A DNA stretch of 64,000 nt from Oxalobacteraceae bacterium (GTDB lineage Bacteria > Pseudomonadota > Gammaproteobacteria > Burkholderiales > Burkholderiaceae_D), in contig JAIZVZ010000005.1 of NCBI GenBank assembly GCA_021768485.1, forward strand, positions 1-64,000, in the 5' to 3' direction. This document shows positions 1 to 64,000 of this stretch, one piece after another (the first letter of the stretch is position 1; every line of letters starts with the position of its first letter). The notes below the pieces were generated by a model, which worked only from the letters and a program-made list of their open reading frames with translations, was not told the DNA's origin and ran no database searches. The position numbers were made by a program, and so were the translations under genes.

Positions 1-1071
1 GTCGAAGCTCGACAGCAGGTGGTAAAACTCGATGGCGCGCGCCTCGCGCTCGATTTCGTTGAGCGCCAGGCCCATCGCCACCCGCATGTAAAACGCCTGT
101 GGCATTTCGATCCGGACTTCGTCGATGTGCAGGAAATAGCGGTCGTACAGGGTCTGCAGGCCGATATAGCCGAATTGCAGGTCGCGTTCGGCGACGATGG
201 CCGCGGCCAGCTGCGGCAGATCGAATTGTCCGAGCTTGTCGTCGAGCAGCTCGGCCTGGATGCCTTTTTTGATATAGGCCGGGAAATAGTCGAGGTATTC
301 GGCGGCGCTGTCCTTTTGCGCCACTTCGCGCCCGAACACTTCCTTGCGCACGGTGTGCAGCAGCAGGCGCGCCGTCACCTGGCCGTAGGCCGGGTCTTTT
401 TCCATCAGCGCGCGGGCCGCCAGGATGGCCGATTTGTGCAATTCCTCGACCGGCACGCCGTCGTACAGGTTCTTGATGGTTTCGCTGAAAATGGCGTCTG
501 CATCGACGTGCTGCTCGAGGCCGACGCAGGCCGCGGCGATCAGTTCGCGCACGCGGTTCTGGTCAAGCACCCGGCGCACGCCGTCTTCGGTGACGTGCAG
601 CGGCGTTTCGCCGGCGGCCGGCTGGGCCAGCTGCTGCAGGCGCCGTTCTTCCATGTGCTTGGCGCGATACAGCACATAGGCGCGCGCCACGTCATGTTCG
701 CCCGAGCGCATCAGCGACAGTTCGACCTGATCCTGGATATCTTCGATATGAAAGGTGCCGCCGGTCGGCTGACGGCGCACCAGGGCCGACACCACATTGC
801 CGGTCAGTTGCTCGACCAGTTCGCGCACGCGGGCCGAGGCCGCGCCCTGGCCGCCGTTGACGGCCAAAAAGGCCTTGGTCACGGCGATTGAGATTTTCAG
901 CGGTTCGAAGGCAACCACGGCGCCGTTGCGGCGGATGATGCGGTAGTCGTAAGCGGCATTTGCGCCCGCCAGCGCGGCGCTGCCGATCGTCGTCGGCGAA
1001 ATGTCGGTGGAAATGGATGCGAGAGCGGGTGGAATGCTGTCTTGGGTGCTGTCTTGAGTGGTGGTTTGCAT
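1..1071 (-). CDS. nrdA: Ribonucleoside-diphosphate reductase alpha subunit, N-terminal part (runs off the window)
   Basis: Large subunit of class I ribonucleotide reductase, which reduces ribonucleotides to deoxyribonucleotides in the cytoplasm. The 357 visible codons hold an ATP-cone-type allosteric domain beginning around residue 42 (YRIIRRNGAVVAFEPLKI) and then the start of the alpha-subunit helical region (YDRYFLHIDEVRIEMPQAFYMRVAMGLA, seen as two adjacent segments). The start at 1071 is chosen because AGGAGG lies just upstream. The catalytic barrel and any nrdB would lie to the left, outside the window. Two NrdR boxes and a promoter lie about 170-225 bp upstream, which supports the assignment independently. 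The gene is cut by the window edge, not broken. Confidence 0.93.
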   Translation of the reverse strand, partial: MQTTTQDSTQDSIPPALASISTDISPTTIGSAALAGANAAYDYRIIRRNGAVVAFEPLKISIAVTKAFLAVNGGQGAASARVRELVEQLTGNVVSALVRRQPTGGTFHIEDIQDQVELSLMRSGEHDVARAYVLYRAKHMEERRLQQLAQPAAGETPLHVTEDGVRRVLDQNRVRELIAAACVGLEQHVDADAIFSETIKNLYDGVPVEELHKSAILAARALMEKDPAYGQVTARLLLHTVRKEVFGREVAQKDSAAEYLDYFPAYIKKGIQAELLDDKLGQFDLPQLAAAIVAERDLQFGYIGLQTLYDRYFLHIDEVRIEMPQAFYMRVAMGLALNEIEREARAIEFYHLLSSFD

Positions 1072-1240
1072 TTTGCCTCCTGGAATAGCAATGTGCGCAT
1101 TGCCATCCTTGCGGTTATGAATTAGAACGCCCGACACTGCCGGAGTTCACCAGGTTTTGCTGCGGTCCATCTGCTGTCAGTGTCGGGAGGGAGCCCGCGC
1201 CGGCGTCGAAGGGAGAAAAAATAGCGTATTGCTTTTACGC

Positions 1241-1270
1241 AATATAAAACACTACATCTAGTGCGGTCAA
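1241..1270 (-). promoter_or_regulatory. Predicted nrdA promoter (-35/-10)
   Basis: On the minus strand TTGACC (1265-1270) is followed after 18 bp by TATATT (1241-1246). This is a good sigma-70-type pair facing nrdA. The spacer is filled by NrdR box 1, so bound NrdR would block RNA polymerase. The predicted leader is about 160 nt. The hexamers are seen in the sequence; their use is inferred. Confidence 0.6.
1249..1264. promoter_or_regulatory. NrdR box 1
   Basis: ACACTACATCTAGTGC fits the known NrdR-box pattern acaCwAtATaTwGtgt, with its ACTA and TAGT cores. It sits inside the -35/-10 spacer of the predicted nrdA promoter. Its centre is exactly 31 bp from the second box, the three-helical-turn spacing typical of paired NrdR boxes. 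Confidence 0.75.
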
Positions 1271-1279
1271 GTCAATATT

Positions 1280-1295
1280 TTACTAATTGTAGTGC
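1280..1295. promoter_or_regulatory. NrdR box 2
   Basis: TTACTAATTGTAGTGC is the second, slightly weaker member of the pair (ACTA and TAGT cores kept). It lies just upstream of the predicted -35 of nrdA and is spaced 31 bp centre to centre from box 1. Confidence 0.7.
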
Positions 1296-1623
1296 TTACT
1301 TGATGTCGATGCAACAGCTTTTATGGCTGGTTTCAGGACGGGGCGATGCCGCGCCGGTGCGGCCGGCGATGCGATATGCGATACACGGGGCCGTATCGGG
1401 CAGCGCGCCGGCTTGCACGCACGGCGCGCGCGTCGTCCTTGCGGGCCGTGTTGCACGCGCCTGTCGCGCGCTGTCGTCGGCGCAGCCTGTGGCGAGGGCG
1501 CGCCTCGCAAGGCGGCCGTCGATGGCGCCGAAAACGGCGGAGCGGATTGGGGAAAATGGCCGGTGGCGGCCGCAGTGCAGAAGGGCGTGGCTGGCGGCGC
1601 CGGCCGTCAGCGGTCTGCGCCGC
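1296..1623. other. Gene-free stretch between nrdA control region and pilR
   Basis: About 330 bp of GC-rich DNA between the NrdR boxes and the pilR stop codon. Several frames stay open by composition, but none shows a recognisable domain or a convincing ribosome-binding site. I see no ampD, which often follows pilR in related bacteria. Confidence 0.5.
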
Positions 1624-3051
1624 TCAGCCTTCCGGCGTGGTGATCTCGAGCTTTTGCATCTGGTAGCGCAGCTGGCGCAGGCTGATGCCCAGTAATTGCG
1701 CTGCCTGTGTCCGGTTGAACTGGGTTTGGGCCAGGGCGCGCAAGATGATATCGCGCTCGACCTCGATCAGGTAGTCGGGCAGGCAGGGCGGCAAAAATGC
1801 GTTGCCTGCCAGCGGCGCCGACGGTACCGCCGCAGCCACCGCTGTTGCCGGCGGCAGCGGATCGGCGGCAGCGGCCGGTGCCGCGCCGGCGCGCGCCGGT
1901 TTCATGAACAGGTCGCTCGCTTCGATGATGCCGTCGTTGGCATAGGCCACGGCGCGTTCGAGGATATTTTCGAGTTCGCGCACATTGCCGGGGAAATGAT
2001 AGGCCTGCAAGGCCGGCAGCGCCTGCGGGGCCAGTCTGGCGCGCGGCCCGCCGGCCGCCAGCCGCTCGAGAATGGCGTTGCTAAGCAGCGGCAAATCGTC
2101 GAGCCGGTCGCGCAGCGGCGGCAGCGCCAGTTCGATGACATTGAGACGGTAAAACAGATCCTGCCGGAAGCTGCCGCGTTCGACGCAGGCGGCCAGGTCC
2201 TGGTGGGTGGCGCTGATGATGCGCACGTCGACCGCCTCTTCGGTGGTGGCGCCGAGCTTGCGCACGCGCCGCTCCTGGATTGCCCGCAGCAGTTTGACTT
2301 GCATGGCCAGCGGCAGGTCGGCCACCTCGTCGAGCAAGAGCGTGCCGCCGTGGGCGGCCTGGAAAAAGCCGTCACGCTCGTCGTTGGCGCCGGTAAACGC
2401 CCCTTTGCGATAGCCGAAGAATTCGGCTTCCATCAGTGTTTCCGGAATGGCGCCGCAATTGACGGCGATAAAAGGCTGGCCGGCGCGCGCGCTCTGGGCG
2501 TGGATTTCGCGCGCCGCCAGCTCCTTGCCGCTGCCCGATTCGCCGCTGATGGCAATCGGCGCCATGCTGCGCGCCAGGCGCGCAATTTGCGCGCGCAAGC
2601 TCTGCATTGCCTCGGAAATTCCGGTCAGGCGGGTGCTGGCCGGCGGCCCGAGCGCCTCGAAGCTGCCGGGCGCCGGCCTGGCTTGCGGCAGGCGCAGCGC
2701 CGACTGCACCATCAATCGCAATGGCTCGAGCCCTACCGGTTTGCAGATGTAATCGAAAGCCCCCAGCTTGAGCGCCAGCACGGCATTGTCGGCGCTGCCA
2801 AAGGCCGTGATGACGGCGATCGGCGTATTCTTGAAGCGGCCGGCGACTTCGCGCACCAGGTCCAGGCCCAGACCGTCGGGCAGGCGCATGTCGGTCAAAA
2901 CCAGCGCATAGCTGTTGCGATCGAGCAGGGCCCGCGCCTGCTTGAGGTCTTCGGCGGTGTCGACGTCGAGGCCCATCTTGAGCAAGGTGATTTCCAGCAG
3001 TTCCCGCAGATCGGCTTCGTCGTCGACCACTAAAATGCGCGGTGCGCTCAT
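1624..3051 (-). CDS. pilR: Sigma-54-dependent response regulator, PilR type
   Basis: NtrC-family activator of 475 residues that probably switches on type IV pilus genes when phosphorylated by PilS. The receiver domain covers roughly residues 1-120, with acidic D10/D11 and phospho-acceptor D54 (LTDMRLPDG). The AAA+ domain follows, with Walker A GESGSGKE near residue 169 and the sigma-54 contact loop GAFTGA near 216. A Fis-type helix-turn-helix lies at the C-terminus (FNRTQAAQLLGISLRQLRYQ). The start codon overlaps the stop of pilS by 4 bp, so the two are translationally coupled. The pairing with pilS and the neighbourhood with ypjD and ffh favour PilR over other NtrC-like regulators. Pilin genes are not in the window. 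Confidence 0.85.
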   Translation of the reverse strand: MSAPRILVVDDEADLRELLEITLLKMGLDVDTAEDLKQARALLDRNSYALVLTDMRLPDGLGLDLVREVAGRFKNTPIAVITAFGSADNAVLALKLGAFDYICKPVGLEPLRLMVQSALRLPQARPAPGSFEALGPPASTRLTGISEAMQSLRAQIARLARSMAPIAISGESGSGKELAAREIHAQSARAGQPFIAVNCGAIPETLMEAEFFGYRKGAFTGANDERDGFFQAAHGGTLLLDEVADLPLAMQVKLLRAIQERRVRKLGATTEEAVDVRIISATHQDLAACVERGSFRQDLFYRLNVIELALPPLRDRLDDLPLLSNAILERLAAGGPRARLAPQALPALQAYHFPGNVRELENILERAVAYANDGIIEASDLFMKPARAGAAPAAAADPLPPATAVAAAVPSAPLAGNAFLPPCLPDYLIEVERDIILRALAQTQFNRTQAAQLLGISLRQLRYQMQKLEITTPEG

Positions 3052-4808
3052 TGCGATTCCCCCTTGCTCGTGGTGTTGGCCGCGGCCGGCGCACGGCGCG
3101 GCCGCGGTGCTGAAAAGCGCAGCACAAAGCGGCCGGTGGCCGTGCTGCCGGGCCGGGCGAGGGCATCGTTACGGTATTCGTAATCGAGCAGCGCCGCGTT
3201 GTTCAGGCACAATTCGCGGGCGACATACAGGCCCAGACCGGTGCCCTTGCTGGAGGTGGTATAAAACGGCTCGAACAAATGGGCCCGGACCGTCGGCACG
3301 ATGCCGGGACCGTCGTCGAGCACATGCAGTTCGAGCCGCCGGCCCTTGTTTTGCACCACTTGCAGGCGAATGCTGTCGGCCTCGCCGCTGGCATAGCGAA
3401 TGGCATTGGTGAGCAGATTGACCACGATCTGGCGCAGATGCAGGGCATCGAAGTGCGCCACCAGCGCTTGCGGGTTCAGGTCGGCGGTCCAGGCCAGCAC
3501 GATCGCATGCTCGGCCAGGCCATGGGTTTCCTTAAATTCGGTCAACAAGTCGGCAAAGAAGGAGGGCAGGGCGATCGCTTCGATCTGGGCTTTGCGCGAC
3601 AGGTGCAAGATGTCGCCAATCAGGCGATTGACCCGTTCGACGTTGTCGCCGACGATGCGCAGCAGGCGGCGCTGCGCCGGCTCCGTCACGTCTTCGTCGA
3701 GCAGGGCCGCGGCATGGCCGATGGCCGACAGCGGGTTGCGTACTTCATGCGCCAGGCTGGCCGTCAGGCGCCCCATCGATGCCAGTTTCAGCTGGTGAGC
3801 CTGGTTTTCGATATTGCCGATGTCTTGCATGAAAATGACGGTATGCGCCTGCCGCACATCGCCGCTGTCGCTGCGGGCAAAACGCAATTTCAGATGGACG
3901 GTCAGGTCGCGCCTGGCCTGACTGACATTTTCGCCGGGGGTCAGCGTGATGAATACCGCATCGTCGGCGGCGCCCGGGTTTTCGGGCGTGAGGCTGTCGC
4001 CGGCGTTTGCCGCATGTTGCTCGCGCCAGGCGTCAAAGGCGGCTGTCAGCGGTGCCATGGCCTCGACGGCCGCCAGGCTGAAGGCGGTCTGCGGCGGCGC
4101 CAGGCCCAGCATGCTTTGCGCCGCCGGATTCATGCTGTGCACCATGCCGGCGCGGTCGAGCACGAGGACGCCGTCGCCGACGGCGGCGATGACGAGGCGG
4201 TTGATCGCTTGCTGCACGCCGAGGTCGGCGCCGCGCCGCAAGGCCAGCTCTTCCTGGCCGATCAGGCGGGCTGCCAGACGGTTGACCACCAGCACCGAGG
4301 CGAAAAAGGCCGAACCATAGAGTGCCGATTGCAGCACGGTGGGGTCGCCGTCGTTCATGAGTGCCTGCAGCACGCTTTCGGCCAGCAGAAACAGGGTGAC
4401 CAGTGCGCTGAAAAACAGTGCCAGCAGCAGCGGCGCCAGGATGGCGGCGCCGGCCAGCGGCAGCAGATACAAGATCGCCAGCCCGCTGCGGGCGCCGCCG
4501 CCCGTCACATACAGCATGGAAATGACGACGATGTCGATCGCGACCTGCGTCAGCAGTTGCAGCAGGAAGCGGCGGCGGTAATGGACCGTGAGGACGGCCG
4601 CCAGCACGGCCAGGATCAGGTAGGCCAGACAGGTTTTGCCGTAAATGAATTCGCCGGCCAGCCGCAAGCCCTTGCTGCTAAAACTGAGATAGACGAGCAG
4701 CACGGCCGCCACCACCACCCGGGTCGCGTTAAGGGTTTGCAGCGAGCGCCAAAAACTGTCGCGCGACAGGCTTGCGGCCTCGGCCGGCATCAGCGCGGCG
4801 CCGCTCAT
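3048..4808 (-). CDS. pilS: Sensor histidine kinase, PilS type
   Basis: Inner-membrane sensor kinase of 586 residues, partner of PilR. The N-terminal third holds about six hydrophobic segments (YLILAVLAAVLTV, AILYLLPLAGAAILAPLLLA and others). A PAS-like domain follows, then HisKA with LAHEVRNPLSAIGHAA (phospho-acceptor H354) and an HATPase domain (VVNLLTNAIRYA, DDGPGIV, GTGLGLYVARELC). I place the start at 4808 (MSGAALMPAE), four bases after the upstream stop; a longer reading to 5000 would run through the PP0621 gene. Its 3' end overlaps pilR by 4 bp. The specific signal is unknown. Confidence 0.83.
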   Translation of the reverse strand: MSGAALMPAEAASLSRDSFWRSLQTLNATRVVVAAVLLVYLSFSSKGLRLAGEFIYGKTCLAYLILAVLAAVLTVHYRRRFLLQLLTQVAIDIVVISMLYVTGGGARSGLAILYLLPLAGAAILAPLLLALFFSALVTLFLLAESVLQALMNDGDPTVLQSALYGSAFFASVLVVNRLAARLIGQEELALRRGADLGVQQAINRLVIAAVGDGVLVLDRAGMVHSMNPAAQSMLGLAPPQTAFSLAAVEAMAPLTAAFDAWREQHAANAGDSLTPENPGAADDAVFITLTPGENVSQARRDLTVHLKLRFARSDSGDVRQAHTVIFMQDIGNIENQAHQLKLASMGRLTASLAHEVRNPLSAIGHAAALLDEDVTEPAQRRLLRIVGDNVERVNRLIGDILHLSRKAQIEAIALPSFFADLLTEFKETHGLAEHAIVLAWTADLNPQALVAHFDALHLRQIVVNLLTNAIRYASGEADSIRLQVVQNKGRRLELHVLDDGPGIVPTVRAHLFEPFYTTSSKGTGLGLYVARELCLNNAALLDYEYRNDALARPGSTATGRFVLRFSAPRPRRAPAAANTTSKGESQ

Positions 4809-4812
4809 GGCC

Positions 4813-5061
4813 TCACTGACGGGAAAAGAACTGGCGGCGGTGCTGTTCGCAACAAAATACCTGCGCGCCCTCGCCGACCGCTTCCGGTGCCGGAATATAC
4901 AGACCGCATTGCGCGCAACTGACCATGTGTTGGCTGGGCCGCGCCCCGCCGCCCGGCATGTCGCGCCGGATCGGGCCCGAACTGGCCGACGGCCGGGCAC
5001 TCTTGGCGCGTAGCGCCATTACTACCAGCACGATCAGCGCCAGCCAGAAGAGAACTCTCAT
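4813..5061 (-). CDS. PP0621 family small membrane/zinc-ribbon-like protein
   Basis: An 82-residue protein. It has one N-terminal transmembrane helix (MRVLFWLALIVLVVMAL), a basic linker, and a C-terminal segment with cysteines arranged CAQCGLYIPAPEAV...FCCEQH, which looks like a small metal-binding knuckle. The pattern matches the PP0621 family found between ypjD and pilS in related bacteria. The start at 5061 overlaps the stop of the upstream CcsA-like gene by 4 bp, and pilS begins 4 bp downstream, so all four genes probably form one operon. The function is unknown. The cysteine cluster is seen directly; zinc binding is inferred. Confidence 0.7.
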   Translation of the reverse strand: MRVLFWLALIVLVVMALRAKSARPSASSGPIRRDMPGGGARPSQHMVSCAQCGLYIPAPEAVGEGAQVFCCEQHRRQFFSRQ

Positions 5062-5867
5062 ACCAATGTCCTGTGCAAAATCGCTTCCAATACGAAGCGG
5101 CTGCCGACGTAGGCCAGCAGCAAAGTGGTGAAGCCGGCCAGCGTAAAGCGCAGTGCCGTCTTGCCGCGCCAGCCGCGCCAGGCGCGTCCGGCCAGCAGCG
5201 CGCCGAACAGCAGCCACGACAGCAGGGCGAACACCGATTTGTGATCCCATTGCAGGGGCTTGCCGAAAACCTGTTCCGAAAACACGATGCCCGATACCAG
5301 CGTCAGCGTCAGCAGGGAGAAACCGATCGCAATCAGGCGAAACAGCAGTTTTTCCATCGTCATCAGCGCCGGCAGCTGGTCGATCGCCTGCACGTACCAC
5401 ATGCTGCGCACGGCCGTGCCGCGCGTATGCAGGCGCGAATCCTGCAAGGACATCAAGACGGCGTGGAAGGCGGCGATGGTCAGGCTGCTGTAAGCGAGGA
5501 TGGCGACGGCGATGTGCCAGCCATACCAGACCGATTTGCCCGCCAGCGACACCACGCTGCCGGGGAAGATCAGTTGCAGGATCAGGGTCAGTACGGCGAC
5601 CGGCAAGACGAGCATGCGCAAGCCGTCCAGCGACAGGTTGCGGTTTTCAATCCAGTAGGCGGCGACCGAGATCCACATCGCGGCCGACAGCATGATGGCG
5701 AAGCCGACCCGCAGCGCGCCGGGCACGATGGCATCGACATACAGGGCTGCGCCGTGCAGCAGCCAGGCGAGCGCGGTGCCGCCGGCGATCAGGCGCGCAT
5801 GGCGCGCCGGTAAGAACGCGCAGGCCGCATACAGTACTGCGGCGAGAACAAAAAATAGGGTTTGCAT
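5058..5867 (-). CDS. CcsA/YpjD-like cytochrome c assembly family membrane protein
   Basis: A 269-residue integral membrane protein with about eight hydrophobic segments. It carries the family signature around WYGWHIAVAILAYSSLTIAA and WDHKSVFALLSWLLFGALLA, where conserved Trp and His residues in CcsA-type proteins handle haem. In E. coli the homologue YpjD is also encoded beside ffh. Whether this copy takes part in cytochrome c maturation is not shown by the sequence; no ccs or ccm partner genes are nearby. It is the first gene of the coupled run ypjD-PP0621-pilS-pilR. Confidence 0.75.
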   Translation of the reverse strand: MQTLFFVLAAVLYAACAFLPARHARLIAGGTALAWLLHGAALYVDAIVPGALRVGFAIMLSAAMWISVAAYWIENRNLSLDGLRMLVLPVAVLTLILQLIFPGSVVSLAGKSVWYGWHIAVAILAYSSLTIAAFHAVLMSLQDSRLHTRGTAVRSMWYVQAIDQLPALMTMEKLLFRLIAIGFSLLTLTLVSGIVFSEQVFGKPLQWDHKSVFALLSWLLFGALLAGRAWRGWRGKTALRFTLAGFTTLLLAYVGSRFVLEAILHRTLV

Positions 5868-5933
5868 AGATTAAGAGTCTACACCATGTCGCTGGCGCCA
5901 GAAAATGCAGGCCAGGCTAGCCATAACAATAAA

Positions 5934-5964
5934 AATGCCTCCATCGTTGCGCAATGGAGGCATT
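5934..5964 (-). terminator. Intrinsic terminator after the SWIB gene
   Basis: Perfect 11-bp inverted repeat (5934-5944 and 5954-5964, AATGCCTCCAT/ATGGAGGCATT) with a 9-nt loop. On the minus strand it is followed by TTTTTATTGTTA. It lies 26 bp after the stop of the SWIB gene. Confidence 0.8.
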
Positions 5965-5990
5965 AACGCGCACTGCTGCGCAGACAGCGA

Positions 5991-6338
5991 TTATTTTAAA
6001 TGGTCGGAAATGAGCTTGGTCATTTCAAACATGGAAACTTGTGCCTTGCCGCCAAAAACAGCTTTGAGTTTGTCGTCAGCATTGATCATGCGGCGATTCG
6101 CTGCATCTTGCAAATCGAGCTTCTTGATGTATTCCCACACTTTTTTCGTCACTTCGGTACGTGGCAGTGGAGCTGCACCGACCACGGCGGCCAAAATGGT
6201 CGACGGCGTCATCGGTTTCATGAATGCGGCATTGGGTTTGCGTGGCGCCGCAGGCGCTTTGGCGGAAGCCGCTGTCTTTTCGGCTTTAGCCGCTGGTTTT
6301 TTCGCTGCTGCTACTGCGGGTTTTTTGGCTGTTGCCAT
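5991..6338 (-). CDS. SWIB/MDM2 domain protein with a histone-H1-like basic N-terminus
   Basis: A 115-residue protein. Residues 1-35 are a Lys/Ala/Pro-rich tail (AKKPAVAAAKKPAAKAEK) like bacterial histone H1-type tails. Residues 38-115 match the SWIB/BAF60b fold (LPRTEVTKKVWEYIKKLDLQ, MINADDKLKAVFG, MFEMTKLISDHLK). SWIB domains are best known from eukaryotic chromatin remodelling; bacterial copies are known in chlamydiae and several betaproteobacteria, with a presumed nucleoid or DNA-binding role. A strong ribosome-binding site (AAGGAGG) precedes the start at 6338. It forms a single-gene unit with its own terminator. Confidence 0.82.
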   Translation of the reverse strand: MATAKKPAVAAAKKPAAKAEKTAASAKAPAAPRKPNAAFMKPMTPSTILAAVVGAAPLPRTEVTKKVWEYIKKLDLQDAANRRMINADDKLKAVFGGKAQVSMFEMTKLISDHLK

Positions 6339-6486
6339 CTTCAGGCCTCCTTAACTAAACTATGGGGAAATTGCAAAATCATTTGCACGGCTCATATTGG
6401 TTGGGTTTTCGGCATGATGCAAGTGTTTTTCGCGTTTTCCCTGAGAGGTCGTTGCCAAAGTGCAATTTTTCTCATGGAAAGCGCCC

Positions 6487-6510
6487 GGAAAGGCCTGTTT
6501 TTGCCTTTCC
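6487..6510 (-). terminator. Hairpin after ffh
   Basis: Perfect 8-bp inverted repeat GGAAAGGC/GCCTTTCC with an 8-nt loop, 30 bp past the ffh stop codon. It has no clear U-run, so termination here is only a suggestion. Confidence 0.35.
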
Positions 6511-6540
6511 AGCCCCGTTACCGCGCCGGCCGGCCTGCCG

Positions 6541-7908
6541 TCAGCGCATGCCGGGCATCATGCCTTTCATGCTGCGCATCATTTTCATCATGCCGTTGCC
6601 TTGCAGCTTTTTCATCATCGATTGCATCTGTTCGAATTGTGCCAGCATCCGGTTGACTTCCTGGACCTGGACGCCGGCGCCGGCGGCGATGCGGCGTTTG
6701 CGGGTGGCCTTGATCAGTTCGGGCTTGGCGCGTTCCTGCGGCGTCATCGAATTGATGATGCCTTCCATGCGCCGCACCTGCTTGTCGGCATTGTCCATAT
6801 TGGCGCCGCCTGCGGCCTGCTGCAATTGCGCCGGCAGCTTGTCGAGCATGCTGGCCATGCCGCCCATTTTCTTCATCTGTCCGAGCTGCGACTTGAAGTC
6901 ATTGAGGTCGAATTTGCCGCCGATTTTGATTTTTTGCGCCAGATCCTGCGCCGCCTTGACGTCCACCCCTTTGCGCGCCTCTTCGACCAGCGCCAGGATA
7001 TCGCCCATGCCGAGGATGCGGTTGGCCATGCGGGTCGGGTCGAATGCCTCGAGGCCGTCGAGCTTTTCGGAGACGCCGGCGAACTTGACCGGCTTGCCGG
7101 TGATGTGGCGTACCGACAGCGCCGCCCCGCCGCGCGCATCGCCGTCGAGCTTGGTCAGCACAATGCCGGTCAGCGGCAAGGCATCGTTGAAGGCCTTGGC
7201 GGTATTGATCGCGTCCTGACCCAGCATGGCATCGACCACGAACAGCGTTTCGATCGGGTTGAGCGCCTTATGCAGGGCCGCGATTTCGGCCATCATGGCT
7301 TCGTCGATGCCCAGGCGGCCGGCGGTATCGACGATCAGCACGTCGTGGTAATGGCGTTTGGCATAATCGAGCGCGGCCAGCGCGATCGCGACCGGCTGGT
7401 CGTGCTCGGTAGACGGGAAAAAATCGGCGCCGACCTGCTTGCTGACCGATTGCAACTGGGCGATCGCCGCCGGCCGGTAGACGTCGGCCGAAACCGTCAG
7501 GACTTTTTTCTTTTTGTCTTCCTGCAGGTATTTGGCCAGCTTGCCGACCGTGGTGGTTTTACCGACGCCCTGCAAACCGGCCATCAGGATGATGGCTGGC
7601 GGTTGTTGCGCAAAGCTCAGCTGGGCGGCGGCCGGGCCGAGATCGGCCCCCATCAGCGCCGCCAGTTCGCGTTGCACGACGCCGACCAGGGCCTGGCCCG
7701 GGGTCAGCGAGGCGATCACTTCGGCGCCGAGCGCTTTTTCCTTGACGCTGGCGATGAACTGGCGCACGGCCGGCAGCGCGACGTCGGCTTCCAGCAGGGC
7801 CAGGCGCACTTCGCGCAGCATGTCGGCAGTATTGGTTTCGGTCAGGCGCGCTTCACCGCGCATGGTCTTGACGACTTTGGCGAGGCGCTGGGTCAGGTTA
7901 TCTAGCAT
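6541..7908 (-). CDS. ffh: Signal recognition particle protein Ffh
   Basis: GTPase of the signal recognition particle, which binds signal peptides of nascent membrane proteins and delivers them to FtsY. The N domain is at the start (MLDNLTQRLAKVVKTMRG). The G domain has P-loop GLQGVGKTTTVGKLAKYL, VDTAGRLG and TKLDGDARGG. The methionine-rich M domain is at the C-terminus, ending MMKMMRSMKGMMPGMR. I use the start at 7908, giving 455 residues, the usual Ffh length; an upstream in-frame start at 7965 would add an unrelated leader. It is on the same strand as the SWIB and ypjD genes but separated by about 200 bp. Confidence 0.97.
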   Translation of the reverse strand: MLDNLTQRLAKVVKTMRGEARLTETNTADMLREVRLALLEADVALPAVRQFIASVKEKALGAEVIASLTPGQALVGVVQRELAALMGADLGPAAAQLSFAQQPPAIILMAGLQGVGKTTTVGKLAKYLQEDKKKKVLTVSADVYRPAAIAQLQSVSKQVGADFFPSTEHDQPVAIALAALDYAKRHYHDVLIVDTAGRLGIDEAMMAEIAALHKALNPIETLFVVDAMLGQDAINTAKAFNDALPLTGIVLTKLDGDARGGAALSVRHITGKPVKFAGVSEKLDGLEAFDPTRMANRILGMGDILALVEEARKGVDVKAAQDLAQKIKIGGKFDLNDFKSQLGQMKKMGGMASMLDKLPAQLQQAAGGANMDNADKQVRRMEGIINSMTPQERAKPELIKATRKRRIAAGAGVQVQEVNRMLAQFEQMQSMMKKLQGNGMMKMMRSMKGMMPGMR

Positions 7909-8072
7909 GATCAGTCTATCCGGCAAGGGAATGGGTAAGGCAAGCGGGCGGGCTGCCGCGCACAATCCGCCATTTTACCCGATGCCGGCCCGAATGACGC
8001 CGGGCAGCGGCGCGGCAACGATAAAAGAACGATTTAATTCAAGGTTCTTATCGTTGGCGGGACGGTGCCGCC

Positions 8073-8495
8073 TCAGATTTGCGAACTGACGAAATCGGTA
8101 ATGTAGATGTTGCTGATTTTCGCTTCGGGGAAACTCTTGTTGAGCTCCAACAGCAGCGCGCTTTGTATCTTGGCGAATTTGACATCGTTGGGACCATTCA
8201 TCAGGGCCGGATCGGTGTCGGCCAGCACGCGGTCGATGACTTCTTCGAGCGCCCCCTGGTGCTGCCGGGTCCAGCGCTCGTTGTCGACCGACGATTGCAG
8301 GTCGAGCGTGATGCGCGCGCTTTGATTTTGCACCTTGAAGTCGAGCGGGCCGATCACGGTGTTGCTCTCGGCCGGGGCGCCGGGGCGCGGAAATCCCTTG
8401 TATGCCCAGACCAGGGCCACACTGACGATGATGATGGCGAGGACGGAGACGATGTAGGCGATGGTGTTGTCTGGCGAGCGAGTTCTTTTTTTCAT
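8073..8495 (-). CDS. FliL-like single-pass membrane protein
   Basis: A 140-residue protein with a basic N-terminus (MKKRTRS), one transmembrane helix (IAYIVSVLAIIIVSVALVWAY, two adjoining pieces) and a periplasmic domain. The end, KISNIYITDFVSSQI, and the preceding helix resemble the C-terminal part of FliL, the flagellar stator-associated protein. No flagellar genes are nearby, so it may be a FliL-fold paralogue of other function. The start at 8495 is the first ATG; an in-frame TTG at 8516 is less likely. An imperfect hairpin follows the gene at 8016-8056 but lacks a U-run. Confidence 0.5.
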   Translation of the reverse strand: MKKRTRSPDNTIAYIVSVLAIIIVSVALVWAYKGFPRPGAPAESNTVIGPLDFKVQNQSARITLDLQSSVDNERWTRQHQGALEEVIDRVLADTDPALMNGPNDVKFAKIQSALLLELNKSFPEAKISNIYITDFVSSQI

Positions 8496-8792
8496 GATAT
8501 CGAGCCCGGCGATCAAGGATGCGGAATGCTATTGATTATATTGCATACCTGTAATGAGAGGCCATAGATCGATGTCCGTCTTGATCTATCTTTAGATTCA
8601 TTGAAATCTTGCTCAATTTCCTCTGCTGTTTTTCTTACAAACTGATGCGTCATTGTCTGATATTTGGCGCGTGATGCAATCGTTACTATTGGCCTGTTCG
8701 TGTCAGCGAACCGTCCTTCCCCGGTACTCCAAGGAAGGATGTGAAGCAGCGTCAAATGATTTCTTATTCTATATGAACTAAAGGAGTAGAAA
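8496..8792. other. Divergent intergenic region, FliL-like gene / KGG gene
   Basis: About 300 bp between two divergent genes, lower in GC than its surroundings. It must hold both promoters. I can point only to the AAGGAG at 8781-8786 serving the KGG gene, and see no firm operator. Confidence 0.4.
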
Positions 8793-9185
8793 ATGGCTAA
8801 TTCTGACAACACCAAACAAGGTGGCAAGGGCAGCCAGGGCAGCGAGCAGGAAAATAAAGCCCGTGACCAAGGTAGCAAGCAAAGCGATACCAGCAACCGT
8901 GGTTTTGCTTCGATGGATCCGGAACGACAACGCGAAATTGCCAGCGAAGGCGGGCGGGCAGCGCACCAGGCCGGCACGGCCCACGAATTCACCTCGGCCG
9001 AAGCGCGCGAGGCCGGCAAGATGAGCCATAAAAACGACAACGCCCAGCAGTCGTCGAGTTCTGGCTCGAGCAGTAAAGCAACGCCTGGCAGCAGTCAAAG
9101 CGGCAAGGGCGGCAGCGAGCAGGGCGGTGGAGGCAATCAAAGCGGCAACCAAAGCGGCAGCGGCAATCAAGGCGGCCGCAAATAA
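8793..9185 (+). CDS. KGG-motif general stress protein
   Basis: A 130-residue, extremely hydrophilic, probably disordered protein. The middle part carries the stress-induced KGG repeat type motif (RGFASMDPERQREIASEGGR followed by AAHQAGTAHEFTSAEAREAG), as in Bacillus GsiB and fungal Con-10 proteins, which are thought to protect cells in starvation or desiccation. The ends are rich in Gly, Ser, Gln and Asn (GGNQSGNQSGSGNQGGRK). AAGGAG precedes the start by 6 nt. It is a single-gene unit with a strong terminator 235 bp downstream, beyond two tandem-repeat arrays. Role by family only. Confidence 0.75.
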   Translation: MANSDNTKQGGKGSQGSEQENKARDQGSKQSDTSNRGFASMDPERQREIASEGGRAAHQAGTAHEFTSAEAREAGKMSHKNDNAQQSSSSGSSSKATPGSSQSGKGGSEQGGGGNQSGNQSGSGNQGGRK

Positions 9186-9242
9186 GACAGCGGCCACATT
9201 TCCGGCGGCGCCGGCGCCGTCTTCTTGCTGCGCTGCTTAGGC

Positions 9243-9301
9243 AGGCTTATTAACTAGGCTTATTAACTAGGCTTATTAACTAGGCTTATTAACTGGGCTT
9301 A
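9243..9301. repeat. Tandem 13-bp repeat array A
   Basis: Four perfect head-to-tail copies of AGGCTTATTAACT (9243-9294) followed by a partial fifth copy (GGGCTTA). It lies in the untranslated region after the KGG gene and before its terminator. Confidence 0.95.
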
Positions 9302-9346
9302 TCGGGCACACCCGATTGGCAAGGACTCGGCAAGGAGTCCCGAATT

Positions 9347-9395
9347 GGCAATATTATTTGGCAATATTATTCGGCAATATTATTCGGCAATATTC
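9347..9395. repeat. Tandem 13-bp repeat array B
   Basis: Three copies of GGCAATATTATT(T/C) plus a partial fourth. The unit is unrelated in sequence to array A but has the same 13-bp period. Between the arrays lies an 11-bp direct duplication (GGCAAGGACTC / GGCAAGGAGTC, about 9318-9339). Confidence 0.95.
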
Positions 9396-9419
9396 ACTGG
9401 TCAATTGCTGACAAGCCGC

Positions 9420-9449
9420 CAGTCCCGCAGGGCGCGCTCTGCGGGACTG
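9420..9449 (+). terminator. Intrinsic terminator for the KGG gene
   Basis: Perfect 11-bp stem CAGTCCCGCAG/CTGCGGGACTG with an 8-nt loop, followed by TTGTTTATTT. It gives the KGG transcript an unusually long 3' untranslated region of about 235 nt containing both repeat arrays. Confidence 0.85.
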
Positions 9450-9533
9450 TTGTTTATTTGAAAAACGGCGTCGCTTGCCTGCACCTTCTTCCCCTCTTTA
9501 TTTTCCTTCGATGCACGATATTGCTTTCCTGTT

Positions 9534-9549
9534 TATGGCATATGCCATA
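9534..9549. promoter_or_regulatory. Perfect 16-bp palindrome upstream of the DUF134-NifX pair
   Basis: TATGGCATATGCCATA is a perfect palindrome 157 bp before the DUF134 start. It overlaps a TATTAT (9548-9553) that could serve as a -10. It looks like a dimeric operator; the obvious candidate binder is the DUF134 helix-turn-helix protein itself, which is inference. A second, imperfect palindrome (GATTGCAATC core, 9627-9636) lies between it and the gene. Confidence 0.5.
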
Positions 9550-9705
9550 TTATGGGGCTGTTTCTATATGTAAATAACAGCCAGACGTGCCGACAACCCT
9601 GCCATTTGCGCCGCGACTACTGCATGGATTGCAATCATGCGAGCCATGCGTGCGCGTGCCTGGCCGCGCACCGCTGCGCCCCATCGTGCTTTGCCAGAGG
9701 TTTGC

Positions 9706-10044
9706 ATGGCCCGTCCTTTAAAATGCCGCACCGTCGCCTGCGATCTGGCGGCGGTCTATTTCAAACCGCAAGGCGTGCCCTTGTGCGTGCTGGAAGAGAT
9801 TGCGCTGGAACTCGATGAAATCGAGGCGATCCGGCTGGCCGACATCGAAGATCTGTATCAGGCCGATGCGGCGGCAAGAATGGGCGTGTCGCGCCAGACT
9901 TTTGGCAATATCATCGCCCGCGCCCATAAAAAAGTGGCAAGCGCATTGCTTGGTGGTAAAGCCCTGCGTATTGCCGCCGCCAGTGCGCCAGCGTGTCTGC
10001 CGCTGGCGGCAACCGATTATCCCCCCGAACGAGGAAATTCATGA
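9706..10044 (+). CDS. DUF134 family helix-turn-helix protein
   Basis: A 112-residue predicted DNA-binding protein. The N-terminus (MARPLKCRTVACDLAAVYFK) and the segment LEEIALELDEIEAIRLADIE are hallmarks of DUF134, followed by a sigma-70 region-4-like helix-turn-helix (LYQADAAARMGVSRQTFGNI). The start at 9706 has a GAGG just upstream; the frame stays open further upstream without family similarity. Its stop overlaps the start of the NifX-like gene (ATGA). DUF134 genes are commonly linked to NifX/NifB-type domain genes, so it may regulate its partner. No nitrogen-fixation genes are present. Confidence 0.82.
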   Translation: MARPLKCRTVACDLAAVYFKPQGVPLCVLEEIALELDEIEAIRLADIEDLYQADAAARMGVSRQTFGNIIARAHKKVASALLGGKALRIAAASAPACLPLAATDYPPERGNS

Positions 10045-10520
10045 AGCTTTGCATTCCCAGCAACGAGACCAATGGCCTGGCCTCGGCCGTCGAACCGCAC
10101 TTTCCGGCCGCCACCCATTTGTATATTTTCGATACCGATACGCGCCAGCACACCATGCTCGGCGGCGAACAAGACGGCACGCAAGCACAGACGCCGATCG
10201 ATGCGGTCCTGTGCGCCAGCATCAACCGGCCGACGCTGCAAAATCTGCTGCAACAGGGGATTGAAGTCTATGGCACCGGCGCCACCACGGTGGACGAAGC
10301 CATTGCTCAGTTCGAACGCGGTGAACTGGTCTCGGTTGGCATGCCGGCCGGCGGCTGCGGCGGTAAAGGCGGCTGCGGCGGCAATGGTGCGTGCGGCGGT
10401 CATGGACACGAGCATGGCCATGAGCACGGTCATGAGCACGGCCATGAGCACGGCCACGACCATGGGCATGGCCACGGCGGTTGCGGCGGCAAGGGTAAAG
10501 GCGGCTGCGGTTGCGCCTGA
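10041..10520 (+). CDS. NifX/NifB-type (dinitrogenase Fe-Mo cofactor) domain protein with a His/Cys-rich tail
   Basis: A 159-residue protein. Residues 1-100 form the dinitrogenase iron-molybdenum cofactor domain (MKLCIPSNETNGLASAVEPH, then GIEVYGTGATTVDEAIAQFE), a small fold that binds Fe-S/Mo clusters or other metals. Roughly the last 59 residues are almost only Gly, His, Glu, Cys and Lys. They contain a GHEH run with about 13 His, flanked by CGGKGGCGG and CGGKGKGGCGC (six Cys), a likely metal-storage or metal-sensing tail. It starts inside the DUF134 stop codon, so the two are coupled. Outside nitrogen fixers such genes are of unknown role. The coding DNA of the tail is a 12-bp repeat, so it may vary in length. 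Confidence 0.8.
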   Translation: MKLCIPSNETNGLASAVEPHFPAATHLYIFDTDTRQHTMLGGEQDGTQAQTPIDAVLCASINRPTLQNLLQQGIEVYGTGATTVDEAIAQFERGELVSVGMPAGGCGGKGGCGGNGACGGHGHEHGHEHGHEHGHEHGHDHGHGHGGCGGKGKGGCGCA

Positions 10521-10564
10521 GTCTGAATCTGGGTCTGAGTCTGAGTCTGAGTCTGAGTCTGATG
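10518..10564. repeat. Hexanucleotide repeat overlapping the stop of the NifX-like gene
   Basis: About seven units of GTCTGA (two with one mismatch) run from the stop codon into the intergenic space. Slippage here would not alter the protein but would change its 3' flank. Confidence 0.9.
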
Positions 10565-10611
10565 CTGGCGTGAGTGGCCGAGGCCGCTGCATGACAGTGT
10601 GAAGGAATGGT

Positions 10612-11481
10612 TTAATGCAGGTCGTGCGGCCGCCTCGCTGCCGTGCGCGTCTTCGTCGCGCCTTGCCTGGCGCTGGCATGCAGACTGTCCTTGAGTAAGG
10701 CCAGCAAATCGCTGATTTCGGCGCGGCGCAGACTTTCTTCTGCGCTCGCTTCTGCGCTCGCTTCGGCGTTTGCCCCTGTGATGACATGGGTTTGTCTGGC
10801 TCTGACTTTTTGGCGCACCAGGGCCAGTACATCGTCGCGGTAAGTGTCGACATAATGGGCCGGATTCCAGTGTGCCGTCATGTCGTCGACCAGCGCCAGT
10901 GCCATATTGATTTCTTTGTCGGTAATGCCGACATGGCTTAGCTCGGGCAGGTCGAGATCGCTGGCCGGACGCAATTCATCGGGGTAGCGCAAGGTATTGA
11001 GGACGATGAGATTGTCATGTGCAATCAGCGCTACCAGATGCTGGCGGCTATGCATGACGACCTGGGCGATGCCGATTTTGCGGCTGCTGCGCAGCGTCTC
11101 GAGCAGCAAGGCATAGACTTTCTCGCCGCCTTTGCCGGGTTTTAAATAATAAGGCTGGGCGAAATAAGTGCTGTCGATCTCGCCGGCTTCGATGAAGTGC
11201 AGGATGTCGATGGTTTGCGTGGCCTTGACGTTGGCCCGCCGCAAATCCTCGTCGGACAGGACGACGTATTGATGGTCCTGGTATTCGTAAGCCTTGACGA
11301 TGTCGTCCCACTCGACTTCTTCGCCGCTTTCCTTGTTGATGCGGCGGTAGCCGATCGGCGCGAAATCGCGCCTGTCTATCATTTTCAAGTCGAGATCTTT
11401 GTGGGTGCCGGCCGGCATGACCTCGACCGGGATGTGGACCAGTCCGAAACTGATGGCGCCTTTCCAGATCGAGCGGCTCAT
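10612..11481 (-). CDS. ku: Non-homologous end-joining protein Ku
   Basis: Bacterial Ku, a homodimeric ring that binds double-strand DNA ends and recruits a ligase. The 289 residues begin with the family signature MSRSIWKGAISFGLVHIPV and continue with SGEEVEWDDIVKAYEY and ALLLETLRSSRKIGIAQVV. The C-terminal extension is short, with a repeated ASAE segment (12-bp DNA repeat) and a basic end (TKTRTAARRPHD). GGAGG precedes the start at 11481. The usual partner LigD is not in the window, so it must be elsewhere or another ligase serves. Its neighbours are also DNA-repair genes. Confidence 0.95.
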   Translation of the reverse strand: MSRSIWKGAISFGLVHIPVEVMPAGTHKDLDLKMIDRRDFAPIGYRRINKESGEEVEWDDIVKAYEYQDHQYVVLSDEDLRRANVKATQTIDILHFIEAGEIDSTYFAQPYYLKPGKGGEKVYALLLETLRSSRKIGIAQVVMHSRQHLVALIAHDNLIVLNTLRYPDELRPASDLDLPELSHVGITDKEINMALALVDDMTAHWNPAHYVDTYRDDVLALVRQKVRARQTHVITGANAEASAEASAEESLRRAEISDLLALLKDSLHASARQGATKTRTAARRPHDLH

Positions 11482-11652
11482 CGCAGCCTCCGTGCGCGCT
11501 GGTGTGCCGCGCTATCGTGGATGAAGCGATATGGTCGCAATAAAACGGCAGCGCTTCTGTGCGACAGCCAACTTAGCCCGCTGCGCCAGCCTGGCCGCCG
11601 GCATTGGCCGGCATTGGCCGCCATGGGCTTGCCGCCACCGGTTTTCCTGCAC

Positions 11653-14013
11653 TCATTTTGTTGTGTCTGCTTTCCACCAGCGCGGCAGCAAGCGCTGCAC
11701 GGCGGCGCGCGCATAGCGGTCATCGATCAGGTGGATGACGCCACGGTCGCTGACGGTGCGGATCACGCGTCCGGCCGCCTGCACCACTTTCTGGATGCCG
11801 GGGAATAGATAGGTATAGTCGTAGCCGTATTGTTGGCCGAACAGGTGATTCATTCTGCGCATGATTTCTTCATTGACTGGATTGACTTGCGGTAAACCCA
11901 GGGTGGCGATGAAGGCGCCGATCAGGCGCTGGCCCGGCAGGTCGATACCTTCGGCAAATGCGCCGCCGAGCACCGCAAAGCCGATGCCGCTGCCGTCGGC
12001 GCAAAAGCGCTGCAAGAAAGCGCTCTGGCCGGCCTCGTCCATGTGCCGCTGCTGTTCCCACACGGGGATTTCTGGATGGCGCTGGCGAAACAGCGCCAGC
12101 ACTTTTTGCAGATAGTCGTAACTGCTGAAAAAAGCCAGATAATTGCCGCGCACCTTGTCGTATTGCTCCGCCACCAGCGCCACGATCGGTAGCAGCGAGG
12201 CGTCGCGATCGCGGTAGCGGGTTGAAATGTCGCGCTGCACGCGCACCGTGAGCTGGCCGTGGCTGAACGGCGAGTCGACCTCGATGCGGGCCGCGTCGTC
12301 AGGCAAACCCAGGGTGTCGGCATAAAATTGCGCAGGACTTAAGGTCGCCGAAAACAATACCGTGCTGCGGCTGGCCGCAAAGCGCGGCGTCAGGAACGGC
12401 GCCGGAATCACGTTGCGGATGCAGAGCACGACCTCGCCGCGTTCTTTGGCGATATCGAACAGCGCATGCGAGCCGAAGACTTCGTCCATGCGCAAGAAAT
12501 GCAGGGCGTCGAAGTAAAAGCGCTGCAGATGCTCTCCCGTATCGGGGGCCTCGGCTGCCTCAGGTGCCGTCGCCGGCGCGTCCGCGGCGCCGGCCTGCGC
12601 CTGAGCGAAATAATCGAGGATGGCGCCGCAGGCCTGTTGCAGCGCGTAGCGGAATTTCTCGGCGATTTCAGGATAGACCTGATAGGCAACTTCCTGGTCG
12701 CGGCACAGCGCCTGCCATTGGCGATGCAGGGCGGCGAACGGCTTTCTGAGCGATGCCGGCGCAGCGGCGCGCATTTGCGTCAATCTGCCCAGCTGCAGTT
12801 CAGCCGTATACATGGCGCGCGCGCGCGGCAAGAGATTGTGCGCCTCATCGACCAGTACGCTGACCTGCCACTGGTTCTGCACGCTCAGGCCGTACAGCAG
12901 GGCGCTGGCATCGAAATAATAATTGTAATCGCCGACCACGACATCGGCCCAGCGCACCAGATCCTGGCTCAGGTAATACGGGCAGACTTCGTGCTGCAGC
13001 GCCAGCGCGCGCAGGCTTGCCTTGTCGAGCGTGGCCGCTTGCACGGCAGCGGCGCGCGCCGGCGGCAGCCTGTCGTAAAAGCCGCGGGCCAATGGGCACG
13101 AATCGCCATGGCAGGCCAGTTCGGGGTGCACGCATGCCTTGTCGCGCGCCACCAGTTCCAGCACCCGCAGCGGCAAGCCCGGCGCGCCGGCGCCAAGCAG
13201 CGTCAGCGCATCGAGCGCCATCTGCCGGCCCGAACTCTTGGCAGCCAGGTAAAAAACCTTGTCGAGCTGTTGCGAAGGGCACGCTTTGAGCATGGGGAAC
13301 AGCGTGCCGATGGTCTTGCCGATACCGGTCGGCGCCTGCGCCATCAGGCAGCGGCCGGCCAGATTGGCCTTGTAGACGGCTTCGGCCAGCGGCCTTTGTC
13401 CGCTGCGAAATTCGGCATGCGCAAACGGCAGCGCCGTCAGTGCCGCATCGCGTGCGCGGCGGTGCGCCAACTCCTGTTCGGCCCAAGCCAGAAAGCGCTC
13501 GCACTGCTGTTCGAAAAATTGCGCCAGGGCGCTGGCCGCATGCAATTCGTGCAGCACGGTTTCCTTTTGGCTGGCGATGTCGAGATAGATCAGCGCGACA
13601 TCGATCTGCTCGAGACCGTACTGGCGGCATAACAGGTGGCCATAGATCCTGGCTTGCGCCCAGTGCAGGCGGCGGTGGTTGTCGGGCATGCGGTCGAGCG
13701 CACCGAGATAAGTTTTGACTTCATCGATGCGCTGCCGCCCGGGATCGTAGCCGTCGGCCCGGCCGCGCACCAGCAATTGCCTGTATTGCTGCGATAGCGC
13801 GACTTCGGTCTGATAGCCGCCGGCGCGCCGCCCGGCCACCAGCGCGTGGCCGGCAATGCCTTCCTGGGCGCTCGGCGAGGGCGTGAAGCGCAGGTCGAGG
13901 TCGCCCTGTTTGGCCGTAAATTCGCATAGCGCGCGCACCGCGATCCGGTAGCACGGTGCCGCCCCGTCCGCCGCTGCCTGCCCGGCAGCCGGGCTTGTGA
14001 CGGCATCGCTCAT
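11653..14013 (-). CDS. Nuclease-helicase: N-terminal PD-(D/E)XK domain fused to a DinG/XPD-like Fe-S helicase
   Basis: A 786-residue predicted DNA-repair enzyme. Residues about 20-180 look like a RecB/Cas4-type nuclease: D87 in GRADGYD, E98-V-K100 in RIDEVKTY, then HWAQARIYGHLL. The superfamily 2 helicase follows, with Walker A APTGIGKT and DEAH box LVDEAHNL. Four cysteines (ACVHPELACHGDSCPLARG and HEVCPYY) are placed like the 4Fe-4S cluster of XPD and DinG. The C-terminal helicase motifs include FSATLSPAQF and QAAGRVIRTVSDRG. The start at 14013 overlaps the stop of the VRR-NUC gene by 4 bp. This nuclease-helicase plus FAN1-type nuclease pairing suggests processing of branched or cross-linked DNA. 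Confidence 0.85.
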   Translation of the reverse strand: MSDAVTSPAAGQAAADGAAPCYRIAVRALCEFTAKQGDLDLRFTPSPSAQEGIAGHALVAGRRAGGYQTEVALSQQYRQLLVRGRADGYDPGRQRIDEVKTYLGALDRMPDNHRRLHWAQARIYGHLLCRQYGLEQIDVALIYLDIASQKETVLHELHAASALAQFFEQQCERFLAWAEQELAHRRARDAALTALPFAHAEFRSGQRPLAEAVYKANLAGRCLMAQAPTGIGKTIGTLFPMLKACPSQQLDKVFYLAAKSSGRQMALDALTLLGAGAPGLPLRVLELVARDKACVHPELACHGDSCPLARGFYDRLPPARAAAVQAATLDKASLRALALQHEVCPYYLSQDLVRWADVVVGDYNYYFDASALLYGLSVQNQWQVSVLVDEAHNLLPRARAMYTAELQLGRLTQMRAAAPASLRKPFAALHRQWQALCRDQEVAYQVYPEIAEKFRYALQQACGAILDYFAQAQAGAADAPATAPEAAEAPDTGEHLQRFYFDALHFLRMDEVFGSHALFDIAKERGEVVLCIRNVIPAPFLTPRFAASRSTVLFSATLSPAQFYADTLGLPDDAARIEVDSPFSHGQLTVRVQRDISTRYRDRDASLLPIVALVAEQYDKVRGNYLAFFSSYDYLQKVLALFRQRHPEIPVWEQQRHMDEAGQSAFLQRFCADGSGIGFAVLGGAFAEGIDLPGQRLIGAFIATLGLPQVNPVNEEIMRRMNHLFGQQYGYDYTYLFPGIQKVVQAAGRVIRTVSDRGVIHLIDDRYARAAVQRLLPRWWKADTTK

Positions 14014-15713
14014 GGCGCCATCCATTCGACATGGCAGACGGCCGTCGGCATGGCGTGCGCGGCGCAAAAGCTCAGCCAGCGCAACTGGTTGTCCTGCAGG
14101 CGGTCGCCGGGCCCTTTTACTTCGATCATGCGGTAGCGGCGCTCGGCGGGCCAGAATTGGATCAGGTCAGGCAGGCCGCTGCGGTTGCTCTTGATGTCGG
14201 CCAGGATGCGCATGCACCACTGCTTGAGGTGGGCCGGCGCGATGCAGTCGAGCGCCAGTTCCAGTAACCGGGCGTCGAGCAGATCCCAGTAGACGAAAGG
14301 CGAGAGCAGGCCGGCTTTGGCGGCAAAATTGGCCTGAATGGTTTGCCGGTAAGAGCCGTCGTCGAGCATCCCCAGGCAGCGCGCGAACTGCGCCTGGCGG
14401 CGCGCGTGAAAGTCGGGCCGGTGCAAATCGGCCGGTGCGGCGTGAAACGGATGGAAAAACGCGCCCGGCAAGGGCGTAAAAATGGCGTCCCAGCACAGCA
14501 GGCCGAACAGGGAATTGATCAGGCCGTTTTCGACATAAAACACGGGCGCTTCGGCGCTGGCGAGCGCGCGGCGGGCCGCTTCTTCAACGCCATATTCAGG
14601 GCCATCTTCAACGCCAGGCCCGGCGCCCGGCGGCAGGCGCAGATCGATGCGCGCGGTGCCGGCGCCGGTGCCGGCGACGGCCGCCGCTTTGGGGGCGCCG
14701 GCCAGGCGCCGCAGCCGCGGCAGCATGCGCGCCACTTGCTGGCTTTCGGCATCGCTTTCCGGCTCGCCGGCTGCCGTTTCGGCCAGCGCCAGCGCCTGCT
14801 GCGGCGCGTGCAGCAATTCAAGGACGCGGATCGTGCGCGCCCGCGCGCCGCGCTGGCTGCAGTTTTGCAGCACGGCCAGCGCCGCCGGCAGGTCGCCGCC
14901 GCGTTCGTACTGCTGCGCGATCTGGAACAGCAAGGCCTGGCGCCGGCTTTCCAGCCACGGATTGGCAAAGGGCGTTGCCGGCAGCGCCTGCAGCACGGTG
15001 TCGAGCGCCTCGCCGGCCTCGGCGCCGGCCCGGCATTGTTCGAGAAACAGATAATCGTCGACTTCCTGGCGGCTCTGGAAACTGCGCGAGGCGCGGCAAA
15101 ACGCGACTTGTTCGTAGCGGTAGATGCCAAGATCGGAAAGGATGAAGTCGGTCCAGCTCTGGTGGCAATTCCCGAAAAACATCAGGCGCAGCCGTTCACA
15201 CAGGGCCAGCACCGTGATCCGGTAGACGGTGTCGTCGCAGGCCGGCAGCCAGTCCCGCAGTGGCCGCGGGGCAGCCGGCGAGGCTGCGCTGGATAAAGTA
15301 TCGGCCGGCGCTGCCAGCAGTTGCGCCAGCAGCCCGGCCTTGTTCTGGCCGCGCGCCAGTGCCGGAAAGCGCGGACTCAGTTCGGCCTTGGTAAATAGCG
15401 AAAACAGCGCCGGCATGGCCAGCGGCGCGTCATGCTCGACCCAGCCCAGGGCCTGCAGCGCGGCGCAGGCCGGCTGCGGAGCGCCGATTTCTTCATAGCG
15501 CAATTTACTGGCGCGAAACAGTTCGCCCTTGCGCATGACCATTCTTGTCAGCAGCGCGCGCGAGGCCTGCGGCAATTGCCGGAATCGGGCGATGAATGCC
15601 AGCTCTTCGTCGTCGAGCAAGTCGCGATAGCGCTCACCGACCCAATCGAGGACGAGCTGGAAATTATCGAGATAATAAAATGGCTGCAGCTGCTGAGCGT
15701 GCGGCGCGGGCAT
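14010..15713 (-). CDS. FAN1-like VRR-NUC domain nuclease
   Basis: A 567-residue protein with the virus-type replication-repair nuclease domain at the C-terminus: SGLPDL (D516), then IEVKGPGDRLQDNQ (E531, K533), the catalytic signature of FAN1. The N-terminal and middle parts are helical and match the bacterial FAN1 layout (FRASKLRYEEIGAPQPAC near the start is a SAP-like region). FAN1 enzymes cut 5' flaps and help repair interstrand cross-links. The downstream helicase gene overlaps by 4 bp, so both are made from one message. The start at 15713 is the first ATG, and an upstream boundary is not contradicted by neighbours. Confidence 0.85.
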   Translation of the reverse strand: MPAPHAQQLQPFYYLDNFQLVLDWVGERYRDLLDDEELAFIARFRQLPQASRALLTRMVMRKGELFRASKLRYEEIGAPQPACAALQALGWVEHDAPLAMPALFSLFTKAELSPRFPALARGQNKAGLLAQLLAAPADTLSSAASPAAPRPLRDWLPACDDTVYRITVLALCERLRLMFFGNCHQSWTDFILSDLGIYRYEQVAFCRASRSFQSRQEVDDYLFLEQCRAGAEAGEALDTVLQALPATPFANPWLESRRQALLFQIAQQYERGGDLPAALAVLQNCSQRGARARTIRVLELLHAPQQALALAETAAGEPESDAESQQVARMLPRLRRLAGAPKAAAVAGTGAGTARIDLRLPPGAGPGVEDGPEYGVEEAARRALASAEAPVFYVENGLINSLFGLLCWDAIFTPLPGAFFHPFHAAPADLHRPDFHARRQAQFARCLGMLDDGSYRQTIQANFAAKAGLLSPFVYWDLLDARLLELALDCIAPAHLKQWCMRILADIKSNRSGLPDLIQFWPAERRYRMIEVKGPGDRLQDNQLRWLSFCAAHAMPTAVCHVEWMAP

Positions 15714-15824
15714 GGCGGTCGCCGTCCTTTTTGACTGTATGGAAGCACAGTATAACCTGCCGCCGGCCTTGATGCTTGCCGCCTGCCGATGGGGGCGGCA
15801 CCGCGCTTGCGGCGCCGCCGCGTT

Positions 15825-16037
15825 TTAAGCCTTTTTCAGAAAGCAGGTCTTCAATACCAGGCCGCGCACTTTATCGACATTGCATTCGATTTCTTCTTCG
15901 TCTTCCGTCAGGCGGATATTCTTGGCCATGGTGCCGCGCTTGAGCGTGACCGAGGTTCCTTTGACTTTCAGATCCTTGATCAGGGTGACCGAGTCGCCGT
16001 CTTTGAGTTCGGTGCCGTTGCTGTCTTTAACTGTCAT
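15825..16037 (-). CDS. PhnA-like (YjdM C-terminal domain) protein, short form
   Basis: A 70-residue protein equal to the C-terminal domain of the PhnA/YjdM family (MTVKDSNGTELKDGDSVTLI, KVKGTSVTLKRGTMAKNIRL). The usual N-terminal zinc ribbon is absent. Despite the name, a role in phosphonate use is not established for the family. I place the start at 16037 and not at 16085, because a TATAAT lies right at the upstream alternative and would put that start before the transcript. It is a single gene. Confidence 0.75.
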   Translation of the reverse strand: MTVKDSNGTELKDGDSVTLIKDLKVKGTSVTLKRGTMAKNIRLTEDEEEIECNVDKVRGLVLKTCFLKKA

Positions 16038-16083
16038 ATTGGTGAGCTTTAAGTGAAAATAAGAGGGGATAAATGCAGGCCGC

Positions 16084-16089
16084 ATTATA
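16084..16089 (-). promoter_or_regulatory. -10 element of the PhnA-like gene
   Basis: TATAAT on the minus strand, 47 bp before the chosen start. No good -35 is seen at the usual distance. Confidence 0.4.
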
Positions 16090-16142
16090 CAGTGCGGCCT
16101 CGCTTATGCCGTCGCTTATTTGCCATCACTTGTTTTCGACAA

Positions 16143-16763
16143 CTATTCGCCACTGCCGGCAAATACGGCTTGCGCCAGATGCAGCGCATGCTCGCGCAAA
16201 TCGTGCGGCCAGGCTGCCAGCGCCTGTTCGAAGCGCCTCGGATCGAAGGCGAACAGGGCGCGCGCCGCCTCTTCGAATTGCGGCTGGTCGCCGCCGATGG
16301 CGCTCATGAAACGGTAGGTCACTTCCTGGGCGCGCAGTGCGCGTTCCTTGCTCTCATTGGCGTGGCGGGCCTGATCGACCAGCTTGCGCAGCGCAACCGA
16401 GGCGCCGCCCGGCTGATGCGCCAGCCAGTCCCAATGCCGCGGCAGCAAGGTCACTTCACGCGCGACCACCCCCAGTTTCGGGCGGCCGGGACCGCGCACC
16501 GTGTCTTGCGCGGGAACGCCGGCGGCGTCGGCCGCGCGTGCGAGCGGGGCGGCGGCGGGCGCGTCGTGCGGCAGGCGGCTGGCGACATCGGCGGCGCTGC
16601 CGCGCAAATCGAGTTCGATCAATTGGCTGTCGGCATCGCCGAAAATCAGTACAGTTGCCTCGGGCGCGGTGTCGACGCAAGCCTTCACCTGAAGCGCGAC
16701 TTCAGGCAGCGGACCGGAGGCGAGACGATGGCCATCGGCAAAAGCGGTGCAATAGATAGTCAT
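16143..16763 (-). CDS. DUF2239 family protein
   Basis: A 206-residue protein of the DUF2239 family. It is recognised by the opening (YCTAFADGHRLASGPL), the central GRPKLGVVAREVTLLPRHWD, and the following segment with LRKLVDQAR. The motif LLPRHWDWL and the basic helix after it resemble a DNA-binding or regulatory element, but the function is unknown. It appears to be transcribed alone; the PhnA-like gene lies about 105 bp downstream on the same strand. Confidence 0.72.
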   Translation of the reverse strand: MTIYCTAFADGHRLASGPLPEVALQVKACVDTAPEATVLIFGDADSQLIELDLRGSAADVASRLPHDAPAAAPLARAADAAGVPAQDTVRGPGRPKLGVVAREVTLLPRHWDWLAHQPGGASVALRKLVDQARHANESKERALRAQEVTYRFMSAIGGDQPQFEEAARALFAFDPRRFEQALAAWPHDLREHALHLAQAVFAGSGE

Positions 16764-16921
16764 ATAATGAAATTAAAAGAAGATAAAAAGTCAGGAAATG
16801 AAAAAATGGCGAAAAATGGGCGCAAATTAGGGAATAATCGGGCTTGGCAACGCCGGCGCGGCAAACGCACGGCTTGAACTGATGCGGTGATTCTACCCGG
16901 ATGAAATATTGGCGTCAATAA

Positions 16922-16931
16922 TACCCGGGTA
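16922..16931. promoter_or_regulatory. Palindrome before the 130-residue protein gene
   Basis: TACCCGGGTA is a perfect 10-bp palindrome in an AT-rich context, 26 bp before the GTG start. A half-site copy (TACCCGG) lies about 25 bp upstream. Operator function is only a guess. Confidence 0.3.
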
Positions 16932-16956
16932 ATATAAATAATTCGACAGGTGGCAT

Positions 16957-17349
16957 GTGCAAGATGTAAGGCAAACAGAAGACGGGCAACAGTGGCTTGC
17001 ATGGGATGCCTTGCTCGATCTCGAGGTCTGGATCGACACCCATAACCGTGAATTGCAATTGGCGGTTCCCAAAAATGCGGTCGGCTATGGCAGCGCGTTC
17101 CGCCTGACCGAGGGCGGCGACATTTTCATGCATACCACGGGCGAGGGCGATATCCTGCTCGACCTGACGCCGGAGGCGCAATGGGTGGCGCCCGTTGTCA
17201 GCGCGGCCACCGGCGTGGCGCCGCCGCGCGGGCAAATCTGGGTCTTGCCGGCGGGTGCAATGCTGCCTTTGCTGATGGGCTTGTCGAGCCTGATTGCAGC
17301 CAGCCGGCTCGTGCTGCAACACGAATACCGGATCAAGAAAAGCTGGTGA
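16957..17349 (+). CDS. Hypothetical protein
   Basis: A 130-residue protein that I do not recognise. It begins with a GTG (AGGTGG just upstream). The N-terminal 75 residues are soluble and beta-rich (LEVWIDTHNRELQLAVPKNA, GEGDILLDLTPEAQW). A hydrophobic stretch near the C-terminus (GAMLPLLMGLSSLIAASRLV) could be a single membrane anchor with a basic cytoplasmic end (YRIKKSW). It stands alone, 275 bp upstream of the urease operon on the same strand, and the predicted urease control sites begin 17 bp after its stop. Confidence 0.55.
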   Translation: MQDVRQTEDGQQWLAWDALLDLEVWIDTHNRELQLAVPKNAVGYGSAFRLTEGGDIFMHTTGEGDILLDLTPEAQWVAPVVSAATGVAPPRGQIWVLPAGAMLPLLMGLSSLIAASRLVLQHEYRIKKSW

Positions 17350-17365
17350 GACAGCCGTGCCAATT

Positions 17366-17382
17366 TGCACTAATTTGGTGCG
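17366..17382. promoter_or_regulatory. NtrC-like enhancer site upstream of urease
   Basis: TGCACTAATTTGGTGCG matches the NtrC consensus TGCACC-N5-GGTGCA with two mismatches. It lies about 100 bp upstream of the predicted sigma-54 -24 element, the usual enhancer distance. An overlapping GTGC-N6-GCAC dyad (17357-17370 region) may add a second weak site. Confidence 0.6.
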
Positions 17383-17465
17383 ATCCGGCGCGTCGAGAAG
17401 ACATTTTTGTTTTCGTGCTCCTGTCGCCATGGCATGAGCCGGGCGCCGGACAGCCGGGCATGAAA

Positions 17466-17483
17466 TCGGCATGAATCTTGCTG
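17466..17483 (+). promoter_or_regulatory. Predicted sigma-54 promoter of the urease operon
   Basis: TCGGCATGAATCTTGCT fits TGGCACG-N4-TTGCW with GG at 17468 and GC at 17480, exactly 12 bp apart as required for -24/-12 elements. Transcription would start near 17493, about 130 nt before ureD. Confidence 0.6.
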
Positions 17484-17624
17484 CTCAATCCTGCCGATAA
17501 TTTGATCCGTTCTTTTCGGTCTTGATTTTCAGTTTTTATATTTTCGTTCCTGTTTCCATGGATCGCGCTGCTTCAGGCGATACATCTGTTGATTCACTGC
17601 TTTTTATAGACCGGACAGGCACGC

Positions 17625-18512
17625 ATGCAGACAGCGCTGGCGAACGAGGCGAGTGCGGAAGACTCCGCCGACAACAGCGGGTGGCAAGCTCACCTGGCGC
17701 TGCGTTTCGTCCATGAAAACGGCGCCACCGTGCTGCGCGAACGGCGTCACCGCGGTCCTTTGCGCGTGCAAAAAGCGTTGTATCCGGAAGGCTCGGCGAT
17801 TTGCCATGCGATCATCGTCCACCCGCCCGGCGGCGTGGTCGGCGGCGATTGCCTGACGATCGAGGTCGAGGCCGGCGGCGGCAGCCATGTCTTGCTGGCC
17901 ACGCCCGGCGCCGCCAAATGGTACCGGGCCAACGGCAAGTGCTCGCGCCAGAGCGTCACGCTGGAAGTCGGTGCCGGCGCCCGGCTCGAATGGCTGCCGC
18001 AAGAAACGATTTTTTTCGATCACGCCGAGGTGGCGCTCAGTCACACGGTGTCGCTGGCGGCCGACGCCGTCTATCTGTCGGCCGAAATCCTGTGCTTTGG
18101 CCGCAGCGCGGCCGGCGAGAGCTATGCCGGCGGCAAAATCCGGCAATCGACCAGCATCCGCCGCGATGGCAAATTGATCTGGTTCGAGCAGGGCACGCTG
18201 GCCGGCGCCGGCGCGGCCATGCAGAGCGCTTTCGGTCTGGCCGGCCACAGCGTGTGCGCGACGCTGATTGCCAGCGGCGCGGGCTTGTCGCCGCCGCAGC
18301 TGAGCGCGTTGCGCGAGGCGATTGCCGCCATGCCGGGCATGGCGGGAGACGCCGGCACGGCCGGCGTGACGCACATGAAAGCGCTGCTGGTGGTGCGCTA
18401 CCTCGGCAATTCGAGCGAGCTGGCGCGCCGCCTGATCCTGCTGGCATGGCATCATTTGCGCCCGCCGCTGCTGGGTTGCGAGGCCAGCGTGCCGCGCATC
18501 TGGAATACCTAG
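17625..18512 (+). CDS. ureD: Urease accessory protein UreD
   Basis: A 295-residue chaperone that binds apo-urease together with UreF and UreG so that nickel can be inserted. Family motifs are clear: [61 protein letters not shown]. The length is normal. It is the first gene of ureDABCEFG, with 40 bp to ureA, and follows a predicted sigma-54 promoter. The first 20 residues are poorly conserved, so a slightly later start is possible. Confidence 0.95.
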
Positions 18513-18552
18513 CGCCTGGAATGCAGACAAAAAATTTGAAAGGGAAAATACG

Positions 18553-18855
18553 ATGGAATTGACGCCGCGCGAAAAAGACAAGCTGCTCATATTTACCGCC
18601 GCCCTGGTGGCCGAGCGGCGCAAGGCACGCGGCTTGAAACTCAACTATCCGGAAGCGGTCGCCTTCATTTCGGCGGCCATCATGGAAGGCGCGCGCGACG
18701 GCAAGACGGTGGCCGAACTGATGTCCGAGGGGACCACGATTCTGGGCCGCGCCGACGTCATGGAAGGCGTGCCCGAGATGATTGCCGATGTCCAGGTCGA
18801 AGCGACTTTCCCGGACGGCAGCAAACTGGTCACGGTCCACAATCCGATTATCTAG
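18553..18855 (+). CDS. ureA: Urease gamma subunit
   Basis: A 100-residue small subunit of the nickel enzyme urease, which splits urea into ammonia and carbamate. It has the typical start [20 protein letters not shown], the segment [15 protein letters not shown] and the end [13 protein letters not shown]. Length and sequence are standard. It is separated from ureB by 8 bp. Confidence 0.98.
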
Positions 18856-18863
18856 GAGCACCC

Positions 18864-19204
18864 ATGATTCCAGGTGAAATCGAAGTTGCCGCCGGCGAAA
18901 TCGCGCTGAACGCCGGGCGCCGCACGGCGACGCTGACGGTGGCCAATCGCGGCGACCGGCCGGTGCAGATCGGCTCGCATTTCCATTTTTTCGAGACCAA
19001 TCCGGCCCTGCTGTTCGAGCGCCAGGCGGCCTACGGCATGCGGCTTAACATTGCCGCCGGCACCGCGGTGCGTTTCGAGCCGGGCCAGAGCCGCACCGTC
19101 GAGCTGGTGGCGCTGGCCGGCGCGCGCGTGGTCTACGGTTTCAACGCCGAGGTCATGGGACCGCTGGCCGACACGACTGCAGGCGCCACGCCGGGAGCGC
19201 AGCC

Positions 19205-19208
<4 letters not shown>
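18864..19208 (+). CDS. ureB: Urease beta subunit
   Basis: A 114-residue structural subunit. Typical motifs are [38 protein letters not shown] and [20 protein letters not shown]. The gene overlaps ureC by 4 bp (ATGA). The separate ureA and ureB genes are the usual bacterial arrangement, unlike the fused form in Helicobacter. Confidence 0.98.
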
Positions 19209-20905
<1,697 letters not shown>

Positions 20906-20913
20906 AAGAAGCC

Positions 20914-21414
20914 ATGCTGACTTTGCATACCAGACTGACCGAGGCCGCCGCCGTTGACGGCGAACTGGTGCTGCCCTTCGAATTGCGCGAGAAAAGCCGT
21001 TTGCGCGCGCGCCTCGCCAGCGGCGAAGAAGTGGCGGTACTGACCGTGCGCGGCACCGTTTTGCGCGATGGCGACCTGATGCGCGGCAGCGACGGCCGCG
21101 TGATAAAAATCGTGGCGGCTCCCGAAGCGACCTATCGTGTTTCGTGCGCCGATCCGCAGGCTTTGCTGCGCTGCGCTTTCCATCTCGGCAACCGCCACAC
21201 GCAGGCGCAGGTCGGCGCCGGCTTCTTGCGCATTCGCGCCGATGGCGTGCTGCGCGACATGCTGCTCGGACTGGGGGCGACGGTCTTCGACGAAAGCGCG
21301 GCCTTCGAGCCGGAAGCCGGTGCCTACGGCGGCGGCCATCACCATGGCGACGGCAATCTTCTGGCGCCGATCCCGCTGCGGCAAAAAATCCACCGGCCGT
21401 CCGACCCCAAGTGA
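20914..21414 (+). CDS. ureE: Urease accessory protein UreE
   Basis: A 166-residue nickel metallochaperone that hands nickel to the UreDFG complex. Recognised by FELREKSRLRARLASGEEVA, AFHLGNRHTQAQVG and GAYGGGHHHGDGN. The C-terminal His cluster is short (three adjacent His plus isolated ones), so this is not a long His-tail nickel store. The start at 20914 lies 8 bp after ureC, with GAAAGAAG as ribosome-binding site. Its stop overlaps the ureF start (TGATG). Confidence 0.95.
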   Translation: MLTLHTRLTEAAAVDGELVLPFELREKSRLRARLASGEEVAVLTVRGTVLRDGDLMRGSDGRVIKIVAAPEATYRVSCADPQALLRCAFHLGNRHTQAQVGAGFLRIRADGVLRDMLLGLGATVFDESAAFEPEAGAYGGGHHHGDGNLLAPIPLRQKIHRPSDPK

Positions 21415-22118
21415 TGTCGTCCGCCATGCATAGCGGCGCCTTGCTGCATTTGCTGCAACTGGCCAGCCCCTCGCTGCCGGTCGGCGCGTACAGCTATTCG
21501 CAGGGCCTCGAGAGTGCGATCGAGGCCGGCACGGTGCACGACGCCGCCTCTGCGCGGCGCTGGATCGTCAGCCATTTGCGGGAAGTGGTCGCCTATTTCG
21601 ACGCCCCGCTGCAGTGGCGCCTGCTGCAGGCATTCGAGGCGCGCGATGGCGAGGCGGTGGCCTGCTGGAGCGAGCGCTGCCTGGCGGCCCGCGATACCGC
21701 CGAATTTCGCGCCGAGACCGTGCAGATGGGGTATTCGCTGACGACCTTGCTGCTTTCCCTGCTGGCCGACGCCCCCGATATCGATGCTGCCTTGCTGCCG
21801 ATGTTGCAGGCGCAGAGCGAGCCGCCGCTGGCCGCCGCCTGGGCCTGCGCGGCGGTGGCGCTGCAGGTGCCGGCGGCAGCCGCTTTGCTGGCGATGCTGT
21901 TTTCATTGATGGAAAATCAAGTCCTCGTATGCGTCAAATCGGTGCCGCTCGGGCAGGTGGCGGGGCAGCGTCTGCTGCTGTCGCTGCGGCCCGAGATCGA
22001 AGCGGCGGCGCTGTTCGCGCAAAACCTGGCCGATGATGAAATGTCGAACTGGTCGCCCGGCCTGTCGCTGCTGTCGATGCGCCATGAAACCCAATACAGC
22101 CGCCTGTATCGATCATGA
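21414..22118 (+). CDS. ureF: Urease accessory protein UreF
   Basis: A 234-residue accessory protein that acts with UreD and UreG in urease activation. Motifs are LASPSLPVGAYSYSQGLESA, QMGYSLTTLLLSLL and the C-terminal MSNWSPGLSLLSMRHETQYS. I take the ATG at 21414, which shares one base with the ureE stop. A second in-frame ATG at 21426 is possible. It lies 30 bp before ureG. Confidence 0.94.
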   Translation: MSSAMHSGALLHLLQLASPSLPVGAYSYSQGLESAIEAGTVHDAASARRWIVSHLREVVAYFDAPLQWRLLQAFEARDGEAVACWSERCLAARDTAEFRAETVQMGYSLTTLLLSLLADAPDIDAALLPMLQAQSEPPLAAAWACAAVALQVPAAAALLAMLFSLMENQVLVCVKSVPLGQVAGQRLLLSLRPEIEAAALFAQNLADDEMSNWSPGLSLLSMRHETQYSRLYRS

Positions 22119-22148
22119 TACGCGGCATGCCAAAACAGGAGATGAACC

Positions 22149-22778
22149 ATGCAGCAAACGAGTAACCCTTTGCGGGTCGGCATCGGCGGTCCGGTCGGCT
22201 CGGGCAAGACGGCCTTGTGCGAAATGCTGTGCAAGGCGATGCGCGAGCGCTATGACATGGCCGTCATCACCAACGATATCTATACCAAGGAAGACATGGA
22301 GATCCTGTTGCGTGCCGACGCCTTGCCGGCCGAGCGCCTGATGGGAGTCGAGACCGGCGGCTGCCCGCATACCGCGATCCGCGAAGACGCCTCCATCAAT
22401 CTGGAGGCGATCGCGCGCATGAGCGCCGACTTTCCGGATCTCGACCTGATCCTGATCGAATCCGGCGGCGACAATCTGGCGGCGACCTTCAGTCCGGAGC
22501 TGTCGGATTTGACGATTTACGTGATCGATGTCGCCGGCGGCGAAAAAATTCCGCGCAAGGGCGGGCCCGGCATTACGCGCTCGGATCTGCTGGTGATTAA
22601 CAAGACCGATCTGGCGCCGCACGTGGGCGCCAATCTCGACGTGATGGCGCAGGACGCCAAACGCATGCGCGGCGAACGGCCGTTTGTCTTCAGTAATTTG
22701 CGCCGTGGCGATGGGGTGGCGGCGATTGTCGATTTTATCCGCCGCCAGGGCTTGCTCGACGAAGCCGGCCGGACTTGA
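22149..22778 (+). CDS. ureG: Urease accessory GTPase UreG
   Basis: A 209-residue GTPase that powers nickel insertion. It has P-loop [15 protein letters not shown], the nickel-binding CPH in [36 protein letters not shown] and the guanine-specificity NKTD in [11 protein letters not shown]. It is the last gene of the operon. AGGAG precedes the start, and there is no clear terminator directly downstream. Confidence 0.98.
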
Positions 22779-22847
22779 GGGTGGAACGGGCGCTGCGGTC
22801 GCCGCCGCCCGTTTCGCGCGGCGGCCGCGCCGGGCCGGCGTGCTGTT

Positions 22848-23486
22848 TCAGGCCCGCGTGTTGACGACGCCGCCGACCGCGGTCGGGCCGCTTTGCATAT
22901 TCGATTGCAGATTTGCCAGAAAATCGTTGAGCGTCGTGCCCGAATCGGCATCGCCGAGCGCGCTCAGCAAATTCTTGAAGCTCGCTTCCAGTTCCGCATT
23001 GTCGCCGCTGCCGGCATTGCCGGCATTGCGCAATTCTGAAATCAGATTTTGCAGGTCCGATTCGAATTTGCCGGGACCGCCGGCATTCATCTGGGCTGGC
23101 AGCGGCGAACGGCTGCCGTCGCCGGCCGCAGTGCCGGAAACGGCATCGCTGGCATCGTCGCCGGCATCGCTTTGTTCTTGTAGTGCCGCCAGCAAGCTCT
23201 GGATGAAGCTGCCGAGCGCTTGCGCGGTATCGGCGTCATTGCCGGTGGTATTGGCCTCACTTGTATCGGCGTTCGATTTGACGCCCGCACCGCTGTCGCT
23301 GGAGATGATGTCCAGCGACAGGGTCTTGCTGATGGCCTCGATGACGTAGCCGCCTTGCGCGCCGCCGGTGTCGCCGGTGGCCTCGGCATTATCGGCATTA
23401 TCGGCGGCGGCCGATGTGATCGGCGTGAGCGGGGTGGCCGTTGCCAGTGAAATCGTGCTACTTGTTATGTTAGAAATGCTACTCAT
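22848..23486 (-). CDS. Hypothetical protein, low-complexity N-terminus
   Basis: A 212-residue acidic protein of unknown function. The N-terminal half is rich in Ala, Ser, Thr, Asp and Asn and is probably disordered. Three short helices look conserved: GGYVIEAISKTLSLDI, ALGSFIQSLLAALQEQ, and FKNLLSALGDADSGTTLNDF, with the end reading GPTAVGGVVNTRA. I have the impression of similar proteins in related genera but cannot name a family. There is no signal peptide. The start at 23486 follows a GGGGGG-containing ribosome-binding site. It converges on ureG and has its own predicted promoter in a duplicated 22-bp element. Confidence 0.55.
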   Translation of the reverse strand: MSSISNITSSTISLATATPLTPITSAAADNADNAEATGDTGGAQGGYVIEAISKTLSLDIISSDSGAGVKSNADTSEANTTGNDADTAQALGSFIQSLLAALQEQSDAGDDASDAVSGTAAGDGSRSPLPAQMNAGGPGKFESDLQNLISELRNAGNAGSGDNAELEASFKNLLSALGDADSGTTLNDFLANLQSNMQSGPTAVGGVVNTRA

Positions 23487-23513
23487 GTATTTCCCCCCTT
23501 TTTTTATCAAGGA

Positions 23514-23557
23514 TAAGTAACCATTCTATTATAAATAAGTAACTATTCTATTACAAA
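23514..23557. repeat. 22-bp tandem duplication in a promoter
   Basis: Two direct copies of a 22-bp unit beginning TAAGTAAC (23514-23535 and 23536-23557) with two mismatches. The period is close to two helical turns. The copies supply both elements of the promoter listed next. Confidence 0.9.
23528..23556 (-). promoter_or_regulatory. Predicted promoter of the 212-residue protein gene
   Basis: Minus strand TTGTAA (23551-23556), 17-bp spacer, TATAAT (23528-23533), giving a leader of about 35 nt. The -10 comes from one copy of the 22-bp duplication and the -35 from the other, so the promoter appears to have been created by the duplication. Confidence 0.6.
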
Positions 23558-23609
23558 TGGCAAGCACGCTCAGCCAGGCATCGCGATGCTGAGCGAGGCC
23601 TGGCGAGGC

Positions 23610-24185
23610 TTAGCGTGGCATTGGCTTGGCTGCCGGCGGTAGCGGATGCGGGCCATGGCCGTCTTTGTGTTCATCGACCGTCTTGCGTTGTTCCGCTGTG
23701 AGCAAAGCATAAATCTTGGCATCGCTACGTACTTGCAGCAAGGTCAGCTCGGACTCGGCGCGGGCGGCGGTATCGGCCAGCGACTTGGCCTTGGCCTCGT
23801 CAAATGGCGTGCTCAGCGGCAGCTTACGCAAGGCATCGTGTGTTTTTTGCAGTGTCTTGTGCAATTCGCGCAATTGCGGTTCGAGCGCGTAGTGGATCTG
23901 GAACAGTTTGTCCTGTTGCGCTTCGGTCAAGACAACGCCATGCAGAAACGGCGGCATCGCGCTCGGGCCATGCGGGCCTTCCGCGCCATGCGGACCTTCG
24001 CCGCCGTGCGGGCCTTCACCGCCTTGCGGGCCGTGGGCCATGGCCGATGGTGCGCGGTCCATCGGGCCCGGACCTGGTTCGCCGCCAGGAGCCTGGTTGT
24101 CGGCGGCCTGGGCGCTACACAATATCAATGCAACGACGCCGCAGGCGGCGCCGACGCGAAGAATGGTCGATTTAAAATTTTGCAT
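23610..24185 (-). CDS. Spy/CpxP-like periplasmic LTXXQ protein
   Basis: A 191-residue protein with an N-terminal signal peptide ending near CSAQA. It has a Gly/Pro/His-rich repeat of the five-residue unit GPHGG/GPHGA and an all-helical domain with the two LTXXQ-type motifs (VLTEAQQDKLFQIHY and LLTAEQRKTVDEH). Spy and CpxP are periplasmic chaperones or inhibitors in the envelope stress response. The gene is divergent from cpxR, and a perfect CpxR box lies between them. The His-rich part may bind metal, as in related heavy-metal resistance proteins. Confidence 0.8.
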   Translation of the reverse strand: MQNFKSTILRVGAACGVVALILCSAQAADNQAPGGEPGPGPMDRAPSAMAHGPQGGEGPHGGEGPHGAEGPHGPSAMPPFLHGVVLTEAQQDKLFQIHYALEPQLRELHKTLQKTHDALRKLPLSTPFDEAKAKSLADTAARAESELTLLQVRSDAKIYALLTAEQRKTVDEHKDGHGPHPLPPAAKPMPR

Positions 24186-24348
24186 AATCTATCCTAAAGT
24201 TGAAGCAAGCGTTGAAGCCTAAGTTGAAACGTGAATCGAAGGATGTACGGTCGCCATCGCTATAATGTGGCGACGGTATGCGATATTTTGCTCGGCACGC
24301 CTGTAAAGTGCGTTTAAGTGAATGTTAAATTATGCAAAGGGTAACATT

Positions 24349-24363
24349 GTAAAACCGCGTAAA
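24349..24363. promoter_or_regulatory. CpxR box
   Basis: GTAAA-ACCGC-GTAAA is an exact match to the CpxR consensus GTAAA-N5-GTAAA. It sits in the divergent spy-like/cpxR region, 122 bp before the chosen cpxR start. A partial second copy (GTAAAGTGCGTTTAA) starts at 24303. It supports calling the downstream pair CpxRA and suggests autoregulation. Confidence 0.75.
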
Positions 24364-24484
24364 ATTGGGGCGCGAGTGCACCCGCTGGCCCCGGTTTTGC
24401 TTATGATGGAAAATCGCCGCCGGTGCGCCGAGCCGCGGTGCAGGCAGATCGCGGGACAGGCAAACTTGATGATGGAAGATGGCG

Positions 24485-25174
24485 ATGACCAGGGTTTTAT
24501 TAATAGACGACGATATTGAACTGCTTGAACTGCTTAGCGAGTATCTCGAGCAGGAGGGGTATGACGTCACGGCCGTGCATAACGGCGAACACGGCGTCAC
24601 CGAAGCCTTGTCGGGCCGGCACGCGATTGCGGTGCTCGATGTCATGATGCCCGGTATCGACGGCATCGAAACCTTGCGCCGTATCCGGGCCCAGAGCCGC
24701 ATGCCGGTCCTGATGCTGACGGCCAAAGGCGACGATATCGACCGCATTATCGGCCTCGAGTTCGGTGCCGACGACTATGTGCCCAAGCCGTGCACGCCGC
24801 GCGAACTGGTGGCCCGCGTGCGCGCCATCCTGCGCCGTACCGAAGTGGGGCGCATCGACAATTTGCCTGACAACGTGCTGACCGTGGGCGGGCTGACGAT
24901 GTGGACCGAGCAGCGCCGTGCCGAGCTCGACGGCAAGCCGCTCGAATTGACCAGCACCGAATTCAGTCTGCTGCAGCTGCTGGCCAAGAATGCCGGCAAG
25001 ACCGTCAGCAAAAACGAATTGTCGGAATTCGGCCTGGGACGGCCGCTGTCGCGCTTCGACCGCAATATCGAGGTGCACTTGAGCGCGATCCGGCAAAAGC
25101 TCAGCGCGCTCGGCGAGGGGCGGTCAAGCATCCAGACGGTGTATCGGCAGGGTTATCTGCTGGTCAAGGAGTAG
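24485..25174 (+). CDS. cpxR: Response regulator, CpxR type
   Basis: OmpR-family response regulator of 229 residues controlling envelope stress genes. The receiver domain has D8-D10, phospho-acceptor D52 (AVLDVMMPG) and K in FGADDYVPKP. The C-terminal winged helix ends VEHL-like (FDRNIEVHLSAIRQKL, IQTVYRQGYLL). I prefer the ATG at 24485 because GGAAG is correctly spaced for it; the ATG at 24479 is also possible. The kinase gene starts 5 bp downstream. CpxR identity rests on the wing sequence, the Spy-like neighbour and the CpxR box. Confidence 0.85.
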   Translation: MTRVLLIDDDIELLELLSEYLEQEGYDVTAVHNGEHGVTEALSGRHAIAVLDVMMPGIDGIETLRRIRAQSRMPVLMLTAKGDDIDRIIGLEFGADDYVPKPCTPRELVARVRAILRRTEVGRIDNLPDNVLTVGGLTMWTEQRRAELDGKPLELTSTEFSLLQLLAKNAGKTVSKNELSEFGLGRPLSRFDRNIEVHLSAIRQKLSALGEGRSSIQTVYRQGYLLVKE

Positions 25175-25179
25175 CGGCA

Positions 25180-26736
25180 GTGGGCCGCCTGTTCTGGAAA
25201 TTTTTCTTTTTCATCTGGCTGGCGCAACTGACTGCGGTGGCCGGCATCGGCGGTACCTTGTGGCTCAAGCATCGCAACGATGCCATCGAGGAGGAAAGCG
25301 TGCGGCGGGCCTCGGCCGCCGTGACCATCGAGGCGGCGGCCGCCGCGCTGCAGTTCGGCGGCATGCCGGCGCTGCAGCACCTGGCCGAAAATCTGCATCG
25401 CTACCGTATTTTGCTGGTCGACGAGCAGCGCCAGGATGTGTTCGGGCGTTCGGTCAGCGCCGACGATATCGCCCGGGCCCAGGCCAGCCTGAGCCTGGCG
25501 GCCGATGCTGGCCAAAAACCGGCCCAGGGCGCGACCGACAATAATCTGCTGGCGCGCCGGGTAATCGCTTCCGATCACCGTTCCTACCTGTTTTTCTTGG
25601 GCGATATCAGCGACCGCATGCGCGGCCTCGATCTGCGCTTTCTGACGCCGCATTTCGGTGTCCTCGCCGGCCGCGGCCCTGGCGCCGGCCCCGGCCCCGG
25701 CCCCGGCTTCAATCCGAACGCCAATATCGGGCCGTATGCCGGCGGCGATGACCCGCATCGCGCCGGGTTTGCGCCCTATCCGCCGCTGGCGGGCGATTTG
25801 CAGGAACCGCACTGGTACCAGTCGCCCGAATATATATTGCGCAATTTTTTCCCTTTTGTGGCCGGTCTGATCGCCAGTCTGCTGTTTGCCGCCTTGCTGG
25901 CGCGTTATTTTTCTCTGCCTATCCGCACCTTGCGCGGCGCTTTCGAGTCGATTGCCGATGGCAAGCTCGATACCCGCGTGGCGGCCAAAATGGGGCGCCG
26001 GCGCGATGAGCTGGCCGACCTCGGGCGCGATTTCGACGCCATGGCATCGCGCTTCGGCGCCCTGGTGGACGGTCAGAAGCGCTTGCTGCACGACGTCTCG
26101 CATGAGTTGCGCTCGCCCTTGGCGCGCCTGCAGGTGGCGATCGGTCTGGCGCGCCAGCAGCCGCAAAAAATCGAGGCGACGATGTTGCGCATCGAACGCG
26201 AGAGCGAACGCATGGATCAGATGGTCGGCGAGTTGCTGACGCTGTCGCGGGTCGAGGTCGGCGTCGTCAATACCGGCGGCGAGTCGGTCAGCGTCGCCGA
26301 GCTGCTGGCCATGGTGGTGGACAATGCCGATTTCGAAGCGGCCGCAAGCGGCAAGCGGGTGGTGTTTTCCGGGATCGGCAGCGCGACCATTCTCGGTCAT
26401 TTCGAATTGCTTTATCGCGCCGTTGAAAATGTGGTGCGCAATGCGGTCAAGCATACGGCGCCCGGTGGCGATGTCTCGGTGCGCGCCGTAGTCGATGGCG
26501 CGCGTCTCAATTTGACGGTTGCCGATCGCGGTCCAGGCGTGCCGCCGGCCGAATTGCAGGCGATTTTCGAACCGTTTTTTCGCGGCAGCGGCGAGTTTCG
26601 CAGCAATAACACCGGCTATGGCCTCGGCCTGGCCATCGCCCGCCGCGTCATTCTTGCGCATGGCGGCACCATCAGCGCCGACAACGATCCGCTTGGCGGT
26701 CTGCGGGTCGAGATCGTATTGCCGCTGGCAACCTAG
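25180..26736 (+). CDS. cpxA: Sensor histidine kinase, CpxA type
   Basis: A 518-residue inner-membrane sensor starting with GTG (AAGGAG upstream). TM1 is at about residues 5-28 (FFFFIWLAQLTAVAGIGG), with a periplasmic domain of about 190 residues and TM2 at about 222-245 (FVAGLIASLLFAALLARYF). HAMP, HisKA (LLHDVSHELRSPLARL, H308) and HATPase domains (NVVRNAVKHT, DRGPGV, GYGLGLAIARRV) follow. The periplasmic part contains an unusual Gly/Pro run (GPGAGPGPGPG) encoded by a 6-bp DNA repeat, absent from E. coli CpxA as far as I recall. It forms an operon with cpxR. Confidence 0.85.
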   Translation: MGRLFWKFFFFIWLAQLTAVAGIGGTLWLKHRNDAIEEESVRRASAAVTIEAAAAALQFGGMPALQHLAENLHRYRILLVDEQRQDVFGRSVSADDIARAQASLSLAADAGQKPAQGATDNNLLARRVIASDHRSYLFFLGDISDRMRGLDLRFLTPHFGVLAGRGPGAGPGPGPGFNPNANIGPYAGGDDPHRAGFAPYPPLAGDLQEPHWYQSPEYILRNFFPFVAGLIASLLFAALLARYFSLPIRTLRGAFESIADGKLDTRVAAKMGRRRDELADLGRDFDAMASRFGALVDGQKRLLHDVSHELRSPLARLQVAIGLARQQPQKIEATMLRIERESERMDQMVGELLTLSRVEVGVVNTGGESVSVAELLAMVVDNADFEAAASGKRVVFSGIGSATILGHFELLYRAVENVVRNAVKHTAPGGDVSVRAVVDGARLNLTVADRGPGVPPAELQAIFEPFFRGSGEFRSNNTGYGLGLAIARRVILAHGGTISADNDPLGGLRVEIVLPLAT

Positions 26737-26787
26737 GGCTGGCCAACTCGGGCTGGCAAAAATAGGTCTGGCAAATTCGGGCTGGCG
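26736..26787. repeat. Imperfect 14-15 bp tandem repeat after cpxA
   Basis: Four imperfect copies built on GGGCTGGC(A/C)AA begin at the last base of the cpxA stop codon (about 26736, 26750, 26764 and 26779). No hairpin or U-run is present. Confidence 0.8.
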
Positions 26788-26828
26788 GCAGGTGCCGCTG
26801 CGCTTATGCCATGCGCCGCCGCCGGCCA

Positions 26829-27314
26829 TCACGGGGCGCGAAATTCTTTCTCAATCCATTCGCGGGCGCTGGCGGCCGACAGTTTGAAACCCGGCGCTAC
26901 GCGCACTTGCGCCAGCTGCTCGCCGCCATCGTCGAAGGCGCTCAGCAATGCATACGGATCGTCGTCGTCGGGCACGATGTCGAGTGTGATCTTCAATCGC
27001 TGCTGCGCGGTTTCGATGAACAGATTTTTATGCAGCAGCGCGTGCAATTGCTGCTCGTGGCGGCGGATCACTTCGGATGCGGTCTTGACCAGCGTGCGAA
27101 AGGCGGTGGCGTCAAGCGGCTTCGGATTTTTCTTGTCGCGTCCCATGGTCCACGGGCCGACCAGCGCCGGTTCCGGCTCGCCATCCTTGATCATGGCGAC
27201 GGCCCAGCCTTCATCGTCGTCGTTCTTGATGACGCGCGCGGTCCAGCCCTTGTCGCGCCACAGGCGTGCTTCTTCGATTTTATCGTCGGCGCCAGGCAAG
27301 TCGTCGTCATTCAT
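26829..27314 (-). CDS. Hypothetical acidic protein
   Basis: A 161-residue soluble protein that I do not recognise. Segments that look conserved are GWTARVIKNDDDEGWAVAMI, LVGPWTMGRDKKNPKPLD, and FRTLVKTASEVIRRHEQQL. The N-terminus is strongly acidic (MNDDDLPGADDKIEEA). The start at 27314 lies 8 bp inside the end of the RNase HI-like gene, so both are probably co-transcribed. There is no signal peptide or membrane segment. The pairing with an RNase H-like protein may hint at nucleic-acid work, but that is a guess. Confidence 0.6.
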   Translation of the reverse strand: MNDDDLPGADDKIEEARLWRDKGWTARVIKNDDDEGWAVAMIKDGEPEPALVGPWTMGRDKKNPKPLDATAFRTLVKTASEVIRRHEQQLHALLHKNLFIETAQQRLKITLDIVPDDDDPYALLSAFDDGGEQLAQVRVAPGFKLSAASAREWIEKEFRAP

Positions 27315-28236
27315 GGTTTTGTTCGCAGTCTGCAAGAGGGCAGTCATGATAGCGTATCGCCTGCTGCGATAGCGCATCGGCGGCGGCATTTTTTTTGCGT
27401 GGAAGCCAGTTCAGCGTCACCCGCTCCAGTTGCGACAGCAATGCGAGCGCCCGGGCGCGGTAGCCGGCAAAGCGCGCGTTCCCGGCCGCCGACAGCCGGC
27501 CGGCGGCGTGCGGCGGCGGTCGCTGGCGGGCGTTGTTGATGTCGTCGATCACCACCCGGCTGTCGCCGAATAGCGCCAGCGGCGTGGCGCCGGCTTCGAG
27601 CGCCGCTTCGAGGATGGCGATCAGGGCCAGATATTCGGCATCGCTGCTGTCGCCATGGCCGGCGCGCCGGCTCAGCGTATATGCCTGGCCGCGCGGCCCC
27701 GTCAGCGTCGCGCCAATTCCCAGCCGTCCCGGATTGGGGTGGGCCGAACCGTCGAAATGGGCATGCCAGGTATGGCCGTCGCCTTGTCCGGCGCTCTGCC
27801 GCCGCGCATGGTGGCGCTGTTGCTTTTCCTGCTGGCGCCGCAGGCGGATCTCGCGTGCGCGCTCGCAGGCCTGTTGCGCCTGCCGCCGGCTGGCCACCAG
27901 TTGCGCGAGCGATTGCCCCTTGGCTGCGCGGCCCAGCACGATGGCCAGCGCTGCCGCCGGCGGCTGCGCATTGCACCGGGCCAGGCGGCGGCTTGCCGCC
28001 AGCTCGCTTTTGAAGGCGATCGAATGCAAATCGCCGATGTCCGAGGCCTCAAGTGAAGCCTCATGTATGGTCTCATGTACGGTCTCATGCCGGGCCTCGG
28101 GCGCCGTGTGCGGTTCAGGCTTAAGTTCAGCGTGCGGCTCGGTGTGGGGCTCGGTGTCAAATGCAGGCATGGTCAGGCTGTCGCGGATCGGGTTCATCAT
28201 CTTACGCGCAATGGCCGGCATCGGGGGGGCCGTCAT
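27307..28236 (-). CDS. RNase HI-like protein with a low-complexity N-terminal extension
   Basis: A 309-residue protein whose C-terminal domain (about residues 155-300) has the RNase HI catalytic layout: FDGSAHPNPG (first Asp), SSDAEYLAL (Glu), LFGDSRVVIDDI (second Asp) and KKNAAADALS (last Asp). RNase HI removes RNA from RNA-DNA hybrids. The N-terminal 150 residues are unusual: a Thr/Glu/Pro/His repeat (TEPHTEPHAELKPEPH), encoded partly by a 12-bp DNA repeat, then a basic helix. The extension holds several possible starts (28236 and about 28203), so the true length is uncertain. It overlaps the next gene by 8 bp. Confidence 0.75.
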   Translation of the reverse strand: MTAPPMPAIARKMMNPIRDSLTMPAFDTEPHTEPHAELKPEPHTAPEARHETVHETIHEASLEASDIGDLHSIAFKSELAASRRLARCNAQPPAAALAIVLGRAAKGQSLAQLVASRRQAQQACERAREIRLRRQQEKQQRHHARRQSAGQGDGHTWHAHFDGSAHPNPGRLGIGATLTGPRGQAYTLSRRAGHGDSSDAEYLALIAILEAALEAGATPLALFGDSRVVIDDINNARQRPPPHAAGRLSAAGNARFAGYRARALALLSQLERVTLNWLPRKKNAAADALSQQAIRYHDCPLADCEQNHE

Positions 28237-28316
28237 GGCGCTGCCGGGAACCAGCCGGCGTATGCTCTAAAATGCGCTAGACTGTATGAAATGCCAATGT
28301 CTTGAAAGGATGCATC

Positions 28317-28805
28317 ATGAAGAAAATTGCAGCCGGTTTGCTGTTGACCGGCATGTGGCTGGCCTGTGCCGCCAGCGCACAGGCTGAAGTGACCGTCAAT
28401 TTCGTCAAGCCGGGCGAGTTTAGCGATGTCCCGCGCGCCGATCAAGACCGCGATCGGGTACTGGCCGATCTGCGGCAGCACTTGACGCGTCTCGGCCAAC
28501 GTTTGCCTGCGGGACAAGACTTGCTGATTAATGTGGTCGATGTCGATCTGGCCGGGCATCTCGAGCCGCGCCGCGGCGCAACAGACATGCTGCGCATTTT
28601 GCGTGGCGGCGCCGACTGGCCGCGCATCGTGCTGCGCTACAGCTTGTCCGAGCATGGGACGGTGCTTCGCAGCAAGGAGGCGACGCTGGCCGATCAAAAT
28701 TATATGGATGGCATGAATCCGTATAGCGATAGCGAGCCCTTGCGTTACGAAAAGAAAATGCTCGATGACTGGTTCGCGGCCGAATTCAAACTGCCCAGAC
28801 GTTGA
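28317..28805 (+). CDS. DUF3016 family exported protein
   Basis: A 162-residue protein with a clear signal peptide (MKKIAAGLLLTGMWLACAAS, cleavage after AQA). The DUF3016 domain follows: VTVNFVKPGEFSDVP, LLINVVDVDLAGHLEP and PRIVLRYSLSEHG, ending in LRYEKKMLDDWFAAEF. It is probably periplasmic or outer-membrane associated; the family's function is unknown. The ATG at 28317 is used because the signal peptide starts there. A bidirectional terminator separates it from the convergent S9 peptidase gene. Confidence 0.75.
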   Translation: MKKIAAGLLLTGMWLACAASAQAEVTVNFVKPGEFSDVPRADQDRDRVLADLRQHLTRLGQRLPAGQDLLINVVDVDLAGHLEPRRGATDMLRILRGGADWPRIVLRYSLSEHGTVLRSKEATLADQNYMDGMNPYSDSEPLRYEKKMLDDWFAAEFKLPRR

Positions 28806-28838
28806 TGGCCGGCGGCAATAGGCGATCTCTCGCCAAAG

Positions 28839-28865
28839 AAAAAGCCGGCATGACGCCGGCTTTTT
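28839..28865. terminator. Bidirectional intrinsic terminator
   Basis: AAAAAGCCGGC (28839-28849) and GCCGGCTTTTT (28855-28865) form an 11-bp stem with a 5-nt loop and T-runs on both strands. It serves the DUF3016 gene and the convergent S9 peptidase gene. Confidence 0.88.
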
Positions 28866-28895
28866 AATGACACTGTCGTGTGCAAGACATGTGGC

Positions 28896-31004
28896 TTACA
28901 GCCATTTTGCCAGCCAGGCGTGCAGCTGGCTATAAAAGAAGCGGCTGTTTTCGCCTTTTAAGATCCAGTGATTTTCATCTGGAAATACGATCAGCTTGCT
29001 CGGCACGCCGAGCCGCTGTTGCGTCGCGAAATTCATCAGCGCATTGTTGATCGGTACCCGGTAATCGAGCTCGCCGACCGTGATCAAGATAGGCGTCTTA
29101 AAGCCCGTGCCTTTATCGTGATTGCCTGCTTGCATGACCGGGCTTTGTTCGCGCCAGACCGGCAGATTGCCCCAGACCGGGCCGCCGCTATTGACTTCGC
29201 GTCCGAACACGCTGTCGCTGGTCCCCCATTGCATGACCAGATCCATTTCGCCGGCGTGCGAGACAATGGCTTTGTAGCGCGTGGTGGTCGCTTGCAGCCA
29301 GTTGGCCAGATGGCCGCCATAGCTGGCGCCGGCGGCGGCCAGGCGGCTGCCGTCGATGAATGGATATTTCTTGATCGCTTCATCGACGGCCTGGTTCAGT
29401 TCGTCGCCTGGCCCGCGCAATGGATCGAACTGGATCGAGCGCGCAAATTCCTCGCCATAGCCGGTCGAGCCCTTGTAATCGGTCAGCAGCACGACATAGC
29501 CCGGTTGGGCCAGCAGATGGTAATTCCAGCGCAAGACGAATTGATCGCGCCACATGCTGGCAGCGCCGCCGTGGATCACGCTCAGCAGCGGATATTTCTT
29601 TTTAGGATTGAAGCCGGGCGGTTTGATCAGCATATTGTGGATCTGGCGGCCATCGGCCGTCTTGAACCAGAAATGCTCGGCCGGCAGCCAGTCGATGCTG
29701 GCCGCTTTGTCGGTATTGAACGAGGTCAGGCGCTTTGGACCATGGTCGAAGGCATATATTTCTGCCGGACTGCTGGCCGCTTCCCACGCCCCGACCAGTG
29801 CCTTGCCGCCGGCGCTCAGGGAGGTAATGGTGCCGCTGGCCGGCGAGCTTTCATCGCGCACGGCGCCGCCGGCATAGGCGATCGAATGCAGTTGTTCGAG
29901 GCCTGCATGTTCATACGTGAAAAACACGCGCTGGCTGCCTTCGGGCAGCGCAAAGTGGTCAATCGAGCGGTCCAGCGCCGGCGTCAGGATGGTTGGCGCC
30001 TGATTGTCGGCCGGCCAGGGCAGGCTGGCCAGGCGGTGCAAGTCGTAGATTTTTCCGGGCGTATTCAAGTCGCTCAAGAAAAACAGGGTCTTGCCGTCGC
30101 TTGAAAACTTGAGGTGGGAATACGAGTGCGTATCGTGGCTGATGGCCTGGGCCTCGCCGCCGCCGAGCGCCAGCAGGTAGATTTGCGAATACACCGCGGC
30201 GCGCGCGGCCTGGTCGCGATTGCTGGAGGCCGAAAACACGATGGCCTTGCCATCCGGGGTCCAGACGGCGTCGAGCAGCTGGCCGTCGTCGGACTGGGCG
30301 CCGCCGAAGCCGGACAGCCTGGCCAGCTTCGTATGGCTGAGCACATCGCGCGCGACGGCGCCGGGCTTGGCCTCGGTGACGAACAGGCGCACTTTTTTCT
30401 CGTCCAGCCATTTGTCGAAAAAGCGCGGCGGGAACGATTCATAGCTGCGCGCACTGGTTTTTTTATCGGCATGTTCCTTGGCTGATTTCTTCACCGCTTC
30501 TTCATCGGCATTGCCTGGATAGATGTCGGAGACAAACAGGATCTGCTTGCCGTCGGGACTCCATTTCGGTTGCCGCGCGCCGAGCGTCAAATGGGTCAGG
30601 CGCTGCGCTTCGCCGCCGCCGGCCGCCAGGTCGAGCAGATAAATCTGCGCCGCCTCGTCGCCGTCGCGTTTGGCCACAAAGGCGAGCTGGCGGCTGTCGG
30701 GCGACCAGTTCAGGCCGCTTTCGGCACTCTTGGAAAACGTCAGGCGGCGCGCCGGCGTGTCATCGACCAGCGACTTGAGCCAGAGATCGGACCATTGGCT
30801 CTTGCTGTCATAGGCAGGATCGGTCACCGAAAACACGGCCCATTTGCCGTCCGGGCTGACGAGCGGGGCACCGATCCGTTTCATCAGCCACACGTCTTCG
30901 TGGGTGATGGCGTGCTTGGGGGCAACGTTTTCTGCATGAATGGAAGTGGCCCCGGCCAGCAGCAGCAAGGCGGCGAACGAACGGAAAAGCAGGTTTTTTT
31001 TCAT
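28896..31004 (-). CDS. Prolyl oligopeptidase family (S9) exported peptidase
   Basis: A 702-residue serine peptidase with a signal peptide (MKKNLLFRSFAALLLLAGAT, cleavage near IHA), so probably periplasmic. The N-terminal half is a beta-propeller with repeated SPDGK and SPDSR motifs (LVSPDGKWAVFSV, NWSPDSRQLAFVA). The C-terminal alpha/beta hydrolase has the nucleophile in AAGASYGGHLANW, Asp in TVGELDYRVPINN and His in VFPDENHWILKG. It resembles dipeptidyl-peptidase/acylaminoacyl-peptidase enzymes of family S9. The start at 31004 is set by the signal peptide. No operon partner is evident; the substrate is unknown. Confidence 0.88.
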   Translation of the reverse strand: MKKNLLFRSFAALLLLAGATSIHAENVAPKHAITHEDVWLMKRIGAPLVSPDGKWAVFSVTDPAYDSKSQWSDLWLKSLVDDTPARRLTFSKSAESGLNWSPDSRQLAFVAKRDGDEAAQIYLLDLAAGGGEAQRLTHLTLGARQPKWSPDGKQILFVSDIYPGNADEEAVKKSAKEHADKKTSARSYESFPPRFFDKWLDEKKVRLFVTEAKPGAVARDVLSHTKLARLSGFGGAQSDDGQLLDAVWTPDGKAIVFSASSNRDQAARAAVYSQIYLLALGGGEAQAISHDTHSYSHLKFSSDGKTLFFLSDLNTPGKIYDLHRLASLPWPADNQAPTILTPALDRSIDHFALPEGSQRVFFTYEHAGLEQLHSIAYAGGAVRDESSPASGTITSLSAGGKALVGAWEAASSPAEIYAFDHGPKRLTSFNTDKAASIDWLPAEHFWFKTADGRQIHNMLIKPPGFNPKKKYPLLSVIHGGAASMWRDQFVLRWNYHLLAQPGYVVLLTDYKGSTGYGEEFARSIQFDPLRGPGDELNQAVDEAIKKYPFIDGSRLAAAGASYGGHLANWLQATTTRYKAIVSHAGEMDLVMQWGTSDSVFGREVNSGGPVWGNLPVWREQSPVMQAGNHDKGTGFKTPILITVGELDYRVPINNALMNFATQQRLGVPSKLIVFPDENHWILKGENSRFFYSQLHAWLAKWL

Positions 31005-31176
31005 CGGAAGAGGCGGCAAAAAGGGTGGGATGAAGGGCAAAAGGTATGAGGTGAAGGGCAATTGATAGAAAAATGTCAGATCAATAAGGTTTTGCTGCCA
31101 CAGTATTGAGCTCAACATGCTTTGCTGTCAATTGCTTTGCCGTAGAAAAGAGACAGGCCCGATCTGGCCTGGCGAT

Positions 31177-32487
31177 TTAGGCCCGGGCCTTGATTGCTCG
31201 TCGGTGGCGAGGCGCGGCTGCCGGCGCCAGACGCCGGTGGCGCGCAAAAAAGGCCAGCATCAGCTGGCTGGCATCGGGGCCGACGCCGCTGTGGAACGGC
31301 AGGGCGCCGTCGCCGCCGCTCCAGGAATGGGCCAGGCCGGCAATTTTGACCACGCGCAGCAGCGCCTTGTTTTTCTGGCAGAAATCGCGCACCGAGTAGG
31401 CATGGGTACCACGTCGTCGGTTCGCCGCGCTGGCGGGCTTGTCGATGGCCGGCGCGCGGCGGTCGATGGCTGAGCGGTGCAGCAGCAGCACTTGCTGTTC
31501 GAGTTGCGACTGGTTAATCGGACGCACGACGGTATCGCCTTGCCCCTGGATCAGGATGGTCGGCATTGAGGGAAAATGCGGCGACCTGGCCAGCACTTCG
31601 GCGATGGCGCCGTGCATGCGCTGGCCGTCGCCTTGCTGCATGACCTGGTAGGCCCCCAGCGGGCTGCGTCCGGCGCCAAACAGCGGTGCCGAATGCAGGC
31701 CGATGGCGGCAATCAGCTGCGGATGGTTGAGGGCCACGATATGGGCCATGGCGGCACCGGCTGAAATGCCGCACAGATAGATGCGGCTACGGTCGATCGG
31801 CTGGCTGGCCGCCACTTTTTCGATGACGCCGACGATCAGACCGACATCGCCACCGCCGGCCTGGGTCGCGCTGTCATACCACTTCCAGCAGCGGTTCGGA
31901 TGGTTTTGCCGCGATTGCTGGGGATACAGGACGGCCCAGCCCTTTTTTTCGGCCAGATGATTCATGCGCGTGCCTTGCGCAAATTCGGTCGCCGTCTGTT
32001 CGCAGCCGTGCAGCATGACCAGCAGCGGTAGTCGGGCTGGCGAGCTGGCCGGCGTCATGGGCCAGGCCGCAGGCGGCGAGGCGGCCTTTTGCGGCAGATA
32101 CAAATAGTACGCCATGCGCCGTCCCGGCAAGGCGCCGCCGTCGGCCAGACTCGAATAATACGAGAGCAGCCATTTGCCGGGCGCGGCCGCGCCTGACGCC
32201 GCCGCTGTTGCCGGCGCTTTTGATGCGGCCTGATGGCGCTTGGCGCGCGGCGCGCTGGCTGCTGTTCTGATTGGCGTGCTAATTGGCGTACTTATTGGCG
32301 TACTTGTTGGCGTGCTCTTTGGTTTTGCTCGCGGCCGTTTCGGGCTTTTGCGTGGTGCGCTTTTCAGCGTGGCGCGCACGCCCGGTGCGGCGAATAGCGT
32401 GCTGAGCAAGGCCTTGGTTTGCCTTTGCTGCGCTTTTCCCGCGCTTTTCATGTTGCGTAAAAAAAGGCGCTGCAGTGTCTTTAGCAT
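31177..32487 (-). CDS. PHB depolymerase family esterase
   Basis: A 436-residue protein of the extracellular poly(3-hydroxybutyrate) depolymerase/feruloyl-esterase type. The catalytic domain has the oxyanion region LLVMLHGCEQTATEFAQGTR, the lipase box GISAGAAMAH (Ser), an Asp in GQGDTVVRP and His in GLAHSWSGGD. The first 110 residues are basic and low-complexity, with an STPI repeat (12-bp DNA repeat) and no obvious signal peptide, so the location is unclear. The actual substrate may be a short ester, not PHB. The phaC gene is 6 kb away and not co-transcribed. Confidence 0.8.
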   Translation of the reverse strand: MLKTLQRLFLRNMKSAGKAQQRQTKALLSTLFAAPGVRATLKSAPRKSPKRPRAKPKSTPTSTPISTPISTPIRTAASAPRAKRHQAASKAPATAAASGAAAPGKWLLSYYSSLADGGALPGRRMAYYLYLPQKAASPPAAWPMTPASSPARLPLLVMLHGCEQTATEFAQGTRMNHLAEKKGWAVLYPQQSRQNHPNRCWKWYDSATQAGGGDVGLIVGVIEKVAASQPIDRSRIYLCGISAGAAMAHIVALNHPQLIAAIGLHSAPLFGAGRSPLGAYQVMQQGDGQRMHGAIAEVLARSPHFPSMPTILIQGQGDTVVRPINQSQLEQQVLLLHRSAIDRRAPAIDKPASAANRRRGTHAYSVRDFCQKNKALLRVVKIAGLAHSWSGGDGALPFHSGVGPDASQLMLAFFARHRRLAPAAAPRHRRAIKARA

Positions 32488-32562
32488 GTCGTCCCCGAGT
32501 GATGGGCCGTCATCGACGGCCTGAGTGTGAAGACGTGATGCATCGCTGACGGCAAGGATGGC

Positions 32563-32745
32563 TTAGCGCGCGCCCTTGTGGTCTTTTTGACCGTCATTTT
32601 TATGCCGTCCCGCAACTTCGCTTTTTTCGGCTTTTTGTTTGAGTTGATCGGCTCCGGTAGTGTCGGCCGGACGCCCCGTTGCCGGCCGATGTGGCGAATC
32701 TGTCTGCTCGGTTTTGCGTTGCTCTGCTTTGTGCTTGTCGTGCAT
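32563..32745 (-). CDS. Small highly charged protein
   Basis: A 60-residue, very hydrophilic protein (MHDKHKAEQRKTEQTDSPHR at the start, KNDGQKDHKGAR at the end) with no hydrophobic segment. I believe it is a real gene because AGGAG lies 8 nt before the ATG at 32745. It is probably disordered and may belong with small stress proteins; no function can be assigned. It is divergent from the HlyD-RbbA operon. Confidence 0.5.
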   Translation of the reverse strand: MHDKHKAEQRKTEQTDSPHRPATGRPADTTGADQLKQKAEKSEVAGRHKNDGQKDHKGAR

Positions 32746-33004
32746 GGCAATCTCCTGAGAATGCGCTGCCGAATGCAGTGCAGCACCCATGCTACGCGAT
32801 CGCCCGCTGCTTGAGCGTGTGCCAGCACACATAGATGAATAATGGGATTTTGAGCAACAAGGCTTGCCAATTCCATTGCAAAATAGTCAAGTATTCCCTT
32901 TATCTATGTTGCGATGCAGTAAAATCATTGCAGGCATTGCGCCTGTCATGTCGTGCGGCGCAAGTCTCGCAAAGTAGGCCCACCAGTTGACAGGGACGAT
33001 AACC

Positions 33005-34081
33005 ATGATCGCACTGAACAAGACGCGGGTGATGCAAATTGGCGTGACGCTGGCAGCGATCGTTGTTGCTGCAGGGCTAGCCTATCATTATTGGGGACGC
33101 AATACCGGCAATACCGGACTGGCTTCCGGCAACGGCCGGATCGAAGCCACCGAGATCGTGGTGGCCACGCGCGCCGGCGGCCGGGTCAAGGACATGCTGG
33201 TCAATGAAGGCGATTTCGTCAAGGCCGGCCAGGTGGTGGCGCGAATCGATTCGGATGCCTTGAACGCGCAATTGCGGCAAGCCCAATCGCAGGCGCAACA
33301 GGCGGCCAATGCGATCGACATTGCCCGCAGCCAGCACCGGCAATATCAGAGCGAAAAAGCGGCGTTGCATGCGACCGTGCTGCAGCGCCAGGCCGAACTC
33401 GAGGCCGCCGTCAGCCGCGAAGCACGATCGGCAAAACTGGTGGACGCCGGCGCCATCACGCGCCAGTTATCCGAAGACGATTTGACGCGCGTGGTCAGCG
33501 CCCGCGCTGCCCTGGTCGCTGCCAGGGCGCAGGAAGCGGCGGCGGACGCCGCCATCGCCACCGGCCGCGCGCAAGTGCTGGGCGCGCAATCGGCGCTGCA
33601 GGCGGCCAATGCGGCTGTGCAGCGCCTGCAGGCCGACCTGGCCGATAACGTGCTGGTGGCGCCGCGCGACGGCCGCATCCAGTACCGGGTGGCGCAAATG
33701 GGCGAGGTGGTGGCCGCCGGCGGCCGGGTCCTCAACATGATCGACCTGTCCGATGTCTACATGACGTTTTTTTTGCCGTCGGCCTCGGTGGGGCGGATCG
33801 CGCTCGGCTCGGAAGTGCGGCTGGTGCTCGATGCGGCGCCGAATCTGGTGATACCGGCGCGCGCCTCCTATATTGCCGATGTGGCCCAGTTCACACCGAA
33901 GACGGTTGAAACGGCGGTCGAACGCGAGAAATTGATGTTTCGCGTCAAGGCCCAAATCGATCCGCAATTGCTGCGTCAGCACCTCACGCAAGTGAAGACC
34001 GGTTTGCCCGGCGTGGCCTGGGTCAAGCTCGACGATAAGGCAGCATGGCCGGCCAGCCTGCCGGCGCGGATGGCAAAATGA
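33005..34081 (+). CDS. HlyD-family membrane fusion protein (YhiI-like)
   Basis: A 358-residue periplasmic adaptor anchored by one N-terminal helix ([20 protein letters not shown]). It has the lipoyl halves [20 protein letters not shown] and [20 protein letters not shown] separated by a coiled-coil hairpin rich in Ala, Gln and Arg. Such proteins link inner-membrane transporters to an outer-membrane channel. The start at 33005 has AGGGAC upstream; an in-frame TTG at 32987 is less likely. The stop overlaps the rbbA start (ATGA). No TolC-like gene is in the window. Confidence 0.88.
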
Positions 34082-36930
34082 GGCCCGGCCCGGCTGCGCG
34101 TCGGCTCGCATCGGCCGCCGCGACAGCGGTCCCGGCCGCCGCCTCGACCTCGACCTCGACCTCGACCGTGCCGCCGGCGGCGGCACTGGCTGCGCGGCTG
34201 CGCGGCGTCAGCCTGCATTACGGTAACACGGTCGCGCTCGACGGCATCGATCTCGAATTACGCAGCGGCAGCATGGTCGGCCTGATCGGCCCGGACGGGG
34301 TCGGCAAGTCGAGTCTGATGGCCTTGCTGGCAGGCGCCCGCAGCGTCCAGCAGGGGACTGTCGAAGCGCTCGGCGGCAATATGGCCGACGCCAGGCACCG
34401 GCGCCAGGTCTGTCCGCACATTGCCTATATGCCGCAAGGCCTCGGCAAAAACCTCTATCCGACCTTGTCGGTCGAGGAAAATCTGCAGTTCTTCGGCCGC
34501 CTGTTCGGCCATTCGGCGGCCGAGCGGCGCCGCCGCATCGACCGCCTGACCGCCGCCACCGGCTTGCATGCATTTCTGGCGCGGCCGGCCGGCAAGCTGT
34601 CGGGCGGCATGAAACAAAAACTCGGCCTGTGCTGCGCCCTGATCCACGATCCCGATCTGCTCATTCTCGACGAGCCGACCACCGGCGTCGATCCGCTGGC
34701 GCGCAAGCAGTTCTGGGATTTGATTGCCGGCATCCGCAGCGAGCGTCCCGGCATGACGGTGCTGGTGGCGACCGCCTATATGGACGAGGCCGAGCGCTTC
34801 GACTGGCTGGTGGCGATGGATGCCGGCAAAATCCTGGCCAGCGGCACGCCGCCCGAACTGCACCGGCGCACCGCCACGGCCTCGCTCGAAGAAGCCTTCA
34901 TCGCCCTCTTGCCGGACGAGCGCAAGCGCGGCCATCACGCGATCGTCATCCCGCCGCTGGTGCTGGGCGCCGATATGCCGATTGCCATCGAGGCGCGCGG
35001 CCTGACCATGCGTTTCGGCGATTTTACGGCCGTCGACCATGTCGACTTCCAGATCCGGCGCGGCGAGATTTTCGGCTTTCTCGGCTCCAACGGCTGCGGC
35101 AAGTCGACCACCATGAAGATGCTCACCGGCCTGCTGCCGGCGAGTTCCGGCCAGGCCTGGCTATTCGGCAGCGAGGTCGATTCCGGCAATCTGGCCACGC
35201 GGCGCCGGGTCGGCTATATGTCGCAGGGCTTTTCGCTGTATACCGAGTTGACGGTGCTGCAGAATCTGGTGCTGCATGCGCGCCTGTTTCATGTGGCACC
35301 GGCGCAGATTGCGCCGCGCGTGCAGCAAATGATGGCGCGCTTCGATCTCGAAGGCGTGCCGGACGCCTTGCCGGAGAGCTTGCCGTTGGGCATGCGGCAG
35401 CGCCTGTCGCTGGCGGTGGCGATGGTGCATGCGCCGGAATTGCTAATCCTTGACGAACCGACCTCGGGCGTCGATCCGGTGGCGCGCGACGACTTCTGGC
35501 AATTGATGATCGACCTGGCGCGCAAGGATCAGGTGACGATTTTCATCTCGACCCACTTCATGAACGAAGCCGAGCGCTGCGACCGCATTTCGCTCATGCA
35601 CGCCGGACGCGTGCTGGTCAGCGACACGCCGGCGGCGCTGGTCGAAAAACGCGGCGCGGCGACGCTCGAGCAAGCCTTTATCGGCTATCTGGAACAGGCC
35701 GGCGCCGAGGATGCGGCGGCGGTCACACCGGCGGCGGCAGCGGCCATCGCTGCCCCGGCCGTTACTGCTGATATGGCCGATAGCGCCCATGCGGTGCAGC
35801 GCCGCTTCAGCCTAGCCCGCATGTTCAGCTATTCGCGGCGCGAATTGCTGGAATTGCAGCGCGACCCGGTGCGCGGCTTGCTGGCCTTGCTCGGCAGCCT
35901 GATTTTGATGCTGATCATCGGCTACGGCATCAGCCTCGATGTCGACGATCTCAATTTCGCGGTGCTCGACCGCGACCAGAGCACGCTGAGCCGCGATTAC
36001 GCGCTGAACCTGGCCGGCTCGAGTTATTTTGTGCAGCGCCCGGCGCTGAACAGCTATGCCGATCTCGATCGGCGCATGCGCAATGGCGAACTGGTGCTGG
36101 CCATTGAAATTCCGCCCGGTTTCGGACGCGATGTCGAACGCGGTTCGGCGGTGCAGGTCGGGGCCTGGATCGATGGCGCCATGCCCTCGCGCGCCGAAAC
36201 CGTCCAGGGTTATGTGCAGGGCATGCATGCCAACTGGCTGGCCCGCCATACGCGCCAATTGCTGGGGGCGGCGGCACTGACCGGTAATGCCAGCGTCGAG
36301 ACCCGCTTTCGCTACAACCCCGATGTCCTGAGCTTGCCGGCCATGGTGCCGGCCGTGATTCCGATCCTGCTGTTGATGATTCCGGCGATGCTGACGGCGC
36401 TGGCGGTGGTGCGCGAAAAAGAGCTCGGTTCCATCATCAATCTGTATGTGACGCCGGTGACGCGCACCGAATTTTTGATCGGCAAGCAGCTGCCGTATAT
36501 TTTTTTGGGGATGCTCAATTTTCTCTTGATGACGCTGCTGGCGGTCACCGTGTTCCGGGTGCCGGTCAGCGGCAGCTTTCCGGCGCTGGCGCTGGCGGCG
36601 CTGCTGTTCGTGATGTTTTCGACCGGTTTCGGCTTGTTCGCCTCGACTTTCACGCGCAGCCAGATCGCCGCCATGTTTTTCGCCATTATCGGCACGCTGC
36701 TGCCGGCGATCCAGTTCGCCGGCATGCTCAATCCCGTCTCCTCGCTCGAGGGCGTGGGGAAAATGGTCGGTTCGGTCTATCCGGCCACGTATTTTCTGGC
36801 GATCAGCCGCGGCATTTTCAACAAGGCTCTGGGACTGGCCGACCTGTATGCCGATTACTGGCCGATTCTGGCGGCGGCGCTGTTCATCACCGCGCTCTCG
36901 ATCGCGCTATTGAAAAAACAGGAGCGCTGA
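34078..36930 (+). CDS. rbbA: RbbA-type ABC transporter: two ATPase domains fused to an ABC-2 permease
   Basis: A 950-residue fusion. ATPase 1 has GPDGVGKSS, signature LSGGMKQK and Walker [14 protein letters not shown]. ATPase 2 has GSNGCGKST, a degenerate signature (LPLGMRQR) and [13 protein letters not shown]. The C-terminal part, starting near [20 protein letters not shown], is an ABC-2 permease with a large periplasmic loop and about six membrane helices. E. coli RbbA was described as ribosome-associated, but the operon with HlyD and YhhJ-like genes fits an exporter. The first 40 residues are low-complexity (STSTSTST from a 6-bp repeat). Confidence 0.9.
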
Positions 36931-36931
36931 G

Positions 36932-38056
36932 ATGGTCCATCTGCTCAATATCTACCGGCTCGGCGTCAAGGAATTGTGGAGCCTGCTGCGCGATCCGATC
37001 ATGCTGGTGCTGGTGGCCTATACTTTCACGCTGCAAGTGTACGCAGCCGCCACCGCCGCTCCGGAATCGCTGCACAAGGCGCCGATTGCGATCGTCGATG
37101 AAGACGGCTCGCCGCTGTCGGCGCGCATCGTCGGTGCTTTTTATCCGCCGCACTTTCTGGTGCCGGCCATGGTGCCGCTGGCGGCGGTCGATGCCGGCCT
37201 CGACGCCGGCACCTATACGTTCGGCCTGAACATTCCGCCCAATTTCCAGCGCGATGTGCTGGCCGGGCGGGCCCCGGCGATACAGCTGAATGTCGATGCC
37301 ACGCGCATGATCCAGGCTTTTTCAGGCAGCAGCTACGTGCAGCAGATCGTGATGGGCGAGGTCAACGAGTTCGTGCAGCGCCACCGCGTCAACACGGTCT
37401 CTACGGTAGAGCTGGTGCTGCGCGCGCGCTTCAATCCGACGCTGACTGCCAGCTGGTTCGGCTCGGTCATGGAAATCATCAATTCGGTCACGCTGCTGTC
37501 GATCATCCTGACCGGCGCGGCGCTGATCCGCGAGCGCGAGCACGGGACCATCGAGCATTTGCTGGTGATGCCGGTGACGCCGGGCGAGATCATGCTGGCC
37601 AAGATCTGGTCGATGGGGCTGGTGGTCTTGCTGGCGGCGGCCGGCTCGCTGCTGGCCGTGGTGCAGGGCGCGCTGCGGGTGCCGATCGAAGGCTCGATCA
37701 TGCTGTTTCTGGCCATTGCGGCGCTGCATCTGTTTGCGACCACCTCGATGGGCATTTACCTGGCGACGCTGGCGCGCACCATGCCGCAATTCGGCCTGCT
37801 GATGCTGTTGACGATGCTGCCGCTGCAGCTGCTGTCGGGGGCCTCGACGCCGCGCCAGAGCATGCCGGCCTTCGTGCAATCGGCCATGCTGGCGGCGCCG
37901 ACCACGCATTTCGTGGCCGCAGCCCAGGCCATCCTGTATCGCGGCGCCGGCCTCGAGGTCGTCTGGCCGCAGATGCTGGCCCTGATCGCCATCGGCGGCG
38001 TGTTGTTCACCTTGTCGATGCTGCGCTTTCGGAAAACGATCAGCAGCATGACATAG
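36932..38056 (+). CDS. ABC-2 type permease (YhhJ-like)
   Basis: A 374-residue inner-membrane protein. TM1 is near the start (DPIMLVLVAYTFTLQVYAAA), followed by a periplasmic domain of about 150 residues and then five or six helices in the C-terminal half. The conserved segment EREHGTIEHLLVMPVTPGEI is diagnostic for this family, as is MLPLQLLSGASTPRQSMP. It starts one base after the rbbA stop codon region, with GGAG just upstream. With the HlyD and RbbA genes it completes a three-gene export system. The substrate is unknown. Confidence 0.88.
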   Translation: MVHLLNIYRLGVKELWSLLRDPIMLVLVAYTFTLQVYAAATAAPESLHKAPIAIVDEDGSPLSARIVGAFYPPHFLVPAMVPLAAVDAGLDAGTYTFGLNIPPNFQRDVLAGRAPAIQLNVDATRMIQAFSGSSYVQQIVMGEVNEFVQRHRVNTVSTVELVLRARFNPTLTASWFGSVMEIINSVTLLSIILTGAALIREREHGTIEHLLVMPVTPGEIMLAKIWSMGLVVLLAAAGSLLAVVQGALRVPIEGSIMLFLAIAALHLFATTSMGIYLATLARTMPQFGLLMLLTMLPLQLLSGASTPRQSMPAFVQSAMLAAPTTHFVAAAQAILYRGAGLEVVWPQMLALIAIGGVLFTLSMLRFRKTISSMT

Positions 38057-38135
38057 GTCTTGTTGCGGCAGGGCCTGCCGCAGCCGGGTGGCGGCGGGCG
38101 CCGTTTTGCGCTCCGCGGTTCGCCGTATCGTCTGC

Positions 38136-39938
38136 TCAGGTGCCGCGCACGTACTGGCCGGGGGCGTCGTCGAGCGTGCCGGCGGCATCGAGCACCGGCG
38201 GCGCGATGCGCTTGCTGCTCGAATGCGCGCTGAGCCACTGCTGCCAGTGCGGCCACCACGAACCCTCGGTCGAATGCGCCGTATGCAGCCACTCGTCGGC
38301 ATTCAGATAGGCCGAGTTGGCGGGACGGTGGGCGGCGCTGCGGTAGCTGCGCCGCGCGTGGCCAGGTTCGGAGACGATGCCGGCATTGTGGCCGCCCGAG
38401 GCCAGCACGAAATCGATCTCGGCGTCGGCCAGCAGGTGGATTTTGTAGACCGAGCGCCACGGCGATACGTGATCGCGCTCGGTGCCGAGCACGAACAGCG
38501 GCGCACGAATATTGCTCACCGAGATAGCCTTGCCGTCGACGCAATAGCGGCCTTCGGACAGATCGTTATGCAGGAACAGGCTGGTCAGATACTGGCTGTG
38601 CATGCGGTAGGGCAGGCGCGTGGCATCGGCATTCCAAGCCATCAAATCGTTCGGGATGCTGCGTTTGCCGAGCAGGTATTGGCGCATATTGCGCGACCAG
38701 ATCAGATCGCGTGAATTGAGCAGTTCGAAAGAGCCGGCCATTTGCGAGCCTTCCAGATAACCTTTGCGCCACATCATCGCATCCAGCATGGCCAGCTCGC
38801 TATGGTCGATGAATAAACCGAGTTCGCCGGGATCGGCAAAGTCGGTCTGCGCCGCCAGCAGGCTGACGCTTTTGAGCGGCGCGGCACAGGCATGCACGCC
38901 GCCATCGATGGCGGCGGCGGCGATGGCCAGCAGGGTGCCGCCGAGGCAATAGCCGACCGTATGCACGGGCGCCGCCTCGCAGCGCAGCGCCACCTGGTCG
39001 AGCACGTCGAACAGGCCGCGCGCCAGATAGTCGCCCATGCCGAGGTCGCGGTCCTTGGCATCGGGGTTGCGCCACGAGATGATGAATACCGTATGCCCCT
39101 GTTCGACCAGATAGCGCACCATCGAATTGTGCGGCGAGAGGTCGAGAATGTAATACTTCATGATCCAGGACGGCACGATCAGGACCGGTTCGCGATAGAC
39201 ATCGGCTGTTTGCGGTGTGTACTGGATCAGTTCGACCAGGTCGTTTTTATACACCACCTTGCCGGGCGTGAGCGCGACATTGACGCCGACCGTATAGGGA
39301 TTGTCGACCGGCGCCGCGGGCGCGCCGCGCGCCGTCGCCTGCATCCGGGCCAGGTCTTCGAGCAGATGGTTCCAGCCGCTCAGCACGCTTTGCCCCTTGC
39401 TTTCGCGGGCGGCGCGCCAGACCTCGGGATTGGTGGCGCCGAAATTGGACGGCGAAAACATGTCGAGCCACTGGCGGGCCGCGAAATTGACGATATGGGC
39501 GTGATGCGGTTCGACCCCGCGCACGCCGGTGGTGGCTTTTTCCCAGAATTGCTGGGTTTGCACAAAGCTCTGGGCAAACAGATTGAATGGCCAGTTGGCC
39601 CAGGCGGCATCGGTAAAGCGCGTGTCGCCGCTCTTGGCGGCGGCATCCTCGCCGGCGGCAATCAGGGGCTTGGCGGTCAGCGCGGCCTGCGCCGTTTCCG
39701 CCCACAGCGCGGCCTGCTTGCCGGGCGCGGCCGCCAGATGCAAAAACCAGTCAAGGTAAGCCAGCGTCATGCCGATCGGCGAGATGCCGCCCGTCATTTT
39801 GGCGATGCTGCTATGCAGTCGCATGTCGAGCGGATTTTGATCGACGCCATCGGCGCTGAGGTAGCAGGCAAGCGGATTGGGCACAAGGGGCGCGCTGGCG
39901 GACGGCGGCGGAAGCGAATGCATGTCAGCAATTTTCAT
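38136..39938 (-). CDS. phaC: Poly(3-hydroxyalkanoate) synthase, class I type
   Basis: A 600-residue polymerase that joins hydroxyacyl-CoA units into storage polyester. The N-terminal domain contains FNLFAQSFVQTQQFWEKATT. The alpha/beta core has the lipase-like box GYCLGG with nucleophile C331, an Asp in LFVLGTERDHVSPWRS and His in SGGHNAGIV. I prefer the ATG at 39938 because AAGGA is correctly spaced for it; an ATG two codons upstream directly abuts that element. No phaA, phaB or phasin gene is adjacent. Instead it is divergent from fabI-maoC/pta-ackA, and a perfect FNR-type site lies in its promoter region. Confidence 0.92.
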   Translation of the reverse strand: MKIADMHSLPPPSASAPLVPNPLACYLSADGVDQNPLDMRLHSSIAKMTGGISPIGMTLAYLDWFLHLAAAPGKQAALWAETAQAALTAKPLIAAGEDAAAKSGDTRFTDAAWANWPFNLFAQSFVQTQQFWEKATTGVRGVEPHHAHIVNFAARQWLDMFSPSNFGATNPEVWRAARESKGQSVLSGWNHLLEDLARMQATARGAPAAPVDNPYTVGVNVALTPGKVVYKNDLVELIQYTPQTADVYREPVLIVPSWIMKYYILDLSPHNSMVRYLVEQGHTVFIISWRNPDAKDRDLGMGDYLARGLFDVLDQVALRCEAAPVHTVGYCLGGTLLAIAAAAIDGGVHACAAPLKSVSLLAAQTDFADPGELGLFIDHSELAMLDAMMWRKGYLEGSQMAGSFELLNSRDLIWSRNMRQYLLGKRSIPNDLMAWNADATRLPYRMHSQYLTSLFLHNDLSEGRYCVDGKAISVSNIRAPLFVLGTERDHVSPWRSVYKIHLLADAEIDFVLASGGHNAGIVSEPGHARRSYRSAAHRPANSAYLNADEWLHTAHSTEGSWWPHWQQWLSAHSSSKRIAPPVLDAAGTLDDAPGQYVRGT

Positions 39939-39964
39939 GTTCATTCCTTGGCAATTTGTCAGCC

Positions 39965-39970
39965 ATTATT
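39965..39970 (-). promoter_or_regulatory. Possible -10 of phaC
   Basis: AATAAT on the minus strand. It would put the FNR-type site at about -42, close to the -41.5 position typical of FNR-activated promoters. Confidence 0.4.
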
Positions 39971-39993
39971 GCCGCCGCACATGAATGCTGTAT

Positions 39994-40007
39994 TTGATCT
40001 AGATCAA
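39994..40007. promoter_or_regulatory. FNR/Anr-type box between phaC and fabI
   Basis: TTGATCTAGATCAA is a perfect match to TTGAT-N4-ATCAA, the binding site of FNR/Anr/Dnr oxygen- or NO-responsive activators. Its centre is about 62 bp upstream of phaC and 300 bp upstream of fabI. Confidence 0.75.
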
Positions 40008-40299
40008 TTACAACGGTGGGGTGGCTCTTTAGACTGCACTGCAGCATAATCGAGTCTTCACTACCAATCTCGGGCCTGGACTGACGGTCGCGATCGCGCC
40101 GCCCGCTTTGTCCATCTTAGATGCAACATACCAGATGTATTAAGGAATGTCTTGGGTTTGAGTCTGCTGCGGCAGGTTCTTGAGGCCGGGTGCAGGGCAT
40201 GCATCCGGAATGTGCCGGTCATCCGGCAGACGCCGAGTGTTGCGTCAGCGGCCGCCAGAGTCCGCAACGCGCGCCATTGATTGTGAATGGGATGCTGCC
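40008..40299. other. Leader region of the fabI operon
   Basis: About 290 bp without a gene. It must carry the promoter of fabI-maoC/pta-ackA. I find no clear -35/-10 pair, only an AT-richer patch around 40120-40160. Confidence 0.35.
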
Positions 40300-41064
40300 A
40301 TGACTTCCCCCTTTTCCCTTGCCGGCAAGCGCGGCCTGATTCTTGGCCTGGCCAATGAGCACAGTATTGCCTACGGTTGCGCCCACGCGGCCAAAGAGGC
40401 CGGCGCCCACTTGGTGTTGTCGTGCGTCAATGAAAAAGCATTGCCGTTTGCCATGCCGGCGGCCCTGGGCTTGCCCTTGATTGCCTGCGATGTCGAGCGC
40501 GAAGGCGCGCTTGCGCAACTGGTCGACAGTGCGGTAGCGACGTTGGGCGGTCTCGATTTCGTCATTCACTCGATCGCCTGGGCGCCGCTGGCCGATTTGC
40601 GCGGACGCGTGGTCGACAGTTCCAGCGCCGGGTTTTCACGGGCGATGAATATTTCCTGTCATTCTTTTGCGCAATTGGCCAAATTGTGCGAGCCGCACAT
40701 GAGCCAGGGCGGCAGCCTGATGACGATGAGCTATCTGGGCGCCGATGATGCTGTGCCGCATTATGGCCTGATGGGGCCGGTCAAGGCCGCGCTCGAATCG
40801 CTGGTGCGTTATCTGGCGCTCGAATTGGGACCGCGCAATATCCGCGTGCATGCCTTGTCGCCGGGACCGATCCCGACCCGCGCGGCGTCGGGCCTGGCCG
40901 AATTCGACAGTCTGATGCTGCATGCGCGTCAGATTTCGCCTTTGCAGCGCCTGGTTACTCTGGAGGAAGTTGGCCGCCTGGCAGCTTTTCTGGCCAGCGA
41001 CGGTGCCAGCGGCATGACAGGCCAAACCATTTATGTCGACGCCGGCTACCATGTGGTAGGCTGA
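40300..41064 (+). CDS. fabI: Enoyl-ACP reductase FabI (NADH)
   Basis: A 254-residue short-chain dehydrogenase family enzyme that reduces enoyl-ACP in fatty-acid synthesis. The nucleotide site is GLILGLANEHSIAYGCA. The catalytic region has the two tyrosines in SYLGADDAVPHYGLMGPVK (Y145, Y155) and the lysine K162. The end is TGQTIYVDAGYHVVG. Being encoded beside phaC and Pta/AckA and not with fatty-acid genes, it may be a second FabI devoted to redox balance or PHA precursor supply under low oxygen. The start has only a weak ribosome-binding site. Confidence 0.9.
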   Translation: MTSPFSLAGKRGLILGLANEHSIAYGCAHAAKEAGAHLVLSCVNEKALPFAMPAALGLPLIACDVEREGALAQLVDSAVATLGGLDFVIHSIAWAPLADLRGRVVDSSSAGFSRAMNISCHSFAQLAKLCEPHMSQGGSLMTMSYLGADDAVPHYGLMGPVKAALESLVRYLALELGPRNIRVHALSPGPIPTRAASGLAEFDSLMLHARQISPLQRLVTLEEVGRLAAFLASDGASGMTGQTIYVDAGYHVVG

Positions 41065-41089
41065 AATGAATCAATCGAACGAGGACGCC

Positions 41090-42508
41090 ATGACCGAGCA
41101 GAACGATGACGAGCAGCTAGAGACAATAGAGAACGTGACTTATGACGAGTTGTCGATAGGACAGACGGCGCGCCAGACCCGCACACTCGGGCGCGACGAT
41201 ATCGCGGCCTTTGCCGCCGTCTCGGGCGATGTCAATCCGGCCCATCTCGATGCCGAATATGCCGACAAGACTTTATTTCATGGCGTGATCGCGCATGGCA
41301 TGTGGGGCGCGGCGCTCATTTCCAAATTGCTCGGCACCAGCCTGCCGGGACCGGGCACGATTTATCTGGCGCAGACGCTGCGCTTTCTCAAGCCCGTGCG
41401 CATCGGCGACACGCTGCGCATCACGGCCACCGTGGTGACGAAGGACGATTTGAAAAAGCATGTCCAGCTCGAATGCGAAATCAAGAATCAGACCGGGGCG
41501 CTGGTATTGTCGGGCACGGCGACCGTGATTGCGCCGATGGAAAAGGTCAAGCGTCTGCGCGCCAGCGTGCCGCAACTGCATCTGTTCGATCCGGCAGCGC
41601 GTTTTGCCGCGCTGCTCGAACGCGTGCGCGGGCTGGCCGCGGTGCGTTGCGCGGTCGTGCATCCGTGCGATCAGCAATCGCTGAGCGGGGCGCTTGATGC
41701 GGCAAGACACGGCCTGATCGTGCCGGTACTGATTGCGCCGCTGGCCAAGCTGGAGGCGACGGCGCTGGCGGCCGGCCTTTCGCTCGACGGCATCGAGACG
41801 GTCGATGTGCCGCACAGCCATGCCGCCGCCCTGCGCGCAGCTGGCATGGCCGCTGCGCACGAGGTCGAGATCATCATGAAGGGCAGCCTGCATACCGATG
41901 AAATGATGCAAGCCATCGTTGCCCTGCCGGCGCTGCGCACCAAGCGCCGCCTGTCGCATGTCTATCATTTCGATGTGCCGATGTACGACAAGACCTTGCT
42001 GCTGTCCGATTGCGCGCTCAACATCGCGCCGACCCTGCTGGAAAAGGCCGATATCGTGCAAAATGCGATCGACCTCGCGCATGCGCTCGGCAATCCCGAA
42101 CCGAAAGTGGCGCTGCTGTCGGCGGTCGAAACCGTCACTCCCAAGATCGCCTCGACCATCGATGCCGCCGCGCTGTGCAAGATGGCCGATCGCGGCCAGA
42201 TCACGGGCGCCTTGCTCGATGGCCCGCTGGCCTTCGATAACGCCATTTCCAAGGAATCGGCACGCATCAAGGGCATTGTCTCGCCGGTGGCCGGACAGGC
42301 CGACATCCTGATCGTGCCCGACCTCGAGTCGGGCAATATGCTGGGCAAGCAACTCGAATATCTGGCCGGTGCCGCGACCTGCGGCGTGGTGATGGGGGCG
42401 ACGCTGCCGATTGCGCTGACCAGCCGCGCCGACGACGCCAACTCGCGCATTGCATCGGCGGCGCTGGCCGTGCTGATGGCGCACCGCTACCGCTCGGTGC
42501 CGCCGTGA
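41090..42508 (+). CDS. MaoC-like enoyl-CoA hydratase fused to phosphate acetyltransferase
   Basis: A 472-residue two-domain protein. Residues about 10-150 are a hot-dog MaoC/PhaJ-type hydratase with the catalytic motif DVNPAHLDAEYADKT and FHGVIAHGMWGAAL. Residues about 165-472 are a phosphate acetyl/butyryltransferase (MKGSLHTDEMMQAIV, TRRLSHVYHF-like RRLSHVYHFDVP, LLDGPLAFDNAIS). It could make (R)-3-hydroxyacyl-CoA for PhaC and acetyl phosphate for AckA. The ATG at 41090 is chosen because GAGG lies 5 nt before it; an ATG at 41066 is the alternative. It overlaps ackA by 4 bp. Confidence 0.88.
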   Translation: MTEQNDDEQLETIENVTYDELSIGQTARQTRTLGRDDIAAFAAVSGDVNPAHLDAEYADKTLFHGVIAHGMWGAALISKLLGTSLPGPGTIYLAQTLRFLKPVRIGDTLRITATVVTKDDLKKHVQLECEIKNQTGALVLSGTATVIAPMEKVKRLRASVPQLHLFDPAARFAALLERVRGLAAVRCAVVHPCDQQSLSGALDAARHGLIVPVLIAPLAKLEATALAAGLSLDGIETVDVPHSHAAALRAAGMAAAHEVEIIMKGSLHTDEMMQAIVALPALRTKRRLSHVYHFDVPMYDKTLLLSDCALNIAPTLLEKADIVQNAIDLAHALGNPEPKVALLSAVETVTPKIASTIDAAALCKMADRGQITGALLDGPLAFDNAISKESARIKGIVSPVAGQADILIVPDLESGNMLGKQLEYLAGAATCGVVMGATLPIALTSRADDANSRIASAALAVLMAHRYRSVPP

Positions 42509-43707
42509 GCGGGCCGCAAGACGCCATTCTGGCGGTCAATGCCGGTTCGTCCTCGCTCAAGTTCGCGCTGTATCCGGTGCATGGGCTCGATGTCGATGCC
42601 GCCCGCCTGACCTGCGTGGTCGATGGCCTGGAGCCGGCCGGGGCGCCGCGCATTTGCGTGCGCGGCGATGGCGAGGACCGGCAGACGCAGCTCGAACCTG
42701 CGCCCGGCGATGTGTTCGATCATGCGCTCGAAGCGTTGCGCGTGGTGCTAGAAAATCATGCCAAGACCTTGCGCGTGGCGGCCATTGCCCATCGCATCGT
42801 CCACGGCGGCCGGCATTTTTTCGATTCGGTCGTCATCGACGATGCCGCCATGGCGTATCTCGACAGCCTGGGCACGCTGGCGCCCCTGCATCAGCCGCAC
42901 AATCTGGCCGGGGTGCGCGCCTGCCAGCGCGCCTATCCCGACTTATTGCAGGTCGGCTGTTTCGATACCGGCTTTCACGCTACGCTGCCGATCATGGAGC
43001 AGCTGTTTGCCTTGCCGAAGGTCTTGCGCCTGGCCGGTATCCGGCGCTATGGTTTTCACGGCCTGTCTTACCGTTATGTGATGGCCCGCCTGTTCGAACA
43101 TTCGGCGCGCGCCGGGCAGAAAGTGGTGGTTTCGCATCTGGGCAATGGCGCCAGCGCCTGCGCCATGCTCGATGGTAAAAGCGTCGCCAGCAGCATGGGA
43201 TTTTCGGCGCTCGACGGCTTGATGATGGGCAGCCGCTGCGGCGCACTCGATGCCGGCGTTGTCTTGCATCTGATGCGCCAGGGATGGAGCCGCGAAAAAA
43301 TCGAACACGCGCTGTACCGCGAATCGGGTTTGCTGGGCGTGTCCGGCCTGTCGGCCGATATGCGCACGCTGCGCGCCAGCAGCAGTCCCGATGCGGCGCA
43401 GGCGATCGAGCTGTTCGTGCATCGCCTGATCAAGGAGTGCGGCACGCTGACGGCCTGCCTCGGCGGGCTCGATCTGCTCGCTTTTACCGGCGGCATTGGC
43501 GAGCACGATAGCGCTACGCGCCAGAGTGCCTGCGACCGGCTCCATTATCTGGGGGTCGAGATCGATGCCGAGCTCAATCGCGCGGCCGTCGGCGACGTCG
43601 TCAGTCCGATCCATAGCAAGCAAAGCAAGGTCGAGGTATGGGTGGTGCCGACCGACGAGGGGCGGGTCGCTGCCGGCGATGCGGCGCGGCTGTACGCCAC
43701 TGTGTAA
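42505..43707 (+). CDS. ackA: Acetate kinase
   Basis: A 400-residue enzyme that makes ATP and acetate from acetyl phosphate. Motifs are LAVNAGSSSLKFALYPVHG at the start, HRIVHGGRHFFDS, FDTGFHATLP, RRYGFHGLSYRYV, SHLGNGASACAM, SMGFSALDGLMMGSRCGALD and FTGGIGEHDSATR. It starts with GTG overlapping the stop of the MaoC-Pta gene (GTGA). Pta plus AckA gives substrate-level ATP formation, useful when respiration is limited, in line with the FNR-type site in this cluster. Confidence 0.95.
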   Translation: MSGPQDAILAVNAGSSSLKFALYPVHGLDVDAARLTCVVDGLEPAGAPRICVRGDGEDRQTQLEPAPGDVFDHALEALRVVLENHAKTLRVAAIAHRIVHGGRHFFDSVVIDDAAMAYLDSLGTLAPLHQPHNLAGVRACQRAYPDLLQVGCFDTGFHATLPIMEQLFALPKVLRLAGIRRYGFHGLSYRYVMARLFEHSARAGQKVVVSHLGNGASACAMLDGKSVASSMGFSALDGLMMGSRCGALDAGVVLHLMRQGWSREKIEHALYRESGLLGVSGLSADMRTLRASSSPDAAQAIELFVHRLIKECGTLTACLGGLDLLAFTGGIGEHDSATRQSACDRLHYLGVEIDAELNRAAVGDVVSPIHSKQSKVEVWVVPTDEGRVAAGDAARLYATV

Positions 43708-43718
43708 GCGTGTAAGCG
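43703..43718. repeat. 8-bp tandem duplication spanning the ackA stop codon
   Basis: TGTAAGCG occurs twice in tandem; the first copy contains the TAA stop. A GC-rich hairpin (43720-43744, 8-bp stem, no U-run) follows and may serve the convergent gene ends. Confidence 0.85.
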
Positions 43719-43754
43719 TGCAGCGCGGCGCCCGTGCGCGCTGCGTCCGGGCTT

Positions 43755-44552
43755 TCAGTCCGGTGCGCGTTCCAGCAATGCGACCTCGACTTGCATCGCC
43801 GCACTGTCTGGCGGCGGCCCGAACTGGGTAAAGATCGCGACATTGGCGGCGTCGTGGCCGTAGGCGACCGTCACCCGGCCGCCACGCGGCGTTTTTTGCG
43901 TGGCATCGAAGGTATACCAGCGGTCGCCGACATAGGCTTCGAACCAGGCGTGCAAATCCATCGGCTGCAAACCGTGCAGATAGCCGACGACCATGCGGGC
44001 CGGAATGCACAGGGCGCGGCACAAGGCGATCCCCAGATGCGCAAAATCGCGGCATACGCCCTCGCGTCGCTGGTTGACGTCGACCGCCGACATATGGTCG
44101 AACTCGCAACCGGGATTGAGGCGTATCGTGCGTTCGATCCAGGCGGCGATGCAGGCGACCTGATCGTAACCCGGGGCGACGTCGCGCACGATGTCGCTGG
44201 CCATGTCAAGGAAGCGTTCTGATTCGCAATAACGGCTTGGCAATAGATACGTCAATACCGTATCGGGCAATAGCGGCACTTCAATAAATGGCGCGCCGGG
44301 CGCCAGCGCGATCGTGTCCTCGGTCATCACGTCGGACGAGGTGCGGATCGAAAATGCCCCGGGCGGGGCGATCAGGCGCTGGCACAGATTGCCGTAGCCA
44401 TCGGTATATTCGAGCACCGGCACGCTCGGCTGTATCGTATAGCTTTCGCGGGCCACCCATTGCTGGACGCCGCTGCGCGGACGCAGCATGAGGATGAACG
44501 GGGTCGGCGTGGCGATGGTAAAGCTCAAATGACAACTGGTGCGTAACCACAT
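43755..44552 (-). CDS. Transglutaminase-like cysteine peptidase family protein
   Basis: A 265-residue protein with a beta-rich N-terminal domain (bacterial transglutaminase N-terminal type) and a transglutaminase core. The catalytic triad is visible: C167 in [20 protein letters not shown], His in [14 protein letters not shown] and Asp in [13 protein letters not shown]. Such proteins are usually cytoplasmic proteases or amidases of unknown substrate. The start at 44552 is set by the domain. Translation further upstream would run through the 11-bp repeat array and give a spurious hydrophobic repeat leader. Confidence 0.82.
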
Positions 44553-44592
44553 GGGGACTTTCCGGAGAGGGCAATAACAAGAAAAAGACTGG

Positions 44593-44680
44593 GCACAGAA
44601 AAAGCACAGAAAAAGCACAGAAAAAGCACAGAAAAAGCACAGAAAAAGCACAGAAAAAGCACAGAAAAAGCACAGGGAAA
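44593..44680. repeat. 11-bp tandem array of phased A-tracts
   Basis: Seven perfect head-to-tail copies of GCACAGAAAAA from 44593, then one diverged copy (GCACAGGGAAA). A5 tracts recur every 11 bp, close to the helical repeat, so the segment should be bent. It lies 40-130 bp upstream of the transglutaminase-like gene. Confidence 0.97.
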
Positions 44681-44831
44681 GCATGCCAACCCGCATGCAA
44701 ATCCGCATGGATAAGAGGCCGTCTGAGGCCGCCTGAGGTCGCCTGCAGGTCGGCCATGCGCGCCCGGCCTCGATTGCCGGCCGCACATCGCCGGCATAAG
44801 GTTTTTTATTGCCGCTGCTTATTCCGGCGAT

Positions 44832-45644
44832 TTATTGCAGGGTGCGGCCCGGCTGGTGGCGGCGGTCGAGGCTGCCGCGGCGCCGTTCGGCATGCGCAAG
44901 ATCGGTGCTGCCATGGCTGTCGACGGCGGCCTCGGCCACGCGCTGCAATTGCTGCGCATTTTGCTGGCCGCGTTCATACCAGCGGCGCACGATGGCCGCC
45001 GCCGTATCGCGTGCGCCCAGACCAAACGCCAGCCCGAGCGCCAGCGCCAGGGCGCCGACCGTGGCCATGAACAGCGTATTGACAATCGTGGTGGCGATGC
45101 CGACCTGGTTGACGGCCACCACGATGGCAAAGGCCCAGACCGCGACCCTGGCTATCTGCGCCAGCAATTCGGGCCTGGCCAGACCGCCTTCGGCAGCCGC
45201 GCCGCGCACCAGATTGCCGAGCGCGGTTGCCGCCAGACCGCCGATCATCAGCGCGACCAGAGCCACCACGACATTGGGCAGCCACATCAGCAGCTGATGC
45301 AGTTCTTGCGAGACGGCCGGCAGGCCCAGCGCATCGAAGGCGATGATCAGGGCTATCAGGCGCACAAACCATTTGCCGATGGCGCCGACGACGCCGGCCG
45401 CATCGCTGCGCTGGTCGGCTTTTTGAATAAAGGTGGTCAGTCCGGCGCGGTCTGAAAAATCGTTGAAATGAATTGCACGCAATAACGATACCAGCACTTT
45501 TTCGGCCACCGAGGCGATGAGCCAGCCGGCAATGAGCAAGACGGCAAAGCCGAGGATGCGTGGCACCGAGGAAAAAAACATCGCCAATGCAGACGATAAC
45601 GAAGCCAGCAGGGTGTCGCTCCAACTCGTGATCTGAGACGGCAT
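44832..45644 (-). CDS. Mechanosensitive-channel-related membrane protein (conserved TM helix repeats)
   Basis: A 270-residue inner-membrane protein. It has a membrane helix near residues 20-45 (PRILGFAVLLIAGWLIASVA), a cytoplasmic loop, then helices around WLPNVVVALVALMIGGLAAT, VAVWAFAIVVAVNQVGIATT and VGALALALGLAFGLGARDTA. The repeated GW/G-x3 membrane helix pattern is that of the TM_helix family linked to small mechanosensitive channels; the usual MscS beta domain is absent. The C-terminal 50 residues are charged. The start at 45644 is preceded by GGAGG. Function in osmotic protection is a family-based guess. Confidence 0.7.
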   Translation of the reverse strand: MPSQITSWSDTLLASLSSALAMFFSSVPRILGFAVLLIAGWLIASVAEKVLVSLLRAIHFNDFSDRAGLTTFIQKADQRSDAAGVVGAIGKWFVRLIALIIAFDALGLPAVSQELHQLLMWLPNVVVALVALMIGGLAATALGNLVRGAAAEGGLARPELLAQIARVAVWAFAIVVAVNQVGIATTIVNTLFMATVGALALALGLAFGLGARDTAAAIVRRWYERGQQNAQQLQRVAEAAVDSHGSTDLAHAERRRGSLDRRHQPGRTLQ

Positions 45645-45698
45645 ATAAGCCTCCGTTTTGGTCGGGACAAGCAATGAAGGAAGAAAACACGGCAGCAA

Positions 45699-45727
45699 GA
45701 CAAGCGGGCGGCGGCCACCCGCTTGTC
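45699..45727 (-). terminator. Hairpin after dps
   Basis: Perfect 10-bp stem GACAAGCGGG/CCCGCTTGTC with a 9-nt loop, 53 bp past the dps stop on the minus strand. It has only a weak T-rich tail. Confidence 0.5.
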
Positions 45728-45779
45728 GTTCCTGTCAGACAGTCAATGCCTGTCGCGGTTCAACGGCGACGGAAAAACT

Positions 45780-46274
45780 TTACTCTTCGAGCAAGCTTCT
45801 GAGCATCCACGAATTTTTTTCATGGATTTGCATCCGCTGCGTCAACAGGTCGCAAGTCGGCTGGTCATTGGCTTTTTCGGCCAGCTTGAACAGCGCGCGT
45901 GCCGTGCGGACCACGGTCGCCTGGCCTTCCATCAGGTCGCGGATCATGTCGGTCGCTTTCGGCACGCCCGAGGTCTTGCTGATCGAGGTCAGCTCGGCAA
46001 ATTCTTCATAGGTGCCAGGGGCCGGCGCGCCGAGTGCCCGGATGCGTTCGGCCACCAGATCGATGGCATTCCACTGTTCGGTGTACAAGCCCATGAACAT
46101 CAGATGCAGGGTCTGGAACATCGGTCCGGTGACATTCCAGTGATAGTTATGGGTTTTCAAATACAGGGTATAGGTATCGGCCAGCAGATGGGCCAGACCC
46201 TCGACGACCTGGACCCTTTCCTTTTCGGCGATGCCGAGGTCGACCAATGGTTTTTTTGCAGGCTTTTTGCTCAT
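45780..46274 (-). CDS. dps: DNA-protection ferritin Dps
   Basis: A 164-residue ferritin-like protein forming a dodecamer that stores iron and shields DNA in stress and stationary phase. Ferroxidase-site residues are visible in YLKTHNYHWNVTGPMFQTLH and in YTEQWNAIDLVAERIRALG. The short Lys-rich N-terminus (MSKKPAKKP) suits DNA binding. The start at 46274 has GAGGAA upstream. It is transcribed alone. No OxyR or sigma-S element can be named with confidence. Confidence 0.93.
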   Translation of the reverse strand: MSKKPAKKPLVDLGIAEKERVQVVEGLAHLLADTYTLYLKTHNYHWNVTGPMFQTLHLMFMGLYTEQWNAIDLVAERIRALGAPAPGTYEEFAELTSISKTSGVPKATDMIRDLMEGQATVVRTARALFKLAEKANDQPTCDLLTQRMQIHEKNSWMLRSLLEE

Positions 46275-46646
46275 TTTTATTCCTCGGTAAAGTCCAGTAA
46301 TCCGGTTCTGCCCGTTGCCTTGCTGCGCCGCGTTGCTGCGCCGCATTCCGACCTCCAAAAGCCGATCCGGGAGTGTTTGTCGAACTGAAGTGTTGTTCAA
46401 ATGATACTCGGTGGGGGGGATGCAGGCAAGGTGCATTTGCGCGCCTCGCCACCGCTCCGGTGGTGAGAACTGAAAACGATGGCTGTGGTCCGGCGTGCAG
46501 CGCGCTCCGGCCATCGGCGGCGGCCGATTCCGGCATTGCCGCGTGCCGGAGGACGGTGTATTGCGTTGATATCCACTATTAAATTTGTCAAATTTCGCCG
46601 ATTTTCATGCAATAATCGTTTACGCCTGCTCAATAAGGTTGAATTC
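46275..46646. other. Divergent region between dps and the hybrid kinase
   Basis: About 370 bp without a convincing gene. It holds a 13-bp tandem duplication (TTGCTGCGCCGCG / TTGCTGCGCCGCA, 46320-46345) in the dps leader. The 120 bp before the kinase are AT-richer. I cannot define either promoter. Confidence 0.4.
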
Positions 46647-49600
46647 ATGCCAGATTCCGGTACGTCACAGCGCTCAATACGCTTGTTGTCGGTGCGTACG
46701 CTACTGCTATGGCTGGTGCTCGCGTGCTTTCTTCCCGGCATGGTCGGCGCCATCGTTTTGTTTGCCATTCAGTACCGGGATGGCCATACCCAGCTTGAAC
46801 AAAATACACTGCACACCGTGCGCGCCCTGGGGCAGACGGTCGACAGTCAGCTGAGCAAGGCGCAGCTTCTGGCGCATACCTTGTCGACTTCCAGTTTTAT
46901 CGAACGGCGCGATTTGCCGGGTTTTTACCGGCGTGCGCGCGAGCTGCTGCAAGATGAGGGCAGCGGCTGGAGCGCCGTGCTCAGCGATGAGCAAGGCCGG
47001 CAACTGATCGATACCAGGCGGCCGTTCGGCGATCGCTTGCCGCCGTCCCAGAATTTCTATCAAATCAGGCAAATATTTGCGAGCGGCAAAATGGCGATTG
47101 CAAAAGTCGCCTCGGGCAGCCCGTCAGAGAGTCCCGACCTGTCCATCGATGCCCCGGTCAAGCGCGACGGCAAGGTCGTGTATGTCTTGAGCATCGTTTT
47201 CAAGCCGCAACAGTTCAGCAATCTCTTACGCGACCAGCATTTTCCTGCCGATTGGCTGATCGGCATATTCGACAGCAGCGGCACGATTGCCGCCGGCCCC
47301 CATTCTGGCGGACAGTTTTTCGCCACCACGCTGCCGTCCGATTTCCTGCGCCAGTTATCGCTCCGCCCCGAAGGCGTGTTCAATGCGAGCACGCGCGACG
47401 GCGTGTCGCTGCTGGTCATGCACAGCCGCTTGCCGCTTTCGAACTGGACCGTGGCAATCGGCATTCCGCGCGCCAGCGTCGAAGCCGACCTCATTGCGAC
47501 CGCCACCGTGATTGCCCTGGGCGTCATGATTTTATTTGCCGTCTGCGGCGCGCTGGCCTGGTTCATGGGCGGGCGCCTGGCGCGCTCGGTACTGGCGCTG
47601 ACGGCGCCCGCCATGGCACTCGACGCCGGCCGCGAAGTCGAGGTCGGACGCGTGTATTTTCGCGAAGCCGAGGATGTCGCGCAGTCGCTGATCCGGGCCG
47701 CGCACCTGCTCAGAGTGCGCACCGAGGCGCTCAATGCGTCGCATGACGCCTTGCTGCAGCGCGAAACCGAACTCGGCGAAGCGCAGCGCATTTCCCATCT
47801 CGGCAACTGGACCTGGGATGCGCGCAGCGGGCAGGTCACGTCTTCGCTTGAAATACTGCGCATTTTCGGGCGCGATTCGATTCCGCCGTTTGCCGAGCAG
47901 CGCGGCGTGCTCTATCCGGTGCCGGTGTGGGACCAGCTCAGCCTGGCCGTGCATAAGGCCGTCAGCCACGGCATCGGTTACGACCTCGAATTGCCGGCCT
48001 TGCGCGGCGACGGCAAGGAAATCTGGATCAATACGCGCAGCGAACCGGTGCGCAATGCCGGCGGCGAAATCGTCGGCCTGCGCGGCACCGTGCAAGACAT
48101 CAGCGAACGCAAGCGGACCAAGGAAAAATTGCGTGCCAGCGAAGTACGGTTTCGCAATATTCTCGATTCGATGATGGAAGGCTGCCAAATCATCGACTTC
48201 GACTGGCGCTACCGCTATATCAACGATGCGGCGCAGCGGCAAAACGGCGTGCCGAGCGCCGATCTGATGGGGCGGATCATTACCGATTGCTGGCCCGGCT
48301 ATGCCAAGACCGAAGCGTTTGCCTTGCAGACGCGCTGCATGCAATCGCGCACGCTGCAGTGTGCCGAGCTCGAATTTGACTTCCCTGACGGCCGCAAGGG
48401 TTATTTCCGCCTGGTGATCCAGCCGATTGCAGAAGGCATTGCCATTTTTTCGGACGACATCACCGAGTCGCGCAACAATGCCGAGGAACTCGACCATCAC
48501 CGCCACCATCTGGAAGCGCTGGTCGAGAGCCGCACGCGGGAACTGGCGCAGGCCAAGGAAACGGCCGAAACCGCCAACGCCCTCAAGAGCGCGTTTCTGG
48601 CCAATATGAGCCATGAGATCCGCACGCCGATGAATGCGATCATCGGCCTGGCCTATCTGCTCGAGCGCAGCAGCCTGCCGGCCGATGCCCAGGCGCTGGT
48701 GCGCAAGGTCGGCATTGCCGCCCGTTCCTTGCTGGCCACGATCAACGACATCCTCGATTTTTCAAAGATCGAAGCGGGCCGCATGGAACTCGACAGGAGC
48801 GTCTTCCGTCTGGCCGACATTCTCGACAATCTCGCCACCGTCATGTATGCCAACGCGGCCGATAAAAACATCGAATTGATTATCGCGCCGCCGCTGACGA
48901 GCATCGACAATCTGTACGGCGATGCGCTGCGGCTGGAGCAAATCCTGATCAACCTGCTCGGCAACGGGATCAAGTTTACGGAGCGCGGCCATGTCGTGCT
49001 GAACATCACGCTCGAAGCGCAGTCGGCCAATACGGTGACGCTGCGTTTTCTCGTGCAAGATACCGGCATCGGGATCGCCGCCGACAAATTGAATCTGATT
49101 TTCGAATCGTTTGCCCAGGCCGATATCTCGACCACGCGCCGTTTCGGCGGCACCGGACTGGGCTTGCCGATCACGCGCCGCCTGGTCACCATGATGGGGG
49201 GCGAAATGGGCGTGCTCAGCACGCAGGGCAAAGGCAGCCAGTTCTGGTTTACGCTCGAATTTCAGACCGCGCCGGAACCGGCCGCCTTGCAGCCGGCGGC
49301 CGCTGACATGGCCGGTCTCGAGCTGCTGGTTGCCGACGATAACGATATCGCGCGCGAAGCGCTGCAGCGCACCGCTTCGCTGCTCGGCTGGCATGCCACC
49401 GCCGTCGATAGCGGCACGGCCGCCCTGAATTATGTCCTCGATGCCGGCGGGCGCGACTGGAAAAACAGCGTTATCGTGCTCGACTGGCAAATGCCGGGCA
49501 TGGACGGCGTCGCCACGGCGCGTGCGATCCGCAATGCGCTGGGCCGGAATCAGCCGGCGCCGATCGTGCTCATGGTGACCGCATATTCGCGCGAGGACTT

Positions 49601-50750
49601 GCTGGCCTTGCCCGACGGCAGGGTGGCCGACGCCGTGCTGAACAAGCCGGTTACCTCGACCAGCCTGCATAGCGCCGTGGCCATGGCGCGTCGCGCACGC
49701 GATGGACAAGCCGAAGTCGCCTGGCCGCAATCGGCATTGCGCCTCGCTGGCGTCCGCATCCTGATCGTCGACGACAGCGACATCAACCGCGAAGTGGCCA
49801 AGCGCATCCTGGCCGGCGAAGGCGCGCAGGTGGCGCTGGCCAACGAAGGCCGGCAGGCGCTGAACTGGTTGCAAACGCACGTCGGCATGGTCGACGTGGT
49901 GCTGATGGATGTGCAAATGCCGGTCATGGACGGCTATGAAGCGACGCAGCAGATCCGCGCCACGCCGGCGCTGGCCGGCCTGCCCGTCATTGCGCTGTCG
50001 GCCGGCGCCTATGAAGAGCAGGAACAGGCGGCCCGCAATGCCGGCATGAACGACTTCATCGCCAAACCGTTCAATGTCGACGATGCCGTCGCCTGTATAT
50101 TGAAGTGGTCCGGCGCTGCGGCGTACGGCGCGGCGCCGGCCGCCCCGACTGCGCCGGCGGCGGATAGCGGCGATGCGTTTCCGGGCCTGGCGCTGGGCGC
50201 CGGCCTGGCGATCTGGAAGGATGTCGATATCTACCGCCAGTATCTGCGCAAATTCGCCCGCGATTACGCGGCCAGCGCGCGCGAGATGAGGCTGGCCGAA
50301 CCGGCGGCCGGCGCCGCGCTGGCGCACAAACTCAAGGGCGTGGCAGGCAATCTGGCACTCGAGCCGCTGGCTGCCGCGGCCTCCGAGCTTGAGCAGGCAT
50401 TGCGCACCGGCGCCGCTGGCGCAGCGCTGTTCGAGCGGCTGCAAACCACGCTGGAGATGACGCTGGCATCGATTGCGCAGTATGCGGCGCAGGCGGCGTC
50501 GGTGCCCTGCCGATGGGACCGGGAGCGGGGCGGGCCGCTGCTGCAGCGTGTGCTGCAAGCGCTGCGCATCGAAGATATGCTGGTTTTGAAACGTTTGATG
50601 GCCGAGCTTGGCCAATTGTTGTCGCCGCAGCAGATGGCGGTTTTGCAGGACGCGGTAGAAAATTTTGATTTCAGCGGAGGCGAGCGCGCAGTGCTGGCGT
50701 TGGCGACCGATCTTGACTACTCACTCGAAGCGCAAAATGAAAACAAATAA
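46647..50750 (+). CDS. Hybrid sensor histidine kinase with two receiver domains and HPt
   Basis: A 1367-residue membrane sensor. TM1 is at about residues 14-40, then a periplasmic Cache-type sensor domain to about 280 and TM2 at about 281-308. Two PAS domains follow (about 382-488 and 500-608). HisKA contains [16 protein letters not shown] (H656) and HATPase ends in [13 protein letters not shown]. Receiver 1 has D946 ([11 protein letters not shown]) and receiver 2 D1088 ([11 protein letters not shown]). The C-terminal HPt domain has H1227 (HKLKGVAGN). The start at 46647 is placed before TM1. It overlaps the HD-GYP response regulator gene by 14 bp, which is probably its output. Confidence 0.9.
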
Positions 50751-51792
50751 AATAAATCCGATCTTGATCGTCGATGACGAACCGCATAATCTGGCTGCCT
50801 TGCAGCAAATCCTGTCGAGCCGTTACCGGCTGGTCTTTGCCCGTAGCGGTGCCGAGGCGCTGTCGGCTGCGCTCAAGCATGCGCCGTCGCTGATTTTGAT
50901 GGATATCCAGATGCAGGGCATGGATGGCTATGCGGTGTGCCGGACGCTGAAATCGGACTGGCGCACCGAAGCCATTCCCGTCATTTTTGTGACCAGTCTG
51001 TCGGAAACCGGCGACGAAGAAGCCGGCTTTGCCGCCGGCGGCGTCGACTATATCGTCAAGCCGGTCTCGCCGGCAATCGTACAGGCGCGGGTGGCGACCC
51101 ATTTATCGCTGGTGCGGGCGACCCGCCTCGAGCAGAGCTATCGCGAGGCGATTTATATGCTGGGCGAAGCCGGTCACCATAACGACAACGATACCGGCGT
51201 CCATATCTGGCGCATGGCCGCCTATGCCGGTGCGCTGGCCGCCGCTTGCGGCTGGGATGCCGAGGCATGCCGCCAGATCGAGCTGGCGGCGCCGATGCAC
51301 GATACCGGCAAGATCGGCATCCCGGCTGCCATCTTGCGCAAACCGGGACCGCTCGATGCCGAAGAGTGGGCAATCATGCGCACCCACACAAAAATCGGCT
51401 ACGACATCCTCAGCAAAAGCGCGGCGCCGGTGTTCCAGCTGGCGGCCAGCATCGCCCTGCGGCATCATGAAAAATGGGACGGCAGCGGTTATCCGGACGG
51501 CCTGAAAGGCGCCGCCATTCCCGAGGCCGCCCGTATCGTGGCCCTGGCCGACGTGTTCGATGCGCTCAGCATGCAGCGCCCTTACAAGCAAGCCTGGCCG
51601 CTCGAGCGGATCGTCGAGCATATCCATGCCAGCGCCGGCACGCATTTCGAACCGCAGCTGGTCAAGCGCTTTACCGCCATCTTGCCGCAGTTGCTGGAGA
51701 TCCAGCAGCGCTGGGCCGACATTCCGCCAACGCAGGATATGGCGCCGTTACTGGCCAGGACCGGCAGCCCGAATTTGTCGCTGCGCGCCTGA
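50737..51792 (+). CDS. HD-GYP domain response regulator (c-di-GMP phosphodiesterase type)
   Basis: A 351-residue protein. The receiver domain has phospho-acceptor D56 ([13 protein letters not shown]). The HD-GYP domain follows, with HD at H188-D189 ([16 protein letters not shown]) and [16 protein letters not shown], the residues that bind the di-metal centre and give c-di-GMP hydrolysis in the family. The gene begins inside the last codons of the hybrid kinase gene, so the pair is co-translated and the kinase's HPt domain is the likely phosphate donor. It would couple an external signal to c-di-GMP level. Confidence 0.9.
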
Positions 51793-51822
51793 GGCCGCCG
51801 GCAAAGCGTCTCGGCCTGCCTG

Positions 51823-53034
51823 TCAGTTGCGCAATACCGGCTTGATCCTGGCGGCCGCCTCGGTGGCGCGCCGGCGCGCCGTCTCGAGGTCGCCGGCGGC
51901 GGCCAGCGCCACCCCCATGCGGCGGCGCACGAACGACTGCGGCTTGCCGAACAGGCGCACGTCGGTGCCCGGTATCTGCAGGGCCTCGGCGACGCCGTCG
52001 AACGCCAGTGCCGAACAGTCGTGCTGACCATAAATGACGGCCGAGGCCGCCGGCGAGTGCAGGCCGACATCGACCGGCAAGCCAAGAATGGCTTTGGCGT
52101 GCAATTCGAATTCACTTTGCCGCTGGCTGTTCATGGTGACCATGCCGGTATCGTGCGGCCGCGGGCTGACTTCGGAAAACCAGACCATCTCGCCCTTGAC
52201 GAACAGTTCGACGCCGAACAGGCCGAGACCGCCGAGATTGTCGGTGATGGCGCCGGCAATGGCGCGGGCGCGTTCGAGCGCGCGCTCCGGCATCGGCTGC
52301 GGCTGCCATGATTCGACATAATCGCCATTGACCTGGCGATGGCCGATCGGCTCGCAAAAATGGGTTTCGATCCGGCCTTCGGCGCCGACCGCGCGCACCG
52401 TCAGCAGCGTGATTTCATAGTCGAAATCGACCAGGCCCTCGACAATCACGCGGCCGCGGTCGACCCGTCCGCCTTCGGCCGCGCAGTCCCAGGCCGCGGT
52501 CAGCTGGGCGCTGCTGTCGAGCCGCGACTGCCCCTTGCCGGACGACGACATGACCGGCTTGACCAGGCAGGGAAAACCGATGGCGGCGCAGGCATCGGCC
52601 AGTTCGGCCGGGCTGCCGGCAAAGCGGTACGGCGAGGTCGGCAAGCCCAGCGTTTCGGCCGCCAGGCAGCGGATGCCTTCGCGGTTCATGGTCAGCAGCA
52701 CGGCGCGCGCAGTCGGCACGCAGACGGCGGTGCCGGCTTGCTCGAGCGCCAGCAAGGCCTCGGTGGCGATGGCCTCGATTTCCGGCACGATCAGGTGTGG
52801 ACGTTCCAGTTCGATCAGGGCGCTGAGGGCGGCGCCGTCGCTCATGTCGATGACATGCGCGCGGTGCGCCACTTGCTGGGCCGGCGCATCGGCGTAGCGG
52901 TCGACCGCAATTACTTCGACGCCCAGCCGTTGCAGCGAAATGGCGACTTCCTTGCCCAGTTCGCCGGCGCCGAGCAGCATGACTTTGGTGGCCGAAGAGG
53001 AGAGCGGGGTGCCGAACAGGCGGGGTGTGGTCAT
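51823..53034 (-). CDS. purT: Formate-dependent phosphoribosylglycinamide formyltransferase
   Basis: A 403-residue ATP-grasp enzyme of purine synthesis that makes formyl-GAR from GAR, formate and ATP. Motifs are [20 protein letters not shown] (N-terminal nucleotide fold), [14 protein letters not shown] (ATP loop), [20 protein letters not shown] and [20 protein letters not shown]. The length is normal. It allows purine synthesis without a folate donor when formate is available. It is convergent with the HD-GYP gene and stands alone. Confidence 0.95.
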
Positions 53035-53166
53035 GATAATCAGTGAAAAATCGGTGAAAAGGAAAATGGCGCAAAAAATCGCCAGGCCGCATGGTACGTC
53101 ACATGCGCCCGCGCTGGCAAATGCGGCGCGCTGCGATTTAGCCGCGATTGGGCTGCGATTCCGCTC

Positions 53167-54123
53167 TTATTCCTGTGGCGCCGGGCGCGGCAGCAGGCGT
53201 CCGCTGCACAGCAGATGCACGGTGCGCACGCTCAGGTAGCCGATGAACAGATTGGCGCCGATGAAAATCGGTATCGCCAGAATTTGCGCGGCCGCGACGC
53301 CGGCCAGCGCCAGCTTGACGCTGCACACGGTGGTGGCGGCTATGCCGAAAGTGTAGGACCAGTAGGACGGCGCAAACGGCTGCGCGCCGAGCCAGCGTCC
53401 GAGGCGCACGCCGAGCAGCAGTTGAAACAGGCCATAGCCCCACAGCATCAACAGCCAGGGCGCCGTGCTGCCGGGGCTGAGCAAGAGTGCCGCCATGGCG
53501 CACACGACGGGAGGGGCAAACTGGATGCCCAGCATCGGCCTTTGCGGCACCGGCAGCGGCGCGGCATGCCACAGGCGGCCGACCAGCAGCGATTCCAGCG
53601 TCAGCCATGAAAAGACCCCGGCGCCGAGAAACAGCCAGCCCCAGTCGGCATGGCCGAGCGCCGCCAGGGCCGCGGCACTGATGAAGTTGCCGGCCACGGT
53701 GGGCAGGTATAAGGTCGGCACGGCATCGGCGGCGTCGCGCCCGCCCTGCCACATGGTGCCCGTATGCCACAGCGCAAACGCCAGATGCCAGCCGATGCCG
53801 GCCACCGTGAGGAGCACGGCCAGCGGGCGCGAGTAGGGCAGGGCCGCCAGCGCGATGAGCAGCGTCGCCACCGCCAGCAGCGCCGGCGTGCTGCCCTGTA
53901 CCGGATGCCGGAATTCGCGCCCCGTGGCGCCCGGGTTGCGCAGCGCCTGCGCGATGTAGCGGATCAGCAGGGCCAGCCAGAGCAGACTCGTCAGCAAAAG
54001 CAGGGCTTCGCCAATCCAGCCCGGCATATGCCACAGGGGAACGGCGATCCGCCAGGCCTGGCCTAGCCCCGACAGGCCGAGCACCATGCCGAAAAAAGAG
54101 GCGGGAAGAGGCGCTCGGCTCAT
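53167..54123 (-). CDS. tehA: TehA/SLAC1-family anion channel
   Basis: A 318-residue membrane protein with about ten helices. It is recognised as the TehA/SLAC1 family by the opening PASFFGMVLGLSGLGQAWRI and by the central segments LYLPTVAGNFISAAALA and PSYWSYTFGIAATTVCSVKL. E. coli TehA was named for tellurite resistance when overexpressed; family members are anion channels or carriers. The start at 54123 follows AAGGAA. No tehB methyltransferase gene is adjacent. Confidence 0.87.
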   Translation of the reverse strand: MSRAPLPASFFGMVLGLSGLGQAWRIAVPLWHMPGWIGEALLLLTSLLWLALLIRYIAQALRNPGATGREFRHPVQGSTPALLAVATLLIALAALPYSRPLAVLLTVAGIGWHLAFALWHTGTMWQGGRDAADAVPTLYLPTVAGNFISAAALAALGHADWGWLFLGAGVFSWLTLESLLVGRLWHAAPLPVPQRPMLGIQFAPPVVCAMAALLLSPGSTAPWLLMLWGYGLFQLLLGVRLGRWLGAQPFAPSYWSYTFGIAATTVCSVKLALAGVAAAQILAIPIFIGANLFIGYLSVRTVHLLCSGRLLPRPAPQE

Positions 54124-54377
54124 GTCTGGATTCCTTGAATTGAAAATAGTGCTTGTTATGCGGCGACCGATGTATTGTACGCATTGTAAGACTTTGCGGT
54201 GCGCGCAGCAGCGCCGCGCAAGGGCCAGTGCGGGTCCGTCGGTAGTGGTGCAACTTGCCTTGTTGCTATACATTTAGGCCGATGCCATAGGTCATCCGGC
54301 AGGTTGTGGCCCGCCGGTGCACGTGTTACCATTTTTCACATCGCATCCGCGCCGGTCTTCAGCAGAGGAGTTACATC

Positions 54378-54827
54378 ATGTCTAATAACAATACATCGGT
54401 GATGGCAAACACCAGCGACGATATTCTCGAGTGCATGTCCGAGGCCCTCATTTTTGCCGACGTGGAAGGTATTATCCGCGCCTGGAATCCCGGCGCCGAA
54501 GCGATCTTCGGTTATTCGGCCGCCGAAGCACTGAACCAGAACCTCGATCTGATCATTCCGGAAAATCTGCGCAAGGCGCACTGGAATGGCTATCACCGTG
54601 CCACCGAAATGGGGGCCACGGTCCATGGCCGGCGCTCGTTCATCACGCGTTCCCTGCACAAGAGCGGCCAGCAGTTATATGTCGACATGAGTTTTGCGAT
54701 CGTCAAGAACCAGGCCGGTGTCACGATCGGTTCGGCCGCCATTGCCCGCGACGCCACTGCGCGCCATCTCGAAGAGAAAAACCTGCGCCGCCAGCTGGCC
54801 GAACTGACGGCCAAGAGCACGGGCTGA
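54378..54827 (+). CDS. Stand-alone PAS domain protein
   Basis: A 149-residue cytoplasmic protein made almost entirely of one PAS fold. It shows ILECMSEALIFADVEGIIRA, WNPGAEAIFGYSAAEALNQN and the C-cap GSAAIARDATARHLEEKNLR, followed by a short helix that looks like the linker that normally leads into a kinase or cyclase. No output domain follows. It may sense a small ligand or redox state and signal by dimerising with another protein. GAGGAG precedes the start at a good distance. It is followed by the rubredoxin reductase gene, 127 bp away. Confidence 0.85.
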   Translation: MSNNNTSVMANTSDDILECMSEALIFADVEGIIRAWNPGAEAIFGYSAAEALNQNLDLIIPENLRKAHWNGYHRATEMGATVHGRRSFITRSLHKSGQQLYVDMSFAIVKNQAGVTIGSAAIARDATARHLEEKNLRRQLAELTAKSTG

Positions 54828-54954
54828 CCGCGCTTTTTTCAGCCCTACCGATTAATTCAGTGTTTGCACCGCTTTCTGCGGCCGGCGCCGGCTGCGGCTT
54901 GCGCACGCCACTGCGCGGCGACGCCTCTTGCCGCCTTGATTTGCTGGAGAAAAC

Positions 54955-56157
54955 ATGCATCCTACCGTTATCATTGGCGCCGGCATGGCCGCTTATACGC
55001 TGGCGCGCGAGATTCGCAAGCACGACAAGCTGCGCCGGCTGCTGATTGTCAGTGCCGATGGCGCCGACGCCTATTCCAAGCCGATGTTGTCGAATGCCTT
55101 TGCGATGGGCAAAAATGCGGCGCAGCTGGTGTCGCACGATGCGGCGCAGATGGCGCAACAGGTCGATGCCGAGATCGTGGCGCACTGCCGCGTGAGCGGC
55201 ATCGACCGCCTGGCCGGGACGATCGCCACCGAGCGGGGCACGCTGGCCTATGCGCAACTGGTATTGGCGGTCGGCGCCGAACCGATTCGCCTGGCGCTGG
55301 CCGGCCAGGCCGCACAAGCGGTCTTGTCGATTAACCACCTGGACGACTATGCGCGCTTGCGCGGAGAGCTGGCCGCCATCGATGGCGCCGCCCGTATCGT
55401 CATTCTCGGCGCCGGCCTGATCGGTTGCGAATTTGCCGAAGACCTGTCGGCGGCCGGCCACCAGCTGACGCTGGTCGATCCGAATCCCTATCCACTGGCG
55501 GCACTGGCGGCGCCGGCCCTGTCGCGCGGCCTGTTGGCCGCCTGGCAGGGGCGGCCGATTGCCTTTGAGGCCGGCGCCAGTGCGCTTGCCGTGGAGCGCG
55601 ATGGCGAGGGCGGCCTGCTGCTGAGCCTGAGCAATGGCAAATGCATCGGTGCCGATATCGTCCTGTCGGCAGTGGGCTTGCGGCCGGCGCTCGGCCTGGC
55701 GCATGGCGCCGGCCTCCAGACCGGACGCGGCATTCTGGTCGACCGTTTCGGCCGCACCAGCGCGCCCGACATCTATGCCCTGGGCGATTGCGCCGAATAT
55801 ACGGTTGACGCCGGCGGGCCGCCGTCGGCAGCGCCATCCGCAGCTTCCACCGCAGTTTTTAACTATGTGGCGCCGATGATGACGGCGGCCCGCGCGATTG
55901 CGGCGACCCTCACCGGCAGCCCGACCGCGATCGAATTGAAGGCCGAGGCGATCACCGTCAAGACGCCCGGCTACAAACTGGCCTTGTTCCCGCCGCCGAA
56001 AGGGCTGGCCGGCAATTGGGTCGACGAGGTCGACGGCGAACGCACCGTGTGCCGCTTCTTCGATGCGGCCGGTTGTCTGCGCGGCTTCGGTCTGTCGCAC
56101 CATACGCTGGCCTTGCGCCAGCAATTGCTGGCCGGCCTGAACCACGGCCCGCAGTGA
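54955..56157 (+). CDS. FAD-dependent rubredoxin-NAD(+) reductase-like oxidoreductase
   Basis: A 400-residue two-dinucleotide-fold flavoprotein. It has an FAD motif (VIIGAGMAAYTLAREIRKHD), an NAD motif (RIVILGAGLIGCEFAEDLSA), and the second FAD motif with the typical IYALGDCAEY. Overall it resembles rubredoxin reductases, for example the AlkT/RubB type, which pass electrons from NADH to rubredoxin in oxygen defence or alkane oxidation. No rubredoxin gene is in the window. The hemerythrin gene downstream suggests a link with oxygen or NO handling. Confidence 0.8.
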   Translation: MHPTVIIGAGMAAYTLAREIRKHDKLRRLLIVSADGADAYSKPMLSNAFAMGKNAAQLVSHDAAQMAQQVDAEIVAHCRVSGIDRLAGTIATERGTLAYAQLVLAVGAEPIRLALAGQAAQAVLSINHLDDYARLRGELAAIDGAARIVILGAGLIGCEFAEDLSAAGHQLTLVDPNPYPLAALAAPALSRGLLAAWQGRPIAFEAGASALAVERDGEGGLLLSLSNGKCIGADIVLSAVGLRPALGLAHGAGLQTGRGILVDRFGRTSAPDIYALGDCAEYTVDAGGPPSAAPSAASTAVFNYVAPMMTAARAIAATLTGSPTAIELKAEAITVKTPGYKLALFPPPKGLAGNWVDEVDGERTVCRFFDAAGCLRGFGLSHHTLALRQQLLAGLNHGPQ

Positions 56158-56176
56158 CAGGCAGGCAGTGACAGGC
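56151..56176. repeat. 14-bp tandem duplication across a stop codon
   Basis: GCAGTGACAGGCAG (56151-56164) is followed directly by GCAGTGACAGGC. The first copy includes the TGA stop of the rubredoxin reductase gene. Confidence 0.9.
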
Positions 56177-56201
56177 GCTGGGTGCGCGTGCTCAGTGCGC
56201 G

Positions 56202-56220
56202 CCGGCTTTTTGCCGGTTTT
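56202..56220 (+). terminator. Weak terminator after the rubredoxin reductase gene
   Basis: Short stem CCGGC/GCCGG with a T5 loop, followed by TTTT. It directly abuts the NsrR-like site of the next gene. Confidence 0.45.
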
Positions 56221-56243
56221 AAGATGTATTTAAAATGAATATT
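56221..56243. promoter_or_regulatory. NsrR-like site upstream of the hemerythrin gene
   Basis: AAGATGTATTT (56221-56231) followed by AAAATGAATATT (56232-56243) agrees with the palindromic proteobacterial NsrR consensus, as I recall it, at about 21 of 23 positions; both mismatches are in the right half. It begins 77 bp before the ATG. NsrR is an Fe-S repressor that releases DNA when nitric oxide is present. Confidence 0.6.
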
Positions 56244-56297
56244 AATTAGTGTAATGCCAATGCCTCCGTTTTGCCCGCGATCACAGAAAGAACTTTC

Positions 56298-56720
56298 ATG
56301 AATATCGAAAAATTCAAGCACCAGCACGTCGACATCCTGGCCTGCATCAGCGACTTGCGCATCCTGGTCCGGGGCGGCATCGCCGAACAGGCGCCGGCCA
56401 TCGCCACCGCGATTATCGCCATGAGCGGCGCCATCAAGCTGCATCTGGCGGTCGAGGACAGCGTGTTGTATCCGGCGCTGCAGGCCGGCGGCAATATGTC
56501 GCTGGCCAGCCTGAGCCGCGCCTTCCAGGGCGAGATGACGGGTATCGCCGGCACCTATCTGGAGTTTGCCGGCAAATGGAATAGTGCCCGCCGTCTGGCG
56601 GCGGCGCCCGAAGTTTTCCGGGCCGAGGCGAATGCCGTATTGAAAATGCTGTTCGACCGCGTGAAAAAGGAAGACCGGGAATTCTATCCGGCGATCGAAG
56701 CGGCGCCTGCGCCGGCATGA
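56298..56720 (+). CDS. Hemerythrin-like HHE domain protein
   Basis: A 140-residue four-helix-bundle protein of the HHE family, which binds a di-iron centre and handles oxygen, nitric oxide or iron. The first helix has H8 and H10 (FKHQHVDILACISDL). The second motif is clear (LHLAVEDSVLYPAL). In the fourth helix the expected metal-binding His is replaced (RVKKEDREFYPAIE), so iron binding may be incomplete or of another geometry. The start at 56298 fits the domain; an in-frame ATG 9 codons upstream is possible. An NsrR-like site upstream suggests induction by NO. Confidence 0.82.
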   Translation: MNIEKFKHQHVDILACISDLRILVRGGIAEQAPAIATAIIAMSGAIKLHLAVEDSVLYPALQAGGNMSLASLSRAFQGEMTGIAGTYLEFAGKWNSARRLAAAPEVFRAEANAVLKMLFDRVKKEDREFYPAIEAAPAPA

Positions 56721-56791
56721 CGGCTGGCCAGCTGTGTTTGCCAACTTAGGCTATAGTTGCGGCGATAATAATAAAGCCGCTATTGCCCTTC

Positions 56792-57754
56792 ATGAATCAA
56801 GATCATTTTCAGACAGAAAAAACAGCTTATACCCCACGCAGCCCGGCGCAACTGGCAGCCGCCGTCAGGCGCAGCAGCTGGGTCAGCGTCGGCGTCAACC
56901 TGGCGCTGGCTGGCGCCCAGGTTACGGTCGGCCTGCTGTCGCGCTCGCAAGGCCTGATTGCCGACGGCATCCATTCCCTGTCCGACCTGGTGGCCGACTT
57001 CGTGGTCTTGTTTGCCAGCCATCATAGCCAGAAAGAGGCCGACGACGATCATCCCTATGGCCATCAGCGCTTTGAAAATGCCGCCTCGCTGGCGCTGGGG
57101 GCGATTCTGCTGGCCGTCGGGGCCGGCATGGTGTGGTCGGCCGTCCTCAAATTGCAGTCGCCGGCGGCGATCCCGCATGTCGGCAGCATGGCGCTGTGGC
57201 TTACCGCGCTGGCCCTGATGGCCAAGGAAACGCTGTTTCGCTACATGCTGGTAGTGGCCAAGCGCGTCAAATCGAGCATGCTGGTGGCCAATGCCTGGCA
57301 TGCACGCTCCGATGCCGCTTCCTCGCTCGTGGTCGGCATCGGGATTGCCGGCAATCTGGCCGGTTATCCGATCTTCGATCCGATCGGTGCCCTGATCGTC
57401 GGCTTCATGGTCGCGCGCATGGGCTGGACTTTCGGCTGGGATGCGTTTCATGATCTGGTGGACCGCTCGGCCAATGAATCCGAGGTCGACGCCATCCGCC
57501 GCACGCTGCTCGAGACGCCCGGCGTCAACGGCGTGCATGACGTCCGCACGCGCAAGATGGGCGATATGATCGTGGTCGATGCCCATCTCGAAGTCGATGC
57601 CGCGCTGACAGTTGAAGCCGGTCACGATATTGCGGTTCAGGCCCGCCATCGCGTCTTGCAGCGCCATCGCGTGCTCAGCCTGATGACCCATGTCGATCCG
57701 TGGCGCCGTCCGGATCTCGATCATGGACCGGTGCCGGCCGAGATTTTGGCTTAA
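56792..57754 (+). CDS. Cation diffusion facilitator (CDF) metal transporter
   Basis: A 320-residue inner-membrane efflux protein for divalent metals. It has about six helices and a C-terminal cytoplasmic domain (ALTVEAGHDIAVQARHRVLQ). The metal site is formed by GIHSLSDLVAD in TM2 (H-x3-D) and HARSDAASS in TM5 (H-x3-D). A His in the first motif, where FieF has Asp, points to zinc over iron or manganese, an inference from known families. The ATG at 56792 is used. It lies 71 bp after the hemerythrin gene and may be co-transcribed with it. Confidence 0.9.
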   Translation: MNQDHFQTEKTAYTPRSPAQLAAAVRRSSWVSVGVNLALAGAQVTVGLLSRSQGLIADGIHSLSDLVADFVVLFASHHSQKEADDDHPYGHQRFENAASLALGAILLAVGAGMVWSAVLKLQSPAAIPHVGSMALWLTALALMAKETLFRYMLVVAKRVKSSMLVANAWHARSDAASSLVVGIGIAGNLAGYPIFDPIGALIVGFMVARMGWTFGWDAFHDLVDRSANESEVDAIRRTLLETPGVNGVHDVRTRKMGDMIVVDAHLEVDAALTVEAGHDIAVQARHRVLQRHRVLSLMTHVDPWRRPDLDHGPVPAEILA

Positions 57755-57847
57755 ATTTCAGCGCAAATTGCTTGCGCCGTCCTGACTGGACGGCGCCGCC
57801 CTTGCTTTTTCCCTGTTTCGACCGCTTCCAGAGTGCGCTGTATGCCA

Positions 57848-57856
57848 GGGGGGGGG
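57848..57856. repeat. Homopolymeric G9 tract
   Basis: Nine consecutive G in the region upstream of the MarR-type gene, about 139 bp before its start. Such tracts are prone to slippage. Confidence 0.9.
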
Positions 57857-57994
57857 CGTGCCAGATGCCGCAACGCTTGGCAATTGTGGCGGCCCCGATG
57901 GGGTGTTTTTTTGCTAATATATGAAGTTAAACTTTGTAGTTTTGCTTCGCATATGCTATTCTGCAAGAACCGACCAGATAGCAGGGCATCCGAG

Positions 57995-58447
57995 ATGAAC
58001 CGAAACGACCGAGCGCAAGACCCCGCCGCCGCGCTTGCGCTTGCTGGCGAATTGCGGGTCGTGATCGGCAAACTCAATCGCCGCCTGCGCGAGGTGGCGC
58101 ATGCGGGCGATCTGACCGACTCGCAAAAATCGGCGCTGCTCTGCCTGGAACGCGACGGCCCGGCCACCGTGACTACGCTGGCGCGGACCCTGGGCATGCG
58201 GCCGCAATCGATGGGTGCGATCGTGGCGGCGCTCGAGGCCGCCGCACTGCTGAGTGGCGCGCCTGATCCGCAAGACCGCCGTCAAACCATTTTTTCTCTC
58301 ACCCCGGCCTGTCTGGCGCGCGTCAATGCCGGTCGGGCGGCGCGCCGCGACTGGCTGCTCCATGCCATCGATGACAAATTGATGGCGTCCGAGCAGCAAG
58401 AACTGGCCGCCGCGCTGTTGTTGCTCAAACGCCTGGTCGATGCGTGA
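57995..58447 (+). CDS. MarR-family transcriptional regulator
   Basis: A 150-residue winged-helix dimer. Motifs are LTDSQKSALLCLERDGPATV (helices before the wing), TLARTLGMRPQSMGAIVAAL (recognition helix), and DPQDRRQTIFSLTPA (wing with the conserved DRR). It is likely to regulate the genes directly downstream (isochorismatase-fold protein, small membrane protein, MFS exporter). The start at 57995 is the ATG before the conserved region; an in-frame ATG at 57953 is possible. The AT-rich stretch 57915-57955 contains an AAGTT-A-AACTT dyad that could be its operator. Confidence 0.88.
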   Translation: MNRNDRAQDPAAALALAGELRVVIGKLNRRLREVAHAGDLTDSQKSALLCLERDGPATVTTLARTLGMRPQSMGAIVAALEAAALLSGAPDPQDRRQTIFSLTPACLARVNAGRAARRDWLLHAIDDKLMASEQQELAAALLLLKRLVDA

Positions 58448-58489
58448 GCCGGTACGCTCATTGATTATTTTTGCGATAAAGGAAATGCC

Positions 58490-59050
58490 ATGCCCATCAG
58501 TCTGCTCGACCCGCTCAGCGCCCTGATCCTGATCGATCTGCAGCAAGGGATTGTCGCTATGCCGACCGTGCATCCGGTGGCGGCGGTCGTCGCGCGCGGT
58601 GCGGCGCTGGCGACCGCTTTTCGTCTTCACAAATTACCGGTGGTTTTGGTCAATGTGGCCGGCGGCGCCCCGGGGCGCACCGAACAGCCGCCGCGCGCCA
58701 GGGAATTTCCCGCCGGTTGGGCCGACCTGGTTCCAGAGCTGCAAGCCACTGCGGACGACCATCGCGTGACCAAGCATACCTGGGGCGCATTCACCGACAC
58801 CGGCCTCGAAGCGCACCTGAAAGCGCGCGGGGTCACGCAAGTGGTGATCGGCGGCGTGGCCACCAGCATCGGGGTCGAATCGACCGCGCGCCAGGCCTAT
58901 GAACGCGGCTTCAACGTGGTGCTGGCGACCGATGCGATGACCGATTTCAGTCTCGATGCGCACCTTAACAGTACGACGCGGATTTTTCCGCGGCTCGGCG
59001 AAACCGGCAGCAGTACCGAAATCCTGGCCTTGCTGGCGCGGCGCGCCTGA
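58490..59050 (+). CDS. Isochorismatase-fold hydrolase lacking the catalytic cysteine
   Basis: A 186-residue protein of the cysteine hydrolase/isochorismatase superfamily. The acid D16 (ALILIDLQQGIV) and the lysine K95 (VTKHTWGAF) of the usual triad are present. In the nucleophile loop GGVATSIGVESTARQAYERG the position of the normal Cys is G128. True isochorismatases also lack that Cys and use Asp/Lys chemistry, so the enzyme may be an isochorismatase-like or another non-cysteine hydrolase. It lies 42 bp after the MarR gene. The substrate is unknown. Confidence 0.82.
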   Translation: MPISLLDPLSALILIDLQQGIVAMPTVHPVAAVVARGAALATAFRLHKLPVVLVNVAGGAPGRTEQPPRAREFPAGWADLVPELQATADDHRVTKHTWGAFTDTGLEAHLKARGVTQVVIGGVATSIGVESTARQAYERGFNVVLATDAMTDFSLDAHLNSTTRIFPRLGETGSSTEILALLARRA

Positions 59051-59113
59051 GTGCCCCGGGCGCAAGGAGACGATTTGCACAGAATTGTTTCGCAAAAATA
59101 GGAGTGTTCGAGC

Positions 59114-59443
59114 ATGGCCTGGCTACAGTATGTTTTTTGCTTTTTCGGCGGCGTCTTTCTGACCAATGCCATGCCACACTGGATTTGTGGCGTGATGGGG
59201 CGGCCGTTTCAAAGCCCGTTCGCCAGCCCGCCCGGCCAGGGACTGTCATCCTCGACTGTCAATGTGCTGTGGGGATTTTTCAACCTGGCGGTGGGCGTTT
59301 GCCTGCTACGTCAAAGCGGCAGTGTTTTTCTGTATACGGACGGTCGGCTGCTGGCCTTGGGTGCCGGCATCTTTGTGATGAGCCTGGTGTCGGCGCGGCT
59401 CTTCGGCCGTTTTAATGGCGGCCATGCGCCGGGCTCGTCGTGA
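59114..59443 (+). CDS. Small membrane protein
   Basis: A 109-residue inner-membrane protein with three hydrophobic segments (YVFCFFGGVFLTNAMPHW, VNVLWGFFNLAVGVCLL, LLALGAGIFVMSLVSARLF). The motif MPHWICGVMGRPFQSPFA between the first two looks conserved. I do not recognise a named family. Its stop overlaps the GTG start of the MFS transporter gene, so the two are translationally coupled and may work together. Confidence 0.75.
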   Translation: MAWLQYVFCFFGGVFLTNAMPHWICGVMGRPFQSPFASPPGQGLSSSTVNVLWGFFNLAVGVCLLRQSGSVFLYTDGRLLALGAGIFVMSLVSARLFGRFNGGHAPGSS

Positions 59444-60732
59444 GCGAATCGATGCCGCAGCTATTTCGTTCGCTGCGTAACTTCAATTACCGGGTCTGGG
59501 CCGGCGGCGCCATTGTCTCCAACGTCGGCACCTGGATGCAACGCATCGCCCAGGACTGGATTGTGCTCACCGAGCTGACCCGCCACAATGCGACCGCGGT
59601 CGGCATCGTGATGGCGCTGCAGTTCGGTCCGCAGATTTTCCTGCTGCCGCTGACCGGCTTCGCCGCCGACCATTTCGACCGCCGCAAACTCCTGATTGCC
59701 ACCCAGGCCGCGCAGGGCGTGCTGGCGCTGGGCCTGGGCCTGCTGACCGTGGCCGGTCTGGTCCAGCTGTGGCATGTCTATGTATTTGCATTTTTGCTCG
59801 GCTGCGTGACGGCCTTCGACACGCCGGCGCGCCAGACCTTTGTCTCGGACCTGGTGGCCGACGCCGATCTGTCGAATGCGGTGGCACTCAATTCGACCTC
59901 GTTCAACCTGGCCCGCATGATCGGCCCGGCGCTGGCCGGGGCCATGATTGCCGGCGCCGGTTCGGGCTGGGTGTTTCTGATCAATGCGCTGTCGTTCGCG
60001 GCCGTGATCTGGTCGCTGCGCCTGCTGCGCGTGGACCAGCTGCAGCCGGTCATGCGCGCGGCCGGCCGTCGCGGCGGTCTGGCCGAAGGTTTTCTCTATA
60101 TCTGGCGCCGGCCCGATCTCAAGGCTGTGCTGCTGATGCTGTTTTTGATCGGCACTTTCGGCCTGCATTTTCCGATTTTTATTTCCACCATGGCGGTCAC
60201 GGCTTTTCATGCCGGCGCCGGCCAATATGGATTGCTGACTTCGATCATGGCGGTCGGTTCGGTGGCCGGTGCCCTGTTTGCCGCCAGCCGCGGCCGGCCC
60301 GATATCGGCCTGCTGTGTATTTCCGCGCTCGTCTTTGGGGTCGGCTTCGCGCTGGCCGTCTTTATGCCTGATTACTGGTGCTTCGGCCTGGCCCTGGTGG
60401 CGATCGGCATCGCGGCGCAGATTTTCACGACCTCGGTCAACAGCATGGTCCAGTTGTCGACCGAACCGGCGATGCGCGGACGCGTGATGGCGATTCTGTT
60501 TTCGGTGGCGCTCGGCGGCACGCCGCTCGGCGCGCCGATGGTCGGCTGGGTCGCCGACATATTCGGTCCGCGCTGGGCGCTGGCGGTCGGCGCCGCCTCG
60601 GGCTGCGCGGCAGCGGCGGTCGGCCTGCATTATCTGGTCAAATATCGGCGCCTGCGTTTCGATGCCGGCCGTTTTCGTCTGCGACTCGATGCGCTCGGCA
60701 CTGCGGGGCAGTCCGAGCAGCGGCCGCGTTAA
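59440..60732 (+). CDS. MFS exporter, EntS-like family
   Basis: A 430-residue, twelve-helix transporter. The opening FRSLRNFNYRVWAGGAIVSN and the loop FAADHFDRRKLLIATQA fit the EntS/DUF894-type major facilitator group, as does RIAQDWIVLTELT. The second half includes PAMRGRVMAILFSVALGGTP. It starts with GTG within the previous stop codon. EntS exports enterobactin, but no siderophore genes are here and the substrate is unknown. It is the last gene of a group with the MarR regulator and the isochorismatase-fold protein. Confidence 0.88.
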   Translation: MSESMPQLFRSLRNFNYRVWAGGAIVSNVGTWMQRIAQDWIVLTELTRHNATAVGIVMALQFGPQIFLLPLTGFAADHFDRRKLLIATQAAQGVLALGLGLLTVAGLVQLWHVYVFAFLLGCVTAFDTPARQTFVSDLVADADLSNAVALNSTSFNLARMIGPALAGAMIAGAGSGWVFLINALSFAAVIWSLRLLRVDQLQPVMRAAGRRGGLAEGFLYIWRRPDLKAVLLMLFLIGTFGLHFPIFISTMAVTAFHAGAGQYGLLTSIMAVGSVAGALFAASRGRPDIGLLCISALVFGVGFALAVFMPDYWCFGLALVAIGIAAQIFTTSVNSMVQLSTEPAMRGRVMAILFSVALGGTPLGAPMVGWVADIFGPRWALAVGAASGCAAAAVGLHYLVKYRRLRFDAGRFRLRLDALGTAGQSEQRPR

Positions 60733-60734
60733 AC

Positions 60735-60779
60735 ACACATCAACACAGCTCGACACGCCTCGACACACCTCGCGCCTCG
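60735..60779. repeat. 10-bp imperfect tandem repeat after the MFS gene
   Basis: About four copies of CAC(A/G)CCTCGA begin 3 bp after the stop codon. No hairpin is formed. Confidence 0.8.
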
Positions 60780-60985
60780 ATTGCCGGCCTTGATACATTT
60801 GCCGAATTGACTTGCCGATGCCGCATTGCTAGCATCGGTGGCGCGATGGCCGCGCAGGCTCAGATGCCGGTCCGGATTCCGATTCCGCATCGCCTTTGCG
60901 CTGCGCGGTTTCGGCTCTGTGCCGGCCCCCGCTCGCATACTCGTCACACATCAAGTATCGCCCCTAAAAAATTGAGGAGACAGGA

Positions 60986-62101
60986 ATGGAAACGAATCAC
61001 GATACCCAGCCGGATCAGCGCCGTCGCAATGTATTGCGGGCCGGTGCCTCGGCTGCCGTTGGCAGCCTGCTGATCGCTGCCCAGGGCGCCGGCCAGGCGC
61101 AGCAGACAGGCAGTTACAGCGGCACGCAAATCACGTCGGTGCCGCCGCTGTCGGCCGCAATCGGCTTGCGCCTGGCAACTTGCATCCTGGCCGGCGCCAC
61201 GCAGCCGGCAGTGGTGCTGGTGCTCGACGACGGCCGCCTGCTCGACCTGAAAGCGGCCGCCCACCAGCAGGGTATCGCGCTGGTTTTCGATCCGGCCTCG
61301 ATGCTGGGCCTGATCAAGAGCGGCAATACCGGTCTGGCGCAATTGCAGGCGCTGGCGACACATGCCCGGCAGCACGCGAAGAGCCTGCCGACCTTGGCGC
61401 AAGCGCAGTTCTTATCGCCGATCCCGCAGCCTGAGCGCAATATCTATTGCGTCGGCTGGAATTACCTCGATCACTTTGAAGAGGGCAAGAAGGCGCGTCA
61501 GGATACGGTCGTCGAAAAATTGCCCGACCATCCTGTATTTTTCACCAAGGGCACGCATACCATGAACGGGCCGTTCGATCCGATCCCGATGGACCCGACG
61601 AATGAACCGCTGATGAAGGATTGGGAAGCCGAACTGGCGGTCATCATCGGCCAGCGTGGGCGCAATATCAGCGAGGACAAGGCGATGGAGCACGTCTTCG
61701 GCTATTCGGCATACAACGACACGACCGAGCGCGCGATCCAGCAAAAACGCCACGGCGGCCAATGGTTCAAGGGCAAAAGCCTGGACGGCCACGGGCCGAT
61801 GGGGCCATGGATTGCTACCGCGGCCGGCGTCAGGCTCGACGACGTGCGCGTAATTTGCCGCGTCAACGGCGTCGAAAAGCAAAATGCCAGCTACCGGCAA
61901 ATGTATTTCAAGATCCCGCGCATCATCGCCGAACTGTCGCGCGGCCTGACGCTGGAACCGGGCGACATCATCGCCACCGGCACGCCGTCGGGCGTCGGCT
62001 TTGCGCGCAAGCCGCAACAGTTCTTGCAGGCCGGCGATGTGATGGAAACCGAGATCGTCGGCGTCGGCCTGATCCGCAATACGATCCGGCTTGAAAGTTG
62101 A
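60986..62101 (+). CDS. Fumarylacetoacetate hydrolase family protein with Tat-type signal
   Basis: A 371-residue protein. The N-terminus has a twin-arginine pattern (DQRRRNVLRAGASAAVGSLL), a hydrophobic stretch and a possible cleavage site after GQAQ. The FAH fold follows: NIYCVGWNYLDHFEEG, KDWEAELAVIIGQRG (metal-binding acids), YNDTTERAIQQ and the end IIATGTPSGVGFARKP. FAH enzymes cut C-C bonds or hydrate small keto acids and are normally cytoplasmic, so export is unusual. GAGGAG lies before the start. It is transcribed alone; the substrate is unknown. Confidence 0.83.
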   Translation: METNHDTQPDQRRRNVLRAGASAAVGSLLIAAQGAGQAQQTGSYSGTQITSVPPLSAAIGLRLATCILAGATQPAVVLVLDDGRLLDLKAAAHQQGIALVFDPASMLGLIKSGNTGLAQLQALATHARQHAKSLPTLAQAQFLSPIPQPERNIYCVGWNYLDHFEEGKKARQDTVVEKLPDHPVFFTKGTHTMNGPFDPIPMDPTNEPLMKDWEAELAVIIGQRGRNISEDKAMEHVFGYSAYNDTTERAIQQKRHGGQWFKGKSLDGHGPMGPWIATAAGVRLDDVRVICRVNGVEKQNASYRQMYFKIPRIIAELSRGLTLEPGDIIATGTPSGVGFARKPQQFLQAGDVMETEIVGVGLIRNTIRLES

Positions 62102-62260
62102 TCTTGAGGCTGATTTTAAAGCCGATTTAAAAGCCGCCGCTAAAAGCGCTCAGCGCCCGATGCGGCGCGGCGCGCCAATGGGGCCGGCAGCACCGATGGC
62201 GCCGGCCCGCTGTCGTGCGGGACGCGTCCGGCGCTGCTTTGATGGCGATTTGGCGCGGCT

Positions 62261-63151
62261 TCAGTTCTGGCTCAGCATTGCGCGCGCGGCCGCGATGACG
62301 CGCTCGCTCAGGCGTTCCATCTTCGGCGACTGCACCCGCCAGGCATGCCAGAACAGCGCGACATCGATGCTTTTTCCTGGCGCCAGATCGATCAGGCTGC
62401 CGTCCTGCACGCGGCTGCCGTACTGCAGCGCCGGCAGCAAACCATAACCGATGCCCAGTTCGATCGCATGCATGAAGGGATCGGTGGCCGGCACATAGTG
62501 GCAGGGATAGCTGCCGGGCGGCAGGCCCAGCTCGCGCTGCAGGAATTCCGCCTGCAGCTTGTCCTTGCGGTTAAATCCCATCATGGGTGCCTGGCGCGCG
62601 GCCTGGCGCTCCAGGCCGTGCGGAAACCAGCGCTCGGCAAACACGGGCGCGGCCAGCATGCGGTAGCGCATCGCCCCGAGCGGCTCGGCGCGGCAGCCGC
62701 GCATCGGCTTCGGATTGCTCGAGACGCCGGCCAGCGCGACCCCTTGCGATAACAATTCATAGGTGTGGTCCTGGTCGTCCAGCGTAATGTCGAGCACCAC
62801 GTTTTCGGCCGCCAGAAAGTTGGCCAGGCCCGGCAGCAGCCAGGTGGCGAGCGTGTCGTTATTGACCGCCAGCGCCACTGTCAATGTCTCGCCGCCGTCG
62901 CCGGTGCGGCCGGCCATGAATTCGTCTTCGAGCAGGCGGGCCCGGCGCAGGTACTGGATCAATTGTTCGCCCTCGCGCGTGGCGCGGCACGGCTTGGCGC
63001 GCACCACCAGCGGCGCCCCGAGTTCGGCTTCCATGGCGCTGATGCGCTGCGAAATGGCCGAAGTCGTCAAATGCAGCTGGGTTGCCGCCTGATCGAAACT
63101 GCCGGTGTCGATGACGGCGAGCAGCGCTTCGCCTTTACGGGTGTCTAGCAT
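62261..63151 (-). CDS. argP: LysR-family regulator, ArgP/LysG type
   Basis: A 296-residue LysR-type regulator. The N-terminal helix-turn-helix is typical (DQAATQLHLTTSAISQRISA, then MEAELGAPLVVRAKP), and the substrate domain contains AVNNDTLATWLLPGLANFL and MMGFNRKDKLQAEFL, characteristic of ArgP/IciA. ArgP senses lysine and arginine and activates the exporter gene. Here it is divergent from an ArgO/LysE-type exporter with a 99-bp shared control region, the classic arrangement. Confidence 0.9.
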   Translation of the reverse strand: MLDTRKGEALLAVIDTGSFDQAATQLHLTTSAISQRISAMEAELGAPLVVRAKPCRATREGEQLIQYLRRARLLEDEFMAGRTGDGGETLTVALAVNNDTLATWLLPGLANFLAAENVVLDITLDDQDHTYELLSQGVALAGVSSNPKPMRGCRAEPLGAMRYRMLAAPVFAERWFPHGLERQAARQAPMMGFNRKDKLQAEFLQRELGLPPGSYPCHYVPATDPFMHAIELGIGYGLLPALQYGSRVQDGSLIDLAPGKSIDVALFWHAWRVQSPKMERLSERVIAAARAMLSQN

Positions 63152-63186
63152 GATGTCCTTGACGGGAATCGCTGTTTAGCAAAATT

Positions 63187-63213
63187 TAACTTAATTGAAT
63201 ACATTTAAAGTTA
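63187..63213. promoter_or_regulatory. Possible ArgP operator in the argP-argO region
   Basis: TAACTT (63187-63192) and AAGTTA (63208-63213) form a dyad in an AT-rich region halfway between the divergent genes. LysR regulators bind such dyads. A CATAAT 12 bp before the exporter start could be its -10. Confidence 0.4.
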
Positions 63214-63250
63214 CTTTAACACAAGCTCATGAAGCCCCATAATACTGGCC

Positions 63251-63856
63251 ATGAATACTTATCTCAACGGACTACTTCTCGGCGCCGGCCTGATCGTCGC
63301 CATCGGCGCGCAAAATGCCCATCTTTTGCGCATGGGAATCATGCGTCAGCACGTCGGCCTGACGGTCGCCGTCTGCATCTTGATTGACATTGTGCTAATT
63401 TGCGTCGGCGTCGCCGGCGTTGGTGCTTTGGTGCAATCGTCGCCGCTGGCGCTGGCTGTGGCGCGCTGGGGCGGCGCCGCCTTCCTGCTGTGGTATGGCT
63501 TGCGCAGCTGGCGCGCCGTGTTCGCTTCGGGCGGCTTGCAGGTGGCGGCCGATGCCGGTCAATTGACGCGGCGCCAGGCCCTGACCAGCGTGCTGATGCT
63601 GTCGCTGCTCAATCCGCATCTCTATCTCGACACCGTGGTTTTGCTCGGCGGCGTAGGCGGCGGCTTTCCGGCGCATGAACGGCCGCTGTTTGCCTGCGGC
63701 GCCATGACGGCCTCGATCATCTGGTTTGTGTGTCTCGGCTATGGCGCCACGCGTCTGTCGGCGTTTTTTGCGCGGCCAAAGGCATGGAAGTGCATCGATG
63801 TCGTCACCGGCGTGACGATGCTGGCATTGTCGGCCACGATTGCGGTCGGTCACTGA
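63251..63856 (+). CDS. argO: LysE/ArgO-family amino-acid exporter
   Basis: A 201-residue inner-membrane protein with about six helices. It exports basic amino acids (arginine, lysine). Motifs are LLLGAGLIVAIGAQNAHLLR (the GAQN signature), LLNPHLYLDTVVLLGGVGG and the N-terminal half with ILIDIVLICVGVAGVGAL. It is divergent from the argP-type regulator gene, which supports the ArgO/LysE call over RhtB-type exporters. A strong terminator follows. Confidence 0.9.
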   Translation: MNTYLNGLLLGAGLIVAIGAQNAHLLRMGIMRQHVGLTVAVCILIDIVLICVGVAGVGALVQSSPLALAVARWGGAAFLLWYGLRSWRAVFASGGLQVAADAGQLTRRQALTSVLMLSLLNPHLYLDTVVLLGGVGGGFPAHERPLFACGAMTASIIWFVCLGYGATRLSAFFARPKAWKCIDVVTGVTMLALSATIAVGH

Positions 63857-63864
63857 CAGTAAAA

Positions 63865-63900
63865 AAAAGCCGGTCCTCAGTTCAGAGACGACCGGCTTTT
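63865..63900. terminator. Bidirectional intrinsic terminator
   Basis: AAAAGCCGGTC (63865-63875) and GACCGGCTTTT (63890-63900) form an 11-bp stem with a 14-nt loop and A/T runs on both sides. It serves the exporter and the convergent partial gene. Confidence 0.88.
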
Positions 63901-63919
63901 GCCTATCTTGTTGCGGCGG

Positions 63920-64000
63920 TCAGCGTTTGGCCGGCGGCAGCAAATCGAGCAGTACCGCGGTTTCGGCCGTGATGAAGGCCTTGATGGTCGGCTGATATTG
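63920..64000 (-). CDS. C-terminal end of an unidentified gene (partial)
   Basis: The last 26 codons and the TGA stop of a minus-strand gene that continues beyond the window. They read QYQPTIKAFITAETAVLLDL followed by LPPAKR. It is convergent with the exporter and shares its terminator. Too little is visible to name a family. Confidence 0.5.
   Translation of the reverse strand, partial: QYQPTIKAFITAETAVLLDLLPPAKR

Follow-up and report, generated by a model that had tools for sequence, protein, structure and literature searches.

A perfect FNR-type box between divergent phaC and fabI as the probable operator of a two-way class II promoter pair in an Oxalobacteraceae genome

The window analysed here, i.e., the whole stretch of 64,000 nucleotides from contig JAIZVZ010000005.1 of an Oxalobacteraceae bacterium, carries a gene for a polyhydroxyalkanoate (PHA) synthase, phaC, that is divergent from three almost touching plus-strand genes, fabI, a phaJ/pta fusion and ackA. 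A perfect FNR-type palindrome is situated in the gap between phaC and fabI, flanked by a −10-like hexamer on each side. The locus is composed of the following features:

38136..39938, minus strand: phaC, class I-like PHA synthase outside the canonical clade (TIGR01838, E = 3e-149, below the cut-off; GYCLGGT lipase-like box in the translation)
39965..39970, minus strand: AATAAT, predicted −10 of the phaC promoter (ATTATT on the plus strand), box centre at ~ −42.5
39994..40007, no strand: FNR/ANR/DNR-type box TTGATCTAGATCAA, an exact TTGAT-N4-ATCAA and perfect 14-base palindrome with its centre at 40000.5
40030..40035, plus strand: TAGACT, predicted −10 of the divergent fabI promoter, box centre at −41.5, predicted start ~40042
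40036..40299, plus strand: stretch from the predicted fabI −10 to the fabI start (leader ~258 nt), without the exporter block seen here in relatives
40300..41064, plus strand: fabI-type enoyl reductase (PRK07533 family; NF005717, above the cut-off)
41066..42508, plus strand: bifunctional enoyl-CoA hydratase (PhaJ/MaoC type)–phosphate acetyltransferase (NF006045, above the cut-off)
42505..43707, plus strand: ackA, acetate/propionate kinase (TIGR00016, above the cut-off)

For phaC, the ATG at 39938 is the preferred start, as it suits the spacing of an AAGGA motif read from the sequence, and the ATG at 39944 is possible; with either, the predicted leader is short (~14–20 nt). In a quick tree of 80 distinct PhaC rows, which did not include Hsero_2405 and comprised a canonical clade of 14 synthases and 5 rows not assessable for the box, the window PhaC falls outside the canonical clade. 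Two further PhaC copies are encoded in the same genome, one outside this clade and with no box upstream (L162), the other inside it (L167). On the opposite side of the gap, the idea that the fabI leader holds an RNA element was rejected, since an Rfam search gave no match up to E 0.1; the length of this leader means that fabI could have another promoter. The wider neighbourhood includes an HlyD–RbbA–permease exporter (32987–38056) convergent with phaC, whose ~29–50% identity to the exporter lying between box and fabI in relatives indicates that it is not a simple transfer of their block. An extracellular-type PHB depolymerase (31177–32487; NF050058, above the cut-off) is encoded a few genes from phaC, and a minus-strand ORF (43755–44786) has no NCBIfam match and a repetitive N-terminal stretch, perhaps a 5′ tandem DNA repeat (44500–44790).

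An earlier note on this DNA had described a perfect FNR-type box at about −42 of a predicted phaC promoter. A motif scan of the window confirmed the exact TTGAT-N4-ATCAA at 39994–40007, and the distance is right as a prediction: AATAAT begins 30.5 bp from the box centre (minus strand, 39970–39965) and, with the last base of the −10 set at −7, extrapolates to a phaC start at ~39958. On the plus strand, TAGACT begins 29.5 bp from the centre. The −10 spacing on both sides, −42.5 for phaC and −41.5 for fabI relative to predicted starts, matches the class II distance of FNR-type activators and is conserved in relatives. Judged by −10 spacing alone, one box lies midway between two divergent promoters at this distance. 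Scoring of 700 hexamer positions on both strands of the phaC–fabI gap with an assumed −10 weight matrix returned TAGACT as the single best hexamer and AATAAT or better at three positions, with imperfect matches to the −10 consensus (4/6 and 5/6, respectively); for a single-side −10 at class II distance in the window, 0.4 to 1.8% of shuffles score as well. A plain sigma-70 promoter for the gap was rejected, as a scan of 39900–40320 detected none, a result compatible with an activator replacing the −35 element and equally with a promoterless region.

Within the window, the box statistics are weak, because 8 of 100 shuffles are as high as the 3 matches found with at most one mismatch (1.06 expected). 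Across the whole genome (4.17 Mb, 241 contigs), 16 perfect TTGATN4ATCAA sites were detected vs none for a reversed-motif control, and 45 vs 5 for TTGAYN4RTCAA. Only the window box, one of these 16 perfect sites, has a good −10 on both sides at class II distance. Ten proteins flanking the perfect boxes were searched, of which one had no match; among others, they comprise an OmpW porin, two MCPs, a PAS-GGDEF protein, a TauE-like exporter and a response regulator. This set resembles the Herbaspirillum seropedicae Fnr1 regulon, with ompW1, MCPs and phaC2-fabI, and with fnr1 itself in Group III (PMC5934665).

HTH_Crp_2 matches occur at 11 places in the genome, 9 of them over the cut-off. The look-up of fnr/anr proposed in the earlier note retrieved two Fnr proteins, L016 and L022, both of which align with solved FNR over most of their length. 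By the residue roles of E. coli FNR, both possess all four cluster cysteines (the CxxCx5C cluster and the CEIPF cysteine) and an E..SR recognition helix; L022 is preceded by a perfect box (L013). A Dnr-like protein, L019, for which DNR is nearest among solved structures, also has a perfect box upstream (L004), and NirK is present above the cut-off; a search of the genome for NirS did not find it. With Fnr, the Dnr-like protein and NirK all present, oxygen and NO are not separable from the genome as the signal for the box. It is unlikely that the box is mainly a Dnr site and that the promoter pair answers nitrite/NO and not oxygen itself. Such a role would fit the boxed Dnr-like gene, the presence of NirK and the single box shared by Dnr and FnrL in Dinoroseobacter shibae (PMC5398030); against it stand the missing NirS and the related H. 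seropedicae operon, which is reported to be bound by Fnr1 (PMC5934665).

To describe conservation on the phaC side, a family set of 392 genomes was used, 64 of which gave a PhaC match with an E value no higher than 1e-192. A TTGAYN4RTCAA-type box scoring at least 9/10 lies upstream of phaC in 63 of these 64, and 61 of the 63 also show a phaC-side −10 score of at least 2.7 bits, a cut chosen after the scores were known and applied, where several boxes were present, to the one with the best phaC-side −10. Within 420 bp, the box was found in 61 of 62 genomes, against a shuffle mean of 3.28 and a maximum of 8; the 62-genome sets leave out two genomes with two boxes each (G264 and G367) and take the nearer box in G326. 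Outside the canonical clade, 61 Burkholderiales PhaC loci could be assessed; 28 of them carry a box scoring at least 9/10 and the other 33 lack one, where 200 dinucleotide shuffles gave a mean of 1.07 and a maximum of 5; the canonical-clade loci have a box in 0 of 14. Across the 80 of 185 fabI-related loci, and likewise in the family genomes, the box is found repeatedly ahead of phaC or, in the case of L135, L136 and L038, ahead of fabI.

The spacing between box and −10 is likewise conserved. In 16 family rows (15 loci), a −10 at offset 22–24 from the box scores 4.08, which none of 2000 shuffles reached; a single row, L089, has its best −10 elsewhere, at offset 52. These rows include the fabI promoter L038 and two TTGAC-N4-GTCAA sites, and a 32-row version had the same outcome. 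The first form of the test covered 28 promoters with boxes at most 130 bp from the extrapolated phaC start, leaving out L081, L108 and L111; its 10-row family set also omitted L089 and L038, and the omitted family rows were restored in the 16-row repeat. L084, with its −10 at offset 53, has a PhaC that the tree shows as identical to one from a family genome; it was counted with the other group. The offset of 24 for the phaC-side −10 is common to the window, L061 and three loci of genus g40. The window and L061 both lack the exporter block and have the box, its flanks and both −10s in common; their −10 hexamers are identical at 10 of 12 positions, against 31 of 100 in the rest of the stretch. 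Five g40 genomes carry the identical 14-mer in this position, as does one g19 genome, which has no second −10. A chance palindrome without function would agree with the lack of a clear excess in the window at one mismatch, but a chance origin was rejected by the genome-wide counts, the shuffles and the family conservation; with box and spacing conserved and the same 14-mer retained in place in the g40 genomes, this explanation is exceedingly improbable.

The earlier note had extended regulation by the box only possibly to the divergent operon; the predicted second −10 at class II distance, recurrent in relatives, makes this likely. Among the 62 family genomes, 31 have a divergent TolC, fabI or Pta neighbour, and 30 of these show −10s on both sides of the box vs 0 of the 31 others (Fisher value 1.4e-16, which overstates independence because the genomes are related). 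The one exception, G388, has a divergent pta but no good second −10. The far-side −10 taken alone is present in 30 of the 31 module-neighbour genomes vs 2, 2, 1, 1, 0 and 0 of the 31 others at 1, 2, 3, 4, 5 and 5.5 bits, respectively, and the both-sided contrast holds within genera, with 9/9 vs 0/6 in g40 and 1/1 vs 0/12 in g6. The far-side hexamer in relatives is TACACT or TAGACT at offset 22–24. In five further genomes, the divergent gene encodes the PhaJ/Pta protein. L189 (G264) and L196 (G367) have the window's arrangement of phaC next to and divergent from fabI, but carry two boxes each, separated by 112 and 122 bp. A perfectly symmetric box was considered as a mark of two-way use, being found in 17 of 30 both-sided sites vs 1 of 31 others, and was dropped as evidence, since distinct sequences gave 3/11 vs 1/15 (p 0.28).

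These contrasts bear on whether the box serves phaC alone, with the fabI-pta-ackA promoter situated further downstream and the second −10 a product of chance. Across Burkholderiales the box mostly accompanies phaC, the predicted fabI leader is long, and of the 25 family fabI loci whose 1.5-kb flanks lack phaC, none shows a box scoring 9/10 or better at a distance of up to 400 bp from fabI. The use of these boxless loci as an argument against fabI control was rejected on the basis of the 8 of 25 that were fetched at length, because in those fabI sits downstream of an exporter block of the same direction and the box lies ~7 kb off, beside phaC. In all 8, ~7 kb holding hlyD-, ABC- and permease-type genes separates phaC from the divergent fabI, and the box adjoins phaC with TACACT at offset 23–24 on its far side. 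Gene order in the block was followed in detail for L238, one of the 8, where a TolC-like gene (read by eye), HlyD, an ABC protein, two permeases and fabI stand close together and in one direction. Control of phaC alone is quite improbable, given that TAGACT, the best −10-like hexamer in the gap, lies at the exact class II offset and that the second −10 accompanies the module neighbours as described. The box is probably a two-way operator with a class II promoter of FNR type on each side, one for phaC and one for fabI-phaJ/pta-ackA. Points that weigh against this reading are the imperfect −10s, the long fabI leader, the boxless fabI loci, the missing second −10 of G388, the paired boxes of G264 and G367, and the absence of a box at L162 and at 33 of the PhaC loci across Burkholderiales.

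H. seropedicae belongs to the same family as the host, Oxalobacteraceae. In this species, ChIP-seq and RNA-seq place dksA-phaC2-fabI-Hsero_2407 under direct Fnr1 control (PMC5934665), and a triple fnr mutant shows a 100-fold drop in phaC2 transcripts and loses about half of its late-log PHB at low aeration (PMC5934665, PMC5862806). A PHA synthase beside fabI is common to both loci; however, the H. seropedicae genes are written as one operon, whereas in the window phaC is divergent from fabI-pta-ackA with one box between them, and a one-direction phaC-fabI operon of that type is not found there. By gene order, the window PhaC may be orthologous to PhaC2; no Herbaspirillum label occurs among 80 of the 185 matched fabI-related loci. 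The link between box and phaC claimed in the earlier note is thus backed by the regulators of the genome, the family conservation of box and class II −10, and the Fnr1 data from H. seropedicae (PMC5934665). It is very unlikely that the box represses at low oxygen instead of activating. A few H. seropedicae Fnr targets are repressed (5 in Group I and 2 in Group II; PMC5934665), which would favour repression; against it, phaC2 drops without Fnr (PMC5934665, PMC5862806), and a repressor site would not require the class II spacing that is conserved here.

Comparable elements are described elsewhere. In D. shibae, one Fnr/Dnr box is centred 39.5 and 41.5 bp upstream of the two divergent starts of nirS and nosR2; both reporters require DnrD and are lower without FnrL, and nirS reporter activity is lost when the site is mutated (PMC5398030). 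That system concerns denitrification genes in another bacterial class, with starts and reporters measured (PMC5398030), whereas the geometry of the window is predicted from sequence. In Pseudomonas extremaustralis, Anr is needed for phaC and phaR expression (Tribelli 2010, cited in the review PMC9049629), so that an FNR-family oxygen regulator is required for PHB genes much as proposed for the window; the organism is different, and no bidirectional site appears in the passages of the review that were consulted (PMC9049629). Genes listed for a low-oxygen-activated locus of Burkholderia cenocepacia include M0296 (phbB) and M0298, a putative phosphate acetyl/butyryl transferase, which are up in later isolates; its gene content differs from that of the window, and the term FNR is absent from the main text of the report (PMC6127331). 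Each element is known, but an FNR box shared in both directions by phaC and fabI/pta, i.e., one operator for a PHA synthase and an acetate/ATP module that is kept while neighbours change, was not found in the literature searched, mainly titles and beginnings of abstracts.

We infer that at low oxygen an Fnr dimer whose [4Fe-4S] cluster is intact would bind the palindrome and aid RNA polymerase at either −10, ~30 bp from the box centre, with AATAAT directing transcription towards phaC and TAGACT towards fabI, phaJ/pta and ackA. Low oxygen would then co-induce PhaC as a polymer sink for reducing power and the acetyl-phosphate/acetate kinase route to ATP, and a Dnr-like protein may bring an NO signal to the same box. 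One low-oxygen operator would in this way link the PHA synthase with the acetate/ATP module, and the second PHA synthase gains a testable role in low-oxygen redox balancing alongside acetyl-phosphate turnover. As a tentative and rather doubtful extension, the shared symmetric Fnr site could be a mutually exclusive switch, in which neighbour genes are exchanged (exporter-fabI-pta, fabI-pta-ackA or pta first) and the two-way operator is kept. With class II distance on both sides and one polymerase per bound dimer, cells would split their low-oxygen response between the phaC sink and the exporter/fabI/acetate-ATP branch.

The promoters collected here, with one box for two operons, two boxes, one-sided arrangements, and class II vs ~ −71.5 positions, form a natural series ready for asking how one activator dimer serves two polymerases. 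In ten loci (L062, L064, L070, L074, L084, L089, L093, L096, L101 and L104), phaC and fabI have the same direction and a −10-like hexamer lies at offset 51–55 upstream of phaC; the box would sit at ~ −71.5, a class I position, removed from the class II site by about three turns of the helix. For this offset 51–55 group (17 rows), the best offset score was reached by 4 of 500 shuffles. In L102, L109, L120, L126 and L134 (Comamonas and an Acidovorax MAG), GAGAAT is found at offset 41 in 5/5, a possible third geometry at ~ −60. L135 and L136 belong to one Rhodoferax MAG with two copies of fabI-phaC-pta-ackA, each preceded by a 9/10 box (TTGAC-N4-ATCAA) before fabI.
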